Assembly: GCF_000737535.1 (NCBI RefSeq)
Contig: NZ_CP006269.1
Location: 186,001-250,000, forward strand
Length of the DNA: 64,000 nt
Source: Synechococcus sp. KORDI-100
Lineage (GTDB): Bacteria > Cyanobacteriota > Cyanobacteriia > PCC-6307 > Cyanobiaceae
Direction: 5' to 3'
Below the pieces are notes generated by a model. It did not search any database. It saw only the letters and a program-made list of their open reading frames with translations, and was not told the DNA's origin. A program made the translations under genes and the position numbers. Shown here piece after piece: positions 1 through 64,000 of the stretch; positions within the stretch are counted from its first letter, which is position 1; the number at the start of each line of letters is the position of its first letter.

Positions 1-31
1 CCAACGACCGATCAGGAGGGCTCCTCCGGGT

Positions 32-967
32 TCAATCAATGGCTAATCGGGACTCCGAAGAAGTCCCAACCTGATTGACATCCTGTTGCCAGCAGTCCTG
101 AAGACCGCTGCGGAAATCCGGGTGCAGCAGCTCGTAGCCAAGCTGCTGCCGCAGTAAATCGTTGCTCACCCGTCGATTTTCGCTCCAGAACGAGCGTGCC
201 ATCGCACTCATTCCCTCACGGCTCTCGTTGAAGGATTCCTCGGCAGGGAGCGGGCACTCCAGCAGCGTTGCTGCGAAGCGCAGCAGGTCGCTGCTCGGCG
301 CGGGGCAGTCATCGCAGATGTTCACGATGTCCGGACGCTGGCCAGCTTCGGCGCAGTGCATGAGATGCAGTGACGCGCCGGCGATGTCCTCGACATGAAC
401 ACGGCAGAACACCTGTCCCGGCTTGTTGATCAGACGGGCGCGCCCCTGCAGCAATGTGTTGATGACGGACCGTCCGGGCCCGTAGATGCCCGGCAACCTC
501 AGGATCTGAACGGGTAGTCCGGAATCCTGCCAGGCCCGTTCGCACTCCAGACGCCGGCGGCTGCGTTCCTGGCCGGGATTGGCCGTGTCCGACTCGCCGA
601 CCCAGTGGCCGCCAGTGTCTCCGTAGACACCAGTGGTGGAGAGGTAGCCCGCCCAGCGCAGAGGCAGTTGCCGCAGCAGTGGCAGCAGCTGGTCCAGCAC
701 GGGATCGCGGCCGTCCCTGGTTGGTGGGATGCAGCTGATCACATGGGTGATGTCAGGGATCTCATCGAGGTTTGGAGCCAATCCGGCGTCACTGTCAAAA
801 CAGAGATCTCCTGGTCCTCGGTTGGGCTGCCGCCGTGTTCCCAGCACGGGAGTTCCAAGGCCTTGAAACAGCTGCGAGAGGGTTCCGCCGCTGTATCCCC
901 GTCCGAGGATGAGCAGTCGAGAACCCGATGGCAGGGGTCGGCAGCGATTGACAAGTTCGCGAAGCAT
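32..967 (-). CDS. NAD(P)-binding SDR-family epimerase/dehydratase-like protein
   Basis: A 311-residue extended short-chain dehydrogenase-like protein. A Rossmann nucleotide-binding motif LGRGYSGGTL lies at residues 21-30, and the segment STTGVYGD at about 110-117 is the usual active-site strand with the catalytic Tyr. The Lys normally four residues after Tyr is not in place, as in atypical SDR (YeeZ-like) proteins, so real epimerase activity is uncertain. The substrate cannot be told. It stands alone; a small plus-strand gene starts 9 bases beyond its start codon, so the two diverge. The start chosen is the ATG just before the Rossmann strand. Confidence 0.8.
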   Translation of the reverse strand: MLRELVNRCRPLPSGSRLLILGRGYSGGTLSQLFQGLGTPVLGTRRQPNRGPGDLCFDSDAGLAPNLDEIPDITHVISCIPPTRDGRDPVLDQLLPLLRQLPLRWAGYLSTTGVYGDTGGHWVGESDTANPGQERSRRRLECERAWQDSGLPVQILRLPGIYGPGRSVINTLLQGRARLINKPGQVFCRVHVEDIAGASLHLMHCAEAGQRPDIVNICDDCPAPSSDLLRFAATLLECPLPAEESFNESREGMSAMARSFWSENRRVSNDLLRQQLGYELLHPDFRSGLQDCWQQDVNQVGTSSESRLAID

Positions 968-975
968 CAGTACAG

Positions 976-1146
976 ATGTATCAGTTGCTGTTGGCTGCCA
1001 TGTCGTCAGTCCTCTGTCGCGTCCATCCGATCATCGTCGCCGGTGCGCTGCTGGTGTCGGCCCTCTTCATGGCTCCTGAAGAGCCTGCTCAACAGGCGTC
1101 CATCTGCCAGCGACTCCACTCCGTCGATGCCTGTCGTGTCTGGTGA
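976..1146 (+). CDS. small putative exported protein, 56 aa
   Basis: A short frame of 56 residues from ATG 976 to TGA 1144-1146. Its first 35 residues are hydrophobic with one Arg-His patch (MYQLLLAAMSSVLCRVHP, then IIVAGALLVSALFMAP), which resembles a signal peptide or single membrane anchor. The C-terminal part has two cysteines and ends CQRLHSVDACRVW. The cysteine-containing tail and hydrophobic start suggest a small cell-envelope protein rather than chance. No function can be given. It sits between the divergent SDR gene and the convergent HNH gene. Confidence 0.5.
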   Translation: MYQLLLAAMSSVLCRVHPIIVAGALLVSALFMAPEEPAQQASICQRLHSVDACRVW

Positions 1147-1159
1147 GCGGGGTCGCTGG

Positions 1160-1573
1160 TCAGGCTGCCTGGAAGCTCAGTCCTGAATCATCCGGTCGCT
1201 CCCTGTCACTGGCCAGGCGTGGCTTGTGGTCTGGCTCAGCCCATTGCAGCAGGCGCAGGGCGAGGCGCAGATCGCCGTCCATCCAGGCTCGAATGGCCAT
1301 CGCCCGGCGAGGGTCGTAGAACCGCTGTCTGCGATACCACTCGAACACGTCTGCATCGGATTTATGTCCGTTGCAGGAGAGGCAGGCCGGTACGCAGTTT
1401 TCGGTGACACTTAAACCACCACGACAACGCGGCAGAATATGATCAATAGATTCGGAAGGTTTGCCGCAATAGATGCAACTTTTTCCGGTGTATGTATGCA
1501 ATGATTGTCTCCATCGTCGAACACGTAATTTGGGGCAGAGTTCATCTAGAAAAACTGCGTCCCTGTTATGCAT
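1160..1573 (-). CDS. HNH endonuclease family protein
   Basis: A small HNH nuclease of 137 residues from ATG 1573; a TTG at 1594 would add 7 residues. The zinc-binding CxxC pairs are C33/C36 (CIYCGKP) and C64/C67 (CLSCNGHK), and the metal-binding DH pair is at 44-45 in IDHILPRCRGG. The basic N-terminal stretch (RVRRWRQ) may bind DNA. HNH proteins of this size are widespread in cyanobacteria as single genes; the target, whether DNA repair, restriction or a former mobile element, is unknown. It diverges from the SNF2-type gene, with only about 50 bases between the starts. Confidence 0.85.
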   Translation of the reverse strand: MHNRDAVFLDELCPKLRVRRWRQSLHTYTGKSCIYCGKPSESIDHILPRCRGGLSVTENCVPACLSCNGHKSDADVFEWYRRQRFYDPRRAMAIRAWMDGDLRLALRLLQWAEPDHKPRLASDRERPDDSGLSFQAA

Positions 1574-1623
1574 CCGAGGATCTCGGTTAAACAAAGTTTG
1601 CCGCGAAAGCTGATGGCGTCAAT

Positions 1624-3339
1624 GTGTCGAGCGCTGCATTTTCAGACATGCTTGCTCTCAAAAATTGCTTTGTTGCAAGGAACTTGTCGAACGTCTGTGA
1701 GCCTTTAAGATTTTTGTTTGTGGGGTCGTTTGATTCGTCATTGACGTCCCACCGTTGCTACCTCGAGCTTTCACCCTCAGGCATGGTCCGAGTGGTGAGT
1801 CCCTTTGATGCGGTGACGCAGGCGCAGCTGCGTCGGGTGAGGCCACGTGGGTGCTGGCGCGGCCAACGCAAGGGCTGGGAGTTTCCACTGGCCTCGATGC
1901 AGGCACTGCAGTCCGCCCTGGGCAAGCGTTTTCACATTCGAGACGACCTGAAGCAGTGGATGGCCTGGAGCCATCAACCGCTACCGCCTCTGCCTCCGCA
2001 CCGTGAGCTGATTGCCGCTGCCGATCTGGAGGATCCACTGCAGGATGGCCGACAGCCACTGGCCCACCAACGATCCGGTGCGCGCTGGCTGCTGGCAAGG
2101 CGCGGCGCCGTCCTCGCTGATGAGATGGGGCTTGGCAAGACTCTCACGGCTCTGCTGGCAGCCAGGGCTCTGGCCCGCTGCGCGTCCCTGCGGGTCCTGG
2201 TGGTGGCCCCTGTGGGGTTGCATGCCCACTGGCAACGCGAGGCGGATGCGGTGGCTCAGGTTGTGCAGCTCGTCAGCTGGGCACGCCTCCCTCCTGAGCT
2301 TCCTGAGGCCGGCACGGTGTTGCTGGTGGATGAAGCCCACTTCGCCCAGACCCTGCAGGCAAGACGAACGGAAGCACTGCTCCGGCTGGCCCGTCACCCT
2401 CGCCTGCGCGCGATCTGGATGCTGACCGGCACACCGATGAAGAACGGCCGTCCCAAGCAACTGTTTCCGTTGCTGGCGGCCATCGACCATCCCATTTCCC
2501 GTGATCAGCAGCGTTTTGAGGAGATGTACTGTCAGGGTCACTGGCGTGAGCGGCCGGGCCGTCATCGCCAGTGGCAGGCCGATGGTGCCAGTCAGCTGGA
2601 GGAGCTTCGCCAGCTGACGCGGCCCTTGATTCTTCATCGCCGCAAGCGGCAGGTGATTGGTTTGCCTCCCAAACAACGTCGGCATATTCCGATTGTTCTG
2701 GCCCAGGCTGAATCAGTCGGTTTCGACCATCGCGTCGGTCTTGTGATCGAGGATTACCGATACAGGGTTCGCAAGGGAGAGGTTCGCTCCGATGCCGAAT
2801 CCCTGGCCGTGCTCACGTCGTTGCGTCGGATCTCGGCTGAGTTCAAATTGCCGGCTGTTCGTGCGCTCCTGGACGAGCTGCGTTCGCGTGGTGAGGCCGT
2901 TGTTTTGTTCAGCGGTTTTGTTGATCCCCTGAGGTTGCTGCATCGGCAGATCGGCGGGGAGCTGTTAACTGGCCGCCAGCGCCCGGCGGAACGACAGCAA
3001 GCCGTTGACCGGTTTCAGAGCGGTGCCTCTGATCTGCTGCTTGCAACCTATGGAACCGGGGGACTTGGTTTCACGTTGCATCGAGCGCGTCATGTTGTGC
3101 TGCTTGAACGTCCCTGGACACCGGGGGATGTTGATCAGGCTGAGGATCGTTGCCATCGCCTTGGCATGACGGGGGATTTGATCTGCCACTGGATGCAGCT
3201 TGGTCCCGCCGATCAGCTGGTTGATGGTCTGGTGGCCAGCAAGGCTGAGCAGATCGAAATCCTGTTGGGTCCGCGACGCCTTGCGGTGGCTCGTCAGCCG
3301 CTGGCGTCGATGGTGCGCTCCTGTTTGCAGGCGGCCTGA
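1624..3339 (+). CDS. SNF2/HARP-like DEAH-box helicase
   Basis: A superfamily 2 SNF2-type ATPase of 571 residues. The N-terminal segment at about 45-90 (ending RKGWEFPL) resembles a HARP domain, as in annealing helicases of the SMARCAL1 type. Motif I is DEMGLGKT (166-173), motif II DEAH (236-239) and motif III LTGTPMKNG (about 267). The C-terminal lobe has GTGGLGFTL and DQAEDRCHRLG, which are motifs V and VI. Known relatives remodel or reanneal DNA at forks; that role here is inference. The start is uncertain: GTG 1624 is the longest, ATG 1648 and GTG 1720 also keep the HARP-like segment, and ATG 1783 would cut into it. Confidence 0.85.
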   Translation: MSSAAFSDMLALKNCFVARNLSNVCEPLRFLFVGSFDSSLTSHRCYLELSPSGMVRVVSPFDAVTQAQLRRVRPRGCWRGQRKGWEFPLASMQALQSALGKRFHIRDDLKQWMAWSHQPLPPLPPHRELIAAADLEDPLQDGRQPLAHQRSGARWLLARRGAVLADEMGLGKTLTALLAARALARCASLRVLVVAPVGLHAHWQREADAVAQVVQLVSWARLPPELPEAGTVLLVDEAHFAQTLQARRTEALLRLARHPRLRAIWMLTGTPMKNGRPKQLFPLLAAIDHPISRDQQRFEEMYCQGHWRERPGRHRQWQADGASQLEELRQLTRPLILHRRKRQVIGLPPKQRRHIPIVLAQAESVGFDHRVGLVIEDYRYRVRKGEVRSDAESLAVLTSLRRISAEFKLPAVRALLDELRSRGEAVVLFSGFVDPLRLLHRQIGGELLTGRQRPAERQQAVDRFQSGASDLLLATYGTGGLGFTLHRARHVVLLERPWTPGDVDQAEDRCHRLGMTGDLICHWMQLGPADQLVDGLVASKAEQIEILLGPRRLAVARQPLASMVRSCLQAA

Positions 3340-3659
3340 CGGACCGTCAGCTCTTTCTGAAGGAGGGGGTCCGTCGAGGTCGGCTTGCGATCGTTCAGTA
3401 GAGCGATGGCAGCCTTCACATCTCTGCAGGCCCTCCTGGAATCTCCCCGCAGGCTGTGAACAAGAGACCGCTCACTGAGCGGTTCCGGTGCATCGGGGTG
3501 GGCTTGGACCGTTGCATTGCAGCGCTCAAGAGCCTGATCAAGTCGTTCAGGATTGAACTGTTCCAAGCAGCTGCTGACTGACGCTGCCGAGGAGGTGGCG
3601 TCGGGCGTGTTCTGCGGTGGTGCCGGTGAGGAGCTGCAGGCCAGACAACCGATCAGCAG
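3294..3659 (-). CDS. putative lipoprotein with unresolved, non-standard start
   Basis: The clear coding part runs down to the stop at 3294 and encodes a helical, Cys- and Arg-rich domain with a TPR-like look (LERCNATVQAHPDAPEPLSE). A TTG at 3566 gives 90 residues. The frame stays open further upstream and reads LLIGCLACSSSPAPPQ, a good lipobox followed by a Ser/Pro linker, so the true protein is probably a lipoprotein. No ATG, GTG or TTG precedes that segment; CTG 3659 (121 aa) or ATC 3683 would have to start it, within or next to the end of the gene at 3667. The region overlaps the helicase end by 46 bases. No function assigned. Confidence 0.55.
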   Translation of the reverse strand: MLIGCLACSSSPAPPQNTPDATSSAASVSSCLEQFNPERLDQALERCNATVQAHPDAPEPLSERSLVHSLRGDSRRACRDVKAAIALLNDRKPTSTDPLLQKELTVRQAACKQERTIDASG

Positions 3660-3666
3660 TCCAAGT

Positions 3667-4080
3667 TCAGTAGCTGTAACGATCGTCGTCCTGATCGTCG
3701 AAGCCGTTGATGGCTTTGGCGTTTGGAGACAAGCTTCTGTAGTTCTGCGTGGACTCCGAACGGCTTGCAGCTCCGAAGAGATCGCCGAGGTACTGACCGC
3801 AATCGGGGAAATTCCCAGGATCCTGCACCACAGCTTCCGTGATCATCACAGAAGCGTGCTCAGGAGACGTTTTGAACATGCCGTTCCCCTGGCGTTTGAT
3901 CACGGCGTAGGACGCATTCCAGCTGACGCTGTGATCGTTCCCGCTGGAACGCATGAAGCAGTAGATCTTGGCCCCCTTGATCTCTGTCGTTTCAGCGGCC
4001 ACAGCCTGAGGCAGAGCGCCGGCAAGGGCCCCGATCAGGCCCAGGGTGCAGACAGCCAGGGTTTGACCGGAGCGCAACAT
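3667..4080 (-). CDS. secreted conserved hypothetical protein (DUF6554-like)
   Basis: A 137-residue protein with a clear signal peptide: MLRSGQTLAVCTLGLIGALAG, with likely cleavage after the AVAA at about residue 29. The mature part contains IKGAKIYCFMRSSGNDHSVSWNA and two cysteines (in YCFM and PDCG) that may pair. The tail is very acidic (DDQDDDRY). This looks like the DUF6554 type found in marine picocyanobacteria; I recall that family only loosely. It precedes the lipoprotein-like frame, so the two may be cotranscribed and both act outside the cytoplasmic membrane. Confidence 0.75.
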   Translation of the reverse strand: MLRSGQTLAVCTLGLIGALAGALPQAVAAETTEIKGAKIYCFMRSSGNDHSVSWNASYAVIKRQGNGMFKTSPEHASVMITEAVVQDPGNFPDCGQYLGDLFGAASRSESTQNYRSLSPNAKAINGFDDQDDDRYSY

Positions 4081-4140
4081 GGCAGAGAAGACAGCACAAC
4101 TCGGCTCAACGTATCGGTCAGATCCGGACTGTCTAGGGCA

Positions 4141-4656
4141 TCAGGGTCCATTGAGATCAAATGGTGTGAGCAGTTTCACAACCAGCGGCAGCACAAGCAG
4201 CACCGTGATCAGGCGAACGGCGTGGAGGGCGGCGACGGCGGCGCCGACGCCGAATTCCGCTCCCACCAAGCTCATTCCACTGATTCCACCCGGGGCAGCA
4301 CCCAACAAGGCCACGACAGGATCAATCCCAAGCAGTCTGCTGCTCCACAATCCGATGACAACGCCCGTGAGCACGAGGGTGAGGGTGATCAGCAGTGCCG
4401 GTCGCCAGAGGGCCTGGAGTTGATCCAGAGAAGCCCGTGTCAGCCCCGTTCCAATCACGGTTCCGATGCCGATTTCCAGAACGGTTCGTGTGCCGCTCGG
4501 CCATTGGGCGAGTTCCATCTTTCCACTCATGCTCACCAATCCGGCTCCAAGCAGGGCTCCGGCCAGCGGAGCTGCGGGGATTCCACTCAGAAGTGCAAGC
4601 AGTCCAAGCGTTGTTCCTGCCAGGAGATAAAGAAGCAGAGTCGCCAGTGGGGGCAT
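4141..4656 (-). CDS. AbrB-family membrane protein, half-length
   Basis: A 171-residue, highly hydrophobic protein with about five membrane segments. The segment GAAPGGISGMSLVGAEFG at about 130-147 is typical of the AbrB/ammonia-monooxygenase-like transporter family (PF05145). Most family members carry two copies of this unit in about 350 residues; this one has only one, so it would have to pair with itself. Single-unit versions are known in cyanobacteria. Substrate unknown. It is not the transcription factor AbrB. Confidence 0.75.
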   Translation of the reverse strand: MPPLATLLLYLLAGTTLGLLALLSGIPAAPLAGALLGAGLVSMSGKMELAQWPSGTRTVLEIGIGTVIGTGLTRASLDQLQALWRPALLITLTLVLTGVVIGLWSSRLLGIDPVVALLGAAPGGISGMSLVGAEFGVGAAVAALHAVRLITVLLVLPLVVKLLTPFDLNGP

Positions 4657-4742
4657 GGATGACAGGTCTCGCTGATGCAGTCTGATCTTGAGGCTGGCCT
4701 AACCATGTGCTGTCATCGGTCCAATCTCATTTGGGCTCGGCC

Positions 4743-5054
4743 ATGACTGGTTCCGTTTCGTTCCGGATCACACGCACGGCCGAAGACCTTGCACAGACGA
4801 TCACGACCTTGTCCCAGCGACTGGTCAGGCTCGAGCAACGCCAGGAAGCGTTGGAGTTGCAGCTGCGCCACCAGCATCAGGATGCGCAACGGGTTCCGGA
4901 TGAGGAGCTGGCCACGTTGGACGGTATCGATCAGCTTTTGCGTGAGACGAGAGATCTGCTCGAGGCTTCTGCGACGCCTCGTCATGGGGAAGGACCTGAA
5001 ACGCACGATTCCGACCAGCACCATGGTTTTCACGGTGAGGAAATGGCCGCATAA
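4743..5054 (+). CDS. coiled-coil hypothetical protein
   Basis: 103 residues from ATG 4743; a GTG at 4707 would add 12 residues that look non-coding. Residues 10-45 have heptad spacing of Leu/Ile with many Glu, Arg and Gln (LSQRLVRLEQRQEALELQL), so a coiled coil is likely. A second helix with LLRETRDLLEAS follows, then a His/Asp/Glu-rich tail (DSDQHHGFHGEE) that could bind metal. No family recognised. The next gene follows closely on the same strand. Confidence 0.6.
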   Translation: MTGSVSFRITRTAEDLAQTITTLSQRLVRLEQRQEALELQLRHQHQDAQRVPDEELATLDGIDQLLRETRDLLEASATPRHGEGPETHDSDQHHGFHGEEMAA

Positions 5055-5092
5055 GGGTGGCGCTGGATGCCAAAATGAAAAGAAAGGCATCC

Positions 5093-5323
5093 ATGGCATC
5101 CACCATCTCTGCCTCATCTGCTTGCGGCAACGTCCAGTCTTCGTCCACGATCCACAAGGCAAACGACTTCTCAACAACTGGGTTTGAGGAGCGTGGTCAT
5201 GAACTTGAGAAACTTGAATTCGCTCTCGCCTTCGCTGAAATGCGTGGAGACACTGAGCGATGTCTCAAATTGAGAGCGCAGATTGCAGCGCTTGGTGGTA
5301 ACGCAGAGGAGCCCGGAACCTGA
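5093..5323 (+). CDS. small hypothetical protein
   Basis: 76 residues from ATG 5093, which has AGAAAGG about 7 bases upstream as a possible ribosome site. ATG 5075 and GTG 5057 are longer options in the same frame. The N-terminal 40 residues are Ser/Thr-rich and low in complexity; the C-terminal half is a helical hairpin (ELEKLEFALAFAEMRGD, then CLKLRAQIAALGG) that looks well structured. No function recognised. It follows the coiled-coil gene by less than 40 bases. Confidence 0.55.
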   Translation: MASTISASSACGNVQSSSTIHKANDFSTTGFEERGHELEKLEFALAFAEMRGDTERCLKLRAQIAALGGNAEEPGT

Positions 5324-5394
5324 ATTTTCAGCAATCTTCTTTTGAAGAAGTGCATCGTTCAGTTTGAGCAGCTGGAGTTTTTAATTAAACGCGG

Positions 5395-5400
5395 TATAAT
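5395..5400 (+). promoter_or_regulatory. candidate -10 box (TATAAT)
   Basis: A perfect TATAAT lies 27 bases before the TTG start of the next small gene, within an AT-rich stretch. No good -35 element sits at 16-18 bases upstream; the nearest TTGAGC is about 25 bases away, so the promoter call is weak. Confidence 0.3.
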
Positions 5401-5427
5401 TTATACAAAAGAGAAAACTCGCGTTCA

Positions 5428-5640
5428 TTGACGCTCACATTTGCCAAACGCCCTGCAGTTGCTGATCAACGAGATGCACATCAGCAGGCTGCCCATCAAT
5501 TTTTCGAGCAGGCTCGGGATCAAGCTCATCATGGACTGATTTCGGAAGCTGGTCTCCTGATTCTTAAGGGCCTGGATCAGGAGCGCCGTGCTCAAGTGTC
5601 CGGCCCCCAGGTCATGCAACTGATCAAGCCACGACTGTGA
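5428..5640 (+). CDS. small hypothetical protein, TTG start
   Basis: 70 residues beginning at TTG 5428; no ATG or GTG is available upstream in this frame before the AT-rich region. The protein is helical and charged, with AHQFFEQARDQAHHGL and LISEAGLLILKGLDQE. The frame has consistent GC-rich third positions and sits alone between a hypothetical gene and a tRNA. It resembles the small uncharacterised proteins common in marine Synechococcus. No function can be proposed. Confidence 0.55.
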   Translation: MTLTFAKRPAVADQRDAHQQAAHQFFEQARDQAHHGLISEAGLLILKGLDQERRAQVSGPQVMQLIKPRL

Positions 5641-5666
5641 GCTTCAATTCTTCAACTAAAGAACAA

Positions 5667-5738
5667 AGCGGGTGACCGGATTTGAACCGGCGACGTCCAG
5701 CTTGGGAAGCTGACATTCTACCGCTGAATTACACCCGC
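5667..5738 (-). tRNA. tRNA-Gly (anticodon CCC)
   Basis: Read on the minus strand, the 7-bp acceptor stem GCGGGTG pairs with CACCCGC, with discriminator T. The anticodon stem TCAGC/GCTGG encloses the loop TTCCCAA, giving anticodon CCC. The T arm has CCGG TTCAAAT CCGG. The length is 72 nt and CCA is not encoded. The closest pattern known to me is bacterial tRNA-Gly(CCC), with the same GCTTCCCAAGC core. It lies between a hypothetical gene and the aminotransferase end. Confidence 0.95.
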
Positions 5739-5749
5739 GTTCCTGTCTT

Positions 5750-6898
5750 CTAGCCAAGAGCCTGGGTTGCTGCAGCAACACCTGCACCCATTGTCCCTTG
5801 ATGTAACCCAAGCGATTGAAGCGTGGCCTCGATCGCTGAAACAGCTGTGATCACATCCCGATCGCAGACAAATCCAAGATGACCGATTCGGAACACTTTC
5901 CCTTTGAGGTGGTCCTGGCCACCAGCCAGAAGAATGTCGAATCTCTTTTTCACTTCCTGCCGCAGAACCTCAGCATCGATGCCGTCAGGGGCCACTGCGG
6001 TGATGGCAGGACTGCCAAATCCCTCTGCTGCGTAGAGCGGCAGACCGATTGCTTTCATCCCGGCCTGTGTCGCAGCTCGATGGCGTGAGTGACGCGTGAA
6101 AATCCTCTCAAGCCCTTCCTTCTGCATCATCTCCAGGGCAACCTCCAGTGCAAAGTAGAGATTCACCGCCGGTGTGAATGGGTTGCTGTTCTTTGCAGCT
6201 GTTTTTCGGTAGGCCCCGAGATCGAGATAGAACTTCGGTAGATCCGAACGTTCATAGGCCTGCCAGGCTCGCTCGCCCATGGCGACGAAACTCAGGCCGG
6301 GTGGAAGCATGTAGCCCTTCTGAGAACCCGAGGCCACCACATCCACCCCCCAGGCATCCATCGGGACATCCGTGGCGCCGAGGCTGGTGACGCAGTCAGC
6401 GATCGTGATGGCTGTGCCGTGGGCTCTGACGTGGCCGCTGATCGATTGCAGATCATTGATCACGCCGGTGGATGTTTCCGAGTGCGTCAGGATCACGGCC
6501 TTGATCGCCTTGTCGGTGTCCGCGTTCAGGGCATCACTGAAGTCCTCCGGATTGAGTGGTTGTCCCCACTCCGCTGAGATCACCTGCACATCGAGGCCAA
6601 ACGCCTCGGCCACCTTCACCCAGCGTTCCCCAAATTTGCCGTTGTCGCCGCAGAGAACCTTGTCTCCACGGCTCAGGGTGTTGATGATTCCAGCTTCCAT
6701 GGCGGCGGTACCGCTACCGGTGATCACCAGCACATCACCGTCGGTTTGATGCAACCACTTCAGCTGCTCTGTGGTTCGTTCAACCACTGCCTGAAAGTCA
6801 CCGCTGCGGTGTCCGATGGGATGCCGACCCATCGCTTTCAACACTGATTCCGGCACCGGGGTCGGCCCCGGAATCATCAGGGTGAGTTTGTCCTGCAT
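5750..6898 (-). CDS. alanine-glyoxylate/serine-glyoxylate type aminotransferase
   Basis: A class V PLP aminotransferase of 382 residues from ATG 6898; an ATG at 6955 adds 19 residues that overlap the divergent cbiD start region, so the inner start is preferred. Family marks are the N-terminal LMIPGPTPVPE, the PLP phosphate-binding TGSGTAAMEAG, the cofactor Asp region ADCVTSLGA and the lysine motif SGSQKGYMLPPGL. In cyanobacteria such enzymes move amino groups onto glyoxylate from photorespiration, using Ala or Ser. Older annotations call relatives a soluble hydrogenase subunit, which is wrong by sequence. Confidence 0.9.
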   Translation of the reverse strand: MQDKLTLMIPGPTPVPESVLKAMGRHPIGHRSGDFQAVVERTTEQLKWLHQTDGDVLVITGSGTAAMEAGIINTLSRGDKVLCGDNGKFGERWVKVAEAFGLDVQVISAEWGQPLNPEDFSDALNADTDKAIKAVILTHSETSTGVINDLQSISGHVRAHGTAITIADCVTSLGATDVPMDAWGVDVVASGSQKGYMLPPGLSFVAMGERAWQAYERSDLPKFYLDLGAYRKTAAKNSNPFTPAVNLYFALEVALEMMQKEGLERIFTRHSRHRAATQAGMKAIGLPLYAAEGFGSPAITAVAPDGIDAEVLRQEVKKRFDILLAGGQDHLKGKVFRIGHLGFVCDRDVITAVSAIEATLQSLGLHQGTMGAGVAAATQALG

Positions 6899-6969
6899 GA
6901 CGCTGGGCTGCCAATCGGCGACTCTAGAAAACAGCGTTTCATTCGCCCATTCCATCCCCCGTCCCAGGA

Positions 6970-8055
6970 CTGACCCTGCCGGTCTGGGTGGCGGCTGCGG
7001 CCAAGGCTGCAGTTCGTGCTCTGCTGCAGCAGGACTTTGAGCCGGATCAGTCGTTATCCATTCCTGAACGGAGGGAACCTCTGGTTGTGCCAGTGGTGTC
7101 GTCAGCGCTTCTGGACGCCGGCCGGCTGGCGATGGCGATCAGTCATTGCGATCCAGGGGAAGGCCTGGATCTCACACGAGGACTTGAGATCTGGGTGACA
7201 GCGCGTTGGCGGGACACGCCAGAGCCTCCGATTGAACTGCTCGGGGGCCTGGGCATCGGGCGCTATGCGGAGGGGGGAGAGCTCTGCATCTCATCCTTTG
7301 CCCTCCAGCTGCTAAAGGTCAATCTCCTGCCATTGTTGCCATCAGGCCGCGGGGTGGAACTTGAGGTGGTGCTGCCGCGGGGGCGCGAGCTTGCCGAGCG
7401 CACCAGCAATGCTGCCTTCGGTGTTGTCGATGGTCTGGCCTTGATCGGTTTGCAGGCGGAGGTTCAGCGCAGTGCGGCACCAGATCAGCTGGAACAGGTC
7501 CTGGATCAGGTCAAACACCTGGCCGAACATCACGATTTCGCTGGTCGACTGACGCTGGTGATTGGTGAGAACGGTCTTGATCTGGCGCGACAGGCGGGGT
7601 TCAAGCCTTTGATCAAGGTGGGGAACTGGCTGGGTCCTGTGCTGGTTGCGGCTGCAGAGGCTGGGGTGCAGGACCTGTTGCTGTTGGGGTACCACGGAAA
7701 GCTGGTGAAGCTGGCCGGAGGCATTTTTCACACCCATCACCATCTGGCCGATGGCCGCCAGGAGGTGCTGCTGGCACTGGGATTGGATGCTGGTCTCTCG
7801 AGGCCGCAGCTGGAACAACTGCGGACAGCCTCCTCCGTTGATGGGGCCTTGAACGCTCTGGAGGCTGAGGATCCGGCCGCGGCCGATCGCTTGTGGGATC
7901 GGCTTGCCGAGGCTGTCGAGAGGCGCAGTGCGGCCTACATCGCTCGCTACGGGCGCTGGTCCATGGGCATCGGGGTCGCTCTCTTCGATCGCAGTCGCCA
8001 GCTGCGGCGTTGGGGCCCAGTTGCGGCGAAGCGCTTCTTTACGCTGAAGCACTGA
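6970..8055 (+). CDS. cbiD: cobalt-precorrin-5B C1-methyltransferase
   Basis: CbiD of the oxygen-independent cobalamin pathway, adding the C1 methyl group and helping ring contraction. The N-terminal [14 protein letters not shown], the [14 protein letters not shown] segment and the central [18 protein letters not shown] are family marks. The conserved TLPV segment lies before the first standard start (GTG 6988), so I place the start at CTG 6970; ATT 6949 is another option, and TAG at 6925 closes the frame. The length of about 361 residues fits the family. It diverges from the aminotransferase gene and is followed 32 bases later by guaA. cbiC lies 33 kb away in this window. Confidence 0.9.
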
Positions 8056-8087
8056 CGGTTTTCAAAGCCCGTCCCAGCTCTGCATTG

Positions 8088-9674
8088 ATGTCCCAGCCTT
8101 CTTTCGACGGTTCGCGGCAGCCGGCCATCGTCATCCTGGATTTCGGATCCCAGTACTCCGAGTTGATTGCCAGGCGTGTGCGGGAAACCGAGGTGTTCTC
8201 CGTTGTGATGGGGTACAGCACGTCGGCTGAGGAGCTGCGGGCTCTGGCGCCCAGGGGGCTGATCCTCAGCGGGGGTCCCAGTTCGGTTTATGCCGAAGGG
8301 GCACCTCTCTGTGATCCGGCGATCTGGGAGCTCGGCATTCCTGTGCTCGGGGTCTGTTACGGCATGCAGCTGATGGTTCAGCAGCTGGGCGGGGTGGTGG
8401 AGGCGGCCACAGGCAAGGCCGAATACGGCAAGGCGCCGCTTGAGGTGGATGACCCCACGGATCTGCTCACCAACGTGGATTCCGGCTCCACGATGTGGAT
8501 GAGTCATGGCGACTCGGTGAAGGCTCTGCCCGAGGGCTTTGTGCGGCTGGCTCACACGGCCAACACGCCGGAGGCCGCCGTGGCGCATCTGAAGCGCCGG
8601 TTGTATGGGGTGCAGTTTCACCCGGAGGTGGTGCATTCCATCTGCGGGATGGCTCTGATCCGGAATTTCGTTTATCACATCTGCCGCTGTGACCCGGATT
8701 GGACGACCTCGGCCTTCATTGATGAAGCGGTCGACCAGGTCCGTGAGCAGGTTGGCGACAAGAGAGTTCTGCTGGCTCTCTCCGGTGGTGTTGATTCATC
8801 CACCCTGGCCTTTCTGCTGAAAAAGGCCATCGGTGATCAGCTCACCTGCATGTTCATCGATCAGGGCTTCATGCGCAAAGGGGAGCCCGAATTTCTGATG
8901 GATTTCTTCGATCGGAAATTCAATATCCATGTGGAATACATCAATGCCCGGCAGCGTTTCATTGGCAAGTTGAAGGACATCACCGATCCTGAGCAGAAGC
9001 GCAAGATCATCGGAACCGAATTCATCCGCGTCTTCGAGGAGGAGAGCAAGCGACTGGGTCCGTTCGATTACCTGGCGCAGGGAACGCTGTATCCAGACGT
9101 GATCGAGAGTGCCGGGACCAATGTTGACCCCAAGACCGGTGAACGGGTGGCGGTGAAGATCAAGAGCCACCACAACGTGGGGGGTCTTCCCAAGGACCTT
9201 CAGTTCAAGCTGGTGGAACCGCTGCGCCGATTGTTCAAGGATGAGGTTCGGCGGGTTGGTCGTGCCCTCGGGTTGCCTGAGGAGATTGTGCGTCGCCATC
9301 CCTTCCCGGGGCCAGGTCTTGCGATTCGGATCCTGGGTGAGGTCACCGATGAGAAGCTCAACTGTCTGCGGGATGCCGACCTGATTGTTCGCGAGGAGAT
9401 CCGTGAGGCCGGTCTGTATCACGACATCTGGCAGGCCTTTGCGGTGCTGTTGCCGGTTCGATCCGTCGGTGTGATGGGGGACAAGCGCACCTATGCCTGG
9501 CCGGTGGTGCTGCGCTGCGTCTCCAGTGAAGACGGCATGACAGCGGACTGGTCGCGACTCCCCTGCGACCTGATGGAAACCATCTCCAACCGGATCGTGA
9601 ATGAGGTGAAGGGGGTGAACCGTGTGGTGCTCGACATCACCAGCAAGCCTCCCGGCACGATTGAGTGGGAATAG
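8088..9674 (+). CDS. guaA: GMP synthase (glutamine-hydrolysing)
   Basis: Converts XMP, ATP and glutamine to GMP, the last step of guanine nucleotide synthesis, in the cytosol. 528 residues from ATG 8088. The glutamine amidotransferase domain has the nucleophile C90 (GVCYGMQ) and H178/E180 (FHPE). The ATP-pyrophosphatase domain has the P-loop SGGVDSS at 232-238, and the C-terminal dimerisation domain ends KPPGTIEWE, the normal GuaA ending. It follows cbiD closely and may share its transcript. Confidence 0.98.
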
Positions 9675-9726
9675 GGCTGGATCCTGTTGTCAGTGGTCGA
9701 TAGCTTGGGCCACAGGCCTGGACTCC

Positions 9727-10338
9727 GTGACGGCGACTCAACAGCAGGATCAACAACTGCAGCGACGCCTGCAGCAGGACAGCATTCAGCTCAGCGGCCG
9801 CACGATCTATCTCAATCCATTCCTGTACTGGCGTCGCTTCGACAGCAACACCGATCGCTGGCTGCGCGAGCCAGGCCAGCTGAGCGAGGACCAGATCGTG
9901 GCCAACCGTTCTCGCTTCTACCCGGAGCTGGACTGGACCCAGCTTGAGGCTGGGCAGGTCGCTGTGAGGGACGGGGCGATCGAGATGTTTCTCAAAAGCC
10001 TTGAGTTGATCAGCACCTTCCACCCCGAGCTGGGCTCCGGCCAGATGCTCGAGGTGGAGCGCAAGATGACGATCACCAAGAAGCGGGCGTTTGAGCGTTG
10101 GGTCGACAAAGCGCTGAAGCGTCGCAGTCGCGACGAAAGCCGCGAACACCGACGGTTCGAGCGGAGTCGCTTCTGGCGTGCCTGGTGGGAATGGATTCGC
10201 ATGGACACCACCCAGAAAGCTGTGGTGCCGATCGTGATGCTGATGGTGCTCTCCGGCGTCTTCGGTTGGTCCATGGCGGCGCGGCAGTCAGCCTGTCCAA
10301 CGCTCTCGCTTCCTTCAGGACAGACTGGGGTCCGTTGA
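9727..10338 (+). CDS. conserved hypothetical protein with C-terminal membrane segment
   Basis: 203 residues from GTG 9727, about 50 bases after guaA. The soluble part includes RTIYLNPFLYWRRFDSN, then a basic Arg/Glu-rich helix (about 110-160) and one strong membrane segment, VVPIVMLMVLSGVFGWSMAA, near the C-terminus. It could be tail-anchored with the bulk of the protein in the cytoplasm. Neighbours downstream are a hypothetical gene and PBP2, so a link to the cell envelope is possible but only by position. No family recognised. Confidence 0.65.
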   Translation: MTATQQQDQQLQRRLQQDSIQLSGRTIYLNPFLYWRRFDSNTDRWLREPGQLSEDQIVANRSRFYPELDWTQLEAGQVAVRDGAIEMFLKSLELISTFHPELGSGQMLEVERKMTITKKRAFERWVDKALKRRSRDESREHRRFERSRFWRAWWEWIRMDTTQKAVVPIVMLMVLSGVFGWSMAARQSACPTLSLPSGQTGVR

Positions 10339-10348
10339 CGCAGGCCCC

Positions 10349-10723
10349 ATGGCCGACAGCTCCAGCGCTGACAATCCTCTCGATCAACTGCGCCTGTCCC
10401 TGATGCAGGACGTGCTCCCCGTCGGCCTCGCCGTGCTGGAACGGGCTCGTCAGGGGGGACCAACGAAGGTGGCGGAAGTGTTCAGTGGTGCGTCGGCTGA
10501 TCCGATTGCCGATCTGCGTGAGGAAGGTGAGCCAGCGGCCCGCACCGTTCGAGAGCAACTGGATCAGGTCAGTCCCGGTCTTGGCAATCCAGTGATGCCC
10601 GTGTCCGTGTCCGTTGAAGAGCCCGTTGCCTCTCCCGACGAGCGATCCGAGTTGATCATCGCCTTGCAGCGGATCGAGGGTCGACTCGAGGAGTTGAGTC
10701 GAAGGCTGCCGGCGGATTCCTGA
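10349..10723 (+). CDS. hypothetical protein upstream of PBP2
   Basis: 124 residues, starting 11 bases after the previous gene and ending just before the PBP2 start, so very likely part of the same operon. Residues 10-35 form a helix (LRLSLMQDVLPVGLAVLERAR), the middle is acidic and Pro/Val-rich, and the end is a helix IIALQRIEGRLEELSRRL with coiled-coil spacing. No signal peptide or membrane segment. The function is unknown; a role beside PBP2 is suggested by position only. Confidence 0.6.
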   Translation: MADSSSADNPLDQLRLSLMQDVLPVGLAVLERARQGGPTKVAEVFSGASADPIADLREEGEPAARTVREQLDQVSPGLGNPVMPVSVSVEEPVASPDERSELIIALQRIEGRLEELSRRLPADS

Positions 10724-10724
10724 G

Positions 10725-12530
10725 ATGTCCATCTCCGGTTCTCAGGGCCGTGCTATCCAGCGGCAGACCGGCCTGCAGCAGCAACCGCTCGTGCTGCTGC
10801 TGGTGATTCTTCTGTTCTGCGGCGCCATGGCCGCGCGGCTGGTCTGGATGCAGCTTCTGGAGCACAACCGCTTCCGCGAGCTCGCTGACGAGAACCGAAT
10901 TCGCCTGGTTCCCCGTTCGCCGATCCGTGGTCGCTTGCTGGACCGCAAGGGGCGGGTTCTCGCTTCCAGCAAGCTGTCCTACACCCTGTATGTCGAACCG
11001 CGTCTGGTCAGCGATCAGGACTGGCCAGCCTTGCGTGATCGTCTGGCATCCCTGCTCAACCTCAAACCTGAGCAACTTGATGCCCGCCGCGGCCGTGGCC
11101 TGGATCGTGACGGCTATCGCATCACCCTGGCGCTCGATCTCAAGCCCGAGCAGGTCCTGCGTTTCCGGGAGCAGTCTGCATCGCTGCAGGGTGCCCAGGT
11201 TGATGTCGACATTCTTCGCTACTACCCCAACGGCACCCTGGCGGCCCATGCCATTGGCTACACCTCGCCGGTCACCGATGAAGAGTTCAAGACCCTGGCT
11301 GAGAAGGGCTACAAGATCCGCGATCGAATCGGACGCATCGGGGTCGAAGCGGCCTACGAGAGTCAACTGCGGGGCCAGTGGGGCGGCCAGATGCTCGAGG
11401 TGAATGCCATGGGAGAGGTGCAGCGAAACCTCGGTGATCGACCATCGGTGGCCGGCAAGGACCTGACACTGACGATCGATCTCGATCTGCAGCGGGTGGC
11501 CGAGCAGGTTCTGGCGGATAAACCGGGCGGGGCGATCGTGGTTCTCGATCCCAGCGACGGCGGCATCCTGGCGCTCGCCAGCAAACCGACGTTCGATCCC
11601 AACTTCTTCTCCAAGCTGATCACCACGCAGAAGGAATACGACGCTCTCTTCAAATCGCCCAAGAAGCCGCTATTCAGCAGGGCGATGAACGCGTACGACC
11701 CAGGCAGCACCTGGAAGCCGGTCACGGCGATGGCGGGCATGGAGTCCGGCAAATTCCCGCCGGAGACGAAGTTGCACACCACGGCCTGCATCACCTACGG
11801 CGGCCATTGTTTCCCGGATCACAACGGTGCCGGTTTCGGGCATATCGGCTATGCCGATGCCCTGCGCTTCTCCAGCAACACGTTCTTCTATCAGGTGGGC
11901 GTTGGGGTGGGATCCATGGAGCTGAAGAAGGCGGCGACCCAGCTCGGCTTCATGCAGAAGACCGGCATTGAGATCGGCTGGGAGGAGAGCATCGGTCTGG
12001 TCGGCGATGAGCAATGGGCGGCCGAAGGCCGCGGCGGCTGGGCAAAGCCCGGATCCATGCCCTGGATTCCCGAGGACATGGCCAGTGCCTCGATCGGACA
12101 ATCCGTCGTTCAGATCACGCCATTGCAGTTGGCACGCTCCTACGCGGTGTTTGCCAACGGCGGCTGGCTGGTGACACCGCACTTCGCCAAGTCAGACAAG
12201 GACTGGCGATTGCCGCCTTACAAAACCAAGGTCTCCATCAAGCCATCCACCTTGCAGACCATTCGAGAGGGTCTGCGCAAAGTCGTCTCCAGCGGGACGG
12301 GTGCAGGACTCAACGGCCCTGGAATTCCGCCTGCTGCCGGGAAGACCGGCACCGCTGAGGACAGCACGGGTGGACCGGATCATGCCTGGTTCGGTTGTTA
12401 TGCCCCCTATCCCAACGGGGAGATCGTGGTGGTCGCTTTCGCCCAGAACACTCCGGGTGGAGGGTCCGTTCATGCGCTTCCGATGGCGAAAAAAGTTCTG
12501 GCGGAGTGGGAGAAGGGCCGCAGGCGCTGA
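10725..12530 (+). CDS. mrdA: penicillin-binding protein 2, peptidoglycan transpeptidase
   Basis: 601 residues. A membrane anchor lies at about 21-42 (PLVLLLVILLFCGAMAARL), then the non-penicillin-binding dimerisation domain, including RSPIRGRLLDRKGRVLA, then the transpeptidase. Active-site motifs are STWK (S328, K331), SSN (about 378) and KTGT (about 548). It cross-links peptidoglycan during lateral growth or shape control, acting in the periplasm. Length and motif order are those of PBP2 rather than PBP3. It converges on sqdX, and a perfect 11-bp inverted repeat starts at its stop codon. Confidence 0.95.
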   Translation: MSISGSQGRAIQRQTGLQQQPLVLLLVILLFCGAMAARLVWMQLLEHNRFRELADENRIRLVPRSPIRGRLLDRKGRVLASSKLSYTLYVEPRLVSDQDWPALRDRLASLLNLKPEQLDARRGRGLDRDGYRITLALDLKPEQVLRFREQSASLQGAQVDVDILRYYPNGTLAAHAIGYTSPVTDEEFKTLAEKGYKIRDRIGRIGVEAAYESQLRGQWGGQMLEVNAMGEVQRNLGDRPSVAGKDLTLTIDLDLQRVAEQVLADKPGGAIVVLDPSDGGILALASKPTFDPNFFSKLITTQKEYDALFKSPKKPLFSRAMNAYDPGSTWKPVTAMAGMESGKFPPETKLHTTACITYGGHCFPDHNGAGFGHIGYADALRFSSNTFFYQVGVGVGSMELKKAATQLGFMQKTGIEIGWEESIGLVGDEQWAAEGRGGWAKPGSMPWIPEDMASASIGQSVVQITPLQLARSYAVFANGGWLVTPHFAKSDKDWRLPPYKTKVSIKPSTLQTIREGLRKVVSSGTGAGLNGPGIPPAAGKTGTAEDSTGGPDHAWFGCYAPYPNGEIVVVAFAQNTPGGGSVHALPMAKKVLAEWEKGRRR

Positions 12531-12581
12531 GCTTCAGGCCGCGATGTTCAGGCTGTGGCGTTCAGGCTGTGGCCTGAAGCT
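12530..12581. terminator. inverted repeat between convergent mrdA and sqdX, possible bidirectional terminator
   Basis: AGCTTCAGGCC (12530-12540) and GGCCTGAAGCT (12571-12581) are perfect 11-bp complements enclosing 30 bases. The left arm begins at the mrdA stop codon and the right arm lies in the last codons of sqdX. There is no T-run, so a standard intrinsic terminator is not proven. Confidence 0.45.
12546..12573. repeat. 14-bp direct tandem repeat at the sqdX stop codon
   Basis: GTTCAGGCTGTGGC occurs twice in a row (12546-12559 and 12560-12573). The second copy holds the sqdX stop codon (minus strand); the first lies just downstream. It fills most of the loop of the inverted repeat. Confidence 0.8.
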
Positions 12582-13707
12582 GTCGTCCGAGAACCTCGCG
12601 GTAATACCCACGCAGTTGTTCGGTCGCTCCGGCCCAGCCCCAGCGTTCGGCTTCCGTGCGGGCAGCCTTGCGCAACCCCTGGCGCTCCAGGTCATTGCCA
12701 AGCAGTTTGCGCGTTGCCGAAATCAGGCTGGCAGCTCCGCCATCAGCGCCGTCAGGCTCATACAGGCAGCCGTTGACCCCATCCGTGATGATGTCCGGAA
12801 TCCCGCCGCGGTTGGCCCCGACGACAGGGCATCCTGCCGCCATCGCTTCCAGCAGCACCAGGCCGAGGGTTTCTGTGCTGGAGGGGAACAGAAACGCATC
12901 ACCGCTGGCGTAGGCCCCCGCCAGTTCTTCGCCAGCTAGGTAACCCACGAAGGTTGTGGCCGTGCCTCCGAAATGGCGTTCCAGTTGCTGGCGATGGGGG
13001 CCATCACCCACGAGGGCAAAACGGGCATCCGGGAGTGCCTCCAGCACGGGGCGAATGCGCTCGATCTGTTTTTCCGCAGAGAGTCTGCCCACATACAGCA
13101 GAAGGGCACCACGATCGTCGTGTTGACCGAGGAGCCGTCGCCTCATCTCGTCGCCGCGCAGTTCGGGCCTGAACAGATCGGTGTCGACGCCGCGCTGCCA
13201 CAGGGCGGTGTGCTGAATCCCTTTCTCGCTCAGCTCCTGAACCATGGCCGTTGAGGTGCAGAGGTTCAGGACGGCCTGGTTGTGCGCTGCCTTGAGCAGC
13301 TCCCAGAGCAGGGGTTCCAGCATGCCCACCCCGTAGTGCTCCAGATATTTGGGCAGATGGGTGTGGTAGCTCGCTACCAGAGGAATGGTCTTGGTTTTGG
13401 CCAGCCAGATGCCACCCAGGCCGAGCACGGCGGGGTTGACCACATGGATCAGATCTGGCTGGAAGTCGTCAATGGCCTCAGAAACCGCAGGCCTGGGCAG
13501 GGCCAGCTTCAGTTCGGGGTAGAGCGGAAGCGGCATGGCTGGCACGCCGATCACCCGGGCGCCCATGTAGCTGCTCGGAGCGCCTTCCGGACAGAACACA
13601 ACCACCTCATCCCCTGCATCCACAAGGTGTTTCACGGTCTTCGTCAGACGCGTGACGATGCCATCCACCTTGGGAAGGAAGGTTTCAGTGAAGAAGGCGA
13701 TTTTCAC
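12562..13707 (-). CDS. sqdX: sulfoquinovosyldiacylglycerol synthase (sulfolipid glycosyltransferase)
   Basis: A GT4-family, GT-B fold glycosyltransferase of 381 residues that transfers sulfoquinovose from UDP-sulfoquinovose to diacylglycerol to make SQDG, a thylakoid lipid. It begins MKIAFFTETFLPKVDG; the nucleotide-sugar site has FPSSTETLGLVLLEAMAAGCPVV with the EX7E motif at about 270-280, and LLYVGRLSAEKQ precedes it. It lies 10 bases after sqdB on the same strand, the usual sqdB-sqdX pair, which secures the substrate call. Confidence 0.95.
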   Translation of the reverse strand: MKIAFFTETFLPKVDGIVTRLTKTVKHLVDAGDEVVVFCPEGAPSSYMGARVIGVPAMPLPLYPELKLALPRPAVSEAIDDFQPDLIHVVNPAVLGLGGIWLAKTKTIPLVASYHTHLPKYLEHYGVGMLEPLLWELLKAAHNQAVLNLCTSTAMVQELSEKGIQHTALWQRGVDTDLFRPELRGDEMRRRLLGQHDDRGALLLYVGRLSAEKQIERIRPVLEALPDARFALVGDGPHRQQLERHFGGTATTFVGYLAGEELAGAYASGDAFLFPSSTETLGLVLLEAMAAGCPVVGANRGGIPDIITDGVNGCLYEPDGADGGAASLISATRKLLGNDLERQGLRKAARTEAERWGWAGATEQLRGYYREVLGRQLQATA

Positions 13708-13717
13708 AGACGCAGGC

Positions 13718-14914
13718 TCAGGCGGCGCTGCCGATGGCTTGGGCCTGGGTTTTGGTCCAGGCGGAGGTGCAGAGGATGCGGTTGCGATCGCAGCGGTCGG
13801 CGTAGCGGGTGGCGATGTCCACCACTTCCTTCAGCAGGCCGTTATCCAGCGTGGTGGGGTTGAGACCCAGTTCGATGAAGCAGCGATTGTCCACGATCAG
13901 ATCGTTTTCCACGGCTTCATTGCGTGGATTCGGCAGGTTGTTCACCTGAGCACCGGTCAGGGCGGCCACCTTCTTGGCCAGCTCACCAACCTGATGGCTT
14001 TCGGTCATCTGGTTGAAGATCTTGACCCTTTCGCCGGGCTCAGGCGGGTTATCCAGGGCCAGCTGCACGCAACGCACCGAGTCGCGGATGTGAATGAATG
14101 CCCGCGTCTGGCCGCCGGTGCCATGCACGGTGAGGGGGTAGCCGATGGCGGCCTGCATCAGGAACCGATTCAGCACCGTGCCGTAGTCGCCGTCGTAATC
14201 AAAGCGATTGGTCAGGCGGGCATCGCGATCGGTGGCTTCCGTGTTGGTGCCCCAGACGATGCCCTGGTGCAGGTCGGTGATGCGGACCTTGTCGTTTTTG
14301 TTGTAGTAGAGGAAGAGCAGCTGGTCCAGCGTCTTGGTCATGTGATAGACGCTGCCAGGGCTTGCCGGGTGAAGGATCTCCTCCTCAAAGCGACTGCCAT
14401 CGGGCTGGGGCACTTCCACCTTGAGATAGCCCTCGGGGATGGTGGCGCCGCGGTGGGAGCCGTAGCCGTAGACCCCCATCGTGCCCAGGTGCACCACGTG
14501 AATATCCAGGCCGCTTTCAACGATGGCGGCCAGCAGATTGTGGGTGCCGTTGACGTTGTTATCGACGGTGTAGCGCTTGGTGGCGCTGCTCTTCATTGAA
14601 TAGGGAGCGGCGCGCTGTTCAGCGAAGTGCACCACCGAGTCGGGTTGTTCATCCAGCAGCAGATCCAGCAGCCGCTGGAACTCGTGCGCGATGTCCATGT
14701 GGACGAAACGCATCGGCTTGCCGCCGATCTCACGCCAGGCCTTGAGGCGTTCACCGATGCTGGTGATCGGTGTGAGGGATTCAACCTCGAGATCAATGTC
14801 GATCTTGCGACGGCTGAGGTTGTCGACGATCAACACCTCGTGGCCCTGATCAGCCAGGTTCACCGCACAGGGCCAGCCGCAGAAGCCGTCACCGCCGAGA
14901 ACGAGAACTTTCAC
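13718..14914 (-). CDS. sqdB: UDP-sulfoquinovose synthase
   Basis: Makes UDP-sulfoquinovose from UDP-glucose and sulfite. An extended SDR of 398 residues: the NAD motif GGDGFCGWP at 8-16, the characteristic NLSRRKIDIDLEVESLTPI substrate segment, and MGVYGYGSH with the catalytic Tyr. Length and the extended N-terminal motif match plant and cyanobacterial SqdB. It is the first gene of the sqdB-sqdX operon. Upstream, a small hairpin TGAGC-AAAAC-GCTCA (14933-14947) separates it from the Psb34-like gene on the same strand. Confidence 0.97.
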   Translation of the reverse strand: MKVLVLGGDGFCGWPCAVNLADQGHEVLIVDNLSRRKIDIDLEVESLTPITSIGERLKAWREIGGKPMRFVHMDIAHEFQRLLDLLLDEQPDSVVHFAEQRAAPYSMKSSATKRYTVDNNVNGTHNLLAAIVESGLDIHVVHLGTMGVYGYGSHRGATIPEGYLKVEVPQPDGSRFEEEILHPASPGSVYHMTKTLDQLLFLYYNKNDKVRITDLHQGIVWGTNTEATDRDARLTNRFDYDGDYGTVLNRFLMQAAIGYPLTVHGTGGQTRAFIHIRDSVRCVQLALDNPPEPGERVKIFNQMTESHQVGELAKKVAALTGAQVNNLPNPRNEAVENDLIVDNRCFIELGLNPTTLDNGLLKEVVDIATRYADRCDRNRILCTSAWTKTQAQAIGSAA

Positions 14915-14973
14915 CCCAGACTCCTGCAGGAATGAGCAAAACGCTCAGTTGAGGCAAGCTACTACAGGGATTT

Positions 14974-15147
14974 TCAGCTGATTGCCACACTGACCCCGAC
15001 AAGGGCCATCACCAGCACCGCACCACCAACCATCATCAGCAGGGAGCTCTGTCCCCGCTGACGTGAGGTCTCAGCATCCATCACTTCCATGCGGGGTTCC
15101 TTGGCAAAAGCGTTCAGCCGTCCGCCGTCTTCTGTGGTGACCTGCAT
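14974..15147 (-). CDS. psb34: Psb34-like (ssl1498 family) small thylakoid protein
   Basis: 57 residues from ATG 15147 to TGA 14974. The N-terminal MQVTTEDGGRLNAFAKEP is the mark of the ssl1498/Psb34 family, which is related to high-light-inducible proteins and binds photosystem II assembly intermediates at CP47. One membrane segment (LLMMVGGAVLVMALVGVSVA) ends the protein. The match rests on my memory of the cyanobacterial family. The sulfolipid genes downstream also serve thylakoids, so the neighbourhood fits. Confidence 0.75.
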   Translation of the reverse strand: MQVTTEDGGRLNAFAKEPRMEVMDAETSRQRGQSSLLMMVGGAVLVMALVGVSVAIS

Positions 15148-15253
15148 GTTTGAACTGCGAATGCCCGGACCTTATGAGTTCAAATGCCTACTGACTGATG
15201 AAACGCCGCCAGATTCATCTGACGTCATCTCTCTTTACCTGTCGCAACCTTCC

Positions 15254-16063
15254 TCAGGTCACCAAGCCGGTGCTGGGTGAACTTGCCGAAGCTTCCTCGC
15301 GTCGAGGCAGTCGTCCAGCGCAGTACGCCAGGCGTCCAGCTTTGACGGCCTGTCCCATGGCTTCGGCCATCGCCGCGGGAGATCCGGCCAGGGCGATCGC
15401 ACTGTTCACCAGAACGGCATCTGCCCCCAGCTCAAGGGCCTCTGCCGCTTCGCTGGGGACGCCGATTCCGGCATCCACCACCACAGGGACGCTGGCGTTT
15501 TCAACGATCAGCCGGATGTTGGCCGCATTGTTCAAGCCCTGACCGGAGCCGATCGGAGAACCAAGAGGCATCACGGTGGCGCAGCCTGCCTCCTCCAACC
15601 GCTTGGCCAGCAGCGGATCGGCATTGATGTATGGCAGAACGGCGAATCCCTCGTCCACCAGTCGTTCGGCTGCTTCAAGGGTGCCGATCGGATCCGGCAG
15701 CAGGTGCCGACTGTCAGGGATCACCTCGAGTTTCACAAAGTTGTTGTCCTCCTGCCCGGCCAGCTTTGCCAGTTCCCGCCCCAGCCTGGCCACGCGAACG
15801 GCTTCGTCGGCATCGCTGCATCCAGCGGTGTTGGGAAGCATCCAGATGCGCGACCAGTCGATAGCATCCATCAGGCCGGCATGGCCGGCGGCAACGGCTT
15901 GAACGCGGCGGACGGCCACCGTCACCATCTCGCAACCGGAGCGTTCGATGCTGGCTTGCATCGTGGCCAGATCGGCATATTTGCCTGTTCCTGTGAAGAG
16001 ACGACTGCTGAACTGTCGTCCGGCGATGGTTAGGGAATCGAGGGCGTTCAACGTCGAAACCAT
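15254..16063 (-). CDS. thiG: thiazole synthase
   Basis: Builds the thiazole phosphate half of thiamine from deoxyxylulose phosphate, dehydroglycine and ThiS-thiocarboxylate. 269 residues. [19 protein letters not shown] opens the barrel, the Schiff-base lysine is in [10 protein letters not shown], and [19 protein letters not shown] plus [13 protein letters not shown] are family marks with the phosphate-binding site. The C-terminal tail after [10 protein letters not shown] is slightly long and low in complexity. No other thi gene is next to it. Confidence 0.96.
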
Positions 16064-16202
16064 GACGCGTGTTGAGGTTGAGAGAACGGCATGGCAGTGC
16101 CGATACGGATGAGCAAAACGCCCTACCGTGCAGCCACATCATGTGTGCTCAATGCCTTTCCTGCTTGCCATGGATCTACCGATCGGCAGCCAGGTGCCAT
16201 TC

Positions 16203-16694
16203 ATGAGCAATCCTCAACTGCCACTTGATCCGATTGAGCTGGCGGTGCCGACGGAAGTTGATGACGGGAACGTCGAAAGCTTCGATCCGGTCAAACGTGC
16301 GGTTCTTCTCGCTGACACCCTTCCGCGTCTTTGGTGTGGAACCTACCGGCCCTTTGACGGCAACCCGGAAGTCGACGTGAAGCTGACGCTCACCTCACTC
16401 ACACCGATGGGGCAGATGGTGAACCTTCGCGGTTCCATGGATCTCGGCGATGTCGCAACCCCGGTTCAGGGCAATCTCCATGCAAAGTCCGATCAACTGG
16501 ATCTGATTCCCCTTGCGAGTCCTTTGATCGCAGGAGCAGAGCCTGGTGGGGTCTTTCTTGGCCTCCAGGCTTTCAGTCCCTCCGCCTGGGAATCCCCCCG
16601 TTTGATCAACACCAATGATCCAGGTGGTGGCATCGGCGGACGTCTGGCATTGTCCAGCGAATGTGCTCAACCGCCTCTCCAGCCACTGTGGTGA
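16203..16694 (+). CDS. conserved hypothetical protein
   Basis: 163 residues from ATG 16203, preceded by CCAGGTG as a weak ribosome site; in-frame starts at 16128, 16152 and 16170 are also possible. The protein is rich in beta strands (VDVKLTLTSLTPMGQMVNLRG, then DVATPVQGNLHAKSDQLDL), with few charges and no membrane segment. The look is that of a small beta-barrel or sandwich domain seen in picocyanobacterial hypotheticals. It converges on the Ycf37-like gene 18 bases away. No function assigned. Confidence 0.65.
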   Translation: MSNPQLPLDPIELAVPTEVDDGNVESFDPVKRAVLLADTLPRLWCGTYRPFDGNPEVDVKLTLTSLTPMGQMVNLRGSMDLGDVATPVQGNLHAKSDQLDLIPLASPLIAGAEPGGVFLGLQAFSPSAWESPRLINTNDPGGGIGGRLALSSECAQPPLQPLW

Positions 16695-16711
16695 GCTGAC
16701 GTCGGCTGGTC

Positions 16712-17230
16712 TCAGCCGATCCGTTTCTGGAGTTTTTTCAGACGCTTGCTGGCTGTGTTGTTGCCGGGTTCAATTTCGAGTGTCCGTTCATAGACGGCCA
16801 TCGCTTCTTCGGTTTGCAGCAGCTTTTCCTGGGCAAACCCGAGGTTGTTCAGAGCAACGGGATAATCAGCTTTGGCCTTCAGCGCCAGTTTGTAATGCTT
16901 GACGGCGCTTTCGTAGTTCTTCTGGGCAGCCAATGAAAAGCCCAACGCATTTTCAATCAGGGCGCGTGCCTCGTCCGGTTCGCCTGAAAGCCGCTTGGCG
17001 GCCTGTTTCAACGTGGTGGTTGCCTGGGGATAAAGCCGTTTGCGCAGCTGGACAGAGGCCAGCTCGTACAAATCAGAGGCCTGACGGGATGCTGACGCAC
17101 CGGATTGCTCCAGCTCGATCAGCTTGATTTCGTCACGGCGAACCCTGAGGAGCTGACGACCCACCACGACGGCCACGATGGCCAGCAGGCCAACCAGGCC
17201 CAGAAGGTAGGTCTGGGGCAGCAGGTTCAC
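16712..17230 (-). CDS. membrane-anchored TPR protein, Ycf37-like
   Basis: 172 residues. An N-terminal membrane segment (LLGLVGLLAIVAVVVG) is followed by a basic linker and about three tetratricopeptide repeats (for example YPVALNNLGFAQEKLLQTEEAMAVYERTLEIEP, read in two parts). Size, single anchor and TPR count match Ycf37, a factor in photosystem I assembly or stability. That identity is a best fit, not proven. It lies 9 bases downstream of rplT on the same strand, so it may share the rpmI-rplT transcript. Confidence 0.65.
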   Translation of the reverse strand: MNLLPQTYLLGLVGLLAIVAVVVGRQLLRVRRDEIKLIELEQSGASASRQASDLYELASVQLRKRLYPQATTTLKQAAKRLSGEPDEARALIENALGFSLAAQKNYESAVKHYKLALKAKADYPVALNNLGFAQEKLLQTEEAMAVYERTLEIEPGNNTASKRLKKLQKRIG

Positions 17231-17239
17231 GGGGAATGA

Positions 17240-17587
17240 TCAGGCCTTGGCGGCACTCACCACATTGGTGAAGCTGCTTGGATCGACGACGGCGAGTTGG
17301 GCCAGCATTTTGCGGTTGAGCCGAACATCGGCCTTTTTCAGGCCACCCATCAGCCGGCTGTAGCTGACGCCGTTGATCCGTGCTGCGGCATTGATGCGGG
17401 CAATCCACAAGCGGCGGAAATCCCGCTTGCGCCGGCGGCGGTCGCGGTAGGCGTTGCACAACGCCTTCATGACCCGTTGGTTGGCTGTGCGGAACAGCGT
17501 TCCATTGCTTCCACGGAAGCCACGGGCCAGCTTCAGGATTTTGTTACGACGCTTACGGGCGACGTTGCCTCTCTTGACGCGGGCCAT
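17240..17587 (-). CDS. rplT: 50S ribosomal protein L20
   Basis: 115 residues, very basic, starting [19 protein letters not shown] and containing [18 protein letters not shown], both signature segments of L20, which binds 23S rRNA early in 50S assembly. It follows rpmI with a 38-base gap. No infC gene is seen nearby, unlike in many bacteria. Confidence 0.98.
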
Positions 17588-17625
17588 GACGTTGGAAGGA
17601 TTTGATCAGGAAATGAACGGAACAA

Positions 17626-17823
17626 TCAGGCGTAAGGGAGCATCCGGATGACGCGCAGTTCGTCCGTTTCATGCACCACTGCCTTGGTTGCCAGGTGACG
17701 CTTCTGCTTTGGGGTCTTGTGATCCAGCAGGTGATTGCGGAAGGCGCGCCGACGCATGAACTTGCCAGTGCCGGTTGCTTTGAACCGCTTGGCGGCAGCT
17801 TTGCGGGTCTTCAGCTTGGGCAT
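17626..17823 (-). CDS. rpmI: 50S ribosomal protein L35
   Basis: 65 residues from ATG 17823. [20 protein letters not shown] and [12 protein letters not shown] are the L35 signature. It is the first gene of the rpmI-rplT unit and diverges from the SpoIID-like gene, 56 bases away, so that short gap must hold promoters for both. Confidence 0.98.
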
Positions 17824-17879
17824 TGCGACTGCTCTGTCGGGCACAAACGACAACAATACGATGCAGCGCGACTGTTTCG

Positions 17880-19442
17880 ATGATTTTCCGCCTGTTGCCA
17901 TTGGCCGTCCTGCTTGTGATGGCGACAGGCTGTCGTGCCGTGGAACTGCAGGCCGAACCCGACGCTGCACCCGATCCCGCACCCGCGGCAGTGCGTGCAG
18001 TTCCGGCAACCCATCAGCCGGTTCCAGCACCACCTGGAGCCAACGGACTATCTCCTGTGCTCTGGGTGTCGCTTGCGGATCATCTCGGTCGCGGCGGCCG
18101 ATCACCACTGTTGACCCTCAGAAGTGCCTCAGGCCCCCTGACGCTTGAGGACGCAGCCGGCACGCAATGGAGCTCCGGCACGATTTCGATCGGCTGGAGG
18201 AGCGTGCCCCTAGACACTCCGTTGCCGTTGGCCCGCCGTGTGGCGGGGCCGTTTGCCAGCTTTGAATCGGCTGAACGGGTCGCCAAGCGCTGGCGCCAGA
18301 TCGGTGTCGCGGCTGAAGTTGCACACCCTGGCGACTGGGAGGTCTGGGCGCCGCAGGCGTCTCCGCTACCGGAGGGTCTGCGCGTCCGCGACTGGAGTGG
18401 CAGCACAACAACAGTGGTGAAACCCGTCCTGGAGAGTTCCGAGGGGGGAACCACGCTCACGGGACCGATTCAGATCCAGGCTCCCAACGGCCTGCTGTGG
18501 AAAGGCGGCTTGTATCGCGGTCCGTTTCGACTGCAGCCTGATGCCTACGGCAGTTGGACCCTGGTGGAACAGGTGCCCATTGAGCGTTATCTCGAAGGCG
18601 TGGTTCCCCACGAAATCGGCGCTGGTTCACCGACCGCAGCGCTGCAGGCCCAAACCGTTTTGGCTCGGACCTGGGCCCTCGCCAACAGCCATCGCTTCAG
18701 GATCGATGGATACCACCTCTGCAGCGACACCCAGTGCCAGGTGTACAGCGACCCTCGTCAGGCTGGCCGCGCAGTCAGGCAAGCCATCAAGGCCACAAGC
18801 GGTCGACTGTTGAGTTGGAAGGGTGAACCGATCAGTGCCGTTTATCACGCCAGTAATGGAGGTGTGATGGCAGCGGGTCCCGAGGCCTGGGCCATGGATC
18901 CGGCCCCCTACCTCAAGGCCGAGGCTGATGGTGATGAGGCCTGGCGGAATCGCCATCCGTTGCCTCTGATGCAGAGCGCAGCTGTCGATGCGTTGCTTCA
19001 AGGCGGAGCTGGGGCGTATGGAACCAATCACCCCCTGTTTCGCTGGAGTCGCACCTTGACGGCGCCTGAGATCAAACGCTCGCTCGGTGCTGAGGGCGCC
19101 GGACTGGCCTTGCCCCTCACCGTGTCCGTCCTGGAACGAGGAACGAGTGGTCGTGTTCTGGCTCTGAAGATCGCTGGCTCTGGTGATGCAGCGCCCGTGA
19201 TCCTCAAGCTCGATCGGATTCGGCGGACACTGAGGCGGCTTCCCAGCACCCTGTTTGTGATTTCTCCTCAGGGTGGAGGAAGCTGGTTGGTGCGAGGTGG
19301 CGGCTTCGGCCACGGCTCCGGTCTGTCCCAGGCCGGAGCCATTGACCTGGCCTGGCGTGGCTGGTCGACCGAGAAGATCCTGCGTCATTACTACCCAGGG
19401 ACTGTCTACGGTCCACTCCCCTCCCCCGTTCAAGCCCCTTAG
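17880..19442 (+). CDS. SpoIID/LytB-domain lipoprotein
   Basis: 520 residues from ATG 17880. A lipoprotein signal peptide [18 protein letters not shown] is followed by an Asp/Pro/Ala-rich linker. The SpoIID domain covers about 210-500: [18 protein letters not shown] with the catalytic-type Glu, [16 protein letters not shown], then AVYHASNGG and the C-terminal [19 protein letters not shown]. SpoIID proteins are peptidoglycan lytic transglycosylases; in cyanobacteria, which do not sporulate, they probably act in wall remodelling. A family 2 glycosyltransferase follows 23 bases later. Confidence 0.9.
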
Positions 19443-19465
19443 AGTCCTTCGACCTGGTTTGCTGC

Positions 19466-20785
19466 ATGGCTTCGGTCGCTGCCACTGGTGATCACCGCAG
19501 AGTGAAATCGGCAGCGTTTCTGTTTGCCTGTGGTTGCGCTGGGGCAGCACCCCACTGGTTTGATCCTGCTCGTTCCCTCTGGCCTGCGATCAGTCTCGCT
19601 CTGATGCTCGGCGGCTACGGGCTGAGGTCGGTGATGCGGGCGACCTTGCCCAAGGCTGACGCCGAGTCGTTTGAGCCGAGCGCCCGGACATTGCCGACCC
19701 TGGATGTCGTGGTGGCCGCCCGTGATGAAGAGAGTGTCGTGACACGACTGGTGGAGCGGCTGTCCGCCTTGCGCTACCCCACCGGGCGGATGTCCACATG
19801 GGTGATTGATGACGGCAGCCAGGACAGAACCCCACAGCTCCTCGATTCGCTGGCTCAGAAGCACTCTCAACTTCAGGTGATCCATCGGCCAAGAGACGCC
19901 GGTGGCGGCAAGTCCGGTGCCCTGAATGCGGCGTTGGGTCAACTCAAGGGTGAATGGCTCCTTGTGCTTGATGCCGATGCGCAGCTTCAGGAGGATCTGC
20001 TCGAGCGGCTGATTCCCTACGCCCTCGACGGAGGGTGGTCCGCTGTTCAGCTGCGCAAAGCGGTGATTGATGCGGATCGCAACTGGCTCACCCGCGCGCA
20101 GGCCATGGAGATGGCTCTGGATGCAGTGATTCAGAAAGGACGACAGGAGGGTGGTGGCGTTGCGGAATTGCGCGGTAACGGACAGCTGATCCGTCGTTCG
20201 ATGCTTCAGGCCAGTGGCGGCTTCAATGAAGACACCGTCACCGATGACCTTGATCTCAGCTTTCGCCTGCTCAGCCAGGGAGCTCTGATTGGGATCCTCT
20301 GGGATCCACCGGTGCAGGAGGAGGCTGTTCCGAGCTTGTCTGCTCTCTGGAGACAACGTCAGCGTTGGGCAGAGGGCGGACTGCAGCGCTTCTTCGATTA
20401 CTGGCCCACACTCACATCCGCGCAATTGACGATGCGTCAGCGCTGGGATCTGGCCTGCTTCTTTCTTCTGCAATACGGGCTCCCTGTCGTCTCCTTTGCT
20501 GATCTGAGCACCAGCCTGGTGAGCCGCAGCATGCCGACCTACTGGCCTCTTTCGGTCGTCGCCTTCAGCGTCTCCGGGATGGCTTACTGGCGTGGCTGTC
20601 GCGGTCGCCAAGAAGGCCCTGCTATCCCTCAACCAGGCCTTTTGAATCTTCTGGTGGCGATTGCCTACCTAGGCCACTGGTTTGTGGTGATTCCCTGGGT
20701 CACGTTGAAGATGGCCGTGCTGCCCAAACGGTTGGTCTGGGCCAAAACAAGCCACGGTGGCGAACAGCTTCCGGCCCGGGCCTGA
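19466..20785 (+). CDS. membrane glycosyltransferase, family 2
   Basis: 439 residues. One or two N-terminal membrane segments precede a GT-A domain with VVVAARDEESVV, the DxD motif in LVLDADAQL, TDDLDLSFRL and QRQRW (QxxRW), as in processive synthases such as cellulose or poly-GlcNAc synthases. Several C-terminal membrane segments follow. The substrate is unknown; a cell-wall or surface polysaccharide is likely. The close spacing after the SpoIID-like gene suggests one operon. Confidence 0.85.
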   Translation: MASVAATGDHRRVKSAAFLFACGCAGAAPHWFDPARSLWPAISLALMLGGYGLRSVMRATLPKADAESFEPSARTLPTLDVVVAARDEESVVTRLVERLSALRYPTGRMSTWVIDDGSQDRTPQLLDSLAQKHSQLQVIHRPRDAGGGKSGALNAALGQLKGEWLLVLDADAQLQEDLLERLIPYALDGGWSAVQLRKAVIDADRNWLTRAQAMEMALDAVIQKGRQEGGGVAELRGNGQLIRRSMLQASGGFNEDTVTDDLDLSFRLLSQGALIGILWDPPVQEEAVPSLSALWRQRQRWAEGGLQRFFDYWPTLTSAQLTMRQRWDLACFFLLQYGLPVVSFADLSTSLVSRSMPTYWPLSVVAFSVSGMAYWRGCRGRQEGPAIPQPGLLNLLVAIAYLGHWFVVIPWVTLKMAVLPKRLVWAKTSHGGEQLPARA

Positions 20786-21103
20786 ATGAAGGTCACGGAT
20801 TTGACGATCGGTTAATTCAAGTTGAAAGACTTTTATGGATCAAGAACCTCTTCTGTAGTGTAAAGATTACTGAATTTGTTTGAGTCGAAGGCGACGATTT
20901 TTGTGTTGATGGTGTCTTCACTCAAGTGCGGTAAAAATTGTCACCACAGTCATGAGCACTCAAAAAATCAGGTGATTCAGGTGTTATTGAGAGTTGGTTA
21001 GAGTTCAATTAATTATGGATATTTTTAATCAACTTTTATAAAACAATCATCACCTCGATCAACAACCTGAGTTATCGACGATCTGGATGGGAATTTTGCT
21101 GAT
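20786..21103. other. 318-bp AT-rich gap between convergent genes
   Basis: The gap between the GT2 gene and the end of dnaX is clearly AT-richer than the flanks. I see no open frame over a few codons with a sensible start, no tRNA, and no strong hairpin followed by T. It may hold terminators for both sides or a small RNA, but nothing can be supported. Confidence 0.5.
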
Positions 21104-22930
21104 CTACTCATCCAAGTTCACGTCAAGAACCTGACCATTGAAGAAATCAGCCAGGTTCTTGGCCTGCTTTTCGATCCCGGTTGCTGGCGCTCCGGACTGT
21201 GTCGTCTGTGGTGCTTGTGGCACTTGACGCTTTGCTGGACCTTGAGGCTGTGACACAGGCGCCGACGATTGCTGTTCAACTGGCTGCACTGGCGCGGGGT
21301 TTACGACCTTCTGAGCAGAAGGTGGTTTCAGAGCATCGGGCTGTTGGGTTTGTGGTGCTTGCGGAGTCACAACCGGTGACGTCACCACAGGGGCAGGGGG
21401 CATGGCATTGCTCTGGGATTCGAGAATGAGCTGGCGTGAGCCACCCAGTGCTTTGGCGATGGCCTGCTCCAGCAAGGCGGTCCGGCTTTGCACCATTCCC
21501 ATCCAGTTACCGGCCACTTGAACCACCGCGCGATTTGCATCCAGGCGAACCAGCTGGCCCTGCTGGGACAGCAGCATTCGCGTTGAAGGCAATTCCAGGC
21601 TTCCCAGGATCTGCTGCCAGAGCTCGGGAAGATTGACCTCGCTTGCTGAAAGATTGGGCAGTTGTGGTGAGGCTGCCGCAGGCTCTTTTGCGACTTGAGG
21701 AGGAGCAACTGCTTCCTTCTGAACTGGGGGTGGAGGCGAGGGGTCGGCCGGAGTCGTGGCTGGACGGGCGGCTGGGGGGGCGATTGCTTGGCTTGGACGG
21801 GGAGCTGCGGTTGTTGATGGTGCTGCGGTGCTGGTGGGTTCCGCGAGCAGGCCCAAAAGCAGCACTTCCAGCCAGAGGCGCGGCTGAACGCTCTGGCGCA
21901 GTTGCTGTTCGGTTCCCCTCAGTTGGGCCTGCCAGTGCAGCAGTTTCGTGCGGCCGATGGCTCTGGCGAGATCTGGCAGCTGGTCGCGGAACTGGGGCGA
22001 GACGCTGGTGAGGTCCGTTCGGTCCGGTGCGGCCGCCATCAGCACCAGATCTCTCAGGATGCCGGCCAGCCCCTGCAGCACGGCGCCGGGATCGCGGCCG
22101 CGATCCAGCAGGTTGCGGGCTGCCTCCAGCAGCTCCACCGGCTCTGAACTGCTCATCGCGTTCACCAGTTCCAGCAGTTCCTGCTCTGGCACGGCCCCCA
22201 GGAGATCCCAGACAGCGGTCGCTTCGATCGGAGCCGGCAGCAGGCTGAGCTGGTCCAGCAGGCTTTCGGCATCGCGCAAGCCCCCCTGGGAGCGCTGGGC
22301 CACCACATGAATGGCCTCAGGTTGGATCTCAATGGCTTCCTGTTCGGCGATCCAGCTCAGGTGTTGTTCGAGAGCCTCGAGGGGAATGCGGCGGAAATCG
22401 AAGCGCTGACAGCGGCTGAGGATGGTGGGCAGCACCCGCTGGGGATCCGTGGTGGCGAGCACGAACACCACCTGTGGTGGGGGCTCCTCCAGGGTTTTCA
22501 ACAGGGCGTTGAAGGCAGCCGTTGAAAGCATGTGGCACTCGTCCACCACGTACACCTTCCAGCGCGCCTGCACCGGCGCGAAGCGGGAGCGTTCGATCAG
22601 TTCCCGGATGTTGTCGACACCGGTGTTGGAGGCGGCGTCGATCTCGATCACATCCAGAGCTGTTCCGCTCGCAATCGTTGTGCACAACTCGCATTGGCCA
22701 CAGGGTTCCGGCGTCGGCACGTCGCTGTTCAGGCAGTTGAGCGATCGGGCCAGGATCCTGGCGCTGGATGTCTTGCCGGTGCCCCGCGGACCACTGAACA
22801 GATAGGCCGGTGCGATCCGGTTGCTGGTCAGGGCATGGCCAAGGGTGGCGGCAATCGCTTCTTGCCCCACCAGCTGGTCGAAGCGCTGGGGGCGGTATTT
22901 GTGATGCAGCGGCTGGTAGGCCGTACTCAT
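21104..22930 (-). CDS. dnaX: DNA polymerase III subunits gamma and tau
   Basis: The clamp-loader ATPase, 608 residues. The Walker A motif GPRGTGKTSSAR lies at about 46-57, the zinc module has cysteines in CLNSDVPTPEPCGQCELC, Walker B is VVDECHML, and the sensor segment is ILSRCQRF. After residue 370 a Pro/Ala/Gln-rich linker leads to a tau-like end. Cyanobacterial DnaX often carries inteins; none is present here, as the ATPase motifs are continuous. holA, another clamp-loader subunit, lies 12 kb away. Confidence 0.97.
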   Translation of the reverse strand: MSTAYQPLHHKYRPQRFDQLVGQEAIAATLGHALTSNRIAPAYLFSGPRGTGKTSSARILARSLNCLNSDVPTPEPCGQCELCTTIASGTALDVIEIDAASNTGVDNIRELIERSRFAPVQARWKVYVVDECHMLSTAAFNALLKTLEEPPPQVVFVLATTDPQRVLPTILSRCQRFDFRRIPLEALEQHLSWIAEQEAIEIQPEAIHVVAQRSQGGLRDAESLLDQLSLLPAPIEATAVWDLLGAVPEQELLELVNAMSSSEPVELLEAARNLLDRGRDPGAVLQGLAGILRDLVLMAAAPDRTDLTSVSPQFRDQLPDLARAIGRTKLLHWQAQLRGTEQQLRQSVQPRLWLEVLLLGLLAEPTSTAAPSTTAAPRPSQAIAPPAARPATTPADPSPPPPVQKEAVAPPQVAKEPAAASPQLPNLSASEVNLPELWQQILGSLELPSTRMLLSQQGQLVRLDANRAVVQVAGNWMGMVQSRTALLEQAIAKALGGSRQLILESQSNAMPPAPVVTSPVVTPQAPQTQQPDALKPPSAQKVVNPAPVQPVEQQSSAPVSQPQGPAKRQVPQAPQTTQSGAPATGIEKQAKNLADFFNGQVLDVNLDE

Positions 22931-22953
22931 GCGCCGCAGGCGATGCTGGGAGG

Positions 22954-23592
22954 CTACTCAGCTTCGCGGGATCCAGGCAGCGCCGCTGGCTGATCCAGCA
23001 GCGCATCGATCCGCTGCTTCAGGTCTTCAATCGCTTCCAGTTCATCGGCGAGACTCTGCCCTGTCAGCAACAGGCTCCGGTTGGAGCCGTCCCGGGCTTG
23101 CTGAAGCAGGGTTTCCAGCTTGCCCAGCAGTTTCTGGCGCAGACGTTCCAGCTTGGCCACGCCCTCGCGAGCGACATCACGGGCATGGTCATCCAGCCAA
23201 CCGCGCTGCACCAGCAGTTCGAGGCCGCGCATCAGGGCTGAGGGCATCAGGCCGCTCCAGTGGCGGGCCCGTTCGAGGGCTGATTCGATCTGGCCACTGC
23301 GGTGGCGGCCGGTTTTGCACCAGGTGGCGAAGTGTTCGCAGTTGTTGAACAGCAAGTTGTAGTTCTGCTCGCCGATGCGGCTCATCGCACGCCGCAATGT
23401 GACTCCCTTGGCCGAGGCAGCGTCGTGCTCGATCACCGTGATCGGCTGCTCCTGTCTGAAATCGTCGATGGAGCTGCGCAGGATCTCGCGACCTTCCAGG
23501 TAATGGGCCACGGTGCCGTCGCCCAGGTCGATTCCGTGATGGTGGAACAGGCCGTGCTGACGCGGCACCTGCAGGTGGTCAGCCGCCGCCAA
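22954..23592 (-). CDS. LRAT/NlpC-like (NC domain) protein
   Basis: 212 residues. The N-terminal half is a lecithin:retinol acyltransferase-like domain: HHHGIDLGDGTVAHYL holds the catalytic His, and NNCEHFATWC holds the nucleophile Cys within the NCEHF motif. The C-terminal half (about 110-200) is helical with coiled-coil spacing. Members of this thiol hydrolase/acyltransferase group modify lipids or peptides, but bacterial roles are mostly unknown. It is packed between clpX (4 bases) and dnaX (23 bases), so it is transcribed with them. Confidence 0.85.
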   Translation of the reverse strand: MAAADHLQVPRQHGLFHHHGIDLGDGTVAHYLEGREILRSSIDDFRQEQPITVIEHDAASAKGVTLRRAMSRIGEQNYNLLFNNCEHFATWCKTGRHRSGQIESALERARHWSGLMPSALMRGLELLVQRGWLDDHARDVAREGVAKLERLRQKLLGKLETLLQQARDGSNRSLLLTGQSLADELEAIEDLKQRIDALLDQPAALPGSREAE

Positions 23593-23596
23593 GGCT

Positions 23597-24946
<1,350 letters not shown>

Positions 24947-25036
24947 CGAACGCCAGAACCTTCAGACGGGACATTGCAGAGTGCGACCGATGCTGGCCTC
25001 CCTGAACACCAAGGATCGTGACCCGGAGCGCTGCTG

Positions 25037-25711
25037 TCAGCCCTCCGTAACGATTCCTCCGTCCCCGGAACTGTCCACCACTCGGTCGATCAGGCCGTAT
25101 TGAACCGCTTCTGGCGGCGAAAGGAAGTAGTCGCGATCAGTGTCTTCAGAGATTTTGTCGAGAGGCTGACCGGTGTGCTCCGCCATCAGGCCGTTCAAGG
25201 TTTCTTTCAGAAACAGGATTTCTTTCGCTTGGATTTCAATGTCCACGGCCTGTCCCTGGGCACCGCCAAGGGGCTGGTGGATCATGATCCTTGCGTTCGG
25301 GAGGGCCAGGCGTTTGCCCTTGCATCCTCCGCTGAGCAGGAACGCGCCCATGCTCGCAGCCAGCCCGTAGCAGATGGTCACCACGTCCGGAGCGACCTGC
25401 TGCATCGTGTCGTAGATGGCCAGCCCAGCTGTGACGGAGCCCCCAGGTGAATTGATGTAGATCTGTATGTCTTTTTCCGGGTCTTCGGCCTCCAGAAACA
25501 GCATCTGAGCCACAAGGGCGTCGGCGACGGCATCGTCGACCCCGGTTCCCAGAAAGATGATGCGCTCTCGCAGCAGCCGGGAGTAGATGTCGAAGGCGCG
25601 ATCACCGCGGCCGGATTGTTCCACCACCGTGGGCAACGGTCCTGGCGCGGAGATCGGCATCTCAGAGCGCCAGCGGTTCTGGATGGGGTGGTGACTGCGG
25701 GCGTCGATCAC
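25037..25711 (-). CDS. clpP: ATP-dependent Clp protease proteolytic subunit
   Basis: 224 residues from ATG 25711; an inner ATG at 25660 would give 207. The catalytic Ser is in [14 protein letters not shown], the His in [12 protein letters not shown] and the Asp in SEDTDRDYF. The full triad means a catalytic ClpP, not the inactive ClpR of cyanobacteria. The first 25 residues look like the N-terminal extension found in cyanobacterial ClpP partners of ClpX. It lies between tig and clpX. Confidence 0.97.
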
Positions 25712-25754
25712 GCGCTCGGTGTCCTGCGGAATGGCATCAATCTATGGGTGATGC

Positions 25755-27191
25755 TCAGCTCTCGGCGTCCGGCTTGGACTTCGTCTTGGCTGGAGCTTTT
25801 TTCGTTGCCGATTTTGTCTTCGACGCTGGCTTGCTGTCTTTCTCAGCCGCTTTCTTGCTGACGGTTTTTTCGGTGACAGTTTTTTCGGAGACGGTGCTGT
25901 TCTCCTCGAGCCAGGTCATCAGCTGATCCTGGATCAGGTCGTCCATCACCGCCTGCCGAAGCCGCTCCGGGTCGATCTTGGCGTCGGCCGAGATCTCTTT
26001 TTTCACCTCCTCGAGCTTCGCCTCCACGGCCTTGTCGTCGACGTTGATGCTTTCCTGTTCAGCCAGTGCTGTCAGGGCGAAGCTGCGGCGCAGCCGTTCT
26101 TCGGCCTCCGGCCGGGCGTTCTGCATCAGGTTGCGGACGAGATCCTGGGTGAACAGGGATTTCACATCCATGCCCTGCTGGGCGAACTGGGCGGCGGTCT
26201 GCTCCACCAGATTGCGACTTTCCTGCTGGATCAGCGCTTCCGGGAGTTCGACCTCCAGCTGATTCACGAGGGCTGCCACCAGCGCATCCCGCCGGTTGCT
26301 GGTCTCGCGTCGTTCGGCGTCGTCCTTTAGCCGTTGCTCGAGGTCGCTGCGCAGTTCCTTCAACGTGTCCTTTTCGCCGGCCTGTTTGGCGAAATCGTCA
26401 TCGAGCGCTGGAAGTTCCCGGGTTTTGAGGTCCTTGAGTTCAATGTCGAAGTCCGCCTTGCGGCCACGGGCATCCTCTTTGGGGTAGTCGTCCGGGAACT
26501 GGCAGGCCACGGTTGCCTTGTCACCGATGCTCATCCCGATCACCCCCTCGATGAACCCGGGGATCATCCGGCCGTGCTCGAGGTCCACATCCATGGAGTC
26601 AGCACTGCCGCCTTCGATCTCCGTGCCGTCATCGCTGTAGCGGCCCTTGAAGCACAGGACAGCGATGTCACCTTTGTCAGCGGCGCGTCCCTCAACGGGC
26701 ACAACGGTCGCCAGCTGCTTGCGGGAGTCTTCGATCATCTCGTCCACCTTGGCGGCGTCGTAGTGGACGGGTTCGTATTCAGCCTTCAGTCCCTTGGTGC
26801 TTTTGAGCTTGGGCGTCGGGGCGACGTCGGCCTCCAGGGTCACCGTGAACGCTTCGCCGGGTTGAAAACTGTCGAGCAGTCCATCAAATCCCCCGCTCAG
26901 CTCAGGCTGGCTGATCGGTTCCAGCGACTCCTGCTGAATGGCCTCCCGCCAGGCACCATCCACCAGTGATTCCAGGGCACTGGCCTTGATGCGGACGACC
27001 CCCAGTTGCTGCACCACCACCGTGCGCGGCACCTTGCCTTTGCGGAAGCCCGGCAGGTTGATCGTGCGGCTGAGGGTTCTGATGGCGTCCTCGTAACTCG
27101 CTTTGCTGCGCTCCCCTGGAACCGTCACCGTGACGGCCAGCCGGCTGCTTGGGCGGGCTTCGGTGGTCACCTTTAAGGAAGCAGCGCTCAT
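25755..27191 (-). CDS. tig: trigger factor, ribosome-bound chaperone and prolyl isomerase
   Basis: 478 residues. The ribosome-binding loop is GFRKGKVP at about 50-57, the FKBP-like isomerase domain is central ([21 protein letters not shown], read in parts), and the helical chaperone domain follows. The last 45 residues are Lys/Ala/Ser-rich ([16 protein letters not shown]), a tail common in cyanobacterial trigger factors. It is the first gene of tig-clpP-clpX and diverges from asd, with a palindrome in the shared upstream region. Confidence 0.97.
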
Positions 27192-27232
27192 GGCAGGCGT
27201 CAGGGGATGTCAGGGCAGCAGCGCAGTTTAAG

Positions 27233-27247
27233 AAACGCCTGGCGTTT
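27233..27247. promoter_or_regulatory. 15-bp palindrome between divergent tig and asd
   Basis: AAACGCC-T-GGCGTTT is a perfect 7-bp inverted repeat around one base, 42 bases upstream of the tig start and 113 before asd. It could be an operator or part of a hairpin. No known binding motif was recognised. Confidence 0.3.
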
Positions 27248-27359
27248 AGCTCCCGTCTAAGCTGAAGCGAGGGAAAGTTTTCGTTGTCACCGTCTCAGCG
27301 TTGCGGCAACACAAGAGCAAAGCCCAAAAATCGTTAAGAGCCAGCCAACGACAACCTGC

Positions 27360-28382
27360 TTGTTTCCGACACTTCCCAATCGTTCCCTCAACGTTGCAGT
27401 CCTCGGTGCCAGTGGTGCTGTCGGTCAGGAGCTGCTGCTGCTGCTTCAGGACCGTCAGTTCCCCGTCGGTGAGCTGAAACTGCTGGCGTCCGCCCGTTCC
27501 GCTGGCAGCACCCGGCAGTGGGGCGCTCAGGCGATCACGGTTGAGGCGGTCACGGCCCAGTCCTTTCAGGGCGTCGATCTTGTCCTGGCATCCGCCGGTG
27601 GTTCCGTCTCCCGTCAGTGGCGAGAAGCGATCACCGATGCCGGTGCCGTGATGGTGGATAACTCCAGTGCCTTCCGGATGGAGGCTGGTGTTCCCCTGGT
27701 GGTTCCGGAAGTCAATCCCAGGGCAGCGCTGGAGCATCGGGGAGTGATCGCCAACCCCAACTGCACCACGATCCTGCTCACCCTGGCTCTTGCACCCCTG
27801 GCAGCACGTCGCCCCATGCGGCGCGTGGTGGTGAGTACCTATCAATCCGCGAGCGGAGCAGGGGCGCGGGCGATGGAGGAGCTCAAAACCCTGTCCCGCG
27901 TAGTGCTCGATGGCGGCACTCCGGTGAGCGAGGTCTTGCCCCATCCCCTTGCCTTCAATCTCTTTCTGCACAACTCACCGCTTCAGGCCAACCACTACTG
28001 CGAGGAAGAGATGAAGATGGTCAACGAAACGCGCAAGATCATGGAGCTTCCCGATCTGCGTTTTTCGGCCACCTGTGTTCGTGTTCCGGTGTTGAGAGCT
28101 CACTCTGAGGCCGTCAACATTGAATTCAACGAGCCCTTCCCGGTTGATGAAGCACGCGAGCTGCTGCAGCAGGCACCCGGCGTCGAGCTGATTGAAGACC
28201 TCGACGCCAATCGCTTCCCGATGCCAACGGATGTCACCGGCCGTGATCCGGTAGCTGTGGGACGCATTCGTCAGGACATCAGCGATCCCAATGCCCTGGA
28301 GCTCTGGCTGTGCGGTGATCAGATCCGTAAGGGAGCGGCTCTGAATGCCATCCAGATCGCTGAGCTGCTTGTGGCCTCATGA
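27360..28382 (+). CDS. asd: aspartate-semialdehyde dehydrogenase
   Basis: Reduces aspartyl phosphate to the semialdehyde, the branch point to lysine, threonine and methionine. 340 residues from TTG 27360, since no ATG or GTG lies before the conserved start [15 protein letters not shown], which is the NADP-binding motif. The active-site Cys is in ANPNCTTI, and the His is in [13 protein letters not shown]. It overlaps dapA by 4 bases (ATGA), so the two are translationally coupled. Confidence 0.97.
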
Positions 28383-29287
28383 GCACACCCGCTGAGCTCT
28401 CTGCTGCACCCTTCGGCCGCGTGATCACGGCGATGGTGACGCCATTTGATCCTGAGGGTGCCGTCGATCTCGCCCTTGCGGCTCGTCTGGCGCAGCACCT
28501 GGTGGAGACGGGCTCGGATGGTCTGGTGGTCTGCGGTACCACCGGTGAATCGCCCACGTTGAGCTGGCAGGAGCAGCTGCAGCTGCTGGAGACGGTTCGA
28601 CAGGCTGTCGGTCCTGGCGTCAAGGTGCTGGCGGGATCCGGCAGCAACAGCACCGCTGAAGCTGTTGAAGCCACCCGGGAGGCTGCGGCAGCGGGTGCTG
28701 ATGGTGCCCTTGTGGTGGTGCCTTACTACAACAAGCCTCCCCAGGAGGGCCTGGAAGCCCATTTCCGTGCGGTCGCCTCCGCCGCCCCTGAGCTTCCGGT
28801 GATGCTTTACAACATCCCTGGACGTACCGGGTGCAGTCTTCAGCCCGGCACGGTGGCTCGATTGATGGATTGCCCGAACATCACCAGCTTCAAAGCGGCG
28901 AGTGGCACGACTGAGGAAGTCACCCAGTTGCGGTTGCTGTGTGGATCCCGTCTGGCGATCTACAGCGGAGACGATGGATTGACGCTGCCGATGCTGTCCG
29001 TCGGGGCCGTCGGTGTTGTGAGCGTTGCCAGTCACATCGCCGGCATGCGGATCCGCGCCATGATTGAGGCTTACTTCAACGGTCAGGGTGCCGTCGCACT
29101 CGGCCACCACGAACAGTTGCAGCCTCTGTTCAAGGCCATGTTCGCCACCACCAATCCGATCCCGGTCAAAGCTGCCCTCGAACTCAGCGGCTTTCCAGTC
29201 GGTCCGCCCCGTCCTCCTCTTCTCTCTCTGTCTGACGCCATGCGAGATGCCCTGTCCAACACCCTTGCTGCCCTGCGCCAGACCTGA
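28379..29287 (+). CDS. dapA: 4-hydroxy-tetrahydrodipicolinate synthase
   Basis: Condenses aspartate semialdehyde with pyruvate, the first committed step of lysine and diaminopimelate synthesis. 302 residues. Family marks are the pyruvate-binding [10 protein letters not shown], the catalytic Tyr in [10 protein letters not shown], and the Schiff-base Lys in ITSFKAASG. It directly uses the product of asd, whose stop it overlaps. lysC, the pathway's first enzyme, lies 4 kb away on the other strand. Confidence 0.97.
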
Positions 29288-29339
29288 CGGTTCGGTTCAA
29301 AGGCTTCACGCAAACAGCTAACTTTTAATCGCTTCTTCC

Positions 29340-31337
29340 ATGACCAACAGTTCAAGATCCGCCAAAGGCCAGGAGCCCTGCCTGCGGGTGATTCCCCTCG
29401 GCGGTCTGCATGAAATCGGTAAGAACACCTGTGTGTTCGAGTACGGCGACGACCTGATGCTGGTGGATGCCGGACTCGCTTTCCCCAGTGACGGCATGCA
29501 TGGGGTGAATGTGGTGCTGCCGGACACCAGCTTCCTGCGCGAGAACCAGAAGCGGATCCGCGGCATGATCGTCACCCACGGTCATGAGGACCATATCGGT
29601 GGGATTTCCCACCACCTCAAGCACTTCAACATTCCGGTGATCTACGGGCCGCGGCTGGCCCTTTCGATGCTCACCGGGAAAATGGATGAGGCGGGCGTCA
29701 GCGACCGCACCACCCTGCAGACCGTCAGCCCCCGTGATGTGGTGAAGGTTGGCCAGCACTTCTCGGTGGAGTTCATCAGAAACACCCACTCGATGGCGGA
29801 CAGCTACTCGCTGGCCATCACCACACCTGTGGGAACGATCATCTTCACCGGCGATTTCAAGTTCGACCACACCCCGGTGGATGGCGAGAACTTCGATCTG
29901 GCCCGCCTGGCCCATCACGGTGATCAGGGTGTGCTGTGTCTGTTCAGCGACTCCACCAACGCTGAGGTTCCCGGCTTCTGCCCGCCTGAGCGCTCGGTGT
30001 TCCCCAACCTCGACCGCCACATCTCAAGCGCCGAGGGTCGGGTGATCATCACCACCTTCGCCAGTTCGATTCATCGCGTCTCGATGATCCTGGAGCTGGC
30101 GATCAAGAACGGCCGCAAGGTGGGTCTGCTCGGTCGCTCGATGCTCAATGTGATCGCCAAGGCCCGGGAGCTCGGCTACATGCGTGCCCCCGATGAACTC
30201 TTTGTTCCGATCAAGCAGATCAACGACGTTCCTGATCGTGAAACGCTCCTGCTGATGACCGGTAGTCAGGGGGAACCGTTGGCGGCCCTGAGTCGGATTT
30301 CCCGCGGCGAGCACCCCCAGGTCAAGGTGAAGACCACCGACACGATCATCTTCTCGGCCAGTCCGATCCCCGGTAACACCATCTCCGTGGTGAACACCAT
30401 CGACAAGTTGATGATGCTGGGGGCGAAGGTGGTCTACGGCAAAGGCGAAGGCATTCACGTCTCCGGACATGGCTTCCAGGAGGACCAGAAGCTGATGCTG
30501 GCGCTCACCAAGCCCAAATTCTTCGTGCCGGTGCACGGTGAGCACAGGATGTTGGTGCAGCACGCCAGAACCGGTCATTCGATGGGTGTGCCGGAGAACA
30601 ACACCCTGATCATCGACAACGGTGATGTGGTGGAGCTCACCCCGGATTCCATTCGCAAGGGGAATCCGGTGAAGTCTGGTATCGAGCTGCTCGATCAGTC
30701 CCGCAACGGCATCGTTGATGCCCGGGTGCTGAAGGAGCGCCAGCAGTTGGCTGAGGATGGGGTCGTCACGATCCTGGCTGCGATCAGCACCGATGGGGCC
30801 ATGGTGGCTCCGCCGCGGGTGAACCTGCGTGGTGTGGTCACGACCGCTGATGCCCGCAAGATGTCGATGTGGACCGAGCGTGAGGTCGGTTGGGTCTTGG
30901 AAAACCGCTGGAAGCAGCTCTGCCGCAATACCGGTGGAAAGGCACCGGAGGTGGACTGGATGGGTGTGCAGCGTGAGGTTGAGGTGGGCCTCGGCCGCCG
31001 GATGCGGCGTGAACTGCAGGTGGAGCCCTTGATTCTTTGCCTGGTTCAGCCGGCTCCGGCTGGAACGCCGGCCTACAAATCGAAGGCCATGGAGGAGAAG
31101 GACGACCGACCGGCCCCCAGAAATCGGGGCGGACGCCATGGTGGTGGCGGATACTCTGGTCAGGGTCGCCGGGAGCCAACACCGGCACCCGTCAGATCTA
31201 ACATCGCCAGAACCAACACCGCCAGTGTTAATACCGCCCGCACAGCTGTGGCAGAGAAGGTGGAGTCCAAACCTGTCTCCGCTGAGCCGGAGATGCCGGC
31301 AGGCCGGACGCGCCGGCGTCGTTCAGCGGCGGTTTAA
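29340..31337 (+). CDS. rnj: ribonuclease J
   Basis: A metallo-beta-lactamase/beta-CASP RNase of 665 residues, with both exo- and endonuclease activity in RNA decay and processing. The metal site is HGHEDHIGG, with RNTHSMADS and FTGDFKFD; the beta-CASP part has FSDSTNAEVPG and TGSQGEPLAALSR, and PVHGEHRML follows. The C-terminal 90 residues are Arg/Gly/Pro-rich (RNRGGRHGGGGYSGQGRR), a flexible tail found in cyanobacterial RNase J. Its end overlaps the convergent Pro-Glu-rich gene by 15 bases. Confidence 0.96.
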   Translation: MTNSSRSAKGQEPCLRVIPLGGLHEIGKNTCVFEYGDDLMLVDAGLAFPSDGMHGVNVVLPDTSFLRENQKRIRGMIVTHGHEDHIGGISHHLKHFNIPVIYGPRLALSMLTGKMDEAGVSDRTTLQTVSPRDVVKVGQHFSVEFIRNTHSMADSYSLAITTPVGTIIFTGDFKFDHTPVDGENFDLARLAHHGDQGVLCLFSDSTNAEVPGFCPPERSVFPNLDRHISSAEGRVIITTFASSIHRVSMILELAIKNGRKVGLLGRSMLNVIAKARELGYMRAPDELFVPIKQINDVPDRETLLLMTGSQGEPLAALSRISRGEHPQVKVKTTDTIIFSASPIPGNTISVVNTIDKLMMLGAKVVYGKGEGIHVSGHGFQEDQKLMLALTKPKFFVPVHGEHRMLVQHARTGHSMGVPENNTLIIDNGDVVELTPDSIRKGNPVKSGIELLDQSRNGIVDARVLKERQQLAEDGVVTILAAISTDGAMVAPPRVNLRGVVTTADARKMSMWTEREVGWVLENRWKQLCRNTGGKAPEVDWMGVQREVEVGLGRRMRRELQVEPLILCLVQPAPAGTPAYKSKAMEEKDDRPAPRNRGGRHGGGGYSGQGRREPTPAPVRSNIARTNTASVNTARTAVAEKVESKPVSAEPEMPAGRTRRRRSAAV

Positions 31338-32378
31338 GCGCTTCCATAGGTTCAGCAACTGTTGGGAGATTGAGGTGGCCGAGCGATCCTGTTCGGTCGC
31401 CTCGAGATCTGGTGTTTCGCTTTGGTCACTGCCGGAGACTGCGCTGATCTTCACGCGCATCAAGTAGTCCCCCAGAACCTCCATCGGATCTGGCTCTGGC
31501 TCTGGCTCTGGCTCTGGTGAAGGCGTGGGTGTGGGTTCTGGTTCGGCAACCGGCATTGGCTTTGGTGTTGGCTCTGGCTCCGGTGAATGAGTGGGTGTGG
31601 GTTCTGGTTCGGGAGATGGCGCCTGAGTCGGCGTAGGTGATGGGGGTAGTTGCGGCTCAGCGGATTCATCGTGCTGAGGTGGGCCTTCAGCTTGATCTGA
31701 GGCTTCAGACGCAATTTCCGGTGAGGGCTCCGGCTCGTTCTTGATCTCTTTCGGCAGATCAGTTGTCGACTCTGTTGGCGAAGCAGATGCTGCTTGTTGT
31801 GGCGTTGTCGTTTGATCGCTGTCTTCGGTTGTCGCCAAGTCCTCCAGCCAGGGCATGGCGCTGGAACCCGCGGGGGTGCTATCGGCTGCGCTTGTCGGGA
31901 TTTCCTGCAGAAAGGGATCCCTGAGCAGATCAGGCAATGGCCGGCTTTGAGTCGGGATGTTTTGAGTTAGTGCTGCTGGCTCTGGGGACGGCTGTTGATG
32001 CGTTGCCGGTTCTGGCGATCCAGCCCTGGTTTCTGGTGGTAATGGTGTTGGCGTGATCGCTGTCGCCCTTGGTTGCCTTGCCCAGGCCAGTCCCTGCTGT
32101 GCCAGTTCGGCCAGGGTGTCGTGGGGCTGACTGTCGAGCACCAGTTGAAAGTGGCGGGCTGCTGTGTCGGACTGGCCAAGTCCATGCAATTCGATGTTGC
32201 CCAGCAGCAGGGCGACAAAAGCCCTCCAGCCGATTACAGCTGCTTGCGTTTCTGCATCCGAAGGCGCGTTCTCGAGCTCGGTCAGCAGATCAGTGGCGAT
32301 CCCGCGGGCATCGTCGTAGCGCGCTTCGGAGAAGGCGTGCTCGGCGTCCTGATAGCGCTGTTGGAATTCGCCGTCCAC
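31323..32378 (-). CDS. TPR-like protein with long Pro-Glu-Thr repeat region
   Basis: 351 residues from GTG 32378; longer forms would run into lysC. The N-terminal 110 residues are helical with a TPR-like pattern (YQDAEHAFSEARYDDARGIA, and WRAFVALLLGNIELHGLGQS). The rest is low-complexity: a Pro/Thr/Gln stretch, then acidic, then PEPEPTPT-type repeats (about 255-310). A short C-terminal piece, DPMEVLGDYLMRVKI, looks conserved. No signal peptide or membrane segment. Function unknown; a scaffold role is possible. It lies 35 bases after lysC. Confidence 0.7.
   Translation of the reverse strand: MDGEFQQRYQDAEHAFSEARYDDARGIATDLLTELENAPSDAETQAAVIGWRAFVALLLGNIELHGLGQSDTAARHFQLVLDSQPHDTLAELAQQGLAWARQPRATAITPTPLPPETRAGSPEPATHQQPSPEPAALTQNIPTQSRPLPDLLRDPFLQEIPTSAADSTPAGSSAMPWLEDLATTEDSDQTTTPQQAASASPTESTTDLPKEIKNEPEPSPEIASEASDQAEGPPQHDESAEPQLPPSPTPTQAPSPEPEPTPTHSPEPEPTPKPMPVAEPEPTPTPSPEPEPEPEPDPMEVLGDYLMRVKISAVSGSDQSETPDLEATEQDRSATSISQQLLNLWKRLNRR
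31489..31612. repeat. hexanucleotide run and 66-bp spaced repeat inside the Pro-Glu-rich gene
   Basis: Five TCTGGY units (31489-31518) encode Glu-Pro pairs. In addition a 43-bp stretch at 31504-31546 recurs at 31570-31612 with about 4 mismatches, including 22 identical bases (31525-31546 and 31591-31612). All units are multiples of 3, so copy changes keep the frame. Confidence 0.85.
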
Positions 32379-32413
32379 GAGCTTGGAGTGCCTTGAACCT
32401 GTTGTATCGCTCC

Positions 32414-34219
32414 TCAGGATTTGTCGAGGGGCGATCGGCTCCCTTCTGCCTGGTGTCGCTGACCGCCGCCAAGGGCAAAGCCGGCGTGCACGGCCTGGAG
32501 AGCAGCCACACCATCCTGTTCGGACACAACGCAACTGGTGCGGATTTCACTGGTGGCGATCAGGGCGATGTTGATGCCGGCGTCCGCTAGGGCCCGGAAC
32601 ATCCGGCCGGCTGTGCCTGCCGTTGCAGGCATTCCTGCTCCCACAGCGCTGACGCGGGCGATGCCGGAGCTTTCTTCCAGAGCAGCTCCGGGCCACTGGG
32701 CGAGCAGTGGCGCCAGCACCACATCGGCTCGAGCGCGGTCGTCCCGCCGCAGGATGAAGCTGATGTCTCGCGAACCATCACCGTGCTGGCGCTCCGATTG
32801 CACGATGGCATCGAGGCTGATGCCAGCATCAGCGAGGGCTGAGCAGAGGGCTGCGGCCGTGCCCGGTCGATCCGGAACATGGCTCACGCTGAGTTGAGCC
32901 TGATCGCGATCGAGGGCCACACCACGAACCTCCGGTTCACCGTCTCCCTCCACGGCTGGATTCCGCTGCACCTGGTTGTCGGTCACATCAAAGGCGTCCT
33001 GCACGGCTTGCAGTGCATTGCGGCCGGCGGTGGAGTCGATCACGCAGCTCACCTTCACTTCGCTGGTGGCGATCAGCCGCAGGTTGATGCCCTGCTGTGA
33101 CAGGCAGGAAAACAGCTTGGCTGCGATGCCTGGGCGCCCCATGATCCCGGCTCCGCGGATGCTGAGTTTGGTCATGCCCCCCTCCGCTGCCAGTTCGCCG
33201 CCGAGATCATCCAGCAGGCCGCTGGTCACCTGGCGTGCCTGATCAAGGTCCCCTTCCGCGACGGTGAAGGTGATGTCGTTGCTGCTGCCCTCGTGGAGTG
33301 ACTGGATGATCAGGTCCACGTTGATGGCAGCTGCCGAGAGGGCCTCGAACAGCCGGGCAGCCACACCTGGCTGGTCCGGGATGTGCGACAGCGCCAGAAC
33401 AGCTTGAGCATCAATCTGCTCGATTCCATCCACAGGGCTGCAGAGTTCGAGGCCATCGCGCCCGATGCTGCGGCTGCTGCGGCTGGTGAGGCGCGTTCCC
33501 GGCTCATCGCTCCAGCTGGAGCGCACCACCAGCGGCACGCCGTAGTTGCGCGCAATCTCAACCGCCCGGGGGTGCAGCACCGATGCACCGAGGCTGGCGA
33601 GTTCGAGCATTTCGTCACAGCTGATGGTGGGCATCAGCTGGGCATCCACCACCTTGCGGGGATCCGTGCTGAGGACGCCGGGAACGTCGGTGTAGATCTC
33701 GCAGGCATCAGCTCCGAGGGCTGCTGCCAGGGCAACAGCGGAGGTGTCCGAGCCACCGCGACCCAGGGTGGTGATTTCGGCAACGCCACCGCTGCCGATG
33801 CTCGTTCCCTGGAAACCGGCGACCACCACCACCTGACCTTCCCGCAACCGTGCCATCACCCGGTCCGTTCGGATTTCGAGGATGCGGGCCCGTCCATGGG
33901 TGGATTCCGTCACGATTCCCACCTGGGGTCCGGTCATCGAGGTCGCGCTGATTCCCTCGGCATGGAGAGCCATCGCCAGCAGCGCGATCGACACCTGTTC
34001 ACCGGAGGCCAGCAGCATGTCCATTTCCCGCTGGGGCGGTTCGCTGTTGAGACTGGCGGCCAGCCCCGTGAGCTCATCGGTGGTGTGCCCCATGGCAGAC
34101 ACCACAACCACCACCTCGTGGCCGTCTTCGCGACTGCGGGCGATGCGCTGAGCCACAGCCTTGATCCGCTCGCTACTGCCAACGGAGGTGCCTCCGAATT
34201 TCTGCACCAACAGGGCCAT
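32414..34219 (-). CDS. lysC: aspartate kinase
   Basis: Phosphorylates aspartate, the first step to lysine, threonine and methionine. 601 residues from ATG 34219, where the kinase motif KFGGTSVG begins at residue 6. The catalytic domain includes TLGRGGSDTSAVALAAALGAD (read in parts). After residue 250 there are four ACT domains in two pairs (starting near LSHIPDQPGVAA, GAGIMGRPGIAA, VSHVPDRPGTAA and GAGMPATAGTAG). The tandem four-ACT form, about 600 residues, is typical of cyanobacteria and mediates lysine and threonine feedback. It lies 90 bases after holA. Confidence 0.97.
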   Translation of the reverse strand: MALLVQKFGGTSVGSSERIKAVAQRIARSREDGHEVVVVVSAMGHTTDELTGLAASLNSEPPQREMDMLLASGEQVSIALLAMALHAEGISATSMTGPQVGIVTESTHGRARILEIRTDRVMARLREGQVVVVAGFQGTSIGSGGVAEITTLGRGGSDTSAVALAAALGADACEIYTDVPGVLSTDPRKVVDAQLMPTISCDEMLELASLGASVLHPRAVEIARNYGVPLVVRSSWSDEPGTRLTSRSSRSIGRDGLELCSPVDGIEQIDAQAVLALSHIPDQPGVAARLFEALSAAAINVDLIIQSLHEGSSNDITFTVAEGDLDQARQVTSGLLDDLGGELAAEGGMTKLSIRGAGIMGRPGIAAKLFSCLSQQGINLRLIATSEVKVSCVIDSTAGRNALQAVQDAFDVTDNQVQRNPAVEGDGEPEVRGVALDRDQAQLSVSHVPDRPGTAAALCSALADAGISLDAIVQSERQHGDGSRDISFILRRDDRARADVVLAPLLAQWPGAALEESSGIARVSAVGAGMPATAGTAGRMFRALADAGINIALIATSEIRTSCVVSEQDGVAALQAVHAGFALGGGQRHQAEGSRSPLDKS

Positions 34220-34310
34220 GCGCCGGGCTTCAGCAACGCTGGATTTTCTCACCTGCTGGCTGAGCTCAGTTCAACGATTCCTGGTTCAACGGTTCTCACG
34301 CCTGGAGCGC

Positions 34311-35285
34311 TCAGCCCAACAACCCATCGCGGAAGGCATCGCCAGGCAGCGCTCCGCGCTTCAAGCGGGCCTCCACCTCCAGCAAGCGCCCTAATAGGGA
34401 GAGGAAGCGTTTTGGAGGCCGACCCTGCAGTTGCTTGCGCATCACATAGATGCGCTTCGGGTTGCCGATGCCGGCCGCTTTGGCGATCACCGCCACATCC
34501 CGCTCCCCTTGCTGTTCGAGCAGGCTCACCCAGAGCCAGCCGCGGATCTGCCCCGTGAGAGTGGCCACGATGCGCAGGGCCGGCTCACCCGCTTCGATCA
34601 GGGCATCCCAGCGGGCGATGGCGTTACCGGGTTGGCCATCCAGCAGGGCCTCGCCCACCTGCAAGGCGTTGGTGGCCAGGCCGCCCACCAACTCCTCCAC
34701 CAGCTTCACGGACACCTGACCGTTGTTGTCAGCTCTCAGCGACAGCTTGCGCAGTTCCGATTCGAGGCGGGCACTGTCGTTGCCGATGGCGTCCACAAGA
34801 GCATCGATGGCATCAGGCTCGAGCGTCAGGCCAATGGCGATGGCCGTGCGTTCCACCAGTTGACGTTGACCGGCGCCGTCCCAGACAGCAGGCAGCACGA
34901 AACTCTGCTCGTGATCCAGCCCCTGTTTGATTCGTTTCTGCAGGGTTTTGGTGGTACGTAACCGGCCATCCGGTTTGGCTGCGTTGACCAGCACCAGATG
35001 GGTGTTGTCGGGGATCAACTCAACGGCCGCCTCCAACTGATCAGCCAGCTCTGCCGGGCAGCCATTGCAGAAGGGACTGCGCTGCAGCAGCACCAGGCGG
35101 TCACCGCCACCGAAGGGAGGTGTGCGGGCTTCCTCCAGTGCCTGAGACGCCTGCCCGCTCTCTGCACCATCAAGTCGGCTGAGGTTGATGCTGCTCCAGC
35201 TGGGATCGACAACCTGTTCGGTCAGACCATGCAGGGCTCGATCGCGCGCTGCCGCGTCATCTCCCCAGAACAGATGGATGGGCAT
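34311..35285 (-). CDS. holA: DNA polymerase III delta subunit
   Basis: The clamp-opening subunit of the clamp loader, 324 residues from ATG 35285. It starts MPIHLFWGDDAAARDRAL and keeps the usual three-domain length, with the AAA+-like core lacking a P-loop and a C-terminal collar (LKRGALPGDAFRDGLL). Upstream in-frame starts exist but extend into the protease gene end and are not needed. A decayed copy of the 5' end of this gene lies at 37549-37641, beyond the protease gene. Confidence 0.93.
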   Translation of the reverse strand: MPIHLFWGDDAAARDRALHGLTEQVVDPSWSSINLSRLDGAESGQASQALEEARTPPFGGGDRLVLLQRSPFCNGCPAELADQLEAAVELIPDNTHLVLVNAAKPDGRLRTTKTLQKRIKQGLDHEQSFVLPAVWDGAGQRQLVERTAIAIGLTLEPDAIDALVDAIGNDSARLESELRKLSLRADNNGQVSVKLVEELVGGLATNALQVGEALLDGQPGNAIARWDALIEAGEPALRIVATLTGQIRGWLWVSLLEQQGERDVAVIAKAAGIGNPKRIYVMRKQLQGRPPKRFLSLLGRLLEVEARLKRGALPGDAFRDGLLG

Positions 35286-35349
35286 CGCTTGATGATGGCA
35301 GCCATGGACAAGCCCCGTCGTGGCTGACAGGGCTGAGGGAAGGGATGGA

Positions 35350-37362
35350 TCAAGCCAGGAAGTCCTGGTTGCTCCAGAAGGAAGCGAGTTCGGCGTTTTG
35401 ATCGAGAGCATGGGCGCGGCGTACGGCACCCTCGGCGTTCACCAATCCGAAACCGTTGTTGTTATCGAAGCCGGCAGCTCCGAGGTCCATGGCGCTGCCG
35501 ATCATGATTTCGCGCAGTTCACCGCCATCGAGATCGCTGTTTTCACTCCACACCAGTGCAGCGACGCCCGCCAGGTTGGGATTGGCGCAGGACGTGCCTC
35601 CAAACGTGCGGATGCTTCCTCCACTGTTCAGGATCGAATCGCTGTTGGTGGGAGCAACAAGGGTGAGGTTTGAGCCGCGGTTGGAGTAAGGGGCCAGCCT
35701 GGTGCCGCCTGCATTGCGATGGCCGCTTTCGAACTCCCAGCTGGTGGCTTGGAGGGCACCGACGCTGGCGATGTGGTCAAAGCTGCTGCTTGCTTTGGCA
35801 ATACCGGAGACGCTGGTGAGGTAGTTCGGATCGGTGAGATTGCCCCCCGGGCCACCATTTCCAGCGGCAATGGAGAAGAAGCTGAAGTCGCCGCTGCTGT
35901 TGAACAAATCGTTCATTTCGCTTTCTGTGCCGCCGTTGGTCCACCAGGACTCCCCTTGCACGCCTCCCTGGAAGACCAGCTTCTGACCTGGGCTGCGGTT
36001 TGCGAATGCACCCGAGATGGCGTCCTGCAGTTCGACACCACCGGCATACACGTTGTATCCCCAGAGACCGGCATCGGGAGCAAGACCAGCCACTTCAGTG
36101 CCGTCGTGGGCGGCGGCCATGACGCTCATCGCCTGATGGCCGTGATCCTCCTGCCGGTTCAGGCTGTTGACAGCGGTTTGATAGGTCACATGAGCGAGAT
36201 CGCCATGGATATCAGGGATCCCGGTGCCGTTGGCATCGAATCCAGCGTCCAGGGACACCAGAACCACGTCGTCGGAGCCTGTGTTGAAACGCCAGGCGCC
36301 ATTGACATCCATCACCTGCGTGTTCCATTGATCGTTGCTGCGGGCGTCTTGATTGGGTGTGAGATCAATGGCGACGTCATCGAACTGCAACCGCTCCACC
36401 CCCTGCAGATACAGCTCATCGCCATTGTTCAAACCAAGCGAATCGAACACGGTGCCGCCGTAAAAGCTCTGTCTGCCAAGCTCGGATGCGGATAGAGTAT
36501 CGATGCTGCGGCGTCCATTGAAGAAGGACACATCGCTGCTGTCGATACCATCAAGGTGTAGCGTGTCGGTGCCACCACGGCCCTGGAAGATGCGTGCCGA
36601 TCCAAATGCAGATCCAAAATCCTGATAGGTGAAATCGTTGCTGGTTTCATCCCCCAGATGGTTGCTGCCGAACTGCATCGGCTTGATCACGGTGATGGTT
36701 TCCTCGAATGATTCGATCACCTTGCGTTGTTGTCCGCTGCCGGTGAATTGGGTCACAGAAACGGCGTATTGATCTCGCAGACTGCCACCGGAGACAGCAT
36801 TGATTTTTTCCTTGAGATCAACTAGCAGGGAGGATTGACTCCGATTGGTCGTTTGCGTGCCCAGATCGATGACGTCACCGGTTTCGAGATCCTTCGCTGT
36901 GATGCTCACCTTCACAGGGCCACCCTGGAGGTTGATGTCGTCATGACGTTCTCTCTGGATCGTTTGAAAGGGATTGCGCCTTGATGAGTGAAGATTGATT
37001 TTGAGTGCGCCGTTTTCAAACACTTCCGCAAGGCTGCCATCACCGGACGCGTCAAGTATTCTCCGTATCTTGACTGGTTTGAATTCTGTGAGTGCGCTGT
37101 TTTTGGCGAGGTCAAACCAATCCGGTTGGACCTTCTGGATTTCGAAATCAGTTGTCTGCTGGAGGATTGCTTCAGCAGACTGATTAAAGTTAAAGCGTTG
37201 GCCGATCGTCTTGCTAACAAGATCGATTGTTTGATCAGTTCCGATGCTGCCGTCCATCACCAGCATGGATGATTTTTTGCCGCTGCTATTTGAGATAAAC
37301 GAGTCTTGTTTTGCGCTGATTTTGTTCGTCGTGCGGAGCTTTTTCGAGAGTTGAAAAGCCAT
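35350..37362 (-). CDS. subtilisin-like (S8) serine protease with RTX-type segment
   Basis: 670 residues from ATG 37362. There is no N-terminal signal peptide; the start is polar. Residues about 255-340 contain a hemolysin/RTX-like stretch (FQGRGGTDTLHLDGIDSS, then ERLQFDDVAIDL), a pattern found in type I-secreted cyanobacterial proteins. The S8 catalytic domain follows: Asp in LVSLDAGFD, His in QEDHGHQAMSV and Ser in GGTSCANPNLAGVAALVW. The order, RTX part before protease, is unusual. Export by a type I system is inferred; no exporter is in the window. It could instead act inside. Confidence 0.85.
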   Translation of the reverse strand: MAFQLSKKLRTTNKISAKQDSFISNSSGKKSSMLVMDGSIGTDQTIDLVSKTIGQRFNFNQSAEAILQQTTDFEIQKVQPDWFDLAKNSALTEFKPVKIRRILDASGDGSLAEVFENGALKINLHSSRRNPFQTIQRERHDDINLQGGPVKVSITAKDLETGDVIDLGTQTTNRSQSSLLVDLKEKINAVSGGSLRDQYAVSVTQFTGSGQQRKVIESFEETITVIKPMQFGSNHLGDETSNDFTYQDFGSAFGSARIFQGRGGTDTLHLDGIDSSDVSFFNGRRSIDTLSASELGRQSFYGGTVFDSLGLNNGDELYLQGVERLQFDDVAIDLTPNQDARSNDQWNTQVMDVNGAWRFNTGSDDVVLVSLDAGFDANGTGIPDIHGDLAHVTYQTAVNSLNRQEDHGHQAMSVMAAAHDGTEVAGLAPDAGLWGYNVYAGGVELQDAISGAFANRSPGQKLVFQGGVQGESWWTNGGTESEMNDLFNSSGDFSFFSIAAGNGGPGGNLTDPNYLTSVSGIAKASSSFDHIASVGALQATSWEFESGHRNAGGTRLAPYSNRGSNLTLVAPTNSDSILNSGGSIRTFGGTSCANPNLAGVAALVWSENSDLDGGELREIMIGSAMDLGAAGFDNNNGFGLVNAEGAVRRAHALDQNAELASFWSNQDFLA

Positions 37363-37762
37363 GATTGTCTGAGGAGGTTGTGACCTCTTGGGTCGTGAAT
37401 CAACCCTCACCGTTTTCGTTCATGTCGTCAGTGATCTCATCCTGCTGCAACTGTGATCTTGCTCTCAATGGCCTGTGATCGAGCTCACAGCGATTCCTTT
37501 GTCGGGATCACCCTCCCGACCAACGGCGACTTGGGCCAGCTGCGTTTGCCAGTGCCGTCAACGCCTGAGACGCCTGTTCGGTCAGACCCTTTAGGGCCCG
37601 CTCGCCTCTGCTTCGTCATGACGACAGAACAGATCGATGGGTTCTGATGAAGTCTCGGAGGGATCAATCTGAGTGTCTAATCAGAGACTTTTATTTTTGA
37701 GGTTTAATATTCAAAAAAATATCGATAAAAATTGATCAGCTAAAAAGTTTTTTGTAAAATAT
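37363..37762. other. 400-bp gap before the low-GC insert
   Basis: The right half drops sharply to AT-rich sequence from about 37660, where the methyltransferase gene begins to approach. Around 37549-37641 it holds the broken holA copy. The first part (37363-37540) shows no gene or clear signal, though it must hold the protease promoter. Confidence 0.6.
37549..37641 (-). pseudogene. decayed partial copy of the 5' end of holA
   Basis: Compared with holA on the same strand, blocks match in order: CCTGAGACGCCTG (37564-37576; holA 35141-35153), CCTGTTCGGTCAGACC (37573-37588; holA 35213-35228), and CAGAACAGAT-GATGGG with one mismatch (37625-37641; holA 35266-35282). The first two blocks share CCTG, so 63 bases were lost between CCTG repeats. 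One further base is missing between blocks two and three, and the ATG is lost. The result cannot be translated as HolA. Confidence 0.85.
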
Positions 37763-38500
37763 TTGAGAGTCATGGCTTTCAATGTTGTATATTTCAGGTC
37801 CTTTTTAGAAACCACTATGGTTGTTCACAGACTGTCGTCAGGACGTCCATGGCTCCCGATCGAATCACTCACGATGGTAGCCAAACAGAGAACGGTTCTC
37901 TGGGAATCTATTTCCAGAGAATATTGGGAACAATCGGACCATGAAGCGAAGCAACTGGATGATATCTATAAGTCATTTTTACAGAGAGGATTAACCAGCG
38001 AATCCACTTTGAAGGTCCTAGATATCGGTGCAGGATTTGCGGGATACGATATTTTGCTTGCTCAAAAATATAAACATCTGAATCTCACAATTCTTGACGC
38101 AAGCGATGAAGATCAAGAATTCAAACTAGGTTTTCAGAAGGTCGCCGAAAAATATAATGACTTTAACGTTTTAGATTTTTTATTTTTGCAATCTCATATT
38201 CGTAAAGAACGCTATGAATTGATTGATTTTCGCGGTCTTGATATTCAGACTTGGGTTAAGCAAAGAGTCGCTCAATACGACGTCATTCAGTCATTATTTT
38301 CATGGTGTTTTCATTACCCTTATGACGTCTATCGAGATGCAGCTCAATTGCTTTTAAAGCCAGGCGGAATCCTTATTGTTGATTGTAGAAACACCGATGA
38401 TCAGCTTGATGCCATCAAGGAAAACTTTCAATATCTTGGAGATGTCCATGCAGCATGTATAACCAGTGATCGCGTTATTTTTCGTCAGCCAATGCCTTAA
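37763..38500 (+). CDS. SAM-dependent methyltransferase-like protein
   Basis: 245 residues. The SAM-binding motif I is LKVLDIGAGFAGYD at about 92-105, followed by the acidic strand end LTILDAS and the post-motif LLLKPGGILIVDCRN. Substrate unknown. Starts within the first 40 residues are uncertain (ATG 37772 or 37817 are options). Codon use is AT-rich, unlike the flanking core genes but like the neighbouring WcbI-type gene, toward which it converges with a 4-base overlap. This points to lateral gain as part of a surface-glycan locus. Confidence 0.75.
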   Translation: MRVMAFNVVYFRSFLETTMVVHRLSSGRPWLPIESLTMVAKQRTVLWESISREYWEQSDHEAKQLDDIYKSFLQRGLTSESTLKVLDIGAGFAGYDILLAQKYKHLNLTILDASDEDQEFKLGFQKVAEKYNDFNVLDFLFLQSHIRKERYELIDFRGLDIQTWVKQRVAQYDVIQSLFSWCFHYPYDVYRDAAQLLLKPGGILIVDCRNTDDQLDAIKENFQYLGDVHAACITSDRVIFRQPMP

Positions 38501-40782
38501 CGTTTTGTGTGTTGGGTGTAAATGGATTCCTGCTTTTGTACGACAGACCAGTGCTCTTGCATTGATGGACGTTTGTTGAGTGCTGGTTGAAACACCGGGT
38601 GTAAATCTTGTGGATAGATGATTAGCTTTGTATTTTTAGTCAGGCTCTTGTATTGGTCATGGATTGTTTTCCAAACGCCTGGTCCTGTAACCCAGAACAC
38701 ATCATTGGATATTCGATTAAGAATATTTTCGACGATTTGGTCAAGGACGATCCGAAAGAAAGGACGAAGATCATCGTCCGGTGTTGTGTAGCCGAATCCG
38801 TTCCATATTGACCAATGATTTTCAGGTATCTGTCTAGACTTTCCTGCAAGAAGACTTCTTCCGTCTCGAAATAATTGATTGTCGAGAAGTGGCTTTGGAT
38901 TGAAGGGTCGATATGGCCAATCAATATAAAGTGCGTGTGAATAGTGAGCTAAGTGGGCGACTCGAATCACATCGGCTTGCATTGCAGGTGGTCCACATTG
39001 GAGAAAAGCACTGACAACTTTTGTTCCAAAGTTGTTTTCAAGAAAGCCTGTGGCTGAACTGCAATTCAAGAGCTGATAATGACCTGTTTTATTCAGACAT
39101 GAGCTCCATTGCAAGTTAATTTTCTTGTTGATTAATGTGTGATAATGCTGTAGTTCTAAATCAGATTGTGCTTTTTTGCTCTTTGCGTAATACTGAAGCA
39201 CGTGCAATGCAGGAAGGCTTTTTGTGTTTGGATTTGATGTGCTGTTGCATGCTATTTTCTCCACAACTGTCAGCAGATGGCGATTTGCCTTTTTCGGTTT
39301 CTCACGCCTTAATAATTCCTCGCAGAGTTGGTCGTGGCCTTGCCAATATTTTGGCGATTGTGTTGTTAAAGCTTGACTTATTTGATAAACACGATTAAAC
39401 TTTTTTTGTTCTTTGAAGAGTTGAATGATTTCAAACAAGATGATTGGGCTTCCTGGGAATGTCCCTAATCGTTTGTTTGCCACTCGAATCGCTTTGAAGG
39501 GTTTACCCGAAATGTTGAGTGCACGAGGTTCGTAAATAGCGAACTTGGCGTCGTTTGTTTGTAAGGCGATTTGAGTTAATTCCTTAGCAAGAGTCCTGCA
39601 CTCTTTATGAAGACGAAAATGCGCGCAAACCTCGAATGCAGGAACGAGAAACATCACCCTTCCGTTTTTGATATTTTTTAGTCCCGTTTTGATAAGATGT
39701 CCTACTGTAGATGGGTCGTTTAAATGTTGAGAAGCTTGTAAAGCGAGGCAATGGGCTCGTAAATGGGTCGGTTCTTTTTCGATGATTTGTTGGGCTTGAT
39801 GGAGGCATTCTTTAAACTTTAATCTGCTGAAGAGTGACAAGGCTGTTTCAAGATTGCTAATTGGCCTGGAAACAGATTGTTTGCTTAGCCCTGCCTGACT
39901 TGCTAAAGTAAGATTAGAAAAAGAAAGGATATCGTCCTTTCTTTCAGCGTATGTTTGATAAAATTTGTGCACTATTTCATCCAGCGTAAATTGACGAAAT
40001 CGCTCGACGCCTGTTTTGTCATTGTCGATTCCTGAGAAGCTTTGAGTGCATCCAAATTGAAGATCCAGTTGTCGTTTTGTAAAGCTATGAATCGGCGCTC
40101 GGAGGAGATCGAGAGGTTCACTTATGTTTGCAATCGAAGGATTTTCTTTCGATTCGAGGTTGAGGTAGCTGCCAATTCGTTTGACGAGTTGATCTAAAAG
40201 ATATTTGCTCGGGTGATTAAACGTAAAAAATAATTGTTTATATTGTTGCTCACGTTCAATGATATCTGAGACGCTGATGTCGAGTTTCTTTTCGCGCTCT
40301 TTGAGCTCATTAAGCGATTCTACAGCAACGTTTTGGTAAACTTTTTTCCAGAGTGAATCGTCGAGGTAATTTTTTTTAGCTTCCTTTTGGCTGAGGCTAT
40401 TTGACCAGGCATCGATAATGATCGAGCTGTGATAATCGCCGAGGGGTCCTGTTAATGTTGGTTGTCCTCTCAGTCGTACATAACGCAAATCTGGAGTGTA
40501 ACCTCGGTAAAAAAGATTTGGGATGAGTACAAGTTTTTTGATTAGCGATTCTTTGAGATTTTTGGTGCGAATGGTCGAGCAGGGATATTGATCAGATATG
40601 AATTGGCTAATGAGAATATCGGCGGTTTCTAATTTGAAACGATATTCATCGGCATACTCGTCTTTGGCTAGATGAACAATGATTGGTTCTAGGCATTGAA
40701 CCTTGAAATTGGCTTCAAGAAGATGAATGAGAGGACGCGCTTGGCAGTTGGCAACGACGGCAATGGTCTGTTGACGTTGCAA
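38497..40782 (-). CDS. WcbI-like / TPR-like / glycosyltransferase fusion protein
   Basis: 761 residues from TTG 40782 (an in-frame TAA lies 21 bases further up; no ATG). Residues 1-210 resemble WcbI, a putative acetyltransferase of capsule clusters: VVANCQARPLIHLLE at the start. Residues about 300-520 are helical repeats of TPR type. The C-terminal 230 resemble an OCH1/DXD-sugar transferase: MQADVIRVAHLAHYSHALYIDW, then VFWVTGPGVW. The DXD site reads DWP, so catalysis is doubtful or altered. The gene is AT-rich. It probably builds or decorates a surface polysaccharide; that is inference. Confidence 0.7.
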   Translation of the reverse strand: MQRQQTIAVVANCQARPLIHLLEANFKVQCLEPIIVHLAKDEYADEYRFKLETADILISQFISDQYPCSTIRTKNLKESLIKKLVLIPNLFYRGYTPDLRYVRLRGQPTLTGPLGDYHSSIIIDAWSNSLSQKEAKKNYLDDSLWKKVYQNVAVESLNELKEREKKLDISVSDIIEREQQYKQLFFTFNHPSKYLLDQLVKRIGSYLNLESKENPSIANISEPLDLLRAPIHSFTKRQLDLQFGCTQSFSGIDNDKTGVERFRQFTLDEIVHKFYQTYAERKDDILSFSNLTLASQAGLSKQSVSRPISNLETALSLFSRLKFKECLHQAQQIIEKEPTHLRAHCLALQASQHLNDPSTVGHLIKTGLKNIKNGRVMFLVPAFEVCAHFRLHKECRTLAKELTQIALQTNDAKFAIYEPRALNISGKPFKAIRVANKRLGTFPGSPIILFEIIQLFKEQKKFNRVYQISQALTTQSPKYWQGHDQLCEELLRREKPKKANRHLLTVVEKIACNSTSNPNTKSLPALHVLQYYAKSKKAQSDLELQHYHTLINKKINLQWSSCLNKTGHYQLLNCSSATGFLENNFGTKVVSAFLQCGPPAMQADVIRVAHLAHYSHALYIDWPYRPFNPKPLLDNQLFRDGRSLLAGKSRQIPENHWSIWNGFGYTTPDDDLRPFFRIVLDQIVENILNRISNDVFWVTGPGVWKTIHDQYKSLTKNTKLIIYPQDLHPVFQPALNKRPSMQEHWSVVQKQESIYTQHTKR

Positions 40783-40831
40783 CGTTTGCTTTCGGCGTTA
40801 AGCCAGAATAGGACCCCTGGAGATTGCTGGA

Positions 40832-41455
40832 TTGGATCACCCGATTTTCCTGGAGAGCATCAGGCGGATTCGAGAACAGCTTGGCGAAACGGCTCTGAAT
40901 CCGCTGCAGCAAACAGTTTTGGAGCGACTCATCCATAGCAGTGGTGATTTGGGGATTGCTTCATTGCTCACCTTCAGCGAGGAAGCCTGCGAGTCTGGTG
41001 TTGCTGCTCTCGAGGCCGGTGCATCGATCCTCACAGACACGGCCATGGCGGCGGCGGCTGTTGTGCCAATGGCAAAACGGACGTTGCATACGACGGTGCA
41101 TACCCTCTTGGACTGGGCACCTGAGACGTCACCGTCTGGCTCCACCCGTTCTGCGTTGGGGATGAAGAGTGCCTGGTTTGAGTTGGCGACTCAAATGCCA
41201 GCGCCGGTGGTACTGATTGGCAGTGCGCCGACGGCTATGGATGTGCTTCTGGACCTGGTACGTGATGGTGCTACGTCTCCCAGCTTGATCATTGGCATGC
41301 CGGTTGGTTTTGTGGGGGTGGCTGAGAGCAAACAGCGATTAGCTGTCAGTGGCTTGCCTCAGATTCGCCTCGATGGAAGCCGTGGTGGTGCTGGCTTAGC
41401 TGCTTCAGTTGTGAATGCTCTGTTGCGTTCCTCTTTTCAAAGGCCAGAACTCTGA
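40832..41455 (+). CDS. cbiC: precorrin-8X/cobalt-precorrin-8 methylmutase
   Basis: Moves the C11 methyl to C12 in cobalamin synthesis, forming (hydrogeno)cobyrinate. 207 residues from TTG 40832. Family marks are the opening HPIFLESIRRIRE and the end segment GMPVGFVGVAESKQRL, plus the short GSRGGAGLAASVVNAL. It returns to normal GC content after the insert. Its 3' end overlaps tilS by 19 bases, tail to tail. Other cob genes are not adjacent; cbiD is in the left part of the window. Confidence 0.95.
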   Translation: MDHPIFLESIRRIREQLGETALNPLQQTVLERLIHSSGDLGIASLLTFSEEACESGVAALEAGASILTDTAMAAAAVVPMAKRTLHTTVHTLLDWAPETSPSGSTRSALGMKSAWFELATQMPAPVVLIGSAPTAMDVLLDLVRDGATSPSLIIGMPVGFVGVAESKQRLAVSGLPQIRLDGSRGGAGLAASVVNALLRSSFQRPEL

Positions 41456-42438
41456 CAACGAAGCCTGACGATTTTGTTGTCCCACTGCAGGATCCAATCC
41501 CCTGGAAGAGCCTTCGTCCCTGCGGCAGAACCAAAGCGGAGCCGATGGCTTAATTGGGCGATCAAGACTGCACTAGTTGTTGGTACACCACTTGTCTGGA
41601 TCCAGTGGTGAATCACGGCTTGTCGTGTTGCGTCTGATAACGAACTCAGGCGTCGTCGATCAAGACCATCGACCTCCGTCAACGTTTCCAGTGCGATGTC
41701 GGCCAGTTCGTTTTGGGTGTCCTGTACGTGGGACATCCGTTCAGCCATGTTGGCCATTCGACGACTGCTGCCTGGGTAAAGGTTCTCCAGTACAGGCAGA
41801 ACGTCTTTGCGAATGCGGTTGCGGGCGAAGGCGATGCTTTCATTACTGGGATCGAGCCAGATCGGTAGATCCAGTTCATTGCAGATTTCCCGGGTTTCCG
41901 TTCGGCTGAAACTCAGCATTGGACGCCTCAGTTGCGGTCCATCCGGATGGCTTCGGTCGAGAGGTCGCTTTGGGCGCAGACTGCCAAGACCGCTGAGATC
42001 ACACCCTCTAGCCATTTGCAGCATCACGGTTTCGGCGCGGTCGCTCGCTGTGTGACCCATCACCACATCACACTGATAAGAGATCGCTCGTTTCTGGAGC
42101 TCCTCGTATCGCCATTCGCGGGCTGCATTTTCACTGTGCTTTCTCCAGTCACTTGCTCTGCTGATGTCGATCGGATGCTGCTGGCTGTCGCACCACTCCT
42201 TCAATTGAGCTGCGATGGCAGCAGATCCGGTGTGCCAGGCGTGATCCCCATGCCAGACCAGCAGCTTCCAAAAATGCAGACGCTTCAGATCCTGCAGCAG
42301 GCCCAGCATGGCCATTGAGTCCTGTCCGCCGGATACGGCCACCAGCAACGTTGATCGTTTCGGCAATAGATCCGGCGCTGCCAGGAGAAAGCGATGGAGC
42401 CGATCGTGCCAAGGGGTCCAGGGTCGTTCCGTCGGCAC
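41437..42438 (-). CDS. tilS: tRNA(Ile)-lysidine synthase
   Basis: Converts the wobble C of tRNA-Ile(CAU) to lysidine using ATP and lysine, an essential decoding step. 333 residues. The PP-loop motif is AVSGGQDSMAMLGLL at about 33-47, with WHGDHAWHTGS and GHTASDRAETVML as further N-type ATPase marks. The C-terminal domain is short, as in cyanobacteria. Divergent from the ycf23-like gene. Confidence 0.96.
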   Translation of the reverse strand: MPTERPWTPWHDRLHRFLLAAPDLLPKRSTLLVAVSGGQDSMAMLGLLQDLKRLHFWKLLVWHGDHAWHTGSAAIAAQLKEWCDSQQHPIDISRASDWRKHSENAAREWRYEELQKRAISYQCDVVMGHTASDRAETVMLQMARGCDLSGLGSLRPKRPLDRSHPDGPQLRRPMLSFSRTETREICNELDLPIWLDPSNESIAFARNRIRKDVLPVLENLYPGSSRRMANMAERMSHVQDTQNELADIALETLTEVDGLDRRRLSSLSDATRQAVIHHWIQTSGVPTTSAVLIAQLSHRLRFGSAAGTKALPGDWILQWDNKIVRLRCQSSGL

Positions 42439-42519
42439 GGAGAATCTGGAAGTTGTCTTGATTCTCCCCTGAATGCTGAAGGGCCCGATGTGAGAATCGA
42501 ATCATTCGCAAGCGCTTCG

Positions 42520-43275
42520 ATGACCCGTCTCCAGCAGCTGCCCGTCGCCCTGCGCCAAAGCCTTGAGCAGCACAGCACTTTGAAGGTGATTGCGGGTCTG
42601 ATGAATTTCGATGCCGCCAGCGTGGAACAGGTGGCCTCTGCAGCTGGCGCCGGAGGCGCTGATCTGATCGACGTGGCTTGTGATGCCCAGCTGGTGCGGA
42701 TAGCGATCAATGCATCCGAAGTTCCTGTCTGTGTGTCGTCTGTTGAGCCTGAGCAGTTCCCTGACGCAGTGGCGGCCGGCGCTGTGATGGTTGAAATCGG
42801 CAATTACGACGCCTTCTATCCCCAGGGGCGTGTGTTCGGGGCCGAGGAGGTGTTGGCCCTCACCCGCCAGACCCGCGCCTTGCTGCCTGAGGTGGTGTTG
42901 AGCGTCACCGTGCCTCACACGCTTCCGATGGATCAGCAGGAACAGTTGGCGATCGATCTGGTTGAAGCTGGTGCTGATCTGATCCAGACCGAGGGTGGAA
43001 CAAGCGCGAAGCCGTTCAGCGCCGGCAGCCTTGGTTTGATCGAAAAAGCTGCACCAACCCTGGCCGCAGCCCACAGCATCAGCCGCGTTGTGGATGTCCC
43101 CGTGCTCTGCGCCTCCGGTCTCTCCGCCGTCACCGTGCCGATGGCCATCGCCGCTGGTGCGTCCGGTGTCGGGGTTGGATCAGCAGTCAATCGCCTGAAT
43201 GATCCGCTTGCGATGGTTGCTGTTGTCAGAGGGTTGCGTACTGCCTTGAACAGCACGGTTACGGCGTGCATTTGA
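42520..43275 (+). CDS. ycf23: DUF561/Ycf23 family TIM-barrel protein
   Basis: 251 residues from ATG 42520. The sequence is typical of a small TIM barrel: LKVIAGLMNFDAASV, AGGADLIDVACD, GAVMVEIGNYDAFYP, DLIQTEGGTSAKPF and the phosphate-site-like GASGVGVGSAVNRL. These are marks of DUF561/Ycf23, found in cyanobacteria and some red-algal plastids. The function is not established. A longer frame starts at 42394 but overlaps tilS and looks non-coding there. Confidence 0.9.
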   Translation: MTRLQQLPVALRQSLEQHSTLKVIAGLMNFDAASVEQVASAAGAGGADLIDVACDAQLVRIAINASEVPVCVSSVEPEQFPDAVAAGAVMVEIGNYDAFYPQGRVFGAEEVLALTRQTRALLPEVVLSVTVPHTLPMDQQEQLAIDLVEAGADLIQTEGGTSAKPFSAGSLGLIEKAAPTLAAAHSISRVVDVPVLCASGLSAVTVPMAIAAGASGVGVGSAVNRLNDPLAMVAVVRGLRTALNSTVTACI

Positions 43276-43296
43276 GCCGGTGAGCTCTGGGAAGGC

Positions 43297-43710
43297 GTGA
43301 TGGGACCGATCGGTTGGTTGTTGCAGTGGCCAGTGCGGGCCCTGGTGCTGTTGATGGTGACCGGCTTGCCTCTGGGCGTGGAGATGGCCAATTTCCGAAC
43401 GGCGCTCTGGTCCGCCGTTGTGATCGGTCTGCTTGGCACGCTGCTGATCGTTCCACTCAAAATTGTGTTGGGGTTGCCCTGGGCCGTGGCCAGCCTTGGT
43501 GGCCTGATTGCTCCGGTGAGTTGGTTGTTCAACTGGCTGATCACAGCTGTTCTGTTCTGGCTGGCGGCACAACTGATCAACGGATTCACGCTGAAGAACG
43601 GCATCGCCAGCGCCTTGTTTGGTGCGGTGGCCTATGGAGTGATCAGCGCCTTGCTGATCAACGCGCTGGGCCTGGCCGATGTGGACTTCACCCGGGCCGC
43701 GGTGAGCTGA
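43297..43710 (+). CDS. phage-holin-4-like (YvlD family) membrane protein
   Basis: 137 residues from GTG 43297 or ATG 43300, with four hydrophobic segments: near residues 10-30, 40-60, 62-90 and 100-125. The layout, including IGLLGTLLIVPLKIVLGLP and the motif NGFTLKNGIASALFGA, fits the four-helix YvlD/PF04020 family, which is named after holins but is found widely in non-phage genes. No phage genes are nearby, so lysis is not implied. It lies 21 bases after the ycf23-like gene. Confidence 0.8.
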   Translation: MMGPIGWLLQWPVRALVLLMVTGLPLGVEMANFRTALWSAVVIGLLGTLLIVPLKIVLGLPWAVASLGGLIAPVSWLFNWLITAVLFWLAAQLINGFTLKNGIASALFGAVAYGVISALLINALGLADVDFTRAAVS

Positions 43711-43714
43711 GCCG

Positions 43715-44266
43715 GTGTCTTTCCGCCGGACTCTTTTGCCGTTTGCCTTTCCACTGAGCGTCCTGGTGATCGGCTCCTTGAGGATGGCCGCGACCCGAGC
43801 ACCTGATTCCCAGCAGGTTTCCCTGGCGGCCAGGTCAAAGACCGAGCAGCCCCAGGCTGGCCGTCCGGATTATTCGCAGCCGCCGCCGGGAACCCTGCCC
43901 AGCTGCGATCAGGATCCAAGTCTGGGGAACCGTTTGCTCGCGCAGGGCCGGCGACTCGGTATCACGGTGGTCTCCGGCCAGCCGGAGCTCCCTGGCAAAG
44001 ACGCCACCTACCGCGCCACGCCGGGCCGGCTCGGCACGATCACGTTTAAACAGCGGCCGATGGCTGATGAGGTGCGCTGCAAACTGATCAGTCATGAGTT
44101 CATTCATGTGCTCCAGCACCTCCACGGTGAGTTGAAGGGTGTGCCGCCCCTGGGATGGCCTACGACCCATGCCGATCCTGTGGTGCAGGAAGCGGAGGCC
44201 AATGGTTACCAGAACCGGGCTGGCTATGTGCTGCAGCTGTTGGAGGGGACACCGTCACCACGGTGA
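43715..44266 (+). CDS. secreted protein with HEXXH zinc-site motif
   Basis: 183 residues from GTG 43715. A signal peptide or anchor (LLPFAFPLSVLVIGSL) is followed by a Pro/Ser linker. The motif HEFIHVLQH at about 131-139 is a zinc-metalloprotease type HEXXH site, and EAEANGY downstream could hold the third ligand (Glu), as in gluzincins. Two cysteines could pair. Conserved form and function are not known to me. Only 4 bases follow the previous gene's stop, so the two form an operon. Confidence 0.7.
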   Translation: MSFRRTLLPFAFPLSVLVIGSLRMAATRAPDSQQVSLAARSKTEQPQAGRPDYSQPPPGTLPSCDQDPSLGNRLLAQGRRLGITVVSGQPELPGKDATYRATPGRLGTITFKQRPMADEVRCKLISHEFIHVLQHLHGELKGVPPLGWPTTHADPVVQEAEANGYQNRAGYVLQLLEGTPSPR

Positions 44267-44322
44267 CGACAATCCCGATTGGATCGCCATAAGCTTGACG
44301 GCCCTTTGCTTGTCAGCGCGTC

Positions 44323-46356
44323 ATGCCCGCCTACGACCTGACAGCGCCCTACAACCCCAAAGGTGATCAGCCAACGGCAATCAAGCAGCTGGTTGATGGA
44401 GTCAACGGCGGCCAGCGCTACCAGACGCTGTTGGGAGCGACTGGCACCGGTAAAACCTTCACGATGGCGAATGTGATCGCCAAGACGGGGCGGCCGGCGC
44501 TGGTGCTGGCGCACAACAAAACCCTGGCGGCGCAGCTGTGCAACGAGCTGCGTGAGTTCTTCCCTGAGAACGCGGTTGAATATTTCATCTCGTATTACGA
44601 CTATTACCAGCCGGAGGCTTATGTGCCGGTGAGTGATACATACATTGCCAAAACAGCATCGATCAATGAAGAGATTGACATGCTGCGCCACTCGGCAACG
44701 CGGTCGTTATTTGAGCGAAAGGATGTGATTGTGGTGGCCTCGATCAGCTGTATTTATGGCCTGGGAATTCCGAGTGAATATCTCAAGGCAGCGGTGAAGT
44801 TTGAGGTGGGTGAAACACTCAATGTTCGCGGACAGTTGCGCGAGTTGGTGAACAACCAGTACAGCCGCAACGACACGGAAGTTGCCCGTGGTCGCTTCCG
44901 GATGAAGGGGGATGTGCTCGAAATCGGCCCTGCCTATGAAGATCGCCTGGTGCGGATTGAGTTGTTCGGCGATGAGGTGGAGGCGATCCGCTACGTCGAT
45001 CCAACCACCGGCGAGATTCTGCAGAGCATGGAGGCGGTGAACATCTATCCCGCCAAGCACTTCGTGACGCCAAAGGATCGCCTGGAATCAGCGATTGCCG
45101 CGATCCGTCAGGAACTACGCGACCGCCTGGATGTGTTGAATGCGGAAGGCAAATTGCTGGAAGCGCAGCGGCTTGAACAGCGCACCAAATACGACCTGGA
45201 GATGCTGGGTCAGGTGGGTTATTGCAACGGTGTTGAGAACTACGCCCGCCATCTGGCCGGCCGGCAGGAGGGCACGCCGCCGGAATGCCTGATTGATTAT
45301 TTCCCGGACGACTGGCTGCTGATTGTTGATGAAAGCCACGTCACCTGCTCGCAGCTGCAGGCGATGTACAACGGCGATCAGGCCCGCAAGAAAGTGCTGA
45401 TCGAGCACGGCTTCCGTCTGCCGAGTGCGGCGGACAACCGGCCGCTCAAGGGTGAGGAGTTCTGGGAGAAGGCACGTCAGACGGTGTTTGTGAGTGCAAC
45501 GCCAGGCAACTGGGAGATGGAGGTGAGTGGCGGTGAAGTGGCTGAGCAGGTGATCAGGCCGACGGGGGTGCTGGATCCTGTGGTTGAGGTGCGCCCCACA
45601 ACGGGTCAGGTGGATGACTTGCTGGGTGAGATCCGAACCCGGGCACAGAAACAGCAACGGGTGCTGGTTACGACGCTTACCAAGCGGATGGCGGAAGACC
45701 TGACGGATTACCTGGCGGAGAACAAGGTGCGGGTGCGGTATCTGCACTCGGAAATTCATTCGATCGAGCGGATCGAGATTATTCAGGACCTGCGCCTTGG
45801 CGAATACGACGTGTTGGTGGGGGTGAACCTGCTGCGGGAGGGACTGGATTTGCCGGAGGTGAGCCTGGTGGCGATTCTTGATGCCGATAAGGAGGGCTTC
45901 CTGCGGGCGGAGCGCTCCTTGATTCAGACCATCGGCCGGGCGGCTCGGCATGTGGAGGGTGTGGCCCTGCTCTATGCCGACAACCTCACGGACTCCATGG
46001 CCAAGGCGATTTCAGAAACCGAGCGCCGGCGCGGCATTCAGCAGGCCTACAACGAGAAGCACGGCATTGTGCCGACGGCAGCCGGTAAGAAGGCCAGCAA
46101 TTCGATTCTCAGCTTCCTGGAATTGAGCCGTAAGTTGAAACAGGATGGCCCCGATGCCGATCTGGTGCAGGTGGCGGGTAAGGCCGCGAAGGCCTTGGAG
46201 GAGGACCCAGATACGGGCATGGCGCTTGAGGCATTGCCGGAACTGATTGATCAGTTGGAAAGCAAGATGAAAGAGGCGGCCAAGAAGCTTGATTTCGAGG
46301 ATGCGGCCAACCTGCGGGACCGCATCAAACAGCTGCGCCAGAAGATGGCGGGTTGA
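44323..46356 (+). CDS. uvrB: excinuclease ABC subunit B
   Basis: The damage-verifying helicase of nucleotide excision repair, 677 residues. Motif I is [12 protein letters not shown] at about 38-49, the beta-hairpin has [12 protein letters not shown], motif II is VDESH, motif [11 protein letters not shown], and the C-terminal UVR coiled coil ([17 protein letters not shown]) binds UvrC. Complete and ordinary. It converges on mutS, another repair gene. Confidence 0.98.
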
Positions 46357-46405
46357 TGTTTTTTTGACAGCTTGCTCAGGCAGCTCTTGTTCAAGCAGCA
46401 TCTGT

Positions 46406-49147
46406 TTAAGCAGCCAATTGATCCAGCACCTGGCGGGCCCTCAGCACCACAGGTGATGGAACACCAGCCAATCGCGCTGCCTCGATGCCGTAACTGCGGC
46501 TGGCGCCGCCGGCCTGCACCTGATGCAGGAACACCAGGTCGTCACCGGTTTCCTCAACCATTACCTGGAAGTTGGCCACGTTGGAACGCTGCTCCGCCAG
46601 CTTGTTGAGCTCGTGATAGTGGGTCGCGAAGATGCTGCGGCTCTGTAGATCTTCTGCTAGATGTTCGCTGACGGCCCAGGCGATCGAGAGGCCATCAAAG
46701 GTGGCGGTGCCGCGTCCGATCTCATCGAGCAGCACCAATGAGCGATCTGTGGCGTGGTTCAGGATGTTGGCGGTTTCTGCCATCTCCACCATGAAGGTTG
46801 ATTGGCCTGCAGCCAGGTCATCAACCGCTCCCACCCGGGTGAAGATGCGATCGGCGATGCCGATTCGGGCCTTCGACGCTGGCACCCAGCTGCCGATCTG
46901 CGCCAGCAGTTGAATCAGTCCGATCTGGCGCAGGTAGCAGCTTTTGCCGCTGGCGTTGGGGCCGGTGAGCACCACAAGGTCAGTGCCATTGCCGAGCTTC
47001 ACATCGTTGGGTGTGAACTCTGTTTCCACCAAAAGCTGCTCCACCACAGGATGACGGGCGCCCGTCAGCTGCAGTTCCCGACTTTCAACAACGGCCGGCG
47101 GGCAATAGCCCTGGCCTGCGGCCACATCGGCCAGGCCGCAGAGCGCATCCAGACTGGCCACGGCCCTGGCGGCCTGGCGGATCGGTCCAGCCATGGCCCC
47201 CACCTGATCGCGCAACTGGCAGAAGAGTTCGTATTCCCGTTGGCAGGCTCGGGCCCGCAGCTGAAAGATGCGGCCTTCCCGTTCCTTCAGCTCCGGTGTG
47301 ATGAAGCGCTCCTCGTTGGCCAGGGTCTGGCGGCGGATCCAGTGCTCCGGCACCGAGCTGGCCTTGGCTTTGCTGACGGCGAGGAAATACCCAAAGGTGC
47401 GGTGATGCTGCAGGCGCAGGTTGCTGTTGCCACTGCGTTGGCGCTCCAGGTGTTCCTGCTGGGCCAGCCAGGCGTCCTGGTCGTCCAGCTGGTTGCGCAG
47501 ACCATCCAGCAGCGGATCGACACCGTCGTGGATCAGACCTCCCTCGGAGAGTGACAGGGGAGGTGCTTCCAGCAGGGCATGACGGATGGCGCCGGCCAGC
47601 TCGCCCAGCGACTGGTTTGGTTTCACCAGTTCGGCCAACCACTCCGGTTCCTGAGGGACCATGCCGTTGAGTCGTTGCGCCAGCTTGGGGAGTCGTTCGA
47701 GACCGTCTGCGATGGCCACCAGATCACGGGCCCCGGCGTGGCCTGCTCCCGCACGACCGGCCAGCCGTTCGAGATCACCCATCGGCCTGAGCAGCCGGCG
47801 CAGGGCCAGGCGCAGGGAGCGTTGCTCCACAAGGGCGCTCACCACCGCCTGACGCGCCTGAATCCCTTTGCAGTCCATGAGAGGGGCTTCGATCCAGCGG
47901 CGCAGGCAGCGGCCGCCCATGGCGGTGAGAGTGCGATCGATCGCCCAGAGCAGGGATCCCTGCAGCTGGTTGTCGCGCTGGGTGGCGGTGAGCTCCAGGT
48001 TGCGGCGCGTCTGGGCATCGAGAACCAGGGCATCGCCGCGTTGAACGATGGTTGGCACCTCGAGGGGCACGCGGCTCTCGCCCTCCAGTGGTTGGGTTCC
48101 TCGCAGGTAGCTCAGCAGCCCGCCGGCCGCCCTCAGGGCCAGGGGCAGCTCCGGTAGACCCAGACCATCGAGGCTGGCAACGCCGTAATGGCTGAGCAGA
48201 GCCTGCTCGGCCTCTGGCCTGCTGAAAGCGGTGCTGCTCAGTGGGGTGATCTGCAATCGATCCGGGCACCAGGCGGGTCTGCTGTCCGTGCTTCCTGCCG
48301 CCCAGAGCAGTTCGGAGGCCTCCAGTTGCGCCAGCTGCTGATGCAATTCGCCAGCTCCGCTGCGCTGCATGATCTGCACCTCGCCGGTGCTCACATCGGC
48401 CTGGACCAGACCCCAAGGCAGATCTTCTCCACTGAGGACCGGTTCCAGCACCACGGCGGCCAGCCAGTTGTTGCGGCGGGCGCTGAGCATGCCTTCGTCC
48501 AGCACCGTGCCCGGGGTGAGCACGCGGGTGATGTCCCGTTTGAGCAGGGCCCCTTTGGCGGGGGTTGTTTCGAGTTGATCACACAGGGCCACGGAGTAGC
48601 CGCGGCGGATCAAGTCGCTGCAGTAGCGCTCAGCGGCATGGTGGGGGATGCCGGCCATGGGCACGCGTCCGATGGCCTTGCCCCCTTCTTTGCCGGTGAG
48701 CGTCAGTTCCAGCACCCGCGAGAGCTCGATCGCGTCCTCAAAAAAGCACTCGAAGAAATCCCCCAGCCGGTAGAGCAGCACACGCTCGGGATGGGCCGCT
48801 TTGAGCTCCACGTAATGACGCAGCATCGGCGTCAGCTGATCGGCCCTGAGCTGGCTGTGGTGGGCCCAGGCCGGTTGATCGTCCTCCGCTGGATCGCTAG
48901 CGTCCGACGACTGAGCTTTGTCGGGATCCGCGCCTGCATCTCGCGTGAGCATCTGGTCTGAGCGTCGCCGGGGCCGTGCTGCTGCGTCAGCCCCCAGCTC
49001 GGCATCGCTGAGATCGGCAGTGCCAAGGGCACTCAGCTCACTGGCTCTTGTCGTCTCTGATCCGGGACTGCTCTTGGCCGGTTCCGGCTCCCCGAACAGA
49101 CTCACCTGCAGTGTCAGCTCCGTCTGGTTCTCGGCGGACGCTGCCAC
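46406..49147 (-). CDS. mutS: DNA mismatch repair protein MutS
   Basis: 913 residues. After a variable, charged N-terminal 110 residues the mismatch-binding domain starts ([27 protein letters not shown], in which the usual Phe of the F-x-E wedge appears in GDFFECF). The ATPase has [28 protein letters not shown] and ATHYHEL. It is longer than Escherichia coli MutS (853) because of the N-terminal extension, as often in cyanobacteria. The start chosen is the ATG at 49147; a later one is possible. Confidence 0.96.
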
Positions 49148-49279
49148 GTCGATAGGGATCGAAGGCGCTGATCGTACGCAGATTGCGATGGTCTGTCCGA
49201 CACAGCCTGTGAAGCTTCCCGATCAGGGCCGCGAAGGCTGGACGCGTCATGTGAGAATCCCCGCACGAACGCCGGATCC

Positions 49280-49468
49280 ATGCAGTTTCTCAACACCCTC
49301 ACTGTTCTGGCCCTGGTGGTGATGTCCTTCGCCTTGATCGTGGCGGTACCGGTGCTGTACGCCTCCAGTGAGGACAGCGGACGCTCCAACCGGCTCATTT
49401 TGCTCGGCAGCGCTGCCTGGGTGGCCCTCGTTCTGCTCAACTGGGGAGTGAGTTTCTTCGTCGTCTGA
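49280..49468 (+). CDS. psbZ: photosystem II protein Z
   Basis: 62 residues with two membrane helices ([20 protein letters not shown] and [20 protein letters not shown]), joined by [11 protein letters not shown], the hallmark of PsbZ (Ycf9), which stabilises the photosystem II core and its antenna. It lies 7 bases before ribH, an arrangement kept in many cyanobacteria, and diverges from mutS. Confidence 0.97.
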
Positions 49469-49475
49469 GGACTGC

Positions 49476-49961
49476 ATGGCCACCTTCGAAGGTCAGTTCA
49501 CCGATGCGTCCGGGCTGAAAATCGGTGTTGTGGTGGCCCGCTTCAATGATCTGGTCACCGGCAAGCTGTTGAGCGGCTGTCTGGACTGCCTTGCTCGTCA
49601 TGGCATCGATACCTCAGCTGCCAGCAGTCAGCTCGATGTGGCCTGGGTTCCAGGATCCTTTGAGCTACCAATCGTGGTGCAGCAACTGGCGCGCAGTGGC
49701 CGTTACCAGGTGTTGATCACCCTCGGTGCGGTGATCAGGGGTGACACGCCCCACTTTGATGTGGTGGTGGCGGAATCCAGCAAAGGCATTGCCTCCGTGG
49801 CTCGCGACACGGGCGTCCCTGTGATTTTCGGGGTGCTGACCACAGACACGATGCAGCAGGCGTTGGAGAGGGCAGGCATCAAGAGCAATCTGGGCTGGAG
49901 TTACGGTCTGCAGGCGCTGGAGATGGGATCTTTGATGGCGGCGTTGCCAGCTGTCGATTAG
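49476..49961 (+). CDS. ribH: 6,7-dimethyl-8-ribityllumazine synthase
   Basis: Condenses the ribityl-pyrimidine with dihydroxybutanone phosphate in riboflavin synthesis; the protein usually forms 60-subunit shells. 161 residues. [43 protein letters not shown] with the catalytic His and [18 protein letters not shown] are the family segments. Complete. Confidence 0.97.
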
Positions 49962-49994
49962 TTCACCCTGTCAGAGGTTTTGGGTAGTGGCGGA

Positions 49995-50450
49995 TCAGCG
50001 GCGCAGCACCATCAGCTGCTGGGGGTTCGCATCCTGGAATCCCAGTTGGCGGTAGAAGCCGGCACTGTTCGTCGTCATCAGATAAACCCGCTCCACCCCA
50101 GCGACGGCGGGGGAATGCAGTAGCTCTTCAAGCACGCGACGACCGAGTCCGTGTCCCTGTAGGTCACCGGCCACCACGATGTCCCAGAGCACGGCCCGGC
50201 TGAAGCCATCCGAGGTGGCTCGGCCAAATCCCACCAGCCGCTTGCCGCGCCAGAGGCTGACGACGGCGTCGCTGCCAGAGAGAAGTCGGCGTAGTTGATC
50301 AAAACTGCGGCCCCTTGCCCAGAAGGCGTGTCGATCAAATAAGCGCTGTAGTTTGAGTAGGGCTCGGTTGGGCCGCAGGTCTGGCCCAAGGCCAAGCCAA
50401 CGCAGACCTGGAGCTCCGGGGGCATGGTGAACCATCCGAATAGGAGTCAC
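49995..50450 (-). CDS. GNAT-family N-acetyltransferase
   Basis: 151 residues from GTG 50450 (ATG 50435 is an alternative). The acetyl-CoA motif A is LQGHGLGRRVLEELL at about 96-110, and the typical C-terminal NSAGFYRQLGF follows. Such proteins acetylate amino groups on proteins or small molecules; the substrate is unknown. It converges on ribH and is the last GC-rich gene before the low-GC island. Confidence 0.85.
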   Translation of the reverse strand: MTPIRMVHHAPGAPGLRWLGLGPDLRPNRALLKLQRLFDRHAFWARGRSFDQLRRLLSGSDAVVSLWRGKRLVGFGRATSDGFSRAVLWDIVVAGDLQGHGLGRRVLEELLHSPAVAGVERVYLMTTNSAGFYRQLGFQDANPQQLMVLRR

Positions 50451-51097
50451 TACTCTGGAAGCTGAAGAAAATCATCTTGCTCCCTTAGAGATGTTTCCTT
50501 GGCATGAACGGGTGGATAGTTCAAGGTTTGGGCAACTATTTTGGTAAAAATTTGATTTGACTGTGTTTTATGCATCCGGAGACCCTCAGGATACATAGAT
50601 CAAGATCGTTCAGGACTGACGGCTGAGAAATGAGCCGTATGGGTGGCTCAATCCGTTGCTGAATCGAATTCATTCAAGGTAGGTAAAATTGGCAATGATT
50701 CAGAAAGCTTACGATGGCAGAATCTCCAGTTTTTAGGGTTAAGGGGGAGAAGGTCGTGAATTTGAATCACAGGTTCCTGAAGCTAGTCTAAGGGATGATA
50801 TTGCACAAAGCTGATGCTGATTTGCACTACGCGTTTTGCAGTCAAGCAACAAGGCTATTGAATATGATTTGGATTTTAAATGGCGCTAGGATTAACGCCA
50901 GTTTTCCAGGTTGACTGGACATCAGAACGAAGAAGGCTGCGATGAGATTGGACTTCAAGGTTGCTGCGAACTTCAGTGACATGGTTGGAAACAGAGGCAT
51001 AATATGGCAAGGTCATATTGTCTTATTAGCGATTCCGAAAATGGTTTTCACACGATGGTTGCTCCTGGACTGATAAAATTCAAATATTTAAAGTGAA
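50451..51097. other. 647-bp low-GC stretch at the left edge of the glycan island
   Basis: No convincing gene. Two short frames with ATG starts occur, 50714-50791 (25 aa) and 50942-51073 (43 aa); both are within what chance would give in AT-rich DNA and neither resembles a family. The stretch may be decayed coding sequence. The promoter of the following glycosyltransferase should lie near its right end. Confidence 0.4.
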
Positions 51098-51814
51098 ATG
51101 ATCAATCGAATCACTCAAATTTTTATTTCAGACAGTGGTTTTCTCGGTCCTGAGCTTGAGAGGCGGATCGCAACTTTTAGACAGCATTTTCCTGAATGTG
51201 AACATGTTCTTTTTGATTACGAGATGGTTCGTGAATTTATCTCCAGTTACTATCATCCCAGTATCTTAAAAGCGCTTGAGAAGGTTAAGCCATACAGTTA
51301 TAAGTGCGATTTGGCTCGATTTTGTATTGTAAATATAGTTGGTGGTTGGTATTTCGATATAGGATTAACTTGCAATGCATCAGTTGATTTCGGAGATGAT
51401 ATTTCTCTAGTCGCTTTTAGGGACATTCAACGAAATACGGCAACCACTTGGGCCTGTTGGACTGCGCTTTTCTACACAACGCCCCGGCATGAAGCCTTGG
51501 AGCAAGCAATTGAAATTGCTGCCCATAATATACTCAATGAATATTATGGTGAAAGTTCGCTATGCCCCACTGGTCCCATTGTGTGGGGTCGAGCTGTAGC
51601 TTCGTTGGGTATGAGAAAAGGATTTGTATTCGGTGATCATATGCACCTTACTCCCGGGATGCACGAGAACAACAGTGCAGCTGTTTTGCCTGATGGGACG
51701 ATTTTGGCTTTTGGCAAGAAGAGTGCCGCAGGCAACCTCAGCAGCCTTGGAGCCGCAGGAACCAACAACTATGTGCAGATGTGGGCTGCGCGAGACGTGT
51801 ACAACCCTGGATGA
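51098..51814 (+). CDS. OCH1/DXD-type glycosyltransferase-like protein
   Basis: 238 residues. The core SYKCDLARFCIVNIVGGWYF (about 62-90) is the donor-binding region of the sugar-binding DXD family (PF04488 type). At the DXD site it reads FDIGLT: the first Asp is kept and the second is Gly. The later VWGRAVASLG replaces the usual GP motif, with PTGPIVWG present. The gene is AT-rich. It probably transfers a hexose onto a surface glycan, with activity uncertain. tRNA-Gly follows 100 bases after its stop. Confidence 0.7.
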   Translation: MINRITQIFISDSGFLGPELERRIATFRQHFPECEHVLFDYEMVREFISSYYHPSILKALEKVKPYSYKCDLARFCIVNIVGGWYFDIGLTCNASVDFGDDISLVAFRDIQRNTATTWACWTALFYTTPRHEALEQAIEIAAHNILNEYYGESSLCPTGPIVWGRAVASLGMRKGFVFGDHMHLTPGMHENNSAAVLPDGTILAFGKKSAAGNLSSLGAAGTNNYVQMWAARDVYNPG

Positions 51815-51917
51815 GCCGTGTTGGTGTCTCCGGATTCCGCTTGTCATACTGCGTGGATTGACCGCTGGCCCCTTCGTGGTGCATGATCACTGGGTGCGGC
51901 GGTTTTCCGTCGTGGAT

Positions 51918-51989
51918 GCGGATGTAGCTCAGTGGTAGAGCATCTCCTTGCCAAGGAGAGGGTCGAGAGTTCGAATCTCTTCATCCGCT
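51918..51989 (+). tRNA. tRNA-Gly (anticodon GCC)
   Basis: The acceptor stem GCGGATG pairs with CATCCGC, with discriminator T. The D arm contains AGCTCAGTGGTAGAGC, the anticodon stem CTCCT/AGGAG encloses TTGCCAA giving GCC, and the T arm is GAGAG TTCGAAT CTCTT. The length is 72 nt and no CCA is encoded. It sits inside the low-GC glycan island, between the DXD-type and the sulfotransferase-like gene. Confidence 0.97.
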
Positions 51990-52066
51990 TTCGATTAAAC
52001 CACTTTCAAATGCTCGACCTTTAGGATTGTGTAAATTTGAGTGGCTGATCATTTCAAGTTGAAGTT

Positions 52067-52960
52067 GTGGATCGTCACCAAAGACGGGTGATTCTTCATG
52101 TAGGTCTTCACAAGACAGCGACAACTTCGTTGCAAGCAACGTGTTTGGCCAACAGATCCGCCTTGGCTCAGCAAGGGATTTGCTATCCGGGTTTTCGCCA
52201 TCCTGTTCATAATGAACGAATGATGGCAAATCACTCTGTGCCATTGGTTTCTATTGTCCACCCCAAACCACATGAATATCATATGAATATTCGGATGGGG
52301 GTTCTTGATATCAATGCGGCTATTTCGAGCTATAAGGTTGTTTTGAATGAGGCACTGCAGTCGCCTTCAGTTGTTCTTTTGTCTGCTGAGGGAGTCAGTC
52401 GCTTGGATAAACAAGCTTTGTATCGATTGATGGAATTGCTTCAGCAGTTTGATCGCGAGATTAGTGTGAAAGCATGTGTTCGTGCCCCCTACAGTTTTCA
52501 CTGTTCTGCTCTTTCTCAGCGGGTCGTTGGTGCTGGAGAAGCTTTGTTGCCAACAGATTTTCAGAGACAAAGTGAACGTTTGAGGGTTTTGCAGGATGTT
52601 TTTGGATCTGCGCTGCAGTGTGTTCCATTTCGAATTCTTTGTAAGCACAAATCCGGGCCCGTAGTTGCATTGCTTGAGCTCATGAGGGTTGATTCTCGTT
52701 CCTTTTTTATTGAAAGACGTAACGATGGTGCAAGCAATCGTGTCACGCGGCTTCAGATAGCCCTTAATCAAAAAAATCCATTAATTGTTGATCATAAGCT
52801 GAATCCTTCATATCATTCAGTACCTAGAGATTCAGGGTCTAAGTTCTGTTTGAGCTCTGATGAGCTTGATTTAATTCAGGCAGAACTTCAGAAGGAAAAT
52901 GATTGGATGCGTAGTGCTTTAGGTGATTCGTTTTGCGACCAACCCGGTGATTTTTTATAG
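52067..52960 (+). CDS. sulfotransferase-like protein
   Basis: 297 residues from GTG 52067. The start VILHVGLHKTATTSLQ is the 5'-phosphosulfate-binding loop (P-loop-like) of PAPS sulfotransferases. A candidate 3'-phosphate site around VCVRAPYSFHCSALSQ (about 137-155) has the RxPYSFHxS form of bacterial members. It would sulfate a sugar or surface glycan. The C-terminal 80 residues are variable. AT-rich, in the island; no partner gene for PAPS synthesis is nearby. Confidence 0.75.
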   Translation: MDRHQRRVILHVGLHKTATTSLQATCLANRSALAQQGICYPGFRHPVHNERMMANHSVPLVSIVHPKPHEYHMNIRMGVLDINAAISSYKVVLNEALQSPSVVLLSAEGVSRLDKQALYRLMELLQQFDREISVKACVRAPYSFHCSALSQRVVGAGEALLPTDFQRQSERLRVLQDVFGSALQCVPFRILCKHKSGPVVALLELMRVDSRSFFIERRNDGASNRVTRLQIALNQKNPLIVDHKLNPSYHSVPRDSGSKFCLSSDELDLIQAELQKENDWMRSALGDSFCDQPGDFL

Positions 52961-53319
52961 CGACGACTTAATATATTTTTTATATTTAATGATCAATGAT
53001 CAAAAAAATAAAATTCCAATAAGGCTGACTTAGCAGTATTGTATTCTGCTTGGTTGTATCCGCTTGTTATTGATCATAGTTAGTTGTTGCGACCAAAAGA
53101 TTCCCGTCATGGGTGCATATTAATTCAACATTGTATCAACATAAGGGATTGAATTGGTGTGATTTTAGGCCTTGAAGGCTCGTCGTTTTATATATTATTG
53201 CAGCGTATATTGTCATTTCGTAACCTATTGATTTTTGCTAGAATGATTTAATCATATTTTGAGCTCTCAATTAAATATAACTCTGATGTATATTAGAGAA
53301 ACGATCCACTGTTTGATCA
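52961..53319. other. 359-bp very AT-rich intergenic stretch
   Basis: The stretch between two plus-strand island genes has no gene-like frame and no recognised RNA. TAGAAT at about 53240 could be a -10 box, but a proper -35 partner is lacking. It probably separates two transcription units. Confidence 0.4.
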
Positions 53320-54468
53320 GTGTTTTATTACATTCATCATACAGCATTGTTCGAGTACAACACTGGGATTCAGCGTTGTGTGCGTTCTATTGCTAGAGCC
53401 CTGATTAGTGCCGGTATTCCCCTGCGGCCTGTGATGTGGAGTCGTCAAGACCAAGGGTTTGCGGCAGCACCTGATTCTTTTTTGCCTCATCTTGCGCGAT
53501 GGAATGGTCCTGCTACAGCTGAGTGGTCGCTTCACGGTGATCCTGATCATTGGACAGACCGCTGGTTACTCATTGTTGAGCTGATTGCCGGTAATTTTCA
53601 GCCTCAGCCTCAAGAGCTGCGCGCATCGGCAGATCGGTTAGGTCTCAAAGTAGCTTGGGTCTTTCATGATGCTATTCCGCATCGATGGATGCACCTTTAT
53701 GGCGCGGAGGGAGATGCGGTTGCCCGTAGCCATCGCCGTTATATGTGTGGATTGCAATTATTTGAGCGTGTCTTTGCAAACTCTCGGACCACTGCTGGTC
53801 ATCTGAAGGATTTTCTATTGGCTCAAGGTCAATCCTCGCATTCTCTTGACGCTCTAATCCGACCCTTGCCATTGGCGATTGAATTCCAAGGATCTCAGCG
53901 GACGGCTTTGACATCTGTCCGTCAGCGTAATTCAGATCGACTTCGTCTGCTGTGTGTTAGTTCACTTGAACCTCGTAAGAATCACCGCAGCTTAATCAAG
54001 GCTATTGCATGGCTTACAGCACATGAGTTGTTTCATGCAGAGCTCATCTTGGTTGGCTGGGATAACCATCCTAATGTTCTCTCAGAAGTGCAACGGGCTA
54101 TAGATTTGCGCTTGCCGATTACCTGGAAGCAGCATGTTGATGATGAGGAACTGCAATGGCTTTATGAGTGGTCACACTGTACTGTTTATCCTTCTTTGGA
54201 GGAGGGCTTTGGTTTGCCTGTTGCAGAAAGTCTGTGGCACCGTCGCCCATGCTTGACAAGTGCTAAGGGAGCTTTGGGAGAACTCAGCAGTGGCGGAGGT
54301 TGCCTGCGTGTTGATACATCAAAATGGTCATGTCTCGCTTCTGGTATTTTGCGATTTATTCGTGATCCTCAATTAATGAAGACATTAAATCAAGAGATCG
54401 AAAATCGACCCATGCGCAACTGGTCTGATTATGTTGATGATCTTTTAAGTGACATTAGCATTCATTAA
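53320..54468 (+). CDS. glycosyltransferase family 4 (GT-B) protein
   Basis: 382 residues from GTG 53320. The N-terminal fragment IHHTALFEYNTGIQRCVRSIA is typical of mannosyltransferase-like GT4 proteins. The C-terminal nucleotide-sugar domain has LLCVSSLEPRKNH and YPSLEEGFGLPVAESLWHRRP, with the EX7E motif (EEGFGLPVAE). It likely transfers a hexose during surface glycan assembly. Its end overlaps the convergent minus-strand gene by 14 bases. Confidence 0.85.
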   Translation: MFYYIHHTALFEYNTGIQRCVRSIARALISAGIPLRPVMWSRQDQGFAAAPDSFLPHLARWNGPATAEWSLHGDPDHWTDRWLLIVELIAGNFQPQPQELRASADRLGLKVAWVFHDAIPHRWMHLYGAEGDAVARSHRRYMCGLQLFERVFANSRTTAGHLKDFLLAQGQSSHSLDALIRPLPLAIEFQGSQRTALTSVRQRNSDRLRLLCVSSLEPRKNHRSLIKAIAWLTAHELFHAELILVGWDNHPNVLSEVQRAIDLRLPITWKQHVDDEELQWLYEWSHCTVYPSLEEGFGLPVAESLWHRRPCLTSAKGALGELSSGGGCLRVDTSKWSCLASGILRFIRDPQLMKTLNQEIENRPMRNWSDYVDDLLSDISIH

Positions 54469-55645
54469 ATGTTTTTAGCCATTCCTGAAATGCAGAATTA
54501 ATCTCGGTCATGGCTGATGCCCAGTCACCATCCTCTGGCTGTCTGAATAGTCGTAAATTTTGATACCAGGGTGTGGTCTCCCCATTTAGCAACCAGCGCC
54601 ATTCCGGTACCCAGCGCAATGCGACCCAGGTTGGTCGTCCTAATCCGCTGGCTAAGTGAACAATTCCGCTATCTGCGGTGATGATCAAATCGCAAAGCTG
54701 CAAGACAGCAGCAGTATCTGAGAAGTCCATCGACGCGTCGAATGCAGCCTGACCATCCACAAAGGGTATTGTGATTGATGCATTGCGTTGCTCACTTCCG
54801 CTGCCTTTTTGGAGTGATACGAACTCCACACCTTCAACACCGGTCAGAATATTGAATGTCTGAAGAGGCATTGATCGGCCTCGCGAGTACAAAGTTTTTT
54901 CATGTTTGGGATTCCCTTGCCAGTGGATCCCAACCAAACACGTCTTTGGTTTTTGCCGTAAGAGTTTTCGCCAATGGTCGACTCCATCAGCGTTAGCGTG
55001 AAAGTATGGGCTTGCCTTGGGGATTGAGTTGACCTCTGTTTTTAACCGATGCGGAAGGCTCATCAATGGGCACCACCGACTTCCGTCTTTAAGTTGGTCA
55101 TGATTGATTTCACTCACAACGTCGTTAAGGGTCGAATGAATCCGGAGAAACTCAATAAGTTGCGGTTGGCAAAAAAGTGTGACGCGAATTCCCAGCTCTT
55201 GAAGTTGAATTGCGAAACGGCAGAACTGAAGTGTGTCCCCGAATCCTTGCTCTGCTGTTAGAACCAGATGTGGTGGCCATCCTTCTATTTCCGGACCTTG
55301 CCATGGAGAACCGAGCAAATTGAAGAAAAAATCGTTTTCTCCAGGTTTAAATCGCTGTTCATAGAGCTCCCAGCCTTCGTTGAATCTCCCTGCAAGCAGA
55401 AGATCTTGGGCAAGGTTTTGATGAATACTTTTTAAAGGCGGATTGGAGGTCTGAAGGGCGATTTCATAGGCTCGAATACAAGCATTGATTTTGCGTTGTT
55501 GATGGAGAGCAATACCTAGGTTGAAGCAGCAAATTCCTTCATCGGGTGCAAGGCGGATCGCCTGTCCAATCAGGCGTTGACCGATCCTTGGGTCACTTGC
55601 CAGCAGTTCACCGCCCTGATTGCTGTAAAACTCAGCGATATTCAT
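54455..55645 (-). CDS. TPR plus GT9-like (heptosyltransferase-like) protein
   Basis: 396 residues from ATG 55645, just after the previous gene's stop (55650). Residues 1-110 are TPR repeats (CCFNLGIALHQQRKINACI, EGWELYEQRF). The rest resembles the GT9 fold: LVLTAEQGFGDTLQFCRFA near 130, then LVGIHWQGNP, and ITADSGIVHLASGLGRPTWVAL, the donor-site signature. TPR-GT9 fusions are common in bacterial surface glycosylation loci. Coupled to the GT90-like gene. Function inferred only as sugar transfer. Confidence 0.8.
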   Translation of the reverse strand: MNIAEFYSNQGGELLASDPRIGQRLIGQAIRLAPDEGICCFNLGIALHQQRKINACIRAYEIALQTSNPPLKSIHQNLAQDLLLAGRFNEGWELYEQRFKPGENDFFFNLLGSPWQGPEIEGWPPHLVLTAEQGFGDTLQFCRFAIQLQELGIRVTLFCQPQLIEFLRIHSTLNDVVSEINHDQLKDGSRWCPLMSLPHRLKTEVNSIPKASPYFHANADGVDHWRKLLRQKPKTCLVGIHWQGNPKHEKTLYSRGRSMPLQTFNILTGVEGVEFVSLQKGSGSEQRNASITIPFVDGQAAFDASMDFSDTAAVLQLCDLIITADSGIVHLASGLGRPTWVALRWVPEWRWLLNGETTPWYQNLRLFRQPEDGDWASAMTEINSAFQEWLKTFNEC

Positions 55646-55649
55646 CTGC

Positions 55650-56591
55650 TTAATGTGCGGTAGCAAGCACGGCACGCTCCAGTCTCATGTTGATTTGGTC
55701 CACGACGCGTCGTGCATAGGCTTGACCAGCGCAAGCAATTGTTTTGCAGTCGATTTCGTATTCTCGGCACCAGCGCAACATAGCGCTGAGATCACTGAGA
55801 TCAGCTGCAATGGGAATGTAGTGTTTCCAAGGAATAAGTCCGTCGTGATACCACTGCCTTCTTGAGCTGTTAACATGTAATACACAGCTGCCGCTCAGCA
55901 GTTTCCACAACAGACCCCAGGAATTCACGTTCCCGTCAATATCTATGATCCATCGGTGAAGTGCCATATGTCGGGGCCTTAAGTATGGAGCCCAAAGGGT
56001 TTCTTGTTGAAGCATGTGGCGGATTTGCACAGGATCATCACACTGGACGACATTGGTGAAGCGGGCATCAAGTCGATGTGGGAATTCCAGGCTGGTGTGG
56101 CAGAGGCGATAGCGCAAAAGATGGTGGATGTTCTCAAGCTGGATCTTGGCAGCACCGGTGGTGCTCCCTCGCCAGATGGTCATTGATAGTCGTGACGGCC
56201 AGGGAGGTAGGGATTGAAATGCCTTCTGCTGGGATTGGTAACCCCAGGTGTCTAGGCAGTAGGGATCGGGAATAAGTTGCTGCCCTGCAGTGCCTTCACG
56301 AGGTGCATCCATGCACAGCCAGGTGTGGTCGGCTCCGTTGGGAGCACGGTCGTGAAATTGAATGCGAAAGCAGCCTGGCTTGCCATGTTGTTGTCTGAGG
56401 ATGCTGGCTGCTGCCGCGAGTCGGCTCAGCGTCTTGAGGCGAGGGTGGCTGCTTGAGACCCCAGATGGTTCGGTCAAGGTTGGTGCTCCGTCTCGGGGCA
56501 CCGTGACAAGGATGTGGTCTAACCCATTACCGCGCACGAGTCGGATTGGATGATGTTGCCGCCAAAACCCGGGCGTCGATACGGCAGACAT
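55650..56591 (-). CDS. GT90 (CAP10)-like glycosyltransferase
   Basis: 313 residues from ATG 56591; an earlier ATG at 56639 would overlap the divergent gene more. MTIWRGSTTGAAK at about 155-167 and WGLLWKLLSGSCVLHVNSSRRQWYHDGL (read in parts) with IPIAADLSDLSAML match the GT90/LpsA family, which adds xylose or glucose to capsules, LPS or proteins. It diverges from the following gene; the ATGs at 56591 (minus) and 56590 (plus) share a CATG, though the plus gene probably starts at 56620. Confidence 0.8.
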   Translation of the reverse strand: MSAVSTPGFWRQHHPIRLVRGNGLDHILVTVPRDGAPTLTEPSGVSSSHPRLKTLSRLAAAASILRQQHGKPGCFRIQFHDRAPNGADHTWLCMDAPREGTAGQQLIPDPYCLDTWGYQSQQKAFQSLPPWPSRLSMTIWRGSTTGAAKIQLENIHHLLRYRLCHTSLEFPHRLDARFTNVVQCDDPVQIRHMLQQETLWAPYLRPRHMALHRWIIDIDGNVNSWGLLWKLLSGSCVLHVNSSRRQWYHDGLIPWKHYIPIAADLSDLSAMLRWCREYEIDCKTIACAGQAYARRVVDQINMRLERAVLATAH

Positions 56592-56619
56592 GGGATTCTG
56601 GGCAGAGTTGCGTTGTCGG

Positions 56620-57567
56620 ATGCGGATCCTCGCCGCCATTGTTCACCATTGGAATCCAGAAGGGGACCGACGGCATCAATCCCTCCGTCCCAATCCTCAG
56701 CCCCGGATTGACGCACTGCAGCGTCAATTGCTTGGTTTAAGGCGTTTGGGAACCCGTCAGGGTTATCTCGATATTTCTTCACAGGTTATACAAAACGCAA
56801 ATGAGGCATTGCGCCTTGTGATTGATCCTGTGATTGTTCATGATGGTGAGAACCATGTCATTGATTATTTTGATGATAAGTATCAGCAGGATTTAGGTCA
56901 ACATTCTGCGCAGCCTGAGTCTTCCAAGTATCTAGGCTTTTGTGCACAGCAATATCTAGCAGATCGCTTGGATCAAAAGTATGATCTTTATGTGTATTTG
57001 GAAGATGATTTGGTCATTCATGATCCGCTTTTTTTTCATAAGGTTTCATGGTTTTCGGAACAGGTTGGACCTCAAGCGGTTCTTTTGCCTCAACGGGTGG
57101 AAATGCCAAATGAACCTGCTTCTGCAGATCGGCTTTTTATCGATGGTCCATTACCCAAAGATTATCTCCGAGCATTGATTCCGGATCCTCCTCCACCGGT
57201 TCAAACACCACAACCTGGTGGAATCATCCAATTGGAATCACCGTTGAATCCACACGCCGGCTGCTTTGCGTTGACACATGCTCAGTTATTGCACTGGACG
57301 CAGCAGCCCCATTGGCAAGATAGAGATGTTAGTTTTATTAGCCCACTTGAGAGTGCTGCGACTTTGGGTTTATTGAAGACCTTTCAAGTTTATAAACCTG
57401 CTCTAGCCTGCGGGAGCTGGCTAGAAATTCAACACTACGGGAATAATTTTAGTTGTTTGATTGCTGATGATGGCGTTACAATTCTCAGTTACGATCCTGA
57501 TACTGGCGTGTTTCAGTCTCCTGAGCAGAGTCAATCATCGATTACTAAGGGAGACGAAGCGGCATGA
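56620..57567 (+). CDS. putative glycosyltransferase with ED-D site
   Basis: 315 residues from ATG 56620 (an ATG at 56590 adds 10). It starts MRILAAIVHHWNPEGD and has YLEDDLVIHDPLFF at about 137-150, a GT-A-like metal site, and GGIIQLESPLNPHAGCFALTH further on. No well-known family, though similar proteins occur with GT clusters. It begins the coupled plus-strand run: its stop overlaps the next start by 4 bases (ATGA). The likely job is sugar transfer in the same pathway. Confidence 0.65.
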   Translation: MRILAAIVHHWNPEGDRRHQSLRPNPQPRIDALQRQLLGLRRLGTRQGYLDISSQVIQNANEALRLVIDPVIVHDGENHVIDYFDDKYQQDLGQHSAQPESSKYLGFCAQQYLADRLDQKYDLYVYLEDDLVIHDPLFFHKVSWFSEQVGPQAVLLPQRVEMPNEPASADRLFIDGPLPKDYLRALIPDPPPPVQTPQPGGIIQLESPLNPHAGCFALTHAQLLHWTQQPHWQDRDVSFISPLESAATLGLLKTFQVYKPALACGSWLEIQHYGNNFSCLIADDGVTILSYDPDTGVFQSPEQSQSSITKGDEAA

Positions 57568-58778
57568 GGTTGCTGCTAATCCATCAAAATTTTCCAGGGC
57601 AATTCCGCCAGCTAGCACCTTATTTAGCGCATCTTGGTCATGAACTGGTCGCAATTTGCTCCCATCAGCGACCCGTTTCTTTTGAAGGTCGGTTGCTGCG
57701 ATATGACGAGCCTAAATCTATTCAACCGCCACTTCCTTTGGGAAGTGGACTATGGCACGACGGGCTGCAGAGGGCAGAGCGTGTGGCGTTTTTGTGCCAG
57801 CAGCTTAATAATGAATCTTGGAAACCCGATCGAATTCTTGCTCATTCAGGTTGGGGTGAAACGTTGGGAATCAAAGAGATTTGGCCAGATATTCCACAGA
57901 TCTTATGGCCTGAGTTATGGATTTTACCTGAACATGGGGGACACGGGCTCATTCCAGGTAAACCTTCAGCTGGTTTAGAACAAAAGCTTCAACAGTTGGG
58001 GAGAAATTCGCTCACTCAGCAAGCTCTGAGTCATGCACATTCCTGGGTTTTACCAACAATACACCAGGCTAATAGTTTTCCGCCAGTTTTCCAGGATTCA
58101 CGCTTGCATGTGATTCATGAAGGCATTGACACTTCTTTGGCGTGCCCGAATCCTGATGTGAGTTATGAGGTGCGTGGGATCGAAATCACCCGATCTGTTC
58201 CTACGATCACCTTTGTGAATCGTAACCTTGAGAGTTTGCGCGGTTTCGATGTGTTTATGCGTGCTTTAGTGATAGTTCAGCGGGAACATCCCAAGGTGCG
58301 GGCGGTTATCGTTGGCGATAGCGAGGAAGGGTACGCAGGTCCCCATCCAAGCGGACGTTCCTGGCGTGATGTGATGCTGGAAGAACTGCAAGGTCAGTTG
58401 GATTTAGAGCGAATTCACTTCCTTGGTCGCGTATCACATCCAGCCTTGATTGGTTTGTTTCAGGCCAGTTGGGTTCACGTTTATCTAAGTTATCCATTCA
58501 TTCTGGGTTGGAGCCTGCTGGAAGCTATGGCCTGCGGCTGCTGCATCGTCGGCAGCCGCGGCATGCCGGTGCAGGAAGTGATAAACGATGGCGTGGAGGG
58601 AGTGCTCGTGCCTATGGGCGATCCCAACAAGTTGGCCCAGAAAGTTTTGGCGTTGTTCGCGAATCCTTCGATGCGAGAGCAACTGGGGGCTGCCGCTCGC
58701 AAATCTGCGTTGGGTTGGGATCAACGGGTTACCTTACCTAAACTCACTGCCTTGGTGGAGCGAGGGTGTGATCTTTGA
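57564..58778 (+). CDS. glycosyltransferase family 4 protein
   Basis: 404 residues. N-terminal MRLLLIHQNFPGQFRQLAPYLA is a common start in GT4 enzymes of this kind. In the C-terminal domain VNRNLESLRGFDVFMRAL and HFLGRVSHPALIGLFQASWVHVYLSYPF lead to GWSLLEAMACGCCIVGS; the first Glu of the EX7E motif appears to be replaced (F-I-L-G-W-S-L-L-E), so only the second Glu is plain. A 4-base overlap on each side couples it to its neighbours. Confidence 0.85.
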   Translation: MRLLLIHQNFPGQFRQLAPYLAHLGHELVAICSHQRPVSFEGRLLRYDEPKSIQPPLPLGSGLWHDGLQRAERVAFLCQQLNNESWKPDRILAHSGWGETLGIKEIWPDIPQILWPELWILPEHGGHGLIPGKPSAGLEQKLQQLGRNSLTQQALSHAHSWVLPTIHQANSFPPVFQDSRLHVIHEGIDTSLACPNPDVSYEVRGIEITRSVPTITFVNRNLESLRGFDVFMRALVIVQREHPKVRAVIVGDSEEGYAGPHPSGRSWRDVMLEELQGQLDLERIHFLGRVSHPALIGLFQASWVHVYLSYPFILGWSLLEAMACGCCIVGSRGMPVQEVINDGVEGVLVPMGDPNKLAQKVLALFANPSMREQLGAAARKSALGWDQRVTLPKLTALVERGCDL

Positions 58779-60220
58779 AAATTCTCATAGTTGACACCTT
58801 TTATGGTCCTTATCTTGAGCGGTTGTACGCCAGCGGTGTACTGATCCAACAACCTTGGGCTTCTCAACACAAGGCCCATTTTGCTGGTGGATTTGGTACT
58901 GGGGATGCCTATTCCCACGGGTTGGGGCTGCTTGGGGTTGAAGCCATTGAGATCGTGGCCAATTCGATGCCTCTGCAACGGGCCTGGGCTCAGGAGTACC
59001 GGAAAGAGTTGCTTCAACTTCAAGATTCCGGCCAGCAGCTTTTGTCCATCCTCGAAGCTCAGATTCGTTGGTTTAAGCCCACTGTGCTTTATGTTCAAGA
59101 TATTAACTGGCTCCCTGCAGGCTTCCTTCAGCATGTGAAGCCTTTAGTGGACATTGTGGTGGGACAGAACGCCTGTCCTCTTGCAGCCAACCTGGATTTC
59201 AGTCCATACGATCTGCTGCTCACATCCTTGCCTCACTACGTGGGAAAGTTTCGAGCCATGGGGGTGAATGCGGCCTATTTCCCGATAGGTTTTGACGAGC
59301 GGCTATTGGAGCGACATGGCAGGGATGGATCCCGGCTCCACGCACTCACCTTCGTTGGAGGGCTTGGTGGATTTCATAATAATGGCACCCAAGTGTTGGA
59401 GGCCATTGCCCTAAAGCTCCCACTGCAGGTGTGGGGTTATGGCGGTCAGCAGCTCCCTGTCGGTTCAACCCTGAAACATCGGTGGCAGGGCGAAGCTTGG
59501 GCTGAAGACATGTACGGCGTGCTGGCAAATAGCCAGATCACCATCAATCGCCACATTGATATCGCTGAGAGCTATGCCAACAACATGCGTCTGTATGAGG
59601 CAACTGGGATGGGGGCTTGCCTTTTGACTGATGCAAAGCTGAATCTTCCGTGCTTGTTTGAGCCCGACTATGAGGTAGTCACCTACACTTCTCCAGAAGA
59701 AGCCATAAGTAAGCTAAAACAACTAGTATTGAACCCTCAGCTCGCGGCAGACATCGCAGCTCGAGGCCAAGCTCGGACTTTGAAACATCATATTTACACC
59801 AGGAGGATGGAGGAATTATTGGCCTTACTGCAACGGCACCACTGCCAGACGACTGTGTCTTTGACGAAGTTACCGAGCTTTCAGACTCTTCTGGTGGCTT
59901 GTCGCGCTGAGCACGCCGACCGGATTCCAGGTCCTCTCAGACAGGCTCTTTTGCGCGAACACCTCAATCATCGCATGACCTTGGTCAGTGACGCCCCTTT
60001 TCAGATCCCAGCCCTTCAAAAAATGCATCGGTGGTGTGGTTCTACCCTGGCTTTAGATGCAGTTCAAGTGCGGTCTTGTCTTGACGTGATGGATCCAGAC
60101 CAAATCCTGATTGTTGATGACCAGCCAACTGGACTGGTTCCAAGTGACTGGCTTACTCAGCTGAAGCAACAAGCAGAAGACCGTCAAATTTTATGCACCT
60201 ATGTTAGGCCAATAGCATGA
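58775..60220 (+). CDS. CgeB-like / GT1-type glycosyltransferase with C-terminal extension
   Basis: 481 residues from TTG 58775, which overlaps the previous stop. MKILIVDTFYGPYLERLY begins a GT-B N-domain; the C-domain has LTFVGGLGGFHNNGTQVL and NRHIDIAESYANNMRLYEATGMGACLLTD, the Glyco_trans_1_2/CgeB signature, at about 245-285. About 110 further residues (from 365) form a second small domain of unknown kind, with VVACRAEHADRIPGPLRQ. Coupled at both ends. It most likely adds one sugar in the island pathway. Confidence 0.8.
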   Translation: MKILIVDTFYGPYLERLYASGVLIQQPWASQHKAHFAGGFGTGDAYSHGLGLLGVEAIEIVANSMPLQRAWAQEYRKELLQLQDSGQQLLSILEAQIRWFKPTVLYVQDINWLPAGFLQHVKPLVDIVVGQNACPLAANLDFSPYDLLLTSLPHYVGKFRAMGVNAAYFPIGFDERLLERHGRDGSRLHALTFVGGLGGFHNNGTQVLEAIALKLPLQVWGYGGQQLPVGSTLKHRWQGEAWAEDMYGVLANSQITINRHIDIAESYANNMRLYEATGMGACLLTDAKLNLPCLFEPDYEVVTYTSPEEAISKLKQLVLNPQLAADIAARGQARTLKHHIYTRRMEELLALLQRHHCQTTVSLTKLPSFQTLLVACRAEHADRIPGPLRQALLREHLNHRMTLVSDAPFQIPALQKMHRWCGSTLALDAVQVRSCLDVMDPDQILIVDDQPTGLVPSDWLTQLKQQAEDRQILCTYVRPIA

Positions 60221-61098
60221 CTGAAACTCCTTCATTGCTGGGTCTTACTGAAGACCAGTTGCAATATTTCCAGCAGACATTTACGCTGAGTTATCACCTC
60301 AGCTATTTGCAGGTTTGTCAACAGTGTCTTTCATTGAGAGGTCTCGATGTGTTGGAGGTCGGTGGTGCATTGCCTGCTTCATTGGTTATTGATCATCTCC
60401 GTTGCAACAGTTGGACGGCTGTCGAAGCTCCTTCTTATGATCAGGAACTAGGTTCTGCGAATCAGTTCCACCGGAATACACAAGATCAAGCGTATCAACA
60501 GAAATATGTTACAAGCTACCGCCATCTTTACCTCGACATAGAGTCCATACCTGAGGAGCATTACGGGCAATATGACTTAATTTTTTCAATAGCTTGTTTT
60601 GAGCATATTCACAGGTTGCCACAAGCTCTTCAGGTAATGCATCGTTGCTTAAAGCCTGGTGGCAAGCTTTTTACGATGCATTCGCCAATTTGGAGTGCAT
60701 TTGATGGCCATCATCTTCCAATTGCAATTCCATCGCGTTTCGCGGAGCCTAAAAATACTCTTTGCCCAATATTCCAGCCTTGGGAGCATTTATTATTGAG
60801 CAGGATTGAAGCTTATAAAGCTCTCAAGGAAAGATTCGATGGGGAGTTTGCCGATGAAGTTATCTATTACACTTTTAACAGCGATCATATTAATCGTTAT
60901 TTTAGCGAAGATTATCTCTTTACTTTTGAAAATTCACCCTTTGACTGCCGTAAAATTCAATTAACTTTTCCATGCAAGCCGTCTATTGAGCTCCAACGTA
61001 GCCTAGAGCAGGCCAATCCTGGGTATCAGCATTTTACCAACAACGGAATATTCGCTTTGTTGGAAAAGTCTAATAAATTTAAACAAATCCATTTTTGA
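60217..61098 (+). CDS. SAM-dependent methyltransferase
   Basis: 293 residues, coupled to the gene before by a 4-base overlap. Motif I is LDVLEVGGALPASL at about 46-59, YDLIFSIACFEHIHRLPQAL is the motif-II/post-II region, and LKPGGKLFTMHSP the motif-III strand. Size and class suit methylation of a sugar or a glycan chain. The C-terminal 120 residues are specific to this group. A 3-base gap leads to pseB. Confidence 0.85.
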   Translation: MTETPSLLGLTEDQLQYFQQTFTLSYHLSYLQVCQQCLSLRGLDVLEVGGALPASLVIDHLRCNSWTAVEAPSYDQELGSANQFHRNTQDQAYQQKYVTSYRHLYLDIESIPEEHYGQYDLIFSIACFEHIHRLPQALQVMHRCLKPGGKLFTMHSPIWSAFDGHHLPIAIPSRFAEPKNTLCPIFQPWEHLLLSRIEAYKALKERFDGEFADEVIYYTFNSDHINRYFSEDYLFTFENSPFDCRKIQLTFPCKPSIELQRSLEQANPGYQHFTNNGIFALLEKSNKFKQIHF

Positions 61099-61101
61099 TC
61101 A

Positions 61102-62106
61102 ATGAAAAGAATCTTAATTACAGGTGGGACTGGGAGTTTTGGTAAGGCTTTCGTTGAGTACATTCTCAAAAACAAGCCAGATGTATCCCGCCTCGTCGTT
61201 TTTAGTCGTGATGAATTAAAGCAATGGGAGATGCAACAGCTTTTTCCTGTTGACCAATATCCACAGCTACGATTCTTTTTAGGAGATATCCGTGACCAAA
61301 ACAGGCTTAAAAGAGCTCTTGAGCGTATTGATACGGTCGTGCATGCTGCAGCACTAAAGCAGGTCCCAGTTGCGGAATATAATCCAATTGAATTTATAAA
61401 TACCAATGTCCTTGGCTCTGAAAATGTTGTTCAAGCATGCCTAGATACAAGTGTACAAAGAGTTGTGGCTTTGAGCACTGATAAAGCGGCAGCTCCTATC
61501 AATTTATACGGTGCAACAAAATTATGTTCAGATAAGTTGTTTGTTGCTGCTAATAATGTCAAAGGTGAGCGTGATATACGCTTTTCTGTTGTCCGTTATG
61601 GCAATGTCATGGGGTCACGTGGTTCAGTTATTCCCTTTTTTCTGGAAAAAGCCAAAACCGGAATATTGCCTATTACTGACACCAAGATGACTCGTTTCAA
61701 TATTTCGCTAACGCAGGGTGTGGATATGGTGATTTGGGCGCTCGCGAATGCATTGGGTGGAGAATTATTTGTTCCCAAAATTCCAAGTTATCGTATCTCC
61801 GATGTTGCTGATGCGGTCGGGCCTTCCTGCAAAAAACCAATAGTTGGTATTCGCCCTGGCGAGAAAATTCACGAAGAAATGATTACATCATCAGATAGCT
61901 TTTGTACAATTGATCTTGGTCAATATTATGCAATTTTGCCGAGTGATGGCCATACACTTTTGAAATATCAAAATTATGGAATTAAATTCCAAAAGGTTCA
62001 AGAGGGTTTTTCTTACAACTCTGGAAGTAATCCTGATTTTTTAAATGTACAGCAGATTCGTGAAATGATCCGACAGCATGTGAATCCAGGATTTTCGCCT
62101 CTTTAA
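61102..62106 (+). CDS. pseB: UDP-GlcNAc 4,6-dehydratase (inverting)
   Basis: First enzyme of pseudaminic acid synthesis: removes water from UDP-GlcNAc and inverts C5. 334 residues. The NADP motif is ITGGTGSFGKAF at 5-16, and the catalytic segment LSTDKAAAPINLYGATK at about 131-147 has the Asp-Lys and Tyr-x-x-x-Lys of the PseB class. VRYGNVMGSRGSVIPFF is also characteristic. pseC follows 5 bases later, which supports this over a FlaA1-type trimming enzyme. Confidence 0.95.
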   Translation: MKRILITGGTGSFGKAFVEYILKNKPDVSRLVVFSRDELKQWEMQQLFPVDQYPQLRFFLGDIRDQNRLKRALERIDTVVHAAALKQVPVAEYNPIEFINTNVLGSENVVQACLDTSVQRVVALSTDKAAAPINLYGATKLCSDKLFVAANNVKGERDIRFSVVRYGNVMGSRGSVIPFFLEKAKTGILPITDTKMTRFNISLTQGVDMVIWALANALGGELFVPKIPSYRISDVADAVGPSCKKPIVGIRPGEKIHEEMITSSDSFCTIDLGQYYAILPSDGHTLLKYQNYGIKFQKVQEGFSYNSGSNPDFLNVQQIREMIRQHVNPGFSPL

Positions 62107-62111
62107 CCCTT

Positions 62112-63281
62112 ATGGAATCTAAAATCTTGCCTTACGGTCGTCAATCTATATCCATAGAAGATATCGATGCCGTAGTCGATGTTTTGAGAAGTCCCTTTCT
62201 AACCCAAGGGCCAGTTGTGCCAGCTTTTGAGCAGGCTATTTCTACTGAGGTTGGCTCAGAATTTGCTGTTGCCGCCAATAGCGCAACCAGCGCTCTTCAT
62301 ATCGCATGCATCGCTTTGGGTCTTGGTCCTGGTGATTATCTATGGACCTCTCCAATTACATTTGTTGCTTCCGCAAATTGTGGTTGTTATTGTGGTGCAA
62401 AGGTTGATTTTGTTGATATCGATCCGTCCACGGGTTTGATGAACATTCAGGACCTCGAGTTAAAACTCCAGAAAGCTGAAAAACTCGGTCGTCTACCTAA
62501 GGTTGTTATTCCTGTGCATTTAGCAGGTGCTAGCTGTGATATGCGTGCGATAGGTCAACTGGCACGACGCTATCGCTTCGCTGTCATAGAGGATGCAAGT
62601 CACGCAATCGGCGGTAAGTATCAGGGCAGACCAGTCGGATCTTGTGTTCACAGTGACATTTGTGTTTTTAGTTTTCATCCTGTCAAAATTATCACTTCTG
62701 GTGAAGGTGGATTGGCCTCGACGAATGATCCAAAGTTAGCTCAATATATGTACGAGCTAAGAAGTCATGGGATTACAAAAGATTTGAATAGATTTGAACG
62801 CATAGCACCGGGGCCTTGGAGCTATGAGCAACAGCACCTCGGTTTTAACTATCGCATGACCGATATCTCTGCTGCACTTGGTTTAAGTCAGTTAAAGCGC
62901 TTGCATGAAATCTTGGCTGAACGTCATCGCCTTTATCAGCGTTACCTTAAAATACTTGCTGATCTTCCGATTCGCCTGCTACAGATTTCCGAGGAAGTTT
63001 ATTCGAGTCTTCACCTCGCCATAATCCGTCTCGATGATCCCAGTCCAAAACACCATCGACAAGTCTTCGAGGGTTTACGGGGGTGTGGGATCGGTGTCCA
63101 GTTACATTATTCTCCAGTCCATTTGCATCCGTTCTATAGGAGGCTTGGGTTTCAAGAGGGCGATTTTCCAGAAGCTGAGGCCTATGCTCGCAATGCTTTG
63201 AGTCTCCCCCTCTATCCAGGCTTGCAAGAGTCAGATCTGCAGCGTGTCGCTGATAGTCTCAAACTCGTATTACAGGCGTGA
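62112..63281 (+). CDS. pseC: UDP-4-amino-4,6-dideoxy-N-acetyl-beta-L-altrosamine transaminase
   Basis: Second enzyme of pseudaminic acid synthesis, PLP-dependent, of the DegT/DnrJ/EryC1 fold. 389 residues. ILPYGRQSISIEDIDAVVDV is the PseC-type start, SATSALHIACIALGLGPGD the PLP phosphate region, IEDASHAIGGKY the cofactor Asp, and FHPVKIITSGEGG holds the Schiff-base Lys. Its stop overlaps the next start (GTGA). Confidence 0.95.
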   Translation: MESKILPYGRQSISIEDIDAVVDVLRSPFLTQGPVVPAFEQAISTEVGSEFAVAANSATSALHIACIALGLGPGDYLWTSPITFVASANCGCYCGAKVDFVDIDPSTGLMNIQDLELKLQKAEKLGRLPKVVIPVHLAGASCDMRAIGQLARRYRFAVIEDASHAIGGKYQGRPVGSCVHSDICVFSFHPVKIITSGEGGLASTNDPKLAQYMYELRSHGITKDLNRFERIAPGPWSYEQQHLGFNYRMTDISAALGLSQLKRLHEILAERHRLYQRYLKILADLPIRLLQISEEVYSSLHLAIIRLDDPSPKHHRQVFEGLRGCGIGVQLHYSPVHLHPFYRRLGFQEGDFPEAEAYARNALSLPLYPGLQESDLQRVADSLKLVLQA

Positions 63282-64000
63282 CACCTCAGATTTGCCTGGG
63301 AACTGCTCAGTTTGGCCTTGCTTATGGAATTACTAATGCTGGCGGTCAGGTTCTGGAAGCTTCAGTTGGAAACCTTCTGGCTCAGGCGGCTGCTAGTGAA
63401 ATCAGCTGGCTAGATACTGCTCAGGCCTACGGTAATGCAGAGTCAGTGCTTGGACGCCAATTGCCTAAGTCACACTCTTTCCGCCTGATCAGTAAGTTCT
63501 CAGCCCAGCCTCAGCCTGAGTTCTTGCCTCAGGATGTAAAGGCTTGGGAGCAGTCATTCTTTAAGAGCTGTCAGAGCCTTGGTGTTCAGGATCTTGATGC
63601 ATTTCTCTTGCATGAGCCAGCGGATTTGCTCAAGCCAGGCGGTCATCTTCTGGAGGCCTGGATGTTGAGCTTGCGCGAGCGTGGGGTTGTGAAGCGTATT
63701 GGTTTGTCTATCTACTCAGCTGAAGATCTTGATGGCGTCAATCCGTTGCTGCTCGATCTGGTTCAGTTACCGTTGTCGCTTTATGACCAACGCCTCCTTC
63801 AAAATGGTACTTTGGCGCATTTGCGCTCACGTGGTACGGCAATTCATGCTCGTAGCCTTTACTTACAAGGCTTATTACTTACCCCTGCCGCGAAATGGCC
63901 CTTGTGGGTCAGTGCTGAGGCGCGTTTCCATCAACAGTGCCTTGAGGCTCTCGCAGAGCAGCGAGGGTGCCAGTTGATTGACTTGGTCCTGGGTTTTGCT
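63278..64000 (+). CDS. aldo/keto reductase, truncated by the window end
   Basis: Begins at GTG 63278, overlapping the pseC stop, and runs open for 241 codons to the end of the window; the stop is outside. ICLGTAQFGLAYGITN is the opening strand, DTAQAYGNAESVLGRQL holds the catalytic Asp and Tyr, LISKFSAQ the Lys, and AFLLHEPADLL the active-site His region, all of the AKR fold. Such genes often sit among pseudaminic or legionaminic acid genes. The exact substrate is unknown. This confirms that the operon continues to the right. Confidence 0.9.
   Translation, partial: MTPQICLGTAQFGLAYGITNAGGQVLEASVGNLLAQAAASEISWLDTAQAYGNAESVLGRQLPKSHSFRLISKFSAQPQPEFLPQDVKAWEQSFFKSCQSLGVQDLDAFLLHEPADLLKPGGHLLEAWMLSLRERGVVKRIGLSIYSAEDLDGVNPLLLDLVQLPLSLYDQRLLQNGTLAHLRSRGTAIHARSLYLQGLLLTPAAKWPLWVSAEARFHQQCLEALAEQRGCQLIDLVLGFA

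What the first reader, a model, noticed from the sequence alone, without database searches (positions are those of the whole stretch)
37549..37641. Broken copy of the holA 5' end on the far side of the protease gene
Three blocks match holA in the same order and on the same strand, with a 63-base deletion between CCTG repeats, a 1-base shift and a lost start codon. The intact holA starts at 35285, so the protease gene (35350-37362) lies between two holA 5' ends. The remnant also sits just where the sequence turns AT-rich. This points to a past duplication or insertion that used holA, and gives a marker of how the protease gene or the low-GC insert arrived.
Basis: seen in the sequence. Interest (0 to 1): 0.6.

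Follow-up and report, generated by a model that had tools for sequence, protein, structure and literature searches.

The report
Scar of a protease gene insertion
Beside a protease gene in a marine cyanobacterium lies a decayed second copy of the start of a neighbouring DNA-replication gene, a scar most likely left when the protease gene was inserted; two related strains carry similar scars nearby, so it is a neat marker of how genes arrive rather than a working part.

Summary
Window 37563-37651 is a diverged copy of the holA 5' end (35140-35296): a 14-base block, a 63-base loss between CCTG repeats, a 1-base loss, and start codon CAT changed to TTC. Alignment score 70, against at most 35.5 in 2000 shuffles. 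None of 58 relatives searched, some incomplete, shows the block.

In 24 of 26 genus genomes with holA, holA and cbiC are divergent and 27-39 bases apart. The other two, this genome and sister G023, have the protease between them. The remnant is nearest to these two holA genes (66 of 79 sites each; next best 60), so it is native to the clade. G023 lacks the block but keeps a ~23-base copy of the holA/cbiC junction beyond its protease.

Best reading: the insertion duplicated the junction and the spare copy decayed. An AT-rich methyltransferase-like/WcbI pair and foreign-looking cbiC-tilS joined later, just beyond it. Nearby, G006 has a fresh 331-base version (98.5%) around another cargo, G018 an 80% one. 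The kind (homology-assisted illegitimate insertion) is known. Whether the scar dates from the protease or the AT-rich insert is not settled.

The parts
34311..35285 (-). intact holA (DNA polymerase III delta subunit)
   Evidence: Pfam PF06144 E 9.2e-16 and PF21694; 93% identical in G023
35140..35306 (.). left copy of the duplicated junction: holA 5' end, spacer CGCTTGATGATGGCAGCC and an ATG at the former cbiC start position
   Evidence: aligned with the remnant and with the G023 cbiC-side junction (query 35283-35305); extent beyond this not shown
35350..37362 (-). S8 (subtilase) peptidase gene, cargo inserted between holA and cbiC
   Evidence: Pfam PF00082 E 9.8e-16; 3 of 34 genus genomes, between holA and cbiC in G000 and G023; in G022 on a contig of other genes, no holA found in that genome
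37363..37492 (.). protease upstream region, last stretch colinear with G023
   Evidence: 23 of 130 sites differ from G023; blastn colinearity ends at 37492
37563..37651 (-). decayed copy of the holA 5' end (right copy of the junction), with 63-base and 1-base losses and no start codon
37652..37680 (.). possible continuation of the duplicated junction into the old cbiC start; weak
   Evidence: best match of 37641-37700 to the G023 junction reached by 64 of 500 shuffles, so not significant
37763..38500 (+). methyltransferase-like gene in the AT-rich segment
   Evidence: weak Pfam PF13847/PF13489, below gathering cutoffs; 2 of 34 genus genomes, in both next to a holA end
38497..40782 (-). WcbI-domain gene in the AT-rich segment
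   Evidence: Pfam PF18588 E 1.4e-40; best partial relatives (33-34%, C-terminal part) in G009, about 5 kb from holA, and in G022
40832..41455 (+). cbiC, foreign-looking: GC 0.564 against 0.630 in G023, not sister to the G023 copy
41437..42438 (-). tilS, foreign-looking: GC 0.566 against 0.629 in G023, not sister to the G023 copy (a long branch, place unsure)

Best explanation
The block is a dead copy of the boundary between two divergent core genes, holA and cbiC. Ancestrally they stand about 27 bases apart. In the common ancestor of this strain and G023 a segment with an S8 protease gene entered this boundary, and the boundary was duplicated: at least about 157 bases of holA 5' end and spacer stand on both sides of the cargo. 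One copy stayed with holA and remained functional; the other stayed on the cbiC side and decayed. In G023 the cbiC-side copy was cut back to a ~23-base junction, possibly by a deletion between short CATCG-like repeats (inferred). In this strain it kept about 89 bases. Later an AT-rich pair of genes and a foreign-looking cbiC-tilS block joined just beyond it. The likely process is homology-assisted illegitimate insertion, or a single crossover of a circle carrying cargo plus junction; no recombinase was found among the genes scanned. Duplication would let both genes keep their ends and probably their promoters, which may be why such insertions survive in so tight a junction (inferred). Shown: homology, clade origin, ancestral gene order, sole co-occurrence with the protease, the junction copy in G023. 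Inferred: timing with the protease, mechanism, selection.
For: Homology far above chance (0 of 2000 shuffles). Ancestral order: 24 of 26 genus genomes with holA have holA and cbiC matches 27 (23 genomes) or 39 (1) bases apart; the two exceptions have the protease there. Clade origin: remnant equals G000 and G023 holA at 66 of 79 sites each, next best of 27 is 60. Three-way pattern over 69 sites plus one gap: 55 all same, 9 remnant-only, 2 all different, 2 G000-only, 1 G023-only; so no sign of a recent copy of this strain's own holA, though few sites speak. Remnant-only changes (9-11 of 69) compare with G000-G023 distances of 0.44 at fourfold sites and 0.20 upstream of the protease, an age near the split. 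Loss of constraint: against G000 holA the remnant differs at 4, 2 and 7 sites of codon positions 1, 2, 3, G023 at 0, 0 and 6. Junction duplicated in G023 too: 0 of 5000 shuffles and 0 of 438 locus tiles reach the score against the G000 left junction. Worked parallel: G006 has a 331-base, 98.5% direct repeat of its lysC 5'/holA 3' junction around a 2.1-kb cargo, while relative G015 has the empty site. G018 has a 99-base, 80% repeat of a gene's 3' end around a weakly sulfotransferase-like gene.
Against: G023 lacks the holA part of the right copy, so a separate deletion must be assumed. Colinearity with G023 stops at 37492, just before the remnant, as would also be expected if the remnant came with the later AT-rich/cbiC-tilS segment. 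With the G023 left junction as query the short junction match is weaker (6 of 5000 shuffles, 4 of 438 tiles). Bases 37493-37562 match no part of holA, lysC, cbiC or protease better than shuffles allow and nothing in 33 other genus genomes, so the left edge of the duplication is unknown. The third-position excess in the remnant (7 of 13 differences) is compatible with neutral decay but also with a partly functional, donor history. In a 400-kb sample each of G000 and G006 I recognised no other such scar, and five other strains' insertions in the same cluster show none.
Confidence: 0.6

Rival explanations
1. The remnant came with the later DNA: a donor of the same clade had holA, then the AT-rich genes, then its cbiC-tilS. 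On transfer its right side joined by homology and its left side joined illegitimately behind the protease, leaving a stub of the donor's holA end.
For: Explains at once why colinearity with G023 ends at 37492, just before the stub, and why G023 has none. cbiC and tilS here are foreign-looking: GC 0.56 against 0.63, not sister to G023. The remnant is equally far from both holA genes.
Against: The stub is of G000/G023 type while cbiC is not, so the donor must be a mosaic. The junction copy beyond the G023 protease suggests that the protease event itself involved a junction duplication. A base shared by the G000 and G023 right copies (GTC, where both left copies have GGC) weakly favours one shared right copy.
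Confidence: 0.25
2. A later local duplication of the holA end in this strain only, unconnected with either cargo.
For: The block is seen only here.
Against: The remnant shares no excess of this strain's own states: 1 site with G000 only against 2 with G023 only (few sites). It lies between the two cargo segments.
Confidence: 0.1
3. A site-specific element that integrates at the end of holA and restores it, leaving an attachment remnant.
For: Restored gene ends on the far side of cargo are typical of such elements (recalled).
Against: No integrase or transposase family among 3 cargo genes here and 8 in relatives (4 of the 8 hit no Pfam family at all). No tRNA nearer than about 14 kb in the window, none in L096 or L097. 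The duplicated parts differ in place and length among strains. The cargo methyltransferase has no match in 50,697 phage records or in the viral contig scan, which reaches close relatives only.
Confidence: 0.03
4. Chance similarity.
For: None.
Against: 0 of 2000 shuffles; E 1.4e-10 over the whole genome.
Confidence: 0.005

Closest known systems
Homology-facilitated illegitimate recombination (reported for Acinetobacter, Streptococcus pneumoniae, Pseudomonas stutzeri; seen here through passages of PMC2884548 and PMC5361080)
   Same: Foreign genes enter next to a homologous anchor and are joined without homology at the other end; small cargo, no recombinase needed.
   Different: Here both cargo sides carry the same core junction and one copy has decayed. 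The mechanism is inferred from structure, not seen in an experiment.
Displaced effector and immunity gene remnants in Vibrio cholerae T6SS clusters (PMC5361080, passages read)
   Same: Incoming module inserts at a fixed place and leaves remnants of the old genes beyond it; the authors propose the same recombination.
   Different: There the remnants are of the displaced variable module; here of a core gene that stays intact on the other side.
Small variable segments of bacterial genomes (PMC2884548, passages read)
   Same: Small insertions between core genes, of which 10-18% are flanked by direct repeats, a large share ascribed to illegitimate recombination.
   Different: According to the passages read most of those repeats are under 30 bases; the G006 repeat here is 331 bases.
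Genomic islands of marine Synechococcus (PMC7522525, passages read)
   Same: Lineage-specific gained genes in the same group of organisms.
   Different: That paper defines islands by 10-kb windows; the insertions here are mostly one to three genes.

Membership tests
Scar of homology-assisted illegitimate insertion | Cargo absent from the empty site in relatives | tested here: met
   24 of 26 genus genomes with holA have it directly beside cbiC
Scar of homology-assisted illegitimate insertion | Resident sequence next to the cargo as homology anchor, duplicated or broken on the far side | tested here: met
Scar of homology-assisted illegitimate insertion | Non-homologous joint with at most a few bases of identity at the other end | tested here: inconclusive
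   left edge of the duplication lies in or before 37493-37562, which matches nothing
Scar of homology-assisted illegitimate insertion | Formed during DNA uptake in a recA-proficient cell | not testable with these tools
   needs an experiment
Site-specific integrative element | Integrase or transposase in the cargo | tested here: not met
   none among 3 cargo genes here or 8 of relatives, 4 of which hit no family; short open frames not scanned
Site-specific integrative element | One fixed attachment sequence | tested here: not met
   duplicated stretch is holA/cbiC here, lysC/holA in G006, the 3' end of a gene beside rnj in G018
Transposon with target duplication | Short target duplication of fixed length | tested here: not met
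   at least about 157 bases here, 331 in G006
Transposon with target duplication | Terminal inverted repeats of the cargo | tested here: not met
   none of 14 bases or more joins the two cargo ends in 35280-37680 (5 pairs, all with an arm inside the gene) or in L097 4900-7200 (0 pairs); shorter ones were not sought
holA pseudogene | Frame and start codon lost, conserved residues changed | tested here: met
   MPIHLFWGDD reads EPIDLFCRHD in the remnant; H4, W7, G8, D9 are invariant in 8 holA proteins

The most novel reading that the evidence does not exclude
Marine Synechococcus gains small surface-sugar-type genes (methyltransferases, sulfotransferases, WcbI) and a protease at a recurrent set of tight core-gene junctions around lysC-holA-cbiC-tilS, by an unrecognised recombinase-free route that duplicates 100-330 bases of the junction. 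The spare junction copy then serves as a landing pad for further incoming DNA from strains with other cargo.
Probability: 0.15. Interest if true: 0.6.

Novelty: new member of a known kind. Interest (0 to 1): 0.38.

Why it matters
Such scars record the direction, site and approximate age of a gene gain, which single-gene gains often do not. Three scars of different freshness at one core-gene cluster in one genus (98.5%, 80% and 80% identity) would allow the joining step to be read from sequence, and suggest that duplication of the junction is what lets some insertions between closely packed core genes survive.

Tried and rejected
Chance match: rejected. Remnant present in relatives without the protease: not found in 58 relatives, of which 33 are of the genus and 8 of these 33, all under 90% complete, show no holA either. 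The only hits outside this genome were the intact holA of G023 and 28 bases in G004 inside an unrelated open frame, taken as chance. Phage or virus as carrier: no match of the methyltransferase in phages, none in viral contigs, and no holA relative in viral contigs; the viral scans reach close relatives only. Origin of 37493-37562: no match to holA, lysC, cbiC or protease better than shuffles allow, none in the genus. Decayed junction copies at the other small insertions (G009, G031, G008, G027, G012): none better than shuffles; the G009 insertion beside rnj was covered only by the self-comparison. A 269-base repeat in G021 turned out to be an internal duplication of one glycosyltransferase-type gene. 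Promoter scan of the holA 5' end: no sigma-70-type site, so the promoter-keeping idea has no direct support. Self-comparison of 28 loci also listed short repeats inside lysC in many of them, which I set aside. Background sample: of 27 direct-repeat rows in 400 kb of G000 and 3 in 400 kb of G006, most are repeats inside one gene or pairs of similar genes; L188 and L192 look like terminator hairpins; the cluster in L185 (17115-18402) and the pair in L207 were not resolved. That the cluster is a hotspot was not tested against other core clusters.

Full report
Setting. The window lies at 186001-250000 of a 2,789,000-base single-contig genome, G000. Relatives fetched by name are mostly marine Synechococcus, Cyanobium and Prochlorococcus. 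From genome lengths I recall G000 as Synechococcus KORDI-100, G006 (2,234,828) as CC9902, G021 as KORDI-52, G026 as KORDI-49 and G029 as CC9605. These names come from memory, not from a call.

The observation. Bases 37563-37651 copy the 5' end of holA on the same strand. The best local alignment scores 70 against at most 35.5 in 2000 dinucleotide shuffles. Within the whole genome the block finds only itself and holA, and within the window it is the only repeat found at E 0.01 besides one in-gene tandem repeat. The described damage is exact: 63 bases lost between two CCTG copies (35154-35216), 1 base lost, start codon CAT read as TTC. The 14-base left block has no equal in 2000 shuffles. The stated first 14 bases, 37549-37562, are not significant. 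The start MPIHLFWGDD reads EPIDLFCRHD; H4, W7, G8 and D9 are invariant in 8 holA proteins, so it is a dead copy.

Ancestral state. Of 34 genus genomes, 26 have a holA match. In 24 of these 26, holA and cbiC are divergent with 27 (23 genomes) or 39 (one) bases between the matches; in G000 and G023 an S8 peptidase gene stands between. The peptidase occurs in 3 of 34 genus genomes: 84% identical in G023 at the same place, 50-53% in G022 on a contig of other genes. lysC and holA of G000 and G023 are 94% and 93% identical and the two strains are sister in the lysC tree. DNA is colinear at 86% over 1-37492 apart from one variable stretch near 21 kb, and stops there.

Whose holA is it? Over 79 aligned sites the remnant agrees with G000 and G023 holA at 66 each; the best of the other 25 agrees at 60. 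It has motifs seen only in this pair among the 27 aligned, such as CCTGTTCGGTCAGACC and CAGAACAG. It is therefore native to the clade. Three-way site patterns (1 site shared with G000 only, 2 with G023 only, 9 unique, 2 all different) put its origin near the split of the two strains but cannot say before or after. Fourfold sites between the strains give a distance of 0.44, the protease upstream region 0.20; half of each, 0.22 and 0.10 per lineage, brackets the remnant's own divergence of about 0.15.

The other side in G023. G023 has no holA remnant between protease and cbiC. The stretch before its cbiC repeats the 23 bases at and after the holA start in G000: CATCG-TTGATGATGTCAGTCAT against CATCGCTTGATGATGGCAGCCAT, 0 of 5000 shuffles and 0 of 438 tiles as good; with the G023 left junction as query the support is weaker, 6 of 5000 and 4 of 438. 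So at least part of the holA/cbiC junction flanks the protease on both sides in both strains. This ties the duplication to the protease and is my main reason for preferring that reading. A single base, GTC in both right copies against GGC in both left ones, agrees. Against it: the break in colinearity at 37492 sits just before the remnant, as expected if the remnant came with the next segment.

The next segment. Beyond about 37670 GC drops to 0.38. It holds a methyltransferase-like gene (Pfam support below cutoff) and a WcbI-domain gene. Beyond it cbiC and tilS have GC 0.56 against 0.63 in G023 and are not sister to the G023 copies, while DUF561 is near normal; the tilS branch is long and its place unsure. 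So a second event brought the AT-rich genes and probably a foreign cbiC-tilS.

Parallels at the same cluster. G006 has a 331-base direct repeat, 98.5% identical, of its own lysC 5'/holA 3' junction around a 2.1-kb cargo whose main open frame, 401 aa, has no match in the other 33 genus genomes; its relative G015 has the two genes adjacent. Both copies still encode nearly the same C-terminus (PMGLINRIKR), as if one came from another strain. In all, 3 of 28 loci examined by self-comparison show cargo between two copies of a gene end. Insertions in five other strains have no such trace: G009, G031, G008, G027, G012. The methyltransferase family of the window occurs in 2 of 34 genus genomes, in both next to a holA end: here behind the remnant, in G009 between lysC and the 3' end of holA. 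The best genus relative of the WcbI gene, partial, lies about 5 kb from holA in G009. In G027 and G012, which share a cassette with sulfotransferase-type genes, cbiC and tilS group together but lysC does not, so cargo there probably moved with flanking core genes.

Background. In 400 kb each of G000 and G006 I recognised no other scar of this form among 27 and 3 direct-repeat rows, two sets unresolved. The sample is small, and the cluster studied was chosen because it has one.

Mechanism. No integrase or transposase family was found among 11 cargo genes scanned, 4 of which hit no family; no tRNA is near, no fixed site exists and no inverted repeats of 14 bases or more join the cargo ends. Incoming DNA that pairs with the core junction on one side and is joined illegitimately on the other, or a circle with cargo plus junction that integrates by one crossover, could leave this picture. 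The first is proposed for Vibrio gene arrays (PMC5361080, passages) and for small variable segments (PMC2884548, passages), both of which cite its demonstration in three transformable species; duplications arising through transformation are shown in pneumococcus (PMC3784515, passages). The primary papers on homology-facilitated illegitimate recombination I saw only as references. That a duplicated junction preserves both gene ends and promoters is my inference; a simple promoter scan found nothing in the holA 5' end.

Print status. The listings of searches for this locus or such scars in marine Synechococcus (in one search only 10 of 20 and only 12 of 128 papers were listed) showed no title or abstract start on it; the library holds open-licence papers only, so this is weak evidence of absence. 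The kind of event is known. The case is a new member, made somewhat more interesting by the fresh G006 example and the shared cargo at one cluster.

Noticed in passing
window 37474-37489: TGTGATCGAGCTCACA, a perfect match to the CRP-type palindrome (consensus recalled), upstream of the protease; conserved in G023 as TGTGATCGCGCTCACA (L096 9180-9195). The window has 2 matches where 0.09 are expected. The protease may be cAMP/CRP-controlled.
   Followed up: partly
window 4165-4180: The second perfect CRP-type palindrome in the window.
   Followed up: no
L097 4640-4969 and 7093-7423: G006: 331-base direct repeat of the lysC/holA junction around a 401-aa open frame without Pfam match; likely a recent insertion.
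   Followed up: yes
L114 (G027) and L121 (G012), between cbiC and tilS: Shared cassette with sulfotransferase-type genes (Pfam-scanned in G027 only); cbiC and tilS of the two group together although lysC does not, so the cassette probably moved with flanking core genes.
   Followed up: partly
L218 4915-7794 (G021): A 959-aa glycosyltransferase-type gene made of a 1.3-kb tandem duplication, 97.8% identical.
   Followed up: no
L122 7484-8222 (G008): About 740 AT-rich bases without a long open frame between lysC and holA, perhaps a decayed insertion.
   Followed up: no
window 31491-31612: In-gene tandem repeat (56 bases, 87.5%) in the poorly conserved gene after lysC.
   Followed up: no
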